Source: Triplophysa rosa (lineage: Eukaryota > Chordata > Actinopteri > Cypriniformes > Nemacheilidae). From it: a stretch of DNA of 64,000 nucleotides. Each line of letters begins with the position of its first letter. The first letter of the stretch is position 1. Below, in pieces: positions 1 through 64,000 of this stretch. Below the pieces are notes generated by a model that saw only the letters and a program-made list of their open reading frames with translations, ran no database searches and was not told the DNA's origin. The DNA lies in contig NC_079910.1 of assembly GCF_024868665.1 (NCBI RefSeq), forward strand, positions 14,322,902-14,386,901, read 5' to 3'. The translations under genes and the position numbers were made by a program.

Positions 1-1052
<1,052 letters not shown>

Positions 1053-1570
1053 TGAGTGTATATATGAAGCTATTTCAGTATATGTTAATGAGTAATCGAT
1101 AATTGATCGTTAAGTAAATGATCGTTATATTTTCTATGACATTCAAGCATTGTTTTTATTGTATTTTAATTATTTAAACAGACTATTTGGAAAAAATATG
1201 CTGTTAGATTCACATATCAAGGGCTCTGTGTTTCACCCTGAGAACTTCATCCAATTGGCTGATGTAATCTTGTAAACTGGCATACCAATATAATAAATCA
1301 GAATCAGAAGAGCTTTAGCCAAGTGTCTTGGCAAACACATCAAGCGAATTTTCTTTGGTTTGGAAGCTTCTAGTACAAGACATTCATACACAATGACCGA
1401 ATACAATATAATACCAGATTTAAGTTAACGAAGATTCTAAAATATGATAATACTTAATTAACTGTTAGAAGACTAGTTTTACAGAAAATGGGGATAATAA
1501 TATCATTACAGTATATATAGTAAATATCATATTAAAGTTATACCTTTCAAATATAATAGTAAGTAATAGT
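1053..1570. other. AT-rich spacer, nothing recognised
   Basis: AT-rich intron or intergenic DNA between the Tc1 relic and the LINE tail. I see no exon-like open frame, RNA gene or clear repeat boundary. It probably lies inside a nol4l intron, because upstream nol4l exons must be to the left of the window. Confidence 0.4.
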
Positions 1571-1734
1571 TAAACATCAACTCAACTTTATTTATATAGC
1601 GCTTTTTACCATTTTCATTGTTACAAAGCAGCTGTACATGAGACATATTGACTATAAGCAAAACAATTAAAGTTGTACCTGTAAAAACAAGAAAAAGGTG
1701 AAAACACAGAAGACAGACATACCCACATACAAAA

Positions 1735-1845
1735 CACTCCACAAACACAATATGCGCACGTACTAACACACAAAGACAGAAGACACACACACACGTACAC
1801 ACACACACACACCACGACACACCACACACAGACACGCACGCACAG
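1735..1845. repeat. CA-rich simple sequence in the LINE 3' UTR
   Basis: Imperfect (CA)n tract with interspersed ACGC steps. It makes spurious cysteine/valine-rich open frames on the minus strand, which are not genes. Confidence 0.85.
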
Positions 1846-2638
1846 TGAAAGCACACATTTAAGATAAAGGAGAGAGAAACACAGGTCAAATATTAAACAG
1901 ACTATAAATTCCTATATGCAATATTAATTAAGTAAAACTTTAAAATTCTAATTCTAAAGCAGCCCCCGGCCAGGCAAATAGTGCAAAACAGTATGCAAAC
2001 GGTGGCGAGGAACCAAAACTCCAATCGAGAAAAAAACCCTCAGGAGAACCCAGGCCCAACCAGGGGATTCCAGTTCCCCTCTGGCAAAAGCTGCTGCCTC
2101 TGCACAAGCTCGACAGGCTTGCACAACAAGGCTAAATAAAAAAATAAACTTACTAATAAGTAGATTTAAGATTATCATTAATAATCTAATAGCATTTGAA
2201 ATTTTGTGTGAAGACGTGTCAAGTCGCCGCGTCCTTCTTTATCCAGCTCTATCATCTCAGCTCTTGTCAGGTGCCGCTTCCCATTCTCCGCTCTACCATC
2301 AGGTCGGCCATGAACTGCATCCTGCTCGCTGTGGTAACCTTGGAACAATGAGACAAGACTGGCTGAGAGTAGAGTACTGTTCTGCACTCTTTGATGCAAC
2401 AAGTACATCAGTTGTTGTTTTTTGGTTCCGGTTGATCTAACTAATGCAGCCTAAACCCTCAGAGGATTTATATTATGGAAGTGTAGTGTATGCAAGATTA
2501 AAAAGATGCGTCTTTAGTCTAGATTTAACTGACAGAGTGTGTCTGCCTCCCGGACAGTGCAGGGAAGACTATTCCAAAGTTTAGGCGCTAGATAGGAAAA
2601 GGATCTACCACCTGCACTTGATTTTGAAATTCTAGGTA

Positions 2639-3661
2639 TTACCAACTGACAGGACGCCTGAGAGCGTAATGCACGTGAAGGCTGTAATACAAGAGGAGTT
2701 CACTCAAGTATTGAGGAGCTAAACCGTGTAGGGCTTTATAGGTAATAAGCAAGATTTTAAAGTTAACGCGATGCTTTATAGGTAACCAGTGCAAGGTTGA
2801 CAGAACCGGGCTAATATGTTCATACTTTTTTGTACGTGTAAGAACTCGAGCTGCCGCGTTTTGGACCAATTGGAGTTTTTGTAATAAGCCTGCAGGGCAA
2901 CCACCTAACAGTGCATTACAGTAGTCTAGTCTTGATGTCATGAATGCATGAATTAACTTCTCTGCATCTGACATTGACAGCATATGACGTAGTTTAGATA
3001 TATTCTTAAGATGGAAAAACGCAATTTTACAGGTGTTGGCGACGTGGCTCTCAAATGACAGATTACTATCGAATAGAACGCCAAGATTCTTTGCTGACGA
3101 CGAGGGTTTTATGGAACATCCGTCAATAGTTAAACAGTATTCTTGGTTGTTACTTATAGCAGTTTTCGGTCCAATAAGTAACACTTCCGTTTTGTCCGAG
3201 TTCAGTAATAAAAAGTTGTTACTCATCCAGTTTTTTATATCGACTATGCATTCCATTATTCGATGGAACTGCTGTGTTTCATGAGGCTTCGAGGAAATAT
3301 AAAGTTGAGTATCATCAGCATAACAGTGAAAGCTAACTCCGTGTCGCTTTATTATATCTCCTAGAGGTAGCATGTATAATGCGAAGAGCAGAGGCCCTAA
3401 GACTGAGCCCTGTGGTACACCGTACTGGACTTGCGATTTGCGTGACACCTCATTGTTTATTGCTACAAATTGAAAACGGTCGGATAAATAAGATTTAAAC
3501 CATTTCAAAGCTATTCCCTTAATGCCGACATAATTTTCGAGTCTATGTAGGAGTGTGCTGTGGTCAATGGTATCGAATGCAGCACTAAGGTCTAGCAGCA
3601 CCAATAACGAGATACAACCTCGGTCAGACGCCAATAGCAGATCATTTGTAACTCTGATCAA
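2639..3661 (-). pseudogene. LINE reverse transcriptase fragment
   Basis: An open frame of 340 codons matching the RT palm of L2/CR1-clade LINEs. It has LLDLSAAFDTIDH (catalytic Asp motif A), YGVPQGSVLGPLLF (motif B) and CYADDTQLYIS, the YADD active-site box (motif C), followed by the thumb region and a C-terminal HWLPIKHRVNFKIL block. RT homology continues upstream to about 3965 but in another frame, with a break at the A-run near 3840, so the N-terminal part of the polyprotein is disrupted. The endonuclease domain is absent. It would copy LINE RNA into DNA at target sites, but this truncated copy is very unlikely to be active. Confidence 0.9.
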
Positions 3662-4081
3662 AGCAGTCTCTGTACTGTGACATGCTCTAAATCCAGACTG
3701 GAATTCTTCATTGATGTCATTCCTTGGGAGGAAGGAGCATAATTGAGTTGAAACTACTTTTTCCAGAACTTTAGATATGAAAGGTAGATTCGATATAGGC
3801 CTGTAGTTCCCTAGTTCTCTAGGGTCGAGTTGGTTTTTTTTGCTTTATAACAGCCACCTTATATGCTTTAGGCACATGTCCTAATGTCAGAGATGAGTTA
3901 ATAATACTAAGAAGACAATCTATGATTTCTGGGAGAATCTCTTTCAGTAGATTTATAGGTATAGGGTCTAGCATGCATACAGTACATAAAACTGTATGTT
4001 GTTGGCGTGACCCAGTATATAAGTATACTGTGTAGCGTTATGGCCACTGTTAATAAGTACATGTTTTGGCTTTATTAACAG

Positions 4082-7000
4082 ATGATTCATCTTCTGAAAG
4101 TGGAAATGGATTGCACACATTGACTCCTCCCTCTGTGAGCGTGGCCGGCGCGAGTGACAGCGTGGGCACAGGACCTGGATCAGGCTCTTACGCCGAGGTA
4201 AACGGGAACGCAAACAGCACTGCTGCACCACTCGACTTTAGCACGACTTCCTCATCTTCATCCTCAGAGGACCAGCAACCAGTGAACCTCAGCGAGACAC
4301 TGGAACAGGCGCTGCCCACCACTGCCGCCATGCTGGCGACCTTTAACCCCGAGCATGCAGAAGAGCTGCGCAGAAAATACCCCAAATCTTCAGAGCTGCA
4401 CCTTGACCGAGATATCAGGGACTATAACAATAAGGTATACAAACAACAATCAAAAATTTCATTTTTTTAACATTGTGTTTATTTTAGCTAAAAAACACTT
4501 ATATACTGATGTAATATTTAATGGTATACTTACATACACATCAAAACTACAGTATACTTTACCAGTATACTATGGCCCAATCCCAATTCTATTTTCTACC
4601 CCTTCGCCTACCCCTCGCCCCTTCCCCTTGCCTCTTGAAACAAAGTGGCAAGGGGAAGGGCTACAAATTTTCCGCTAAGAAATGGGACACCACTACTACA
4701 CTGTTATACGTCATCATATACGTCGTTGCTAGCTCGTCACGTCAGAGGACATGTGCCGATGCACCGGGTATATGACATAAAAATATATTTTCTAGTATCG
4801 TGCAATCAGTGCTGTCCGCTAGCAAACTTTAACGATTTTTTTGCAAACGTTAAAAGAACATCACCGTAAATACTAACACAAGATTGAATGTAACATACAT
4901 AAAAGGAAAAATTGTCATAAAAATCCTTATTAATGGCAAAAATTACTTACATTTATGGGTCTGCTTGCTCGAGTGAGCAGCCATGTTGGAAATTTCTCTT
5001 AGCCCTTCGTTTGAAGTGAGGTCCCGAAAAATCTTCGTTTGAAGGGCTATCTGGCCCTTCCCCTTACCCCTAGCCCTCCAACCAAAAGAGAATTGAGACA
5101 CCACTACCCCTTCACGTGAACGCGCCAAACGGAGGGGTAGGGGAAAGTGTAGGGGTAAGGGGTAGAATTGGGATTGGGCCTTTACCCTCACCTGTATAGG
5201 AATGTATGAATATTGAACTAAAATAATGGAAGCAATGAAAGACACCCTATCATCCCAGTTATCACGTGAGTCCTCTTCATACAGAAAGAGAATGTTTGAA
5301 ATGATCCTCTGAGCAAGGCTTCCATCTGAAAAGAAACTTTCGTCTCTGTTTTCCATGGCCGGCCTTAATTTCTTGTTTTTTATGTCTTTATAAAAAGATG
5401 TTTTTCAAACAAGCTTGCAGACAAATTCTCAGTCTAAAATGCAGCCTGAGACTATTTGTACCGAGTACATCTGAATAACGGAGTTAGACCTTGAAGACAA
5501 GGTTTTAATTTGTGAAGCACCGTCGTGGGCATGAATGGCCTCATTGGGCGACATCATCATCTTTTTTTATATTTCTTTCGGCCTGTTGTTTCCTTAAGAA
5601 AGACTTTTCTGATCATCTAAATGCTCATGCAGATTGAAGGTTTACCTTGGTTCTTTTGTGTGTTTGTGCAGTCTCCTCAATACAGTTCAGGGAGTTATGA
5701 TTCAATAAAGATGGAGATATGCGCTGAAGATCTAACCGTTGGCCGGTCTCAGACCGCTGATGATGACGATGATGACCACGATGACCACGATGATAGTGAT
5801 AAGATAAATGATGTGGAAGGAGTCGACCCAGAGAGGCTTAAAGCATTTAATGTGAGTAACACAAACAGATATACAGTATATGCATAATTTCAATGTATTG
5901 TTTTCTATTGTTTTCAAGTTAGTTTTAACATTTCAAACCGTTATTAAAACTGAAAAAAAACATACAACTATGTATTTTAACGCTATTGAATTGATCCCAT
6001 TTTATAATATAGTGTTAAAAACAAAACTTTACTTTAGTTCATTTTGAAGTGAGGAAAATTTGATTTCGTTTATTTACTATATTGTGTATGTATAATAATC
6101 ATAAAGAATCATTTGGCGAACTGACCCTTTTTTTCTGTTTAGATGTTTGTACGTCTGTTTGTGGATGAGAATCTGGACCGGATGGTGCCAATCTCCAAAC
6201 AGCCTAAAGAAAAGATCCAAGCCATTATTGAATCGTGCAGCCGCCAGTTCCCGGAGTTCCAGGAGCGTGCACGCAAACGCATCCGCACCTACCTCAAATC
6301 TTGCCGTCGTATGAAGAAGAACGGCATGGAGGTACACTCGCTCTCCTTTACATGATCAGATGTCATCTACCGCCCCCTGTTGGCCAGTACTGTACATTTC
6401 AGTCAAAATAATAACGAATACAAGATTGGTCTGATTTAATACATTTTGTTTTTTGGGCTTATATTTTGGTTAAAGCACTAAATTGATACGCAAAGTTGTC
6501 CAAGCAGGCCTTTATGAGATGGGAATTTCTTATTACCTACAGTTATTTGTGAAGTATTAAACCTATCCATCTGTTGTATGTCCAATATATGAAAACATGA
6601 AAATAATTTGAAATACCACAGGTCCATTTTTGCTGCAACGTTGAATTGATTCAATTGATCTGTGTGTGTGTCCTGCAGACTCGACCCACGCCCCCCCACC
6701 TAACCTCAGCCATGGCGGAGAACATTCTAGCAGCCGCCTGCGAGAGCGAATCACGCAAAGCTGCCAAAAGACTGCGGTTGGACGTCTACCAGGCACACGT
6801 ATGCAACTTTTTTACGTAACGTGTGACACGTGCGGGCGTCTGTTTGATTTCAGTGCATTAAGTGTGTGTCTGACGTGCCCTCTGTCCTCTCAGGAGGAAG
6901 CGCTCGATAAGCCCGTCTCCCGCGAGCCCATCTCTCTGGCCCACTCTGCGTACTCGCTGGCAGCCTCAGCCTACTCCCAGGACCAGCTATACATTAATGG

Positions 7001-7494
7001 AGGCCTCAACTACAGTTACCGTGGTTACGGCGGACTGTGTGGCAGCATTCAACACCCTGTATCCCTGACAACAGCTACTGCCCAGACCAATGGTGAGAGA
7101 GGAACTGGGTGCAATTTGTTTTCAGAATCGTCACACGGGGGAAAAAAAAGGATCAGTCTATTGTATAGTTTTTATGAAATATATTATAAACTGTATTCTG
7201 TGACTTCTGTGAAGTCTTGTCTTACACAGTTTTGTTTACAGTGCGTGTAATTCTCTCTCTCTCACACTATACTCAGGTCCTACTGATCTCAGTATGAAGT
7301 CTCTGGCCTCCAATTCATCCTCGTCAAGCTCCAGTAGTCTCGGGAGGAACGGCGGAGGGGGCGGGACTTCAGCTCAGCTCAGCCATACAGAGGTGGCTGC
7401 GGTGCGACAGCTGATCGCGGGATACCGTGAATCTGCTGCGTTCCTCCTCCGATCGGCAGACGAGCTGGAGAACCTCATACTACAACAGAACTGA
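4082..7494 (+). CDS. nol4l: nucleolar protein 4-like, C-terminal coding exons (partial at left)
   Basis: Six coding exons: 4082-4434, 5672-5851, 6143-6331, 6679-6798, 6894-7092 and 7277-7494 (TGA). All have AG/GT borders and matching phases; the first continues a split codon from an exon left of the window. Together they give about 419 C-terminal residues of NOL4/NOL4L, a poorly understood nuclear protein. Visible blocks are a Ser/Gly-rich start, the [16 protein letters not shown] region, an acidic Asp/His run in the second exon, a conserved [20 protein letters not shown] block, two basic clusters (RARKRIR and [10 protein letters not shown]) fit for nuclear localisation, a Tyr/Gly-rich stretch, and a C-terminal helix ending [10 protein letters not shown] judge NOL4L rather than NOL4 from the neighbourhood (a chromosome-20q-type gene set). 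Whether it is the a or b fish duplicate cannot be told here. Confidence 0.88.
4573..5181. mobile_element. Non-autonomous DNA transposon with long terminal inverted repeats
   Basis: The left end starts GGCCCAATCCCAATTCTA and the right end is its perfect reverse complement over 18 bp, continuing as imperfect CCCCT-rich arms for about 50 bp. No coding capacity. It lies in the nol4l intron between the exons ending at 4434 and starting at 5672. I could not see a clean target duplication, so the superfamily is open. Confidence 0.75.
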
Positions 7495-8619
7495 ACTTCT
7501 CACTCTCTTTCCTCAACGCCCACTCTCTCTCTTTCTAAACACATCTCACTGGACCACAGGCTGCGTCCTGCACATGGAGCTTTCATAACCATCATCATCA
7601 TTATCAGATGTTTCTGATCACATCAGGCTCGATTGAGAGAGAGAACAACACAGCTCCATCAAGCTTTCACTTTCATTTCAGCTTGTTGGAGCTTCTCGTC
7701 GGGCGAGAGGAGATGAACGGGAGATGAGGCAGAGGTACGGATGAGTTACCGTGGCGATGGGAGAGGAGCTCCGAAGGACACTGCAGTGCTGCTTTAGCGA
7801 GGAGAAGCTTGTGATTGGACGGTTCCGTGTGTCTGTATGCACTTCATATTGATTCATGCCTTCTCCTTGCATTTACCCTCCGCTCACTGAAGCTCCGCCT
7901 CCCTGCCCCTGTAAGAGCCATTGATTTCAGATGCTCTTTTCCTTTAGCTGTTTCAAAGGAGGTCCTACGGCACACCAATCCTCCAGATGGCACTAACAAA
8001 ATGAAGACGCTTTTCGAGGTGTAATGGAAAGAAGGTAAAAAAAAGAGAATGAAGAAAACTGAGAGACATTTGTATTTGCTGTAAATAAGCACTCGCTGTG
8101 TCCTGAAGCACTTTTCCATTTGTTCTGACCTCTGAACATGTAACTTATGCATTTAGATATGCAGGTGGAAGATCACCTGGAAATACCTCAGCCTGTCTGT
8201 TCTGCTCTCTCTCTCCCCCAGCGTTCTCCCTCTCTGTGTGGGGGAGAAGAAAACGATCACCCGTCCGTCCTCAGCTTTACGGTCCACCCTGAGATTTAGC
8301 CATTGAGAGCAGAGAGTAGGGTGGATTTGTTTCTGTGGTTCAAATGCAGATTGTTTCTATTCTCCAAACGCTGCAAAACATTTTCTTAAGCAGCAGTTTT
8401 GTTTTACAGCTAAAATATCCTAAAAACCATAAAAAAGACCTTTTTCCACAACGTATATGTTCAAATTTCTTTTTCTGTTCCTACTGGCGTTTTTGGAGCA
8501 TTTTTGCCAGTGAAGAAAGTAAAGTCGATTAAAGATATATTCTCTGCTTTTACGTAAACAATCCTTGTTTTAAGGATATATGGATATTTTTACTGGAACG
8601 CAAAACGGAGATTTTGTTG

Positions 8620-8980
8620 CACTGCAAATCGATATCTTATTTAGTATTCTTTTCTTGTTATCCAGTACAAATATCTGAAGATTATTGAATCAAGATACAA
8701 TTACTGGAGATAAGATAAGTCTCGTTTTCTACACGTTTATGCCTAAAACAAGCAAAATATCCGCCAGTGGAGTAAAAAAAATCGACTTAATTCAAGTTTC
8801 TTGATTTAACAAACTTCATTAAAACCCATTGACAGATATTAATTTCACGTTTTAAGCATAAGCGTATTTAATTTTGATATTTTCTTTCAGTAAACAAGAA
8901 GCCAATGTATCTTGATTTAAAAATTGTGAGATAATTGTATTGGAAACGCAACACAAAGTAAGACGTTTATTTTTGCAGTG
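8620..8980. mobile_element. MITE with CACTGCAAA termini
   Basis: Starts CACTGCAAA and ends TTTGCAGTG, with inner arms typical of a very common fish MITE (alternating AAACAAG and TATCTT motifs). About 360 bp, no coding capacity. The termini suggest the CACTA/EnSpm group, but the flanking 3-bp duplication is not clear. Confidence 0.65.
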
Positions 8981-11945
8981 TGCATTACGTTTTGTATATA
9001 TTCCGGTCCATTTCAAGGTATCGATGTCATGAACACACTAAACTTAAACTTCAAATGGAAGGTTGGACTTTTTTGGACAGAATGAAGTGTTCTGATGAGG
9101 TTGACTGATATAATCGACCGGGTCTTTTTGGGACATGGGCCGTACCCTTTCCGAATGCATTTGAACCTGTCGAAAACAGTGTACAGGTGCCAGCTCGCTC
9201 TGTTCCCTCTCTACGGGTCACTCCTCGTTTCTATACTGTGCCCTTCTGTTTCTCATCTCCTCCTCCGCCTGACTGTATTCTGGGGGAAACAGAGATGGAA
9301 GGAGGTCGAAGGTGTTAGTCTTTTTATCTGTTGACTCTTCTTTATGGCCATTAATACACTCTGCTGCTATGGACTCGGTTATAACGCCACAGACCTGAAA
9401 CCTCAAGCCTCCCAACACAACCAGAGCACCTCAACACGAAACGTACCCAGGCAAAAAATGAACGAACGATGGGCAAAAAACAGAAACGGGATGCCAAAAT
9501 ATTTGGAGGGAAGATTTAAAACTGCCATGTTTTGCATTCTGGTCGTTTAAGACAGAAGGCTGCTTTTGTTTGCTTTGCCAGCTTTTTTTTACATGTTTGT
9601 TTTAGCGTTCAAGTGCTTCAGCGTGTGCTTCTATGGGAAGATCAGTGGTGAGCAACTTGTCAGAAGAGCTTGGCGCACACACGCATACACACACATTCGG
9701 TCACGCTCTTTAGTGAATTGCATATATTGCAGGACAGGTAAAAAATGCTTATTTAGTGAGGTGGAACGGTTCAGGAACTGACGGAAATGTCACTGTAATT
9801 TGCTCCATACGCACACGGAGGCAGTGCTAATCTGAGGGGGTTTATTGCACTGCTGGTGGGGGATGGAGAAAGAATATCGCAATGCAGATGATAATCAAAA
9901 GCATTCCTGGCCCTAAAAGAGAAAGACTAATATATTAAAGCTGCCACGACCCCCACCGAGGAGCTTCCTGAATCATCGGACATGCATTTAACCCTGGTTA
10001 CGTACACGACGGGTGTGATTGAAATCCATGATGGTGTGCTGTGTTTCTTGGAAACGCTTGTGCGTGTGGATTAAGCGACCGCGCGAGTGTGTGACCAGAG
10101 ACAACACTGCCGCCTTAAACATATTTGTGTGCAATTTTGACACCCCGTCCAAAACACAGACACACATGCGGCATTGATTTCTTGGAGCGAATTGAAATGT
10201 ATTGTATTATATTTGTAAGAGTTCTTGGTAGACCGAAGCGTCCAGCCCTCCTGATTTTTGATTAGAATGCCGCCGTTGATGTAAAAAAATATGCAAAATT
10301 GTCAGCGCCAGGCCTCTCATCACTGTGTTGAGCTTATAGCGTGTCTACGGTCTGATCTGTCTGTTTAATGTCGCTCTGGCCACGTCTTATTCGCTTTGTT
10401 TCATGTATTCATCTCAGGAGAGAATGTATGACGTAGATGATGTCGAAAAAATCCACTGTGGTTCTTCTTATGAATATTGGGTTGTCGCGAAAACACGTCT
10501 AGGTCACATTTCAGCTCAACACTTAAAAAAATTATAGATAAAAGCTTACGAAGCCTCAAGTTTATTTTGCATTTTGACATCGATATTTTCTTAACAATCA
10601 AGCACATTTTTACCCACCCACCCACACACGTTCTCAGTAATGCGAATTTAGAAATCTGAGACATTATTATTATTTTGTTATGTTAGAAAAAGTCTGTGAT
10701 ACATATTTTTTATTAAATGACCATAAATAGTACAACAGATACTGTCACATGAGTATAAATGCTGATTTTATGTGTTACACCAGTTGGGATGGGGAAAAAA
10801 AGCTTAATTGTCATAAAAAGAGACACAATTTAAAGGTTATAAAATACGCTTTATTGTCTATAAGAAAAACAACAAAATTGTTTTGGACATGCTGTTTTTC
10901 ATATTTGAAGAGTTTCATTGAGGAAAAATCCTCTTTTCCAATTTTCTTGGCTATTTTTGTGTTTTCGCTCCAACGTTATTGTCCTGTCACAAGTAGAGCC
11001 ATACAGATGTTGAGAGGTCAAGTTATGGAAAGAGATTCCAGCTGCTGTCCGTTCTTTTCCTGCCTCGGTCATCTCTGTCTCTCATTGAGATCTGATATGG
11101 GTATGAATCCCACTGCCTGTTAAACCGACTGTCAAACGCCGTCGAATATACGCCAACCTCACATGCCACTGAGCTCTTTTGTGGATTTATAAAAACATAC
11201 GACGGTAAACGTTTGTGACTTGAACCTGGGACTGCTTAACGCATCTGAGGAGAAGCTGAAAAGCGAACCGTTCATCTGTTTGTTATGGGCTTCTTCTCTC
11301 CAGCTCACTCAAGGACAGCTACTGAACTACAAACTGTAAAACAAGGCAAACGACAATCTCGAAAAAGGTGTAACTAGTTGACAGTTTTGTTCTGGCGCTC
11401 TGTGTTGTGTGTGTACGGTACAGCGCGTCAGGAGGAGTGAGGGGTATTTTAGCCATAATCAGACCATCTCTCACTCTCAAACGCGACTTCTGTGGCCCAC
11501 TGTCAAAACCTTTTTATCCTGTTTTTATTCTGGTTATCTTGATTATTTTGTAATTTTTTTGTATCGCAAGTGGTCTTTACAGAAATGTTTTGTAACAATA
11601 CCAACATCACATATGAAGTTGTCCTGTATGCCTATACATTCCAAACAAGGATGTCAACATGCCAGGCAGCCAGCCAAACCAAGGTCACATCGGAGTGCAG
11701 ATACACCAAGAGCGACCTGCTCGAGTGCTCTCACAATCTGCATCCGTGCATTAGATTAGCTAACAAAGTAGTTTAAGTTATAGATGTTAGCAACAGTATT
11801 ATTCACACATGCCAAGAACTTTAATCTCGGTACTGTATTGGCTGAAAGTTTTGTTTTGGGATATTTGGGACAGTATCTATTTTTTTCATTTTGCTGAGCT
11901 GTGCCTTTAAAAGGGCTTAACTGAATTGATTGTTATGTATGTATG

Positions 11946-12249
11946 AAGGAGTAGTTCACCTTCAAAATGAAACTTCTGTCATCATTTACACGCCCTCTTG
12001 TCATTTCAAACCTGTATGCCTTTCTTCTGCAGAACACAAAAGAAGATATTTTGAAAAATGCCAGTAGCAGAACAGCACAGCCCCCCATTCACTTCTATTG
12101 TAGCCAATGCAAGTGAATGGGGGGCTGTTAACAACATTCTTCAAAATGTCTTTTTTGTGTTCTGCGGAATAAAGAAAGTCATACAGGTTTGAAATGACAA
12201 GAGGGTGAGTAAATGATGACAGAATTTTGAAGGTGAACTACTCCTTTAA
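11946..12249. mobile_element. Angel-like fold-back MITE, complete palindrome
   Basis: The left arm (GGAGTAGTTCACCTTCAAAA...) and right arm (...TTTTGAAGGTGAACTACTCC) are near-perfect inverted copies over about 140 bp each. The inner GAATGGGGGGCTGT side repeats the pairing, so the element can fold into one long hairpin. This family is very frequent in cyprinid genomes. Other copies in the window: 18075, 21768, 22672, 29098, 31065, 34640, 37051, 42137 and 56075. Confidence 0.85.
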
Positions 12250-13699
12250 TTGTGTATTAGGAACCCCCTCAGCTCTTTTATGTCCTGTCATAGTACCTCT
12301 GTATTTTTTTGATGGGTTAAACCGCAATCTACTGTGATCTTACATACGAGTAAACAGCCCATCCGTCATGTGTTAAAGACGCATCCCCAGTCCCATTCGA
12401 ACCCTTTACTCAAACACATCACATACACGGATGGTCATACGGGTTCTGGCTTTGCATTCAGGTGTGACGCTGGTTATGGTTGTTGCTAAACTACACAATT
12501 TTAAAAAAGTTGTCCGGTGTCAGATATGAAGCTCTGAAAAAAAATTAAAACAACTTTTTATTTTTCTACCACAGTGGTGTACAAGCTGCATTCAAATCAA
12601 TGTGGTTCCCTGTTTGAGTTTTTTAGCATTTGTTGGTGCTTTGGATGTTTTCCAATTTCATTTTTCTTCTGATGTCTCCTACTGTATACAGAGCTGCGGA
12701 TGTCAGCGCTGGTTTTGATATGTATCTAATACCAATGTGAAACTGTCTCTTTCCTCCTCATTTTGGACTCAGTGGAAGTGTGATGTTTACATGTACAGAT
12801 TTTTGAGATTTTCTTTCTTTTTTGTTTGTTTGCTATGTTTACTTTAAATGCTTTCCCTTTCTCCTTTTCAGACATTGCTTGATTTCATCCGATTCCTTTA
12901 TAAGTAAGGGAAATGGGACTTGCAGCGTCAAGTTTAGACAGGATATCTGTCTAGGAAATCCCATTAAATCAATGCCTTCAGGCGAACCTTATTCTTCTTC
13001 TCAAACTGCTGTCAACACAAAAGGAAGATTTTTCCTCTGTCCATTAAGGAGAACGTGGCCGTTCGTTGGTTAATGATTAAAAGCCATTATCGCACCCTTT
13101 AGCGGGGGCAGACATCAAGTATTAGAGTACAAGAACAGCAGAGTATAATCCTCAGGTAACTAATTACTGTTTTATAGTTGAGAAAGTCGTCTTATTGGCA
13201 ACCCCATTTCCCTGTTTAATAACCATAATATATATCAAACTAATCTTTTTTTATATTTATTGTGTTATATATATATATATCGTGAATACTTTTTTCGGTA
13301 CATGTGGCTAAATATTTTAATTCTTTAGAAGTGTTAATAAAAACATATGTGAAGCTACGAAGGGACTGAATGAAAAAAATCAGTTTTTGTTGTTAAATGC
13401 AAAACAGCATGGGTGGCTCCTAACATATCACTTTCATTAATGAAAACCAATGATTTGAGATTAAGCTTTCTCCAGTGGGACGTCACTGCGAAGATGTCAC
13501 AGAATATGACATTGTGACCTTTTTTCCTCCCAAGCTGTACATCACAAAGCTAAATATACTAATAAAACAGTGTGCTATATATCAAACAACTAGTAGCTCT
13601 GTTTTTGTCCAAAGGAATCAGGCATACGTATGTGAGTGTATGTACAGGCTCCTACACAAAATTGCTCCACAATGATGGTAAAAGTCTTAACCACCGTTA

Positions 13700-14080
13700 T
13701 TATTAAACTAACTCATACCCCATAAGGAACTAGGGACCCCCTATAAGGTAAAAATAGACTTAGTGGTCCCTCAGATAATTTTTTTAAATAATAATAATAA
13801 TAATGAGAAATCTAGAACTTGTGCAGATCAGATATGGTAAATATTGTAAATAAATGATTTACTATATTTAAATAAGTTTTAAGATTTTTGGTCCCACCCA
13901 AGAATCAACAACCCATGGTGGGGACCCCCAAAGACGTGTGATTGTTAGGGTTAGGGAGTGGGATAGGGAATATGATATACAGTTTGTACAGTATAAAAAC
14001 CATTCCGTCTATGGAATGTCCCATTAAAACATGGAAACCCAACGTGTGTGTGCGCGCGTGCGTGCGTGCGTATGTGTGTC
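13700..14080. repeat. Fish interspersed repeat with GGTTAGGG stretch and (GT)n end
   Basis: Contains GGGACCCC blocks, a short TTAGGGTTAGGG stretch, the GTTTGTACAGTATAAAAACC segment common in cyprinid repeats, and ends in a (GT)n/(CG) microsatellite at about 14044-14080. This is an interspersed repeat family, not a telomere relic. Confidence 0.6.
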
Positions 14081-14599
14081 AGGTTTTGCTGTCCAAGTAA
14101 AATCTGAATTTGCTTACATAGCCCCTATGACAGAACCAGCAAAAAATGACTTCTGACTTTAAAATTTTAAAATGTTTCAAAGTGGTTTAGGGTGTTGTAA
14201 TAAAAGCGTAATTTAAAACACCCCCAGATAGCAATGATAACCGGTTTAATGTTTAATCGATGTTGAGAGTAACATTGATTCAATATTAAACCAATCTTTG
14301 CTACATGAATTGCAAGTGCATCAAAATGTATATCTATATGAAAATGTAGTAATACACAGGTTATTTGATTGATTGTTAATGCAAATAGATCAGTAGTCTA
14401 TTTGCATTGACAAGTAATCGAATAAAAACTAAAAAAGAATGTGCTACTACAATGACCATAATTCAACTATGGCATTTGTGGTAAAACCACAAATTTTACA
14501 TTTTCCCAAGTAGAGTTACCAGTTTTAACGATCCACTAAAAGCATGATTACTACACAAAATAAAACAACATGCTTGATTTTCCTTAAAGGGTGGTTTTC

Positions 14600-15264
14600 G
14601 TTTTTCCAGTACGCAAAACAGCTTTGCTGACGCATGTGAACGCAACCGAGGGTGCACAAATAATCCAGCCGTGTTCTGCTCAACGCTAACACGTTTTAAT
14701 GATTTTAGTCCGATCTAGTAACAAACGGTGACGGTTTGCAGCTATTGAATAACGTTAGCCTAGTGAACAGATGGTCGCACTACAGGACACGAGGGTCGAT
14801 CGCAGCCAAAGTTAGACACTGCGAAGCGATAAGGGCACAAATGCTGCGGCACACACTACTCCTGAGTACATCACACTACACGCAGCGATCAGCCGCAACG
14901 CTCGTTATGATGAGAGAGAGCAGCGACGCGGAGGAATGGAGATCAAGATGAAAAATCGTTTCTTCAAGGTATAAAATCTCATCGAACTCTTCTCCGGCAT
15001 GTCTTTTCCGCATACCGACAGCGCGATTTGTTTGTGTGTGATCCATCCCGAAACGGAACCGGTTTCACCTGATCCACCGCTATGGTCGCGAACGCTGTGT
15101 TAGCTGAACAAAGGGCATCCCGGTGTTTATCGCGACGGACGTACGGTGAGGGACCCGCACACGTTTTTCTTTACAACGTGAACCTTTTTCGCTTTGCCTA
15201 GCCGTGCCGTGTATTCTGGCTGCCCTGGCGCCCGTCACCGGAGTCCTGGGAAGAGAGGGTCGGG
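14600..15264 (+). promoter_or_regulatory. CpG-rich promoter and 5' UTR region of srms
   Basis: CpG density rises sharply from about 14600 and stays high into the first srms exon, against an AT-rich background. No TATA box is obvious. The start site cannot be placed, but this is where the promoter and 5' leader must lie. The A/G at -3 and G at +4 around 15265 give a good start context. Confidence 0.55.
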
Positions 15265-17808
15265 ATGGAGAACTGTTGTCGCAGCTGTATGCCATGTCTG
15301 AAGAGGTTGTGGGACTGGATATGGCCCGAATTGTTTTACCCGAACGTCGCTCACCCGGCCGAGATCCGCACCGTTTCAGGTGATATCCGGGTCCCGGCGC
15401 CTAAGAAGAAACAATCGCAGCTTTACGCGGCTCTGTTCGACTTTGTAGCCCGTAGCGAGGAAGAGCTTACTGTGAAGGAAGGGGACAAACTGTCCGTCAT
15501 AGAAAAGAGGGGAGATTATGTACTTGCCAAGAAGCTGACCGGGTCCCTTGAGTCCGGTTTGGTCCCTGCTAATTATGTGGCCCTGGTACAGGACGAATTC
15601 GCAAACTATAAGTAAGTCCAGAGCTTGCTTTATGGGCTCCATTTTATATGTTTATATGAGTGTGAAACGTTTCACAGTTAAATATTTATGATCAAGCGAT
15701 ACGTGAGTAGCCATGTAGTGCACACTTTTAAACTAGAGTTGAATGAAGCTTGCTGCATGTGCGCGCGCACAGGTAACATTTTGCACGCAGGTAACGTGTT
15801 TTCAAACAAGTAGCCTACCGCATACACATAACTCAGTGTTCGTGCACTGTCGACTATTTCACGATGGGCTTGACTGTTGTTCACGAGGACAATGAGTCTG
15901 TTCAGTGCTGTCATGTAGCCTACTTGTGTTTTGTTGCTGTAACGGGGTCAGGCCATTAGAAACATGCCAATGAGCACCGGCGAGTACGGCTTGTTGTGGC
16001 TTGTGTACGGGCGGCAGGCCTCTCATGCACCTGTCACCTGGCGTAGTTTCACTGAAACTGACGCATCATGGGATTGTGCTAAACAAGCATGTGCGCCCTG
16101 CCGCACCCATGTTGTACATGGCAACATTTTGCATGACGCGACAGTGTGTACTGTGACGAACCGAACGCGGTTAGTGTGGGCAAAATATGAGCCTTGACCT
16201 GACCAATTTTATACATGCAAATAAAGTGTATTTCAGTTAAGGTTTTGAAATTTCACAGACGTAGAAATAAAAAATATGTTCCCCTATTAACTGTCAATAT
16301 ATTCAATCTTTAAGAGCCTATATGTTTGAAAAGATTTCAAATAATACACGGTTATATTACAATATAGGCCCTATTGAATAATACATAATAATACTTACTG
16401 CTTTTCATAGATTGAAAAATATAAGCACTTTAATTTAATGAATGTAGATGGTTATTTAATATATGGCATTATATTTTCCAGTATATTCCCCTATGTTTAT
16501 TTTTTTCATAAAAGTGTAATAAAAACATTTATATGTACCGTATATAAACATCTACATAAATAAATAACAAAAATCATAATTTTATAATTTTGCTTAAATA
16601 TATATATATACATATATTCATACATATGGCTTGCAAATATGTCAAGTTATAAATAATGTACCGTTAAGATTGCATTTTGACATTATTTTCGTAATGCACA
16701 CTGCCCACATTAATGCATATGGACATTTTACTTTTGATCTTTTTATCATTTCCATTTTCAATGGTGATTCTCATTTTTACTACTGTTCATGCAGTAAATA
16801 AATACCTCAATACAAAGACAGTAAAATGATCTCATTAACATGTATACAAGTACTTATAATCATTGTTGTTCACTACAGTACAGAATACGATTTTCTGTGT
16901 TATTCAATTGTGAGATTAGGGAGCGCACAATTCACAACTGATATTCAATTCCTATCACAATGCAAAAATATAGTCTAAAAACGTTTCACACTCGTTGAGA
17001 AGCATATAATGTCCTATCAAGAAATTTGCTCATTGAGTGAGGTGTTCATTCATTCTCTGTGTGTCTGTTTACAGATGGTACTATGGGAATATAAACAGGC
17101 AAAAAGCTGAGAAGCTGCTTCTGGCTCCTCAGAATAAAACTGGTTCCTTTCTGGTGCGGATCAGTGAGAGCCACAGTGATGAATATACCATCTCCGGTTT
17201 GTTTTCTCTTTTCTTCTCCCTCTGTTTCACGCACTCTGAAATTTGAATGCCTGGAGGTCTCAGCGCTTGCCATGTTCTTATACATCATCTCCATCTTTAT
17301 CTTCTCTTTGCACGTCTCCAGTTTTCTGTGTGATCTGACAGCACAGAGCCTCTCTCAAAACGGATCGTATGGTATTTTTTTGCATGAATAATGCGCTTGT
17401 TCTCCATCCTTTCAAACCACACAACTTCTCTCTGTTCCTTTCATTCTTTCTGTTCCTTAATGTCTCTCCCAGAGTTTGTAACATCATATTGCTCCTCCAT
17501 GTTCAGCTGACTAAGCATTTTGGAAGATAGCTGTAGCGAGTAGTTTGTGTTTAAACCTGAGCTAGTAAACCATTTTCAGCGTTTGTATTTATAGAGAAAA
17601 ACATGGTTTTCTTTTCTTTACAGCCAGAAGCGAAAATAGTGTCTTCCATTTCCGTATCCATCGTTCAGCCGTTGGTGCTTACTTTGTATCCGACAAGATC
17701 TCTTTTGCCACTCTGGATGAGCTTATCAAATATTACCAGAATAATTCGAGAAGTCTGGGATGTCCCTTAGACCAGCCATGTGTACAGCAAGTATGACTCT
17801 TTTATTTA

Positions 17809-17839
<31 letters not shown>

Positions 17840-20800
17840 GCAAAAACATCTGTATGATTCATTGACATTACTTACCAGCCTAATTTTAGACATCAGTTTT
17901 TGTCCTCAAGAGACAAACGTTCATAAATAGGCATTACATTATGGGTATCAGTTCTGCTTAAGAGATCCCATTAGCGATATGGAGCAGTCTGTTTCTAGTG
18001 TAGTGGCCAAGGGCAGTGTCTCTATTGAGCCTGCATCATATAGCCTACTGTGGTTTCTAAATCTTTTACTAATTTTAAAGGAATAGTTCCATTACAAATA
18101 AACATGTTAACATCATTTATTTACTCTCATGCTGTTCAAAACTGGTATATGATTCTTTTTTGTGTGGAACACAAAAAAGGTATTTTGAGAAATGTCTCGG
18201 TGATTTTGTGGTTTTCATGCAAGGCAAGTCAATGGGGAACAACATTCTTCAAAATATCTTCTTTTGTGTTCTGCCGAAGAAATAAAGTCATACAGATTTG
18301 GAATGAAATGAGATCATTTTCATTTTCGATGGAACTAGTTGATGAACTAAGGTGTGTAGATAAACACATTTAAACGTGGTTACTACAGATTCTTATTAAA
18401 CAAAACATATGTACACCCTCTTTCTCATCCTTGAAGGAATTGATATTGTAATTTTATTCAATAACTAACCCTAAAGTCAAAGGTCAATAAGGTCTTTCCA
18501 GCCAAAAATCCAGCCCTAAGCCTAACACAATCTGATTCAAATGGTTGATTCAAATGTTTTTCCTCAACCAAAACTTGTACATGACAAAATCCAAGTCTAG
18601 CATTTTATGTTGTTTCAGTACTAAAAAATAGTCTGATTGACTGGTTTTAAACTACGCATAGGTCACATTTGTGAGAAAAGTTGTTGCATTGTGATATAGC
18701 GTTTATGAAAATGTAATTATCATTGTGTCATAATTTGTGACACTCACGATTTTTATTTAATCCTCTGGTAGTGTTCGGTCGCTTTTGACTAAACCTTTTT
18801 ACGCTTCTATTGATCTTTTATTTTACTTTATGGAATGATACAAAACATAGAATCTGTCTAGAGTCTGTCTTGTTTGTAAAAAAATGATCATGAATGTGAT
18901 TATTTAAGACTAAATGATCCTATAGTCCCACGTGTTGTCCTCACAACAAACAACCAAAATATGTTACATTTGTTGCATTTTAGGTGTTTAGTCACTTTTG
19001 ACTGTGAGGAGCATCATTGTGACCCCTGAAGTAGCAGAGGGTTAAACAATAAATTTACATTTAATGCAAACTATTAAAACATTCTCTCTGTTTCCTTCTA
19101 AACACTTTAACATACCTTCATACTACTGTAGATACTAACTACAGAGTTTGGTTATATATGAAGCCACAGTAAAGTGGAACAGCTTGTTCAGCTAAAAATA
19201 AACCCTTCTTCACTCTAATGCCTTGATTTCAGTGTTCTTAGAAATACTTTTCCAACCCATTCTTATCTTTCTCTCATGTTTATGCAGTCAACACAATCTA
19301 CTCACTAACTACACATTCACGTTGTATAGTGTAACGTACCCAGTGTTGTAGTCAATACTGTGCCCTGTGTTTAGAACAACATGTGATATCAAGTAGGAAA
19401 GATTCTTGGAACAGATCTCTTGTGACCTTTGTGTGTCCACGTGCAGAGGGAGCTGTTCGACATGGAACCGTGGGAGCGTCCGAGGGAGGAGTTTCAGCTT
19501 ATCAAGAAACTCGGGGAAGGACACTTTGGAGAGGTTTGGGAGGCTGTCTGGACCACCAAGAAGCAGAAAGTGGCTGTCAAGATGCTCAAACAAGGTGTGA
19601 TGCTGCTTCACTTTCAGCTTCTTATGCATTTACACTGGACAGTGGAGTGCACTGCACAACCGCGGAAAAATATAAGAGACCATTCCAAATTGTCGTTTAA
19701 TCAGCATTTCTAGATGTATTGTGGCCAGTCCAGTGTCTGTTGAATTTCAACTAAATTAAACCTCAGGAGTGACATAAGGTCATCCAACAGCAATGTGAAA
19801 GACTGACAGCATGACAGAAAAATCTAGATTATCACTTTTGAATTTTTTTAAATACATGTATAAATATGACTGTTGTATTGCTTAAAAGTGAATCTGAACT
19901 TGTTTTCTTTGCAGTATTTGAGGTCTGAAAAAATACAGAGCATCTTTTCTGTTATTTTGACCTGTTTCTCCAGTTTTCTTTTTCTGCAAATAAAAGCAAA
20001 TGGAAACAATATTTTTATTTCAAATTTCGCAAAAATATTGTTAGTAGTTCACAGAATGAAACAAAAATGATGGTTTTACCTAAACACAAAGTAAATTCAG
20101 TAAAACAGAAAAGGGTCTTTGAAATGGTCTCTTCATTTTTTTTCTATGCCCATATGTTTGAAAGCACTACGCTACATTATGCTGAAACATGAGAGCAGTA
20201 AAGAAAGAGGTGGTGAAATCTTGCATAAATGCAGTGTAATCTAAGCATATGGGTTTTGTAATTTTGCTGCGTGAGCAAAAATTCTGCTGCACCAACTGGT
20301 TGAAATTTTATGCGACTACACCAAAAGTTTTTTATGCTTCGGCATACTGTATGAAGCCTCTCTTTTAGGATTTGGAAATGTAAAGTAACCTCTGGACATA
20401 AAAAGTTAATGCCTTAATATCTGAGCATATTGGGTTTTCTTGCCCACAAAATCTTCTTTCAATAATTATTTTATAAATTTAGTTCAATTTGATTTGATTT
20501 TAGTGCTAAAGGAATTGCAGAACTACATACATATCAAAGTTATTTTTGTTTTTCACACTCCTAAAAATAAAGTTGCTCAAAAGGGGCTTTCACAGCACTG
20601 CCATAAAAGAATCGTTTTTACTTCCCCAAAATAGAGAAAGTAAAAAAAATGTCCGTACCAGTAGGACACCATAGACACAATCATAGACAAAATCAACAGA
20701 ATTTTGAAGCTATGGCTCTCTCATTGTGCCCTGTAGAGGACACAAAGTTGGATGAATTTGTCAAGGAGGTTCACGCACTGAAGAATCTGCACCATCCTAA

Positions 20801-23800
20801 ACTGATTCAGCTCCTGGCTCTGTGCACACGAGGAGAACCCGTCTATATCGTCACTGAGCTCATGATTAAAGGAAGCCTGAAATCATACTTGTCTGGTAAG
20901 TGCTTTCATTTTCACATACTCTCTTCCCTATTTCAATAATGGCTTGTACAGACACCTGCATGTTTATATAAAAGTATTCCTTTGTAGTGTCAAATAAAAG
21001 CACTGTATATACCATTATACTTAAATGCATGTACTTTTTTTACTTTGTTATACGGTCACGTCAGCGCTGATGACCTTGTTTTATTATTTGACTTCCTTTT
21101 TTATTTTTGCCTTGTTATCAAAAGTAAATGAAATAATTTAACAGAGCGTCATATCTTTGACAATGAAGTCACTTCCAACAGTCTTTAAAAATGTCTTTTA
21201 GTATCTTGTTTACTATTTTGATCAATTATTGAATCACTAACACTAGAGAACATTTGCATGCTTTTTTTGTATTTAGTTGTGTTTATATTTAGTTGGAATT
21301 GTAATAGTGAACTGTAACATATGGGAAGGGCCACAGGAAGACCGCAGAACTCACAACAGCACAAAAGCCACAGAATTGAAATGAATTTTAACCATTTGCA
21401 AAGTCCTAAACCGGCCCAACCTCCTGCATGTTTCTTTATTAAATATTTTGTTTCATTTTATGATGCCTTGTGCTACCAGAAAGGGTCAATTGAACACATT
21501 TAAACATGTTTTAAATCTATTCTGCACAATTACTATGAACAGAAAACTAAAAAAATCAAAATTCAGGTGGACGTTTTAATTTAACATCTTACTGATTTCA
21601 TATTTAATTAATATTGATCATAATGTTATACTGGGGTCTAAGACTATTAATGAAACAGCTTGTTTTGCATTTTAACACTATTTTATGTGTATTTATTTAC
21701 TTAATTAATTGCAAACCTTATTAGATAACATCAATATATTAACATAGATTTTAGAACAAAAATTGTGTTTCAAACCTGTAAAAATGTATTTTTTCCGATG
21801 AACACAGAGAACGATATTTGGAAAAATGTTAGCAATAATTTAGTTCTGGGTCATTATCCACTACCATTGTAGACCAAAATATGGTATATTTTTTGTTCCG
21901 TTGATCACACAATTAGATATTTTGAAGAACGGAACACCTTTGACTACCATTTACTTTTTCCTACTATAGTAGTCAACGATGTTCCAGAACTGAAAATTGC
22001 TAACATTCTTCCAAATATCTTCCTTTGTGTTCAGCAGAACAAAGTCATTTATACAGGTATGAAATGACACGAGGGTAAGTAAATGACGACAGATTTTTCC
22101 TTTTTGGGTGAACTATCCCTTTAAAGACTGCATGCACTCGGGCTGTCATGAACTCCTGTAAAACCTGATGATTCCGTATGATCTGACAATGTTCAATTGT
22201 TCTGTTAAAACATTTACTGGATGTCCCTTGTGTCTTCATGTAGCACCTGAGGGTCAGGTGTTGACCTCTGCTCACCTGATCTACATGGCTGGTCAGATAG
22301 CAGAAGGAATGGCCTATCTGGAGGACCGACACATCGTCCACAGAGACCTGGCTGCTCGAAACATCCTGGTTGGAGATGACCTGGTGTGTAAAGTGGCTGA
22401 CTTTGGTCTGGCGCGCATCATAAAGGTAAAAACACCCAGCAAAGCAGCCTCTGAAGATCTGTATGTGGGAAGTGATGTATTGTCAACAGCACTTTGACCT
22501 TTATTTTACAACAATTCTGCTTTTCGCTTCTGCTCTAACTTGTGTAGTACTTTTGCTTATATTTCAAATAGCTCGTGATGTTCCTCATTTGTAAGTCATT
22601 TTGGATAAAAACCTTCTAAATTAATAAATGTAACTTAAGCACGCAGTAAATACAGAGACAATTATAACAATTTAAAGGGATAGTTCACCCAAAAATGGAA
22701 ATTCTGTCATCATTTACTCTAGGGATGGGCGATATTATATCGTTTGCGATATACCGGTAGAAATTCCCCACACGATAGGAATTAGTCTTCCCGCGATATA
22801 AACGATAAATTCTAGTTGATGACGTATTTCTTTGTGAGACCCATTCACAGCTCATATGTGAAGCGAAAACGGGTATAGCGGAGGGCGGACGTGAAGCTGA
22901 GAAAGAGTTTGCACTAAAACACGAGCTCTAAATCTCGTTTAGGTTGGCACTGTAGATGCATCCGAGTTCATGTTTAGTTTCACTTTCGTTTAATTTAATT
23001 CATTTGTTAAGTATTCGTTGATAGTCATAATGCGTTACACCACAACATTTAGTTTGGCTAAAAGTATTTATTTAAACATTCGTTAGATGTTATGCGCGCG
23101 TGCACAAATTGTTTAATATGATTTCTTGCCTGTTACATACAGGATGAACGGAGCGTCCCGTGCGCAGTTCGCGCCCACATGTGCTTTCATAGCGACACAG
23201 TGCACACAGCACTGCTGCCTGTTTACATACAGTACAATGCGAGTTTGTATTACGTTATTTTAAATACGTTTATGAGCGTATAAAAGCTTGGATTATTTCA
23301 TTAGATTTCTTTTATCCGCATTTTCTGTTCTCTTTCTGTAGCGCGAGTCATAGACAGATTCAGTTGCTGTGAGAAGAGAAGGTTCACACAGTTCAAGAGA
23401 GAGTGATTGACAGCGTGATGCGATCGATCGTTTCCGCCCAACAATAGAATATATACAGTTTTAGGTATGACATGTGTTTATTGAACTTTAGTTCATTTAA
23501 CTTTTCTTTACCACAACCTTTTGAAGTCGAATCTCACTATTATATTTTATATTTACAAAAATACTGTAGGTATATTTTAGGAGCTGTTTGTTTTGGGGTG
23601 AGTTTTACTTTTTGATAATATTTGTTTTTCTGAGGGTCTAGACTAAATGCAGCTACTATCACTTGACGCAAAATACACGGGTGGATGGCATTATGGATAT
23701 ATCGTCATTTTTATCGTTATCGCAAAACAAATACCAGGAATTATCGTGATAGAGTTTTAGGGCCATATCGCCCATCCCTAATTTACTCCCCCTCAAGTTG

Positions 23801-25043
23801 TACCATCCCTGTATAAATGTCTTTGTTCTGCTCAACACAAAGGAAGATATTTGGAAGAATGTCAGTAAGCAAACAGATGTCACCCCCCATTTACTACCAT
23901 AGTAGGGAAAATCAATACTATTGGAGTCAATGGGGGATGAGATCTGGTTGGTTACATTCTTCCAAATATCTTTCTTTGTGTTTAGCAGAACAAAGACATG
24001 TGTTTGGGGCAGTCTGAAGGTGAGTTAATTATGACAGAATTTCCATTTTTGGGTGAACTATCCCTTGAAGTGTATGAGAAATGAGAAATGAATGCAGATT
24101 TGTAACTTTACTCGTAACATGTGAAGACCGAATCAGTTCCTATATAAGTGTATGCCTACTATTAAACAAACAATGGATAAAAAACAACACGATGTCACAG
24201 CAATAATTCAACAGAAATGTATTATATTCTAAAGTATTTTGTTGGTGTGCAGGACAGTGTGTATACAGCTAGTAGAAACACTAAGATCCCCGTGCGCTGG
24301 ACGGCTCCAGAAGCTGCACTTTATCAGCGCTTCTCAGTGAAATCTGACGTCTGGTCTTTCGGAGTGGTGCTCTATGAGATGATGTCACGTGGAAAAATGC
24401 CGTATGATGGTATGAGTCGCTCTATTAGCTACAGATATTTTAGCCTTTTTACAGTTTAATTTTGGGTTATGTTCTTTTTAAAGCCTACTTTTAACCCCGC
24501 ATTCTGATGATGCAGCTGTACAAAATGGTTTGTACTTACAGTAACCCTGGCTAAATATTATCCTGGATTATCATGTTTCACAGTGTTCCTGGGGTTAATG
24601 TTTAATCCTCATCTTCATGTTTTATGATTTAATAAAAAACCCATTTATGCAAATTACGCCGTGAAGTCCATGTAGGCTGTTTACATTCAATTTGCAAGCA
24701 CTGTATTTGGCACCACAATGCGGGGTTAACCTCGCAAAACCTCTGGCTAAACCTCTTTCAAACTATGCAACATTGCTTTGGGTTAAGCACAGCGTAAAAA
24801 GCCCTATAATATTATTTTTCATTCTTATTTCATATGCACGCAGGCAAGAATAATAAGGAAGTTTTGGAGATCCTGTCCTCAGGCTACAGGTTGCCATCTC
24901 CAAGCCGTTGCCCGCCAAACATCTACCGCATCATGATGGAATGCTGGCATGCGGAGCCTTCCAAACGGCCCTCGTTTCACGCACTTCATAGTCAGCTAGA
25001 CAACATCTACTCCAGAATCTACTTCAAAACCATTGAAGTGTAG
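15265..25043 (+). CDS. srms: Src-related non-receptor tyrosine kinase SRMS (complete, 8 exons)
   Basis: Exons 15265-15611, 17075-17196, 17624-17790, 19447-19594, 20737-20895, 22244-22425, 24253-24409 and 24844-25043 join in phase to 493 codons. A Cys-rich N-terminus with LWDWIWP (15-21) replaces the myristoyl site of true Src kinases. SH3 is about 53-109 and has Tyr instead of the usual ligand-binding Trp, as in mammalian SRMS. SH2 is about 117-205 with Arg144 in FLVRISES. The kinase has LGEGHFGEV (234-242), Lys257, Glu272, HRDLAARN (347-354), DFG (367-369), activation-loop Tyr379 and APE (393-395). The tail lacks a clear Src-type inhibitory tyrosine, as in the family. It should phosphorylate tyrosines on cytoplasmic or membrane-linked proteins. 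The call over PTK6 rests on the FWDKIWP-like N-terminus, the odd SH3 and [11 protein letters not shown]. ptk6 follows in tandem 1.7 kb on. Confidence 0.93.
17810..17840. repeat. (CA)n microsatellite in srms intron 3
   Basis: About 15 CA units starting 20 bp after the 3' border of the third srms exon (17790). Confidence 0.9.
18075..18325. mobile_element. Angel-like MITE, diverged copy in srms intron 3
   Basis: Begins TTAAAGGAATAGTTCC; internal arms share the ACACAAAA and TCTTCTTTTGTGTTCTGC segments of the other copies. The right end is eroded. Confidence 0.7.
18761..19041. mobile_element. piggyBac-type MITE flanked by TTAA
   Basis: Ends CCTCTGGTAG at the left and, inverted, GTAGCAGAGGG at the right, each bordered by TTAA (18757-18760 and 19042-19045). 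TTAA duplication is the mark of piggyBac-type insertion. About 280 bp, non-coding, in srms intron 3. Confidence 0.6.
21768..22124. mobile_element. Angel-like MITE in srms intron 5
   Basis: Long inverted arms around a CTACTATAGTAG-type centre and a canonical right end (GGGTGAACTATCCCTTTAA). It ends 119 bp before the sixth srms exon (22244). The left end is partly lost. Confidence 0.8.
22672..24069. mobile_element. Angel-like MITE split by a nested hAT-type insertion
   Basis: The left arm TTTAAAGGGATAGTTCACCC... stops at 22719 and resumes at 23781 through to ...GGTGAACTATCCCTTGAA. Without the 1061-bp insert and one copy of its duplicated target the MITE is continuous, so it predates the inserted element. 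Located in srms intron 6. Confidence 0.85.
22720..23780. mobile_element. Non-autonomous hAT-type transposon with perfect 8-bp target duplication
   Basis: The 16-bp termini TAGGGATGGGCGATAT are perfect inverted repeats. The element is bordered on both sides by ATTTACTC (22712-22719 and 23781-23788), an exact 8-bp target duplication diagnostic of the hAT superfamily. The inside is rich in CGATA motifs near the ends and has no transposase frame. Inserted in an older MITE in srms intron 6. Confidence 0.88.
24490..24730. repeat. Possible short inverted-repeat element in srms intron 7
   Basis: TTAACCCCGCATT near 24493 is the inverse of AATGCGGGGTTAA near 24717. The two could be termini of a short MITE, but boundaries and target duplication are not clear. 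Confidence 0.4.
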
Positions 25044-26190
25044 AATGCAGTGAGAAGAGAGAGACTTGAAGCATGTGATTGTGGAATGCTGAGACAAGAA
25101 AGAGAATGAAGAAAAGACTTGCATGGACAAAAGTGCACGAAGGACAAATGCACAAAGGTGTACTCCAGTGTCAATGAAAGAATGTTTATGACTGCTTAAA
25201 TGATATGATTGAAGGGAGGTGCAAAAAATGTTTGTGTAGGACTTGGAAAAGCCACGAAAGAGGAAAATAGGAGCCGAGAACAAACTAAGTGCATCTCCTT
25301 AATCTGACGGGACCAGATTATCTATAGCTTGTCACAAAAGCTCTTGGTTGTCAAGAGTTGAAGTACTTCATTACGCACTAGTTATACGGTAATATAAACA
25401 CACAGCACTTCCTTATTGTTTATGTGCTACACTGTAAAACTTTGCTGTAGTTTTTGCAACTTACTGTAGATTTAATTACTAATATACTTTACAATTAGTA
25501 CTGTTTTCCATTACTTTAATCAAAGTTAAAACACTTAGACTTTTGAGATTCAAAATGAGCAAGAAGAGACCGGCATTAGCACAGCAACAAAGTAAAAAAA
25601 TGGCATTCTTCCTAAGCATTATTCTCTTGTTTTCTGTAAAAATGTTTAAAACTTCTTAAATTACGATACATTTACATACCAAGAAAAGTGACCCAAGATA
25701 TTTAGTCTTGTTTTATGAAAGAAAAATATATAAACTAGGCAATTTTATGCTTAAAACAAAATGGTACATTAAATCTACAGTAAGTTACTGGCAAACCTGC
25801 TGCGAAATTACAGCAAAATTTTACAGTGTGGAGTTGATCTGGCCCGTTCAGGTTCTGTAGGAACAGGAGATGATTTGGTCCGTTTTCAGGTGAGAGTTTA
25901 TGTTTACAAATGATTCACCTGCCAAAATATGGACAGGTGTTAAGAACGCGATGGAAACTATGGCCATTTTAAGTTATAATTGTTGACTGCACAAATTGTT
26001 TTTATTACCAAGTGTATGATCTTTAAACGCTTTTAAGATCAAACACAGGAGCCATATGACAAAAACTACCTGAGTAGGCTTCCTCTGTGTCATAATTTAA
26101 TTGTCTTCCAGTGCATTTTACTAAAGCACCGTTTCTCTTCATGTATTCTGTGGACAACTCTTGTAAATAAAATATTTTTTCAATAAACAT
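25044..26190 (+). other. srms 3' UTR with an embedded MITE
   Basis: Non-coding DNA after the srms stop. An inverted-repeat element sits at 25431-25829, and AATAAA signals appear at about 26165 and 26182, so the transcript probably ends near 26200, some 500 bp before the ptk6 start codon. Confidence 0.5.
25431..25829. mobile_element. MITE with CACTGTAAAA termini
   Basis: Left arm CACTGTAAAACTTTGCTGTA and right arm ending TTTTACAGTG are inverted copies that extend to the ACTTACTGTAGATTT segment on each side (about 60 bp). Non-coding. It sits in the probable srms 3' UTR. Confidence 0.7.
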
Positions 26191-26704
26191 GTTTGTGCAG
26201 TTCATCATTTGTTTGGGAAAAATTGATCTGAGCTGGATATTAGCTAACATAGCAGACCATAAGCTATTGTATTCCCCGCTAAAAGAAAAAACAATAGAAA
26301 TATTTGCAAAAAAATTCTAATGGATTTAATAGTTATAATGGGAACTGTATTGGTTTTAATGGAAACTATATAATGGTCTCTGTGGGTCTCTACTTGGGTG
26401 GGATGTTATGAAAGCTGAAATAAGCCCAAAATGCACTTCATAAAGAAATTGTGTAATGGTTTTTTAATGGTAAACAGCTGATTTGGTCTTGTATTGTTTG
26501 TTCGGCAGGTGTTACCACCCTCAAATAAAAGGATTCAAGTTTAGCCCACTGAACTTTGTGTCATTGTGCACAGGCGTGGTAAAAATGCGGAAGATTACAC
26601 ACTTGCATCAGTTCCCTAAAGGCACGCTTCGCCTTCTTCACATCGCCGTCCAGCAGAGCAGGTGTCTCTCCAGAGCGCGCCTGCAGCGCGGGCACTGTTA
26701 TCCC

Positions 26705-33140
<6,436 letters not shown>

Positions 33141-33460
33141 CTCAGTTGGAAGTTTTCTGTCTCTGTGTATGATCCCCTTCAGAGTTGCGAAAGCAAAACA
33201 AGACTGACCAAGACACGATTTTTAAAGACAATTGTACGCTATTGAATCATCTCTGGTACATTACCGGATGTGTAGATCTGTTTCATCACACCAGAACATG
33301 CACACATAAAGCCCTTTTGCTGCTCTCAGAGAATAATTTGTTTTTGTTTGGTGTGTTTGCTTAATGGTTAAAGTTGTATGTGTGAAATCAATGATTCATT
33401 TTCTCCAGAAACGAAACCCATGACTGAATTTGAGTGTAAAAAATGGAAATAAATATATTG
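33141..33460 (+). other. ptk6 3' UTR with poly(A) signal
   Basis: Non-coding DNA after the ptk6 stop, with AATAAA at 33448-33453, so the mRNA likely ends near 33470. Confidence 0.6.
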
Positions 33461-33469
33461 CTAGACAGT

Positions 33470-36400
33470 CTTATTTTGATGCATGTTTAAAACGGGCAAT
33501 GTCTGTGGACATGTCAGTGAACCAAAAATGTTGTAAAAGAGGATGCTAAACACTGCTGTCTGTTCCTTTGTATACTATGTGCTGTACTTTCTGTATTGTT
33601 AGTGGGTTTTAAGATTGTTTATTGTATTGTGTTAAGCAACTCGCCAAATTTGACACAAAAGAAAAGATTACCTGGCCAGAAAACTCACATGCCAGATTGT
33701 TCGTTCATTTTACAAAAAGGGACCTAGCCAGTTTGACCAGTTTATCTTTCTTGTTTTTTGTGATATCTTCAACTTCAGAGGTCTAGTGGTGAACAATGTT
33801 GATTTGATGTGGCAAATATTAAACGTTGTATTAATGCAGCTGTTACTGTATTGTTGCAGATCCATCCATATAGCCTAGAAACAATGGCTGGCGCAATATA
33901 AAACATATCCAGCAGATGGCACCGTATGCTACTATTTCAGTGACGATCTGTACAGCGTGGAATAAAAGCGAACAAGATGTGTACCTACGTATCACTAAAG
34001 ATAAATTATTATTAACGTTATTAATTCACAGTGTGGGTGTTAGTTCTCTGATTATGTTTTGATGAAGGAAAATAATTAATTCATTAATAAATAACTACCA
34101 GTTCCAGCACTTAAATCCAACTTCTATCAGCTATTCTAAAGAGTCTTTCAGACTTTTTAAATGAGTAATACTTTTATTTAAAGGTTCAGTCTGAGGTTTA
34201 TTTCTTGTGTCTTAATAATAACTTTGCTTCGGTCTCTCAGATTGTGGGTACTTTATGTTGACTTTCCAGTGAAATCCCGGTGGCTAGTTCTCAGTTTGTG
34301 GGTGATTTATGGGTGGGCACGCGGAGGGGCGCGGGTGAGCCCGGGTCACGCGACTGCTGCTCATGCGGTCACAGCGTGATCATCTGTGGAGACTCATCGA
34401 TTGCCATCGATCTGCTCTTCCTGCCCACCGGTGTTTTCGGAGTTCTTGAGTACTAGTTGGCCAGTTTTACTTAGTTAAAAATTAGGGATAAAGGTTAAGG
34501 TTCTTAATCTGAAACAAACTAGCTCTGGGTAAAACCCTATAATCGAGAACCATACATTTTTTTTGCAGTGTGTTCTTGAGTTGATGTTTTTTTCTGGAGT
34601 TGCGAGTTGTTTTATTATTTTGTTTTTTATGACGGTGTGACTTTCTTTCTTCCGCAGGACACAAAAGAAGATATTTTGAAGAATGTTGGTAACTGAACAA
34701 CACTGGTCACCCTTTAAGACACAAAACCTTTAAGACATTTCTTAAAATATAATTTCACAAAAATGTACAGGTTTTGACAAGAGGGTGAATAAATGATGAC
34801 TGGGTTTTGTTAATGGGTGAACCGTTTAAGGCACTAGGTCTAAAAAATCTTTGTACAACATTTGCACAGTAAATTCATTTCTGGTCCTTACTGGAACATT
34901 TACTTTTAGGATGAAAATGATGGTCTGTTCCATCTATAGGCCTACTGTTGAGACATTGAGCTTCAAAGTTTTTGCATTCCATTTCACTGTAAATAGAATC
35001 ATTTTGTTTTCTAAAAAAAGTACAAAAATATAAACAGCGTAAAGAAAAACACCAAATTATCGTAAATATAGTTAAAAAATGTGAATAATTTAATTTGGAC
35101 AAATATGTCACATAGAACCTTATGATTCCAAGGCAACGAAATTACAATGGAAAAAATATTTCTTTACTAAATGAATCAGGTTTAACTATATTATAGTGTT
35201 TGTTTGTTTTAGTAAAACCATAGTAACCATAGTTTAACCATTTGTAATGAAACTTACCTGTATTAATACACTTTTACTATAAAAAAACATGCTTTTCACA
35301 AGTTTTGTGTTCAGCTTTTTTGCAGTTTTGGGTTCTGCATAAAGTGATATTCAGTGTGGTTTGAATTCTGCAGTGACCTAATGAAGATTACAGGTTATCA
35401 CTTATTTATGGCTTCTGATCTTGCAAAACAGGTCAGCTGTCCCACCTGGCTTCTCAACTTTTCACGTGCCCTCACATAGCCCTACCATATTGCTGAGATT
35501 CAGGGAATGGAGAAAATAGACAGCAGGTACATGCCGAACGTATAGCAGCAAGTTTCATATATTGCTGTTTTGCAAATTGTCAAACGAGGTCAAACCACAA
35601 ATAGACATTCACCCACTAACCTCTATGGGCACCCAACCAACGTTTTCACAGACCTACAGATGGAATGTGGGTTAATGTGAATTCAGTTGTAGTTACTGTA
35701 TGGGCTTTTAAGAAATATGTGTACACACAATACACAACAGCCAGAACAAAAACTGTACTCTACATGTGATGTACATGGCCTACGTATAATTACTCTTACG
35801 TAAAAGTGTTTGGGAAAATATTGGTTTTATTTGAATAAATATATGCACTTCCTTTTTTAGCCAAGGTAAATGCCTAAACTGATAATGAACATTTTCTTGC
35901 ATCTAAAGTGAAGTAGATATTTTAAAACTGATCTTAATCTTGTCACCAGAAGTCTGCGAATGTGAACAACAACAAGCATCATTAAACGTTCGAATCACGT
36001 ATCCATAATATCGCCTCTCTAGGCAACTGTCCAGAAAACACCCATTTCTTCACTGTGTTCCTATTTCTTCCCTATCATGTTCTCCAGCCTCCATTCACCT
36101 TTATACAGAATGACCTTTAAATGCAGGTCAGAGCTGTGGACTCAAGAGGAGGTTTCACTCAACTGGCTCCTCCTGTTCAACACTGTCTGCCAGTGACTCC
36201 TGTTTTCTTACCATGCATGCAAATACGGGTCATTTTTATTTCTTTCTTTTTTTTGCACGGATTTCCAAATTTATAAGACGAAGCAGTATTTTCTGAGCAG
36301 CGTAAATTCTAGAAAGTCTTGAAACTGTAAAAGGCAACAAGAACAACAAATACATATAATTGATTTAAAAAGGGTAGTCAAACGGTTGAAAAATATAATA

Positions 36401-36540
36401 ATCGAATTGTAAATACTGTATATTAGAATTATACAGATAATTGCATTCATGTACAAAAGTCTGAAAATAATCTCTTGTGAAAAAAGACATATTAGAGACT
36501 GTAATACTTTATTTCTCGTGTCTCTCTCTCCAATGGTCAA
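33470..36540. other. Intergenic DNA, no gene recognised
   Basis: AT-rich spacer after ptk6. It contains a short CpG-rich island (34290-34445) and a partial Angel-like MITE (34640-34829). No exon series with good splice sites was found on either strand. Confidence 0.45.
34640..34829. mobile_element. Angel-like MITE, partial
   Basis: Has ACACAAAAGAAGATATTTTG and the right end GGGTGAACCGTTTAA. The left outer arm is missing. Confidence 0.7.
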
Positions 36541-37050
36541 GAAAGCAGATGGGTGGGACCTTCAGCTCCTTAGCGAATAATTTGTCAGTCCAAGAGCCTG
36601 GAGACTGGGAGGGGTGTGATATAAAGCTACAGTTTACTTAGGCCTGTGTGTGTTTGGACATGCTCGATTCATACGGCTTAGTTTTGGTATATTTTCTGGA
36701 ACATTTATACTGCTGTTGGGCTTTCAGGATTGTTACACATGACAGACAGCTTACTAAAAGGCAAGGTCATAGCTAAAGTTAGCATCAAAACAAACTAATG
36801 CATGGTCCTTTTTAATTAGATGGTTTATGACCTTGATATGACTGTTGGCACGCTACTAACCAAGTGGGGTTATGAGAATATTACATTTTCTGAAGATATC
36901 CGTAACAGTTGTTTTAATTGTGGTGTGTTGTTTCCTTGATTTGTGGCTATGTTTAGAAATGGACACAAGTGACTTGTTGCTGTGTTTTGTGTTACTATGG
37001 ATGGATGAAGGTCAATATTTACATGTTCACATCTGCAGGCCGAATACCCT

Positions 37051-37570
37051 TTAAAGGGATAGTTCATCCAAAAATGTCAATTCTGTTATCAGTTACTTAC
37101 ACTTGTTTCAAACCTGTACAAATTTCTTTGTTCTGCTAAACACAAAGGAAGATATTTGTAAGAATGTCAGTACACTCTAAAATGGTGCTATATAGCAGTA
37201 AAAGTGGTTCTTTGCTTGTAGGGGAACCACTTTTAGTGCTATATAGCATCATATCTTGGTGCTTCAGTGGTTCTTCAGAGGTTCTTTGGGGTGACCGAGG
37301 TGCTATAAAGCACCATTTTCGTATAAAGAACCTGTAAAGCCCCTGTATGGTTATTCAGCGGTTCTATATAGCACCTCAGTCATCCCAAAGAACCGCTGAA
37401 GAACCACTGAAGCACCACTGAAGCACCAAAATATGGTTCTATACAGCACTTAAAGTGGTTCCCCTATGATTACGAGCCTAGAACCACTTTAAGTGCTATA
37501 GCACTATTTTTTCAAACAGATCTTATCCCCCATTGACCCATTGACTACCAGAGTATTTATTTTCCCTATA
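37051..37570. mobile_element. Angel-like MITE interrupted by a second palindromic MITE
   Basis: Left arm TTAAAGGGATAGTTCATCC to about 37172, then a different element (37173 to about 37512), then a short remnant (AACAGATCTTATCCCCCATT...GACTACC) of the Angel interior. The right end is lost. Confidence 0.7.
37173..37512. mobile_element. Strongly palindromic MITE built of GTGGTTC / GCTATATAGCA units
   Basis: Starts CACTCTAAAATGGTGCTATA and is made of repeated, inverted copies of AAGTGGTTC, GCTATATAGCA and GGTTCTTCAG. Outer and inner parts pair, so the single strand can form a branched hairpin. A fragment with a similar start (CACTCCTAAAAATAAAG) occurs near 20559. Non-coding. Confidence 0.7.
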
Positions 37571-38175
37571 GTGGACTTTACTGTACAAATGTGTACAACT
37601 TTAAGGGAATTTCACACTTTATGTATATTAAATATTAAATTCAAAATAAGATCAATCGAGGTCAAGAATTCCTTTATCCTCCCACTGTTTCATACTTTTT
37701 AATCACCAGTCAACTGAAGTGTTTCTCAATGTTGTGTGTTGTGTCATTGTGGATTACTGCACATCTCTTTCTGCAGTGGACTTTTGTGTTCAAGACCAAT
37801 TTCATTTTGATTTGGCAAAGGATTAGTGATCAAGACTACTGCCTGAAATCTTGTGCTTAGTTAAGACTAAAAATCCCTTTATACATCAGAGCTGAGAGAA
37901 CTATGCATGAGTGGCACAAGCTGGCTTAGATCATGTGTATTCTCTCTGACTATGTTAGTGTGGGGGTTGTAATTTATTTTCTGTTAAAGTGAAATGTTCA
38001 TCAAGCACATATACTGTATTTGACAGCACATAACATCATCGTGACGAACACACATATTTTGCATGTGCATAACATCACAAAATGCTCTCCTGATTTCTTC
38101 TCCTGATTTCTTCAGAACTGGAACACCTGTTATTCATAAACTGCCCCCCTTTTGCTTATTATGAAATATTTTGAT

Positions 38176-38876
38176 TAAGGATGCACCAATATGTAAATTT
38201 TGGCTGATAAAGGTAACCGATAATTCTTTAACATTGGAAGCCGATAACCGATATATTGGCTGATATACAGTATCTAAATATTAATATAAAATTCCCTAAG
38301 ACTGAAACAAAAGGCAAAAAGTGGACAACTGCTTCTATTTGAAAACATTCACTGCGGAAAACAAGGTAACCATTTGTTCTATTTTTTCCCCTGAAAATCA
38401 TGTACTAAGCCTAATTTACACTAGTTAACGATTATTTAACCTTCAAACTTTTCTGGTATATTTAATAAACAAATAGATGTTCTTCCAGAAAAATGTTTTC
38501 AATAGCCACATGTCAAACAGGTCTCAAGATGCATTCAGACAACAGTCTGATTCAAACAATATGCTTTTGTTCCTATAATTTACACATTGAAATTATAAAT
38601 ATACACATCATAAATACTGTATCTACATACTGTACCTACGTCAGCAATGTTTTGATGATAGCAGTAAGTGAATGATCACAACAGAAAGACAGTACTGTAC
38701 TGTATTTTAACTGCGAGCAGTGTGCAGATGAAGTAGTTTAACCAGAGGAAATGATTTATGATTTATCGGCTTTAATATAGCGGCATACATTTTATTATCG
38801 GCCGATACCGATAACATTAAAAATGACTATTTATCGGCCGATACCGATATGGCCGATAATTTATCGTGCATCCCTA
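38176..38876. mobile_element. Non-autonomous hAT-type transposon with perfect 8-bp target duplication
   Basis: Termini TAAGGATGCACCAATAT and, inverted, TTAGGGATGCACGATAAAT, with CCGATA-rich subterminal repeats. Bordered by ATTTTGAT on both sides (38168-38175 and 38877-38884). Length 701 bp, no transposase. A different hAT family from the copy at 22720. Confidence 0.88.
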
Positions 38877-39219
38877 ATTTTGATGAATGAGATCATGTTT
38901 TGGCAACTAGTAAGTGTGGGTGAATTTATTTGTATTTTATTTAAATTGTACACATTTTGTGACCCTGCCTGTGCAAATCCAGCCAAAGTAATTTTTTGAT
39001 CAACTGTCTTCTAAAATGTAAAGAATGGTTGGTTTAAAAAAAAGTTACGTGGTTGTTTAAAATTTTAACTTAAAAATATTAGTCAACTCAACGAGTTTAG
39101 TCAATTTAACGAGAAATTAATTGAGTTTTTATATTATATTTTTAAGTTGAACCAACAAAAAACAACACATTTTTTAAAGAACATTATGTGATAATATACG
39201 TAACCTTCACATATTTAAA

Positions 39220-39830
39220 GGTGGAGTGGTTGATTTGGAAAGGTGCTAACTTTAGCCTGCTAGCACTGAAATTATAATCCCACCCTCTATGCGATTTGCC
39301 GTCCAAAGCCACGCCTCCTCCAAACACATGAATGTATTTCGTAAATCCACACGTAACGAATTACAAACCAAATCCATTAAATTCTTCTCAAAGCAAGTAC
39401 ATACAGTACCTGTCCAAAAGAAAGAGAGCAACCATGGTATCGTCTTTCAGCCCCTTTGCCTGCCGGAGCGGTCTCCATCGTGTAAAAGCTGAACCGATGT
39501 TAATTCGAGTTTTTCCTCTTTCATGATCCAGACGTTTTGTCGTCACTGCTTTTTCAAAAACTGACTTTCGTTTTGTAGATTTACTTGTTGTCGGTTCCGC
39601 AGGAAAGTTTGATTGTCCGCCATTCTCCCTACATTGACACAGCAGACGTGAGCGCGCTGATGACGTATGATGTCTGCGTGAACAGGGTGCACAGTGGTAT
39701 GCAAAATACGTTGGCTGAAAATGTACACATGACCAGTCACAGCGTTCAGCCAGAACGTTTTGATTGGGCGAACGCTTTTTGATCCTACGCCTTTCACAGA
39801 CGATATACAATTATTAGAATATTATTTGAC
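39220..39830. repeat. Probable interspersed repeat, GC-richer block
   Basis: Starts TTAAAGGTGGAGTGGTTGA and contains CCACGCCTCC and GTTCAGCCAGAACG motifs in a stretch more GC-rich than its surroundings. Open frames on both strands are short and overlap in a way that does not suggest a gene. I take it for a repeat without a clear family. Confidence 0.4.
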
Positions 39831-40423
39831 CACTATACTTCTTGATTGCTATCAGGATGTAAAGAGATTTCCAACCAGCATGACAAAAAATGTTTCTGGA
39901 CAGGATCACCTATTCTTCCTTTAAACCTAAGTAAGGCCATGTCAAAAAAACACTTTAAAAAAATGAGATTTTAGCCTGCTTGTCACATTTAATTTACACA
40001 TTTCTCCACCTTACTGACTCACAGATTTTGAAACCGTTTTAAATCACAAAAAGTTAGCAGATTTTGTCAGATTTTGGCCTGGTTTCCATTCATCATATGC
40101 GTTTTTAGTTTACTGTTAAAAAATGATTGGGTCGAAAGTCCTTTTTGTGACCTGTGATACACCTATCTACAGTCAACAAGTTTGCTTTATGTGAAGTCCA
40201 AACACTTTGTCTTTTTTAAAAGCGTGTTTTCTGGTTTTCATCATTTCTCAGTTTTCCTTCCTGGAACTGCAAGCTGTTTACGTCCCTCATATCGTGATAC
40301 TTATATAGCCCCCAAAACCCCATTTACATAAATTCAACCCTGTTTTTTCCTCTACTTTCCCAGGTTCCAAAGAACATCCAATTTCCCCACTGTTTGGTTT
40401 TATCATACAGATAAAAGCTGACC

Positions 40424-42104
40424 ATGACCACAGTAAATGCCCCCTGCTCTCTGCTTGCCCGGAACGAGTTTTACCGGAGTAAGTACATCTCTATTTTTAG
40501 CTCTCCTTTGTGTTTGAGCAGACACGTGTTATGCTGACTGTTCTTTCTCAAAGCTGTGTGTTTAGGAAACTTCAACCTGTACACTCTGTTCCTATTTTAG
40601 CCTTATCAACCCAAGCAAACAATAACATGAATCATCCTCTTTTTTGTGAATTGCCAGAAATAGACCAATTGCTCAAATACTCAAACAGTACCTAGTAGGG
40701 AAAACATCAATGTGAATGCAATGTTAAGTTTAATAGCAGTCGAAAGTCTGAGCAATGCTCATACAGAGGGGATTTTCAGATCCTCTCTATATTTACCCAA
40801 ATTCATTTCTGAGAGAATTTACACTGCGATCAGTTTAACCATCACATAACTTCACATTCTGCCAATGACATGACGTGCTCATTTTATTGTCTGGATCGAT
40901 TTAGTCAATTAGCCAAATACAATTGTCCAGGTTATTGTTTCAAGATTGTAAATATAGACTCAATAAATGACAAGAAATCATTTAGAGACTCAAACATTCT
41001 TGAAAAAGGAATATTGGCAATATTTTAGAAAATGTTTTATTATTTATTTAATAATTAATTTAGTAATTTAATTTCATATAATTAAGACTATTTATCATCA
41101 TACATTCACTAATTCATTCATTAAAAAATATTATTCAAATGATATGTGAAGCAGTTTTGTTTTAAACTATTAGTATTTTTAAAGTACATTTTTTAAGTCA
41201 TTAAATCATTTTTAGAAAATATTATAAATGTTTTTCCCACAAGTGAATAAATACAAAATAAAACCAAAACATAGTTTGTGTCGTACATGAACATTTTTAG
41301 GATATCTCTTCATATTTTCTTATCAATCGACCTATTTGTCTTTATGTCTTTATGTCTTGATGTTTGCAGGCATAAATCCAACAGACCCAATAAAAGCAGT
41401 AAACAACTTCTCTGATACCCTCATAGAACCAAAGCAAAGACAGGTGACTGTCTGGGTGACCATATCTAAACATCAAGGTACAGAAGTTCAGCAAACAGAT
41501 GTTTTGTCAACTGAATAACTTACAGCTTTCCAAGCTGGCTGAACTGAATATTCACAGTTTACTACTGTGTCTCATTGTGTTAACATCCTTTATCTCGTTT
41601 AACATTTTATGAAACTTTTATTGACAGCCCAAGCACAGATCATTTTCATTTATATTTTGTCGTTACAAATTTTCGTCATAACAATTTGAGTGAAAAGTTG
41701 AAAAGAAAGCTTAATTTTAGAATAGTACATACCTGTATTGCTTTAATAAATGACATGCATTTACGATGGCATGGTGGCATTGTGCCAGACCCGATGAGCA
41801 TTTTGTCCCAGCGTGATTTGAGCAACTTCCAAAGAGCATTCTGTGTGCTGCAATAGCAAAAACTAAATTTAACCTTACAGTGTGTACAAGGTCAATGTCA
41901 GCCATTTACTCGTTTAATTAGTGGCATAGAAATGTGTGTATTTCTTAAATATGCATTATACATTTTTTTTATTTTTGTCTGAAAACAGATTACTCAGGAC
42001 ACATGACCAACGCTTGGACATTAGGCCTGATTTTAAGAAGCCCGGCATCATCCAGCAGAACCTCAGGCAGATGTCTAAGCCCTGCTGACCGTGTCGTCAA
42101 GTAG
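40424..42104 (+). CDS. Candidate small three-exon gene, unrecognised
   Basis: Not recognised. Three exon-like segments with GT-AG borders and matching phases: 40424-40478 (starts MTTVNAPCSLLARNEFYR), 41370-41477 (INPTDPIKAVNNFSDTLIEP...) and 41989-42104 (TAG), giving 92 codons. Codon use in the first two looks protein-like, and the ATG follows an acceptor-like CATACAG at 40404-40410. Doubt lies at the end: a nearer donor at 41443 would give an early stop in the third segment, whereas a different frame of that segment (LDIRPDFKKPGIIQQNLRQM, ending TGA) has the better codon use but fits neither donor. So it may be a real small protein, a decayed gene, or chance. No signal peptide or membrane segment is visible. 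It lies between ptk6 and ppdpf, 32 bp before an Angel-like MITE. Confidence 0.35.
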
Positions 42105-42136
42105 TCACCTGCACAGCAATGCTGGAGAAGATCATA

Positions 42137-42408
42137 TTAAAGGGATAGTTCACCCAAAATAAAAAATATTTGACATAACACACCATCATGTCACTGCAAA
42201 CCTGCATGTATTACTTTCTTCTGCAGAACACAAAAGAAGATATTTTGAAGAATGTTGGTAACCAAACAACATTGGCCCTTATTAAGACATTTCTCCAGAA
42301 ATCTTATTTTTATGTTCCACAGACGAAAAAGTCATATAGAGCTTTTGAATGACGTGCGGTGACTAAATGATGACTGATTTTTTTGCTGTTGTTGAACTAT
42401 CGCTTTAA
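42137..42408. mobile_element. Angel-like MITE
   Basis: Runs from TTAAAGGGATAGTTCACCC to GAACTATCGCTTTAA; internal ACACAAAAGAAGATATTTTG as in the other copies. Confidence 0.85.
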
Positions 42409-43520
42409 GAGCTCACAGCAATTCCCTCCTTCTCTATATACTGCGTGTAGACACGAATGTTGCATCTGCTCCTCAAGATATCAATTTGAGATATTTTGCA
42501 GACGTTGTTTTTTATTTACCTTGACTTAGTGATGTTTGGAGCTAGACTAGAGGGCTTCCATGTTCCAAAAGGGCAACTGAGTTTATGTTTATATTGTCAA
42601 ACATTCATATTGCCATTTGCACTATACCTGTATGTCCAATGCATATTTCGCTATCATGCACAAAGAACTAAAACATGCACATAAGTCACATCCCCAAAAA
42701 GCGCTGTGGAGCAGTTTTTTCTGAGCTGGGACTTATTGCGGAATCATAAAGAAAAAGAACATGTCAGCATGCCACAAAGAGGCCTTTTCCCATGTGTCCA
42801 TGCAGTCGGCAAAACTTAGTGACCTGGAAAATCAGTGCACACAGAAATAAAGCCAGTCAACATCATCGTAGTGTGCAAAAACCAGTACGGTCAGGTCTTT
42901 TACTGTGCTTAACCATTTCTCATATTTACAGAGTAAGTTTGGTCTTGCACTCACCCTGCTTAAGTCTGTGGCTCTTTGCGCTGCTTTATTGGTTTACCTT
43001 CACCTTTTCTAAATATGAGAATAGGAGATATTTCTGTGACATGTAAAATATGTCTCTCTATTTAGCAAAATCTCTATGCCTTATTCCACCAAAAACTTCC
43101 AAAGTATACCATTCAATTCATTATCGCTCGAGATATTCTTTTCTATACTGGTCCCACATAAAGCATTGACCCCCAAAATTTGTTTGTATATAAAGTCCAT
43201 ATTAAAAACCGATGATTGTGCATTGTTGTTTGAGTGTGAACTGAACCGGTGTTATATAAGCTCTCTTTCATAGGCTGAACAAAAAAGCAGAAGGGAGAGG
43301 CTATGGCCCTTCCTAGGCCACCTTTTGAACAGAGACAAAATGACTGCATGAAAATACACAAAGAACGTTGTACCTAAATGGTTATGTGCCAAAACAACAG
43401 CAGTAGATATCTTCCCCAAGAACATCATGAGGTTAAATTTAGCATTGGTTTATTACAGAATTTTCTCCCAACATTTTGCATTATTAAAAAAAATGTCTTG
43501 AACTAGACAACGCGCTGTTT
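42409..43520. other. Intergenic DNA, nothing recognised
   Basis: Spacer between the last Angel-like copy and the ppdpf 3' end. I find no convincing exon, RNA gene or repeat boundary. Confidence 0.4.
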
Positions 43521-43527
43521 AAGACCA

Positions 43528-43778
43528 TTTATTGTGCTAAAAACACAGGATAATACAATGGCAACAAGTAACAAAAACATTTAACTGCACCAGTGTTACA
43601 GATGTGTAAAAATGTACAAAAGCTTTTCCTTTTTGTCATATATAAAACGATGAATACAAAAACAAAACAAAGTACTAAAACAGCTCATTATATGGATGGG
43701 AAGCGTAAAAAAACAAAAATAAAAAACGGGGAGCCGTTTCCGTCCCCTAGCGTTGCGGGTCCTGAGCTGGTCTCAGAT
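43528..43778 (-). other. ppdpf 3' UTR with poly(A) signal
   Basis: On the minus strand an AATAAA lies at 43533-43528, about 245 bp past the ppdpf stop, so the transcript likely ends just below 43520. Confidence 0.55.
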
Positions 43779-44684
43779 TTAGGAACGGGGAGAATTTCCT
43801 GCCTCCGACTTGCCTCCATCACTACTTTCACTCGCCTGTCTCATCACCATCTCCCGGGCAATACATGTCACCTGCCCATTGGTCACGCTAACCACACCTG
43901 ACCTGAAGAGAGAATTTCAATTTTTAATTGTTAAATACACAGATCTTAAAACTCACATCGCCAACATGTTGCAAAGACCTCAAGATTTTTGACTCACTTC
44001 TGCTGAGCCTCTTCAGCAAGAGTTCCCATACCAGGCTGGTTCTGTTTCCCAAAGAAGAAACTGGACCACCAATGACCAGAATCCTGTTTGGGGAGACCTA
44101 AGGAACAATTAAAGGAGTCAGAACAAAGAAAGCAGCGGTCCTTGCTAAACTAACCTAATCTTCTAATGGATTTAGTGTACAATGATGTAAGCATTAACGC
44201 AATCACTAAAGTGATGTTGACGGGTAACAGTATCTCTAAAAAAGGCTGATGTGTACAGTATGTCTTGTGGTCAGGTAATGCAATCAAACAGGCCAATCTG
44301 AGTCCTGCCAGATGACTAACACTAGTTCTAATGCTATTCTGAATTCAATTAGGCAACTTCCTCAAGAGCGAATTACTCACTCCAATAGAGCTGCGCTGTG
44401 GGTGTAGATATCAAGAATGAATGAAGTAAAGCATTACTCACCCGGATGATGTGGAATAACCTCCCCACTATACTCTGAACTGCCACATGAGCTGCTACTT
44501 GATGTAGAGCCGATGCGCCCTGCGAAGGGACAGTCTTATAAGGCGCATGCTCAGCATTACATTAACTACCAATAGTGGGTATATCCATATGAAGTTAAGA
44601 TGACAAGTACATGCTTGAAGGCTACTTACTTCGGTAGTAGTCGTGAGTGGCTACAAGAGAACCACTAGCTGGGATGGCTGCCAT
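43779..44684 (-). CDS. ppdpf: Pancreatic progenitor cell differentiation and proliferation factor (complete)
   Basis: Four coding exons on the minus strand: 44684-44630, 44519-44442, 44097-43998 and 43902-43779 (TAA). All borders are GT-AG, phases agree, and they total 357 nt for 118 residues, close to the usual family length. The protein begins MAAIPASGSLVATHDYYRRR, has a Ser-rich GSTSSSSCGSSEY stretch, the family hallmark GLPKQDSGHWWSSFFFGK at the start of the third exon, and an AREMVMRQASESS segment near the C-terminus. PPDPF (Exdpf) is a small, largely disordered protein linked in zebrafish to exocrine pancreas growth; its biochemical role is not settled. Its place next to ptk6/srms matches the human 20q13.33 order and supports orthology. 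A non-coding first exon upstream (about 44.9-45.2 kb) is likely but not located. Confidence 0.95.
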
Positions 44685-45238
44685 TTTACAAACTTCGGTA
44701 AACAGATGGAAACCCTGTATGACGACAGATGGTCAGATATGAAATACTGAATAAATCAACCAACTGTTCTAATAAACGGTTTGGGTTACATTACTGTAAA
44801 CATAAACAACCGAGAGCTGCAAAGGGATGTTCATGCAATCACACAAGGAACGACTGGTACTACAGGCTACGCGACAACACGCACGCGCGCATGGCAAAGC
44901 ACAACATCAAGAGAACGTTACTTGACATCTTGTGATAAACCACACGCAGTTTGCGGTAAACACTGACGGCTGCTAGAGCCCATGCAATAACAATCGCCCA
45001 CCCGTAATGCTTGTCTATTGTTAAACACGACCACACGACTTTGGCGTTTGTTTCAACGAACCTTCTCCGCTCGTGCTGATGTACGTTAATAAGAGCGCCG
45101 TTATATCCAGTCGGAGGCGTTGGGAAGAAAACGCTAGGCGACGGGACCCATTTGTAAAGGTTTGGATGGAGAAGACCTTCCACGCCCAGAAGAATGTACC
45201 GCAATGCTGCTATCTTATAAAATCAAGCTGTTCGCTGT

Positions 45239-45345
45239 TATTTATAAAGAGAGGTGACGTCAACGGCAGGCGGAGGAGAAACGGGGCGTGGTCTCTGTTT
45301 TTCTATATAAAAGTGTGGAACCAGATGAAACCAGCGAGATCGAGG
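45239..45345. promoter_or_regulatory. CRE, GC box and TATA boxes facing both ways
   Basis: A perfect palindromic CRE (TGACGTCA, 45255-45262) and a GC box (GGGGCGTGG, 45283-45291) lie between a minus-facing TATAAATA (45246-45239) and a plus-facing TATATAAAA (45304-45312). The minus side fits as the ppdpf promoter, about 550 bp above its ATG. The plus side would start a transcript near 45335, just before a donor-like GAG|GTAAGG at 45344/45345 and 140 bp before the tRNA gene. Use in either direction is inferred. Confidence 0.5.
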
Positions 45346-45479
45346 TAAGGGTGGGTATATATATTCATCTTTTTAGCCACATTACACCACAAAATGCCAT
45401 TATTCCATATTAAAGTATAACCATTAATGCTTATAATGTATAATGATGTGTACGAAAGGACATGCAACACAATTACAGA

Positions 45480-45551
45480 TCCCTGGTGGTCTAGTGGTTA
45501 GGATTCGGCGCTCTCACCGCCGCGGCCCGGGTTCGATTCCCGGTCAGGGAA
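45480..45551 (+). tRNA. tRNA-Glu (anticodon CUC)
   Basis: A 72-nt cloverleaf. Acceptor stem TCCCTGG pairs with TCAGGGA; the D arm contains the A-box-like TGGTCTAGTGGTTAGG; the anticodon stem CGGCG/CGCCG encloses loop CTCTCAC with anticodon CTC at 45513-45515; the T arm has GGTTCGATTCC (B box). Discriminator A at 45551, CCA not encoded as expected in eukaryotes. A TTTTT run at 45558-45562 serves as the RNA polymerase III terminator. All stems pair, so it looks functional rather than a SINE relic. Confidence 0.97.
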
Positions 45552-45557
45552 CGCGTG

Positions 45558-45562
45558 TTTTT
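45558..45562 (+). terminator. RNA polymerase III terminator of tRNA-Glu
   Basis: Run of five T residues, seven bases after the tRNA 3' end. Confidence 0.8.
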
Positions 45563-45939
45563 CCCTTATTTTCACACCAAGTAGAAAAATAGTAGTTTAT
45601 AAAAAAATCAACATATCTACTAAACTATATTTACATAAGATATTAACAAATTTCACATAGAGGGTTTAATAATTGAATAATTTTTTAAACATTACTAAAA
45701 CAAAAACGTAAGAAAAATCTCGGATGAGGTAACTGTTTGCTTAAACTGTATCTACATTATTAGTCGTTAGTATAAGTCGTTATTCTTAATATTATAAGTT
45801 CATACTCTCAATGCATGTACGTTACAGGAGCGCGTGGCTCTTTCAACCTCACCCCCTCAGTTGTGTTTTACTGTCACCTACTGGCACATTTACGTCAGTG
45901 CCATTCAAAATTCAAGCAAACGAGAGACAACACACAATT

Positions 45940-47391
45940 TTAAGGAATGCTTTATTGATACAAACAACTGAAAAATAAAACAATAACGATCACACCACTG
46001 CTGTTTTAAAAGAACAAAATCAAAGCTTTCCATTAATAACAGCTAGGTAAGGTCCCTAACTTAAAGCTATATGGTGCTTATCCCCAAGACCACAACCTCC
46101 TCCATGATTTATGCATACACTCCTTTCTCTCATGTGTTACCTTATCTTTTCAATGTTGGCGGAACTACAGGCTTTACATTTTATGGCATAACAAATGAAT
46201 TCCAATAGAAAGTCATAGCAGCCATAACATTGGCAGTCAAATGTAAATCAGTCAAATCTCTTACATCTCATCAAATCTAGCAAATAATCATTATTGTGTA
46301 TGATACTGAACCAAGAGCAACCTTTGACACACAACTCAAGACAACGATAAAGGATATAAAAGGCAAAAACAAAAAATTGGACTACATACGCCAAGTGAAA
46401 TCTTTTCCAATATCTTTCTAGGTAAAAAGTGACCGTGCTACCATACAAGACTACACTAATGTTTACCTCTGTCTGAAAAATAAACAAATGCTGCTAACAA
46501 CAAGGAGTTGACACAGCAGGCCTTTCCTGGTGTTAAACATTTCGGGTTAGTGCACATGAGATTAAGATACATATATATATTTTTATTTTTTGTAATTGAA
46601 AAAGTGAAACTTGAGTTGTGTTAGTTTGTTTGAGAGAGACAGCAAAAGGTCTATGACACCTGCTAACTGGCATACTGTACACAACATGGCACAAAAGCAA
46701 ACAAAACCAACTTCTGACTTAAATGTAGCATAAATAAAACAAAGCCATCAATGCAAATATTCAACTGAACAACAAGAAATACCAAAAAGAAACAAAGATA
46801 AAGCCAATCTAGAGTGAGAATACAGAGTGTATGGCCGACCGAGAGGTCAGACATTCACCAAGTGTACAGCAAAGCATCGCTTCATGTTGTGCGGAGAGTA
46901 AAAAATAACTCCATGGATGCTCAGCAGCATAGAAACCTGCAGCACGTTGCTTTTTATTTGTCAGATTTCCTCCCCCCACAGATTTGAATCTTTCATATTT
47001 CATGTTTTTAACCCCTCTGCCATCTGATGAATGCTGCTTGGCAGTACTGCTTAAATATAGTCATTTATATTCCTTTATATTCATATACAGATAAAAGTTA
47101 TGTAAAAACATTATGCAAAGCAGTGTAAAATAGTTTCTAATACAAAATGATTGACCATTTTTCTTCTTTTTGTGCAACCTGTGATGATTTCGTGTCACAG
47201 AATCTGCTGCACGGTGTTTTAATGGCGAGATGACACAAGCACATGCTAGCATTAGATGGAGGGGTATCGAAGGAGTCAGAAAGAGGGGGATAACAGAATT
47301 CAGAGAGAAAGGGTGAGTTCTGGGATAACTGAAGCATGTGTGTATTCAGGATTCATAAAGTAATGAGATGAGTGTTTAAGAGGGTGGGCTC
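45940..47391 (-). other. tpd52l2 3' UTR
   Basis: Non-coding DNA below the tpd52l2 stop on the minus strand. A good AATAAAGC signal is found at about 45956-45949, giving a 3' UTR of roughly 1.4 kb. No repeats of note. The tRNA gene lies about 390 bp beyond and on the other strand. Confidence 0.6.
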
Positions 47392-55465
<8,074 letters not shown>

Positions 55466-55720
55466 GTCGTCAAAAACGTGTGCTTTTAATCTTCAGAACG
55501 TCGTCTTGACAGTTTCGCGGTTTGATGTGCTGTGCACAAACGTAAGAGATGCTTAGATACGCGCCTTCGATCAAAACATCCACAAACGCAATACGTTGTG
55601 ACAAGCCAACAGAAGAACCCGAGCGATCACTGCCCAGTTCAGCGGTTGTGGCAGCTCGGTGATGGGTTTTCTTCCGGCGCGCTGGGATGACGTGTAGTGT
55701 GCGCCTAACAGCGATCGGCT
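55466..55720 (-). promoter_or_regulatory. tpd52l2 5' UTR and promoter region
   Basis: CpG-rich stretch just above the tpd52l2 ATG on the minus strand, ending in GCGCGC/GATCGGCTCGG near 55720 before AT-rich spacer. No TATA box is evident. Confidence 0.45.
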
Positions 55721-56074
55721 CGGTCTGTTTTTTTATTATTATTCATCAATAGGGTAAATTACAATATGTAATAGTACAAATTTGTATAATGCAAATAACC
55801 AAAACAAAATAAAACAAAAAAACACATCAGTCATACATCTAAAACATTAAGATTTTTTTCCAGTAGCCGAGATGTCTTAACAGCTTTGCTATCGTTTCGC
55901 AATAATATTAAAGAATCATAAAAAATCTTTATATTGGCTCTGTCTGTTTGTAAATCAGAAAGACAAACAAATTCACACGTATTTGATTAATTTTATTATT
56001 ATTTTTGAATATTTTAATGTCCAATTTTACGTTCTATATCCATACATGTAAAATTTCTGACGGAAAACCATGCT

Positions 56075-56408
56075 TTAAATGATTCTTCACTTAGAAATGA
56101 AAATTCTTTCATCATTTATTCACCTTCGAGTTGTTCCAAATCTGAACACATTTCTTTGTTCTGATGAACACGGAGAAAGACATTTTGAAGAATGTAGGAC
56201 AGCAAACAGTTCTGGGGCACTTTTGAGTACCATCGTAGTTTTTCCTTATATGGTAGTCAATGGAGGCAAAATATGTCTGGTTATAAGCATTCTTCCAAAT
56301 ATCTTTCTCTGTGTTCATCAGAACAAAGAAATTTATACAGATTTGGAACAACTCGAAGGTCAGTAAATGAAGACAGAATTTTAATTTTTAAGTGAAGAAT
56401 CACTTTAA
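56075..56408. mobile_element. Angel-like MITE, variant with altered ends
   Basis: Internal arms (CACCTTCGAGTTGTTCCAAAT... / ...GGAACAACTCGAAGG) match the family, but the ends read TTAAATGATTCTTCACTTA and AAGTGAAGAATCACTTTAA instead of the usual GGGATAGTTCACCC. It lies between tpd52l2 and the TRIM gene. Confidence 0.8.
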
Positions 56409-57496
56409 AGCTTGTCATTTTCTACAGGCAACTATTTCCATGTGTTTATAGTACTTCGCTTATTCGCCCTAGCAAACTTTTTATTTTTATTTACGTTTTT
56501 GTTATTTCTTTGTTTTCTTATACATATACTACGTGTATTGCTCATAATATTGTTATTCCATAAAAAAACTGGCAAAAGTAAAGAAATGAAAAAAAAAATG
56601 CTTATACATTTTACATTTATTTTACACGACAAAAGCATGCCATAATAGTACAAAAATGGACTCTTGCGTTCATAAATCATTTAACTGTTATAGGCCAAAC
56701 TAAGCACAGCTTTTATTGTGCAGGCTTTGTTTTATTCTGGATGTGCAAACAAACTGGCAAAAATATACCAAGTAGTTTTAAGGCACATTTAAGGATTTGA
56801 TTTATTTAAAAAATCAAATATATAACTTTGATATAAAGGAAACTGATGAATGTCGAATGAAACATTAATGACCATCTGTAAAATCTGTAAATGACAGTGA
56901 AGTAGAAAAACTAAGACAGAAAAGATAACGTTAGTTTGTATTTATTTATTTAGCCAAAAACTCTTCTCTTTCACAAAGCATAACTTACCAAGAATCAAAC
57001 TGTTGGAGTCTTATAGATCACTTCGCAAAATGTAAACACTGGTCCAGAAGTGTCTCGTTTCATTTGTATTTATTTTTTATTTTAAACCTTAAAGATATTT
57101 GTTTAACATTTGATTCGGTTGTTAATGTTTTGTTGGTTGTGTTTTGTTCAAAATGTTGTGCAGTGTGAAAAAACTGAAACACAAAGTTCTTCTGGATCAG
57201 CATTACGTCTTCTGAAGTTGCCTATAATGTATCTAATACAACACTACTGTAAAACACTCGATTTTACATTAGCCATCCATCTCATGACAACCATATCTAA
57301 GAAGGGTCCAGTAAATGTAGATTTGGGATGGTTTACTAATCTAGAGGGGGTGGGGGGGGGGGGGTACTGATCTTATCTTGGACTTATATTATCTTATTAT
57401 CTTGGAACAACCGATGGTTCTGTAGAATTGCCATTGACACTGCCAGTCAATAGAAGACAAACTAGACATAATTGAGATGCGCCTCATTAAAATGGA
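56409..57496. other. Spacer and probable TRIM 3' UTR
   Basis: AT-rich DNA below the last TRIM stop codon; minus-strand AATAAA-type signals near 57070 and 56940 could end the transcript. A poly(G) run lies at 57347-57364. No other feature recognised. Confidence 0.4.
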
Positions 57497-60400
57497 TCAC
57501 ACAGGGTTTGCATCAGGAAACGGAGGAGATATCCCACTGCTTTGAGCCGAGCGGTCACTTCCTTTTGGCGAGAGCGTTGAGCCAGAGAAAGAGAAGCTGA
57601 GATGCATAGACTCACTGGTGACCGCCTGCGGCTGCTGTCCTTCTAGAGCAGAGCTCACAGGTGTGCCAGTCTGGAGAGATTTGGTAGAGATGACCACAAA
57701 GTAAGCAGAGATTTTATAAGAATGAATAAAAACAAACCTTGGAGCCACCAGAAGTCTGGCTGCTCGAAATCGTTTTTCTGTTGATGTGGGGAGACTAAGT
57801 TAAAATGGGTCAAAAAGCTCTACAGTAAATTTTTGCTAAGCTTAAGGTACCCAAGTATTCTAATTAAAGTTTGTCTTTTCACGTTAAACAAGCCGAGTGT
57901 AAAACAGCAGAGTGCCAGTTAGAACGATGTCATTGTTTAGTTATGATCTATGTTACTCCCAAACAATAAAAGAAATAAAGGATAAGCTGAGCAAAGAATC
58001 AGTTGAGAAACATGGCAGGATGTTCAAAACACTGGTTCAGCATTATTAGGATTGGGCTGGTACCTGGTGACTGTGCCTCCTCACCGCCACTATATACAAA
58101 TGAGACACTGAATGCTTCCCCACACTCGCTGTAGGATGACCAGAAAGCCCAGGAAGTAAAGGATGAGGGTGACAGCCTGAGGAAAGGTGGAAATGAAGAT
58201 ACGCAAACACTGATATTTCAATAGAAATATTACAGGAGATGACCTAAGACCTAACCAAACTGTGATGCTGAATAAAAATGAAACTGAGTTCTCAACGAAT
58301 GGAAAGTGATAGCAATGATGACCATGATGCTGGTGACTTGGCTAAGCAGTTCAGCAGATTGTGGCTGATGATGGTCATGGCCAGTTGAAAAATGTATACA
58401 TAACATGTTTTTTTACCGTGAATGTTTTTAAACTTCAGATGCATATGTAAAGCGATATGAATGTACCTGCTGGGTGCTAAACCCATGCCTCTCACACACA
58501 TGCTCCTTTCTGACATCTGAACAGATGTCTGCTTGTTCCCATGTATTCTCAGTTGTTTCTTGGTTATGGTTTCTCATGTCCGAGTCCTCTAATTTTAGAT
58601 CCTGGTCTGGTTCAGGATCAGGTTCTGGGGTTGGCACTGGTGCAGGTTCACACTCGGGTTCTGGTTCATCAGGTGTCTCCTCCACTTCCTCTTCAACTGT
58701 AATGTTACCAGCATTAACTTGAAAGATTCTGGCTTAATAAGAATAACAGCATTTTTGATTGATCAGAAAAGCTAAGAAACTGGGTGTCTGATGCTCACAC
58801 ATTATGAAATCTAGCTGATGGAGCGCTCGCTCCTCTTCTTTAAAATCCACCTTGTAGTGGTCCATATTCTCATATCCAGGTTCCAGGGTCTCCAGAGTGA
58901 AGTAAGTAGAGGCTTTACAAACCCTTCAGATTAAATGAAAGATACTGTTGAATGTTAGTTCAATGTTTCTTCCACAATCATGCACATGCCAACAATTAAC
59001 AGACTTAAGCAGCCATGAGTGTTTTACAAGCTTTACATTTAAATGCTGAACAATTTAGAAAGAAAAATATTAAAGAAACATTTCTTAAATATGTTGAGTC
59101 ACTTACTTCTCAATTAGATCTTTTGAGGTCTAGAAGAAAGAAAAATGAATAAAAAAAGAGAAATATAAAAACTAAATATAAGAAAATAGACTTATAAATA
59201 AAAAAAATGTCACAGAGTTTGTGGTACCTGCACAAAAGATGCCATCTCTGGCTCTTCAATAGCATTAAGTGCTGCCTGTACCAGTTTTGAGTTTGTGTCT
59301 AGATGGCTACTGCATGTCTGCACTAAAGATTGGGTCCAGCCAGTCTTTTCCTCCTCCTCATAGGTTATTTGTTGAGTCATGATCTTACGACGTTCGTCCA
59401 GAATAGCGCTCATGCAATCAAACTTCTCACATAGAATCTGCTTTTGGATCCTGCTGTTCTCCTGTTAGAGGAACGTAGCCAACAATACTTCACATTTGAA
59501 TGACAAACGCATATATGTTAGGGCTGTCAAACGACTAATCGCGATTAATCGCATCCAAAATAAAAGTTTGTGTTTACGTAATTTATGTCGGTATACTGTG
59601 CTAATTAATTTTGTATTTATGAACACATACACATAAATGCATTTATTTTAGAAAAATATAAAATATAACAATTAATAAACATTTATTTAGAATTTAAATT
59701 ATTGGTAAATATAAATTAATACATTTAAATATTTCCTAAATATATAGACAAGTATGTGTATGTTTTGTGTTTATAAATACAAAATTAATATGCACTGTAC
59801 ACAGATATATATGATGTAAACACAAACTTTTATTCTGGATGCGATTAATCGCGATTAATCGTTTGACAGCCCTAATATACTGTATATACATGATATATAT
59901 AAAAGTAATTTCTTTATTTCAACAAACGTCCACCCAAACCTCTATGTTCCTGCAGATTTCCTCCAGCTCATTAATAAAAGCTTGGACACGGTCATTTGTG
60001 GAAACCAAGGCGGCAACTCCATCATTGAGTTCAGTCTACAAAAATAAAAAATTGAAACTAATGTAAGATTACTCTAAATGGTAAAAGATGCGAAGATAAA
60101 CTTGACCATGCAAATGTGAGCCTGGACCACAAAACCAGTCTTAAGTAGCACGTGTATATTTTTAGTAATAGCCAACAATACATTGTATGGGTCAAAATGA
60201 TAGATTTTTCATTTATGCCAAAAATCATTAAGATATTGAGTAAAGATCATGTTCCATGAAGATATTTTGTAAATTTCCTAATGTAAATATATCAAAACGT
60301 TATATTTGTGCGTGGATGCAGCAAAATTGCTTAGAAAAATGGCCGTAAACACGCCTACAAACAACGCTCAAGCTTTGGTATCTATGTAAAGCTTAGAATT

Positions 60401-62947
60401 TCAGCTTTTGGGTTCGTCTACTCTCCACAACGTCAGTGGTAAGCCAATAGAGAGCGTTAAAACAAACCTGTTTCTTCTTCAGCCTGCTACAGTGGCTCTG
60501 ATGAACAACGATTTTCTCAATATTTTGATATTCTTGCGCCCTCAGATTCCTGAGATTGAAATAGTTGTATCCAAATAGTTGTGGCCAAATATTGTCCTAT
60601 CCTAACAAACCATACACCAATGAATCTCAATTTCGAGAAAAATTGACCCATAAGACTGGTTTTGTTGTCCAGGGTCACAAATATCTTCAGGATCTTACTT
60701 TCTGTTGCTCATAGACATCAGATAGAGGAGTGACTTGGCAGTTCTTGTGTGCTCCAAACACCTTGCAGAGAGAGCAGGTGGGCACCTGACACGTGATGCA
60801 ATAAATATTAAGCTTCTCATCGTCATGTTCCTCACAAGTCAGCTGTGCAAGAGGCTTCGGTGGTGGCTTGGAGCTGCAGACACGTTTTACAACAAGACAC
60901 TTTATTTAAACAGGACAAATCGACCAACAACCTCATTTAGATGTTGATAACTTCCAAGCAACATTAGACGTGCTTTTTCCAATTACAGACTCTCCAGTTT
61001 ATTTGTTGTTCATAGGCTTATCCATAATCATATTCTTAAGGTAAAGGGATTCAACAATAGGCATTTCTATCATTTTTGGTTGACAAACAATGCTCTCCTG
61101 ATCTCACCTTGCAGACTCCTGCTTGTAAACATCAATGATGTTCTCCACAAGTAAATTGCGCTGCAGTCCATAAACTCCGTGGCGGTCCAGGACGACCTCA
61201 TGGCGACAGGAAGGGCAGCAGAAGCGTCCAACACCAACCTTTAAGAGAGACGGCTACAAATCTTACTCAGCATGCTGTTCAAACTGTATTTGTTATAATG
61301 TGTGTTCACTGTTTACTATTAAGAAGTCTAAAGGTTGGATAAAATGTACCCTGATAACCAGCATGACTGTTTGATCTGTCAACACCAACTCATTTGTACT
61401 TTTCTGTTTTCTCTAAAGAAATGCTTTGTCTTCCCCAGAATATGGTGCTTTTGGTTCTGAATCGGGTTAAAGGTTGATATGTTGCATACATCTGTTTCTT
61501 AGCCTGCGTGTTTGGAAACATGTTTACCCTCAGACCCTTCTGTAAACAAGTAAGGGTACTGTACATATTACACAGGGGCCACTAGATTGATTTAAAAATC
61601 ACTTTCAATATGATTCACTGTAAAACAAAATCCTGTAAAAAAACCCAGAAATTTTCTGTTAGCTGGAGCGACAGAAATATACCTTAAAATAATCGTTTTT
61701 TTCCTGTAAATTTACAGGATATAAGGATATTTATTAAATTGTTTTCCCCCTTTTTCTTGTAAATTTGCTGTCTTTTTCTGTAATTTTACAGTTTTTGACT
61801 GTATTTCAAAATTAACTGTAAAAAATACAATCTTGTTAAAAAAACTGAAATTTTCTGGCAGCTGGGGCGCCAGAAATAAACTGTAAAATAAAGTGAAATA
61901 AAAAAATTCCCTGTAAAATGACATGGTTTTCCGGTTTTTGACCGTATTTCAATAATACGTAAAAATTCAGTTTTTCTGACATTTTACGTGGAAAATCTGT
62001 AAAAATTATTCTGTAAAATTAGGTTTTTTATACAGTGTTGACAAGGCACAGGCAACATTAAACAGAGATTGCAAAGAGAAGAGTCTGAGACAGGATCTCA
62101 TGGGTGTCCTAAAATAGTCCTACACACTTATGTGTGAATTGAGAATCAGAGCTGGCTCGTTGAGAACAGTCCCCTAGCTAGCGAAGAGAATTATTTGTTT
62201 ACTGAAATGCCATGTATACACCAATGGTGCACAGACCGTGTTCAGAATTAATGTGTTCCCAGCTTGAGCTGCAAAAGTCGAATCGCACTCACTCTGGAAG
62301 GTGAACTTCGTGTGGTCAAGTGTCCAGGGCATCTGGACTTGCGCATGTACTTCTTCCATGAAACCTTCCAATTTTTAGGTGCCTCTGGATATTCCCAATA
62401 CGTTTTTGCCTTGCAAAAATTAGCCACTTGACATATACAGAGCTTATACATCAGTCCAAGAATTTCCTAAAATGCACGACACTCTATTTGCTTGCAAGTA
62501 AACTTGGGTTCATAAAAGTTACACTTTCCAGTGTGTTCCGGAAAGGACGGCATGTTATTAACGATGATGAGGTTTCAAAACTCCATTCAGATTTAGATTC
62601 CATTAGTTTAAGACTGACACCTCGAGGCATGTGCACACAAACACATGAATAGTGTTTTTATGAAGACCTAAAATGTCAATTGAGGTTTTGATTGAAAGAC
62701 CTATACATGTGACGTTATTAAAACGTTTTTGCATCTGCACATAAGCAAACTTCATCTGAGAACAAAACAACTGCCACATACACACCTGGTACAACTCGTT
62801 GGCACATTTGCGACAAAGGTTGTGGAGGCAGGGCAGTATGACCACTGGTTTTGTGAACACTTCCAGACAGATAGGACAAATAAGTTGTTTCTCAAGAGTC
62901 CCCAATGAGTCCCTGTGGTAAGAGCGCATATCCAGCGGAAGAGACAT
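57497..62947 (-). CDS. MuRF-type TRIM RING E3 ubiquitin ligase (complete, alternative 3' ends)
   Basis: Minus-strand exons: 62947-62786, 62409-62365, 61238-61108, 60873-60699, 60035-59940, 59461-59228, 59129-59107, 58923-58799 and 58696-58467, then either 58176-58090 (stop TAG) or 57670-57497 (stop TGA); 435 or 464 residues. RING cysteines/His are C24, C27, C40, H42, C45, C48, C77, C80, split over three exons. The B-box reads [16 protein letters not shown]...CSLC...H155...C158. A coiled coil (about 172-285) and COS box (about 286-331, [14 protein letters not shown]) follow, then an acidic Pro-Glu repeat tail. This order defines MuRF proteins (TRIM54/55/63), sarcomere- and microtubule-linked ligases that mark muscle proteins for breakdown. 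The N-terminus differs from all three mammalian MuRFs, so a fish paralogue such as trim101 is possible; I leave the symbol open. The second exon's donor (AAG|GTTTCA) is weak, but only this choice keeps the RING in frame. Confidence 0.87.
58085..58176 (-). other. Alternative TRIM exon coding a hydrophobic C-terminal tail
   Basis: Preceded by a good acceptor (CTTTCCTCAG) in phase with the exon ending at 58467. It codes [15 protein letters not shown] followed by [13 protein letters not shown] and a stop at 58092-58090, with a strong donor GCG|GTGAGG just after (58085/58084). Inclusion gives a hydrophobic anchor-like end; skipping would let the exon at 57670 supply a soluble Ser-rich end of 57 residues. 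Confidence 0.6.
59519..59874. mobile_element. Palindromic MITE with TAGGGCTGTCAAACGA termini in TRIM intron 5
   Basis: Both ends carry TAGGGCTGTCAAACGAnTAATCGCGATTAAT-type arms as inverted copies, and the pairing extends into GGATGCGATTAATCGCG and the AAAAGTTTGTGTTTAC segments. The flanks ATATATGT and ATATACTG are only partly alike, so an 8-bp hAT-type duplication is possible but decayed. It ends 66 bp from the exon at 59940 and begins 58 bp from the exon at 59461. Confidence 0.75.
60116..60678. mobile_element. Inverted-repeat element, GTGAGCCTGGACCACAAAACC type
   Basis: Left GTGAGCCTGGACCACAAAAC and right, inverted, GTGACCCTGGACAACAAAAC, continuing as CAGTCTTA on both sides. A repeat of this type is very common in zebrafish and carp. 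Non-coding; its right end is 21 bp below the exon border at 60699. Confidence 0.75.
61616..62036. mobile_element. MITE of CTGTAAA repeats with CACTGTA/TACAGTG ends
   Basis: Starts CACTGTAAAACAAAATCCTG and ends TATACAGTG; the inside is made of repeated CTGTAAAAT and TTTACAG units in both orientations. Non-coding, in TRIM intron 2. Confidence 0.6.
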
Positions 62948-64000
62948 GGCTGTGTGCCCTCACTGACCCAACACTTACTTCCAAACTGAGAGGGTAATAT
63001 GTAAAGCCACTAGGATTTGTTGAACAGCTCTGACCGTCTTCATATCTCTGTGCCGTCTCTCCTTGCTCTTTTCTTATATGATTTTTGAATCTCTTGAGGC
63101 ACAGGGCGGTGGATCTGCCCGTGCTTGATCTGGGCAATGGGGCCTCGGAAGCGTTGTTAGTTTGTGGCTGGAAATATATGTGCATGTGTGCGTGTGCCAG
63201 AAAGGGAAGGTGTCTGGTTTCTTGTTGGCTCTCAGTGACTCCCCCCTTTAATCAGCTGTGCCCATATCGGGCAGCCACTGGAATGCTGGGAAACAGAGAT
63301 GATGCTATGGATCCTGTTACTCCAATAATCCATGTCTACAATCTCAGGACAGCCACAGTATTATTGGAAAGGAAAAAGTGTTTATGAAGCGTGCTTTAAT
63401 ATTTTTATTTATTTATGCCTGTGCAACAAAGTTTTTTGCATTTTAGTGTATTACTTGGGGCTCAAACAAATGACCTTTGTGTTATGTGATTCACTAACAC
63501 TTAAGCCACAGTACTTTACTCGAGCACTTTTAAAAGTACTTCTACTTGTTCTATTTTTATTACAATAGCAAATGTTTTCAACATTTTTTAGTTTATATTT
63601 TATTTCACTATTTCTCTGTACTTTTACTTCCCTGTGTGCATATAAAAGTACTTATTTAGATTTCATCTTTTTGTTAACAAACACACAAACATCACAATAT
63701 TCAGCTTTCTCCACATTTATTGTACAACTGTGATTCAGATCAACTATCCATGTTACTTTTCTCAGACAGTAAATTCATGCTACGACAACATCGGACTATT
63801 TACCCAGAATGTGCAAAAGACATTCTGCACAATAGCCATATTCACTTACATGTATTTTTAACTATGTCATTTATTAAAAACAGGAATATAATAAATGAAA
63901 TATTGTTCTCATCACGGTTTTCACACTGATATTACGTTAATTTCAGAGAACATGTAGATCTGGCATGATTTTGTTTCAATGCGTTCACACACACTTCACA
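62948..64000. other. TRIM upstream region and spacer
   Basis: Above the TRIM start codon on the minus strand: probable 5' UTR and promoter (a TATA-like CATATAAG read on the minus strand near 63075), then AT-rich spacer. Short frames here do not look coding. Nothing else recognised up to the window end. Confidence 0.4.

Follow-up and report, generated by a model that had tools for sequence, protein, structure and literature searches.

Can a single MuRF-type TRIM gene of Triplophysa rosa end its protein either in a soluble tail or in a hydrophobic, anchor-like one, and what would the latter do? MuRF ligases have a role in the turnover of muscle protein and in muscle wasting, and they are regarded as enzymes of the sarcomere and the cytosol. 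The gene lies in the window (the whole 64,000-nt stretch of DNA that was analysed), where it runs on the minus strand from 62947 down to 57497. We identify it as trim101 (MuRF4), its product having a RING, a B-box, a coiled coil and an acidic end ahead of the tail.

The trim101 gene and its tail exons

Macqueen 2014 is reportedly the founding paper on TRIM101/MuRF4. TRIM101 is another name of MuRF4 (PMC5795982), and MuRF4 is reported from vertebrates other than birds and placental mammals (PMC7013991); PMC5795982, PMC7013991, PMC10048487, PMC12103069 and PMC3790703 are cited here and below from excerpts of their text. Among the best 120 homologues listed, the nearest to the window gene is the trim101 of Triplophysa dalaica (90% identity, full length), and the two group together in our tree with support 100/99. 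The tree was calculated on the first 340 residues of 52 hand-chosen rows from 166 proteins plus the window, TRIM54 and TRIM63 being left out; 20 TRIM55 rows form a clade at 100/100, apart from the other 32 rows. Under the midpoint root, which is arbitrary, a very short branch (0.0013) puts trim101 of sturgeon, bichir, coelacanth and tetrapods on the side of TRIM55, and trim101 is not recovered as a single rooted clade.

Eight exons precede the tail and encode 397 residues when exon 2 starts at 61253. Exon 1 (62786-62947) holds the start codon and the first portion of the RING, exon 2 (61108-61253) the remainder of the RING and a linker, and exon 3 (60699-60873) the B-box; the RING and the B-box both score above the Pfam cut-off. 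Exons 4 (59940-60035) and 5 (59228-59461) encode the coiled coil, which appears as a helix (153-262) in the model of the T. dalaica orthologue (P0001). Residues 207-264 of this orthologue match 4m3l, a coiled-coil structure of TRIM63, and its top three PDB matches are B-box structures of TRIM63 and TRIM54. Exon 6 (59107-59129) counts 23 nt, exon 7 (58799-58923) covers the region downstream of the coiled coil, and exon 8 (58467-58696) encodes a linker, acidic as read by eye, that is disordered from 319 to 395 in the T. dalaica model and ends in phase 0 after ...FSTQQ. Exon 2 has two acceptors 15 nt apart, at 61253 and 61238, both in frame; the one at 61238 also fits GT-AG. The acceptor at 61253 adds five residues to a RING loop, PSLLKVGVG being identical to T. 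dalaica, and the idea of a shortened RING was dropped since this start restores the five residues as in the relatives. The queries for the homology search, tree, Pfam and exon comparison used the 61238 start and lacked these five residues; the tail analyses are independent of the choice.

Between exons 4 and 5 the intron carries an inverted repeat (59514-59627 and 59766-59879, arms of 114 nt, 89% complementary) that resembles a small mobile element of the hairpin type. Elsewhere the window holds SH3 and tyrosine-kinase exons on the plus strand (15202-15612, 20607-20936, 22162-22494 and 26474-27118), the SH3 at 26474-27118 having PTK6 as its nearest among solved structures; reverse-transcriptase and DDE transposase open frames at 2642-3844 (minus strand) and 514-1023 (plus strand); and a tRNA match at 45480-45551 (plus strand; 56.9 bits, above the Rfam gathering score). 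In a synteny scan, Pfam on 29 of 608 open frames of at least 45 residues gave kinase, SH3, reverse-transcriptase and transposase only.

Exon 8 joins in frame both to 58176 and to 57670, and the coordinates and frames that a first-pass annotation had given for exon 8 (58696-58467, phase 0) and for these joins stand. The first join opens exon H (58064-58176, minus strand), with 28 codons and then a TAG at 58092-58090. Its initial 15 residues (58132-58176) form a hydrophobic run, a predicted membrane segment with a Kyte-Doolittle value of 2.76, which is followed by VWGSI (58111-58125; tail positions 18-22), a W-x-x-I sequence. The second join opens exon F (57497-57670, minus strand), with 57 residues and a TGA ending at 57497. 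The splice sites of both exons are GT-AG, and the acceptor of exon H has 15 pyrimidines in 17 positions. Possible donors of exon H follow 58085 and 58064, that is 5 and 26 nt beyond its stop. The donor at 58085, called strong in the first-pass annotation, is a good one: on a simple matrix it scores 4.1, a value reached by 5 of the 326 GTs in 57400-63000, itself counted, and the donor at 58064 scores -0.4 on the same matrix. The usual rule for destruction of a transcript after a stop is 50-55 nt; both donors fall under it, so that a transcript spliced from H to F need not be destroyed. From these signals we infer the splicing of the trim101 tails in T. rosa. A candidate exon M between H and F (57777-57738) was rejected, as it shifts the frame of F and no counterpart was seen in relatives. 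An alternative frame of H, the one read in the catfish prediction P0021, aligns with the window at 47.5% over 40 residues, a match that we attribute to the conservation of the main frame.

Conservation and homology of the tails

The hydrophobic tail proved to be conserved. Counted as a 15-residue stretch above 2.0 Kyte-Doolittle that starts within the last 60 residues, it ends 82 of the best 120 homologues and 88 of all 166 proteins retrieved, and 25 of its 28 residues in T. dalaica are identical to the window. The set includes trim101 of loaches, carps, catfish, herrings, perch-like fish, gar, bowfin and sturgeon, and TRIM55 of two sharks, coelacanth, gecko and tinamou; by hand count it includes none of the 41 tetrapod-named rows taken as TRIM101, of which 9 were placed by the tree and several are truncated models. 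Among 19 relatives picked to cover a broad range, the tail lies nearer to the window than the adjoining acidic exon in 18, the sole exception being T. dalaica (tail 89% versus acidic exon 95%); it is nearer than the RING-to-coiled-coil core in just 4 of the 19. The sturgeon tail keeps 9 of 28 residues and retains its hydrophobicity (Kyte-Doolittle 3.11). A chance hydrophobic run is ruled out by this conservation of the exon H tail. The isoform names of the relatives resemble annotation-pipeline predictions; P0002, P0014, P0029 and P0083, from contigs of 1.8-2.2 kb, read unbroken into the H tail, as would be expected of mRNA. A third alternative C-terminus (...LWLDM/LWLHD) is seen in gar, eel and bonefish trim101 and in many reptile rows, and 12 query proteins gave no match to it in the window between 64000 and 56500.

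TRIM55/MuRF2 has isoforms p60A and p60B in human and mouse, the alternative C-terminus of p60B being "very hydrophobic" (PMC3353113). The isoforms are named MURF2A and MURF2B by Pizon 2013, and in C2C12 cells MURF2B was found chiefly in myoblasts and MURF2A in myotubes (PMC3790703). The first-pass annotation took mammalian MuRFs to lack a segment of this kind; this is not borne out, given the hydrophobic C-terminus of MURF2B/p60B in human and mouse (PMC3353113, PMC3790703).

Eight trim101 tails and five TRIM55 tails (gecko, tinamou, coelacanth and two sharks; letters of the human tail were left out) were set side by side from the first residue beyond the junction, with no gaps allowed, the 13 tails being picked for spread, not randomly. 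They reach a column score of 46.8, where the null means are -14.0 and -7.0; 0 of 200,000 permutations attain this score in each of two schemes, and register 0 is the sole positive one from -6 to +6. Leu9, Leu15 and Trp19 are invariant in all 13 tails, and position 22 is I or V. Judged by this alignment, the hydrophobic tail of trim101 is homologous to that of TRIM55; the exon F tail is likewise homologous to the MURF2A-type soluble tail (FSFSWLN). The gar annotation gives trim101 both tails (P0052 and P0053) after the same upstream ...TATTATQ. The first-pass description of a TRIM gene of the MuRF type that has an anchor-like tail exon is supported. In gecko TRIM55 (P0148) the tail after SQ counts 33 residues, as in MURF2B, and the mouse p60A junction runs from CTCTCAG into ATTGG, likewise after CAG (PMC3353113). 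By these junctions, the trim101 and TRIM55 tails begin at the same kind of exon boundary. Since H and F are each homologous to one TRIM55 tail, the exon pair is, on the sequences compared, older than the split of the two paralogues; the split itself would be an early-vertebrate duplication.

A putative membrane anchor or LC3-interacting tail

We consider it probable that trim101 is the MuRF4 version of the MURF2A/MURF2B switch, the pair being divided between paralogues and the H form acting as a tail-anchored ligase. By its sequence exon 8 can join either H, the B-type hydrophobic tail, or F, the A-type FSFSWLN tail, and the H form would be the usual trim101 product. Its 15-residue helix, carried on a long disordered linker, would insert post-translationally as a tail anchor into the ER/SR or a nascent autophagic membrane, with the RING and B-box staying cytosolic and ubiquitinating nearby substrates. 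The partner E2s of such an anchored trim101 might be UBE2J1 and UBE2J2, which are ER tail-anchored enzymes. MuRF1 binds both (PMC12103069), and it is on account of this binding that we would prefer the ER/SR over mitochondria; a location set by UBE2J pairing is speculative.

Insertion of the H tail into a membrane is plausible. The predicted insertion energy (dG) is -0.37 for H and -2.59 for the anchor of UBE2J1, whereas F, at +6.02, is strongly unfavourable. A cruder fixed scale gives -3.16 for the 15-mer of H but makes the best 17-mer and 19-mer unfavourable, at +1.36 and +1.77. A 19-residue Kyte-Doolittle window in the RING, at 1.84, almost matches that of the tail, at 1.93. The hydrophobic run is short, only mildly favourable, and weaker than the anchor of UBE2J1. 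The model of T. dalaica trim101 has a folded N-terminal part, the long coiled-coil helix, a low-confidence linker and one C-terminal helix (397-426), and that of gecko TRIM55 has a like layout with a single C-terminal helix (509-545); with a pTM of 0.31 and 0.29, respectively, they were used for local features alone.

A different role, which we regard as rather unlikely, is that of a cytosolic LC3-interacting tail in place of an anchor: the W-x-x-I would bind LC3/GABARAP and bring the ligase to autophagosomes. The core of LC3-interacting motifs is W/F/Y-x-x-L/I/V, which VWGSI in the H tail satisfies, but it is preceded by the 15-residue hydrophobic run and QR, not by the acidic residues that are usual ahead of such motifs. 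W-x-x-[ILV] stands at the place of the MURF2B LC3 motif in 85 of the 88 hydrophobic-tailed proteins by script, or 86 with P0088 added by eye, and is missing in P0043 and in coelacanth P0122; the W and R right after the hydrophobic run would, however, also suit a membrane interface, and the helix runs through the motif in both models. Experiments on the homologous 33-residue MURF2B tail (505-537) interpret it as binding LC3 through a motif at 522-526, not as an anchor (PMC3790703). In that work a GST-MURF2B tail co-precipitated with GFP-LC3 and was located on LC3 vesicles, a labelling that membrane insertion would equally produce, and the MURF2B section in the excerpt of PMC3790703 describes no point mutant of the motif. 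A tail that crosses the membrane would have its C-terminus in the lumen, out of reach of LC3, so that the two readings compete unless the helix lies on the surface. Among the matches listed in the open literature we found no publication comparing them, and TRIM55 is absent from the main text of one paper on tail-anchored proteins.

Both roles could be reconciled by a shallow re-entrant or interfacial helix that leaves W-x-x-I cytosolic, one exon then serving membrane and LC3 binding. Such a helix would suit a run of only 15 residues whose next residues are also fairly apolar, and a W19 identical in 13 of 13 compared tails with I or V at 22; both models give a single tail helix, which argues against it, and we hold this arrangement to be unlikely.

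Returning to the tail-anchored ligase, we tentatively extend it further: H may be an ancient tail anchor, older than the MuRF2/MuRF4 split and parted between the paralogues, with trim55 keeping the soluble and trim101 the anchored tail in this fish, that places a sarcomere-type E3 at the ER/SR or phagophore beside UBE2J, and the LC3 binding of MURF2B would then largely reflect insertion. If it is true that one ancient exon puts MuRF4, and by homology MURF2B, in the membrane, then their substrates and partner E2s have to be looked for at that membrane, and the LC3 binding ascribed to MURF2B calls for a topology test.

The soluble exon, the paralogues and known systems

Both exons of the tail switch suggested for T. 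rosa in the first-pass annotation are present, but exon F, though in frame with exon 8, departs from the frame of its relatives. It matches catfish and characin tails up to SFSFS only; the counterpart of the relatives' conserved FSFSWLN...K-stop end (WLNPLAKKK-stop) lies in another frame, at 57555-57590 (minus strand). The soluble tail, described earlier as Ser/Pro-rich, does have its 57 open residues, but it is a MURF2A-type homologue of which the final 28 are out of the relatives' frame. FSFSWLN-type ends were seen in 8 of the best 120 homologues and in 13 of 46 further proteins from a second search, and in none of the 17 cypriniform-named rows among these best 120 (hand count); a search with the F tail alone returned 3 proteins, missed the carrier P0040 and is uninformative on distribution. 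The genome has one copy of the exon F tail region and hence no second against which to check the frameshift. Because exon F leaves the relatives' frame halfway, a working soluble trim101 form in this assembly is doubtful; the soluble form is probably broken in T. rosa, or the assembly is in error. That exon F functions with a new, longer Ser/Pro-rich end, in a true two-way switch, is improbable, for its in-frame junction, 57 open codons and canonical splice sites must be set against the survival of the relatives' conserved end and stop in another frame and the lack of F tails in those 17 rows.

Among the paralogues of this genome, a trim55-type gene on C5 keeps an intact F-type end, ...TRHVFSFSWLNLPK-stop. 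Pattern scans and short tblastn queries found no hydrophobic exon H in this gene and neither tail on C23 (trim55-type) or C15 (trim54-like), the C23 locus having one chance-looking tail-like stretch that is broken by a stop; the paralogues on C5, C23 and C15 are named by best tblastn similarity, and two long open frames on C6 and C7 lie outside the tail scan. The tails look as if they had been shared out, trim101 having an intact H and a frame-shifted F, and the trim55-type gene an intact F.

A C-terminal transmembrane domain of teleost TRIM101 has already been published (PMC10048487). With this segment and the hydrophobic tail form of MuRF2 both known, neither half is new alone; new here, as far as the compared sequences tell, are the homology of the trim101 and TRIM55 tails, their common kind of boundary, and the motif at the same place. 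TRIM13 and TRIM59 belong to other TRIM classes than MuRF. Like trim101, they are TRIM E3s with a transmembrane domain (PMC10048487). UBE2J1, a reported partner of MuRF1 (PMC12103069), is also a cytosolic enzyme with a hydrophobic segment near its C-terminus; unlike trim101 it is an E2, is no homologue, and has a more hydrophobic anchor. The published teleost TRIM101/MuRF4 is the same gene as that in the window, and the excerpt of PMC10048487 presents the domain alone, without alternative exon, MURF2B homology or LC3 motif. As birds and placental mammals reportedly lack MuRF4 (PMC7013991), fish are suited to the study of a dedicated hydrophobic-tailed form, of which MURF2B is the mammalian counterpart. 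From the MURF2A/MURF2B pair the present case differs in concerning the other paralogue, with the A-type exon frame-shifted in trim101 and no B exon found in the scanned trim55-type genes. It resembles MURF2B/p60B and MURF2A in having an additional exon that leads to an alternative hydrophobic C-terminus, with the same boundary residue, homologous tails and the same place of the motif (PMC3353113, PMC3790703, PMC7555135).
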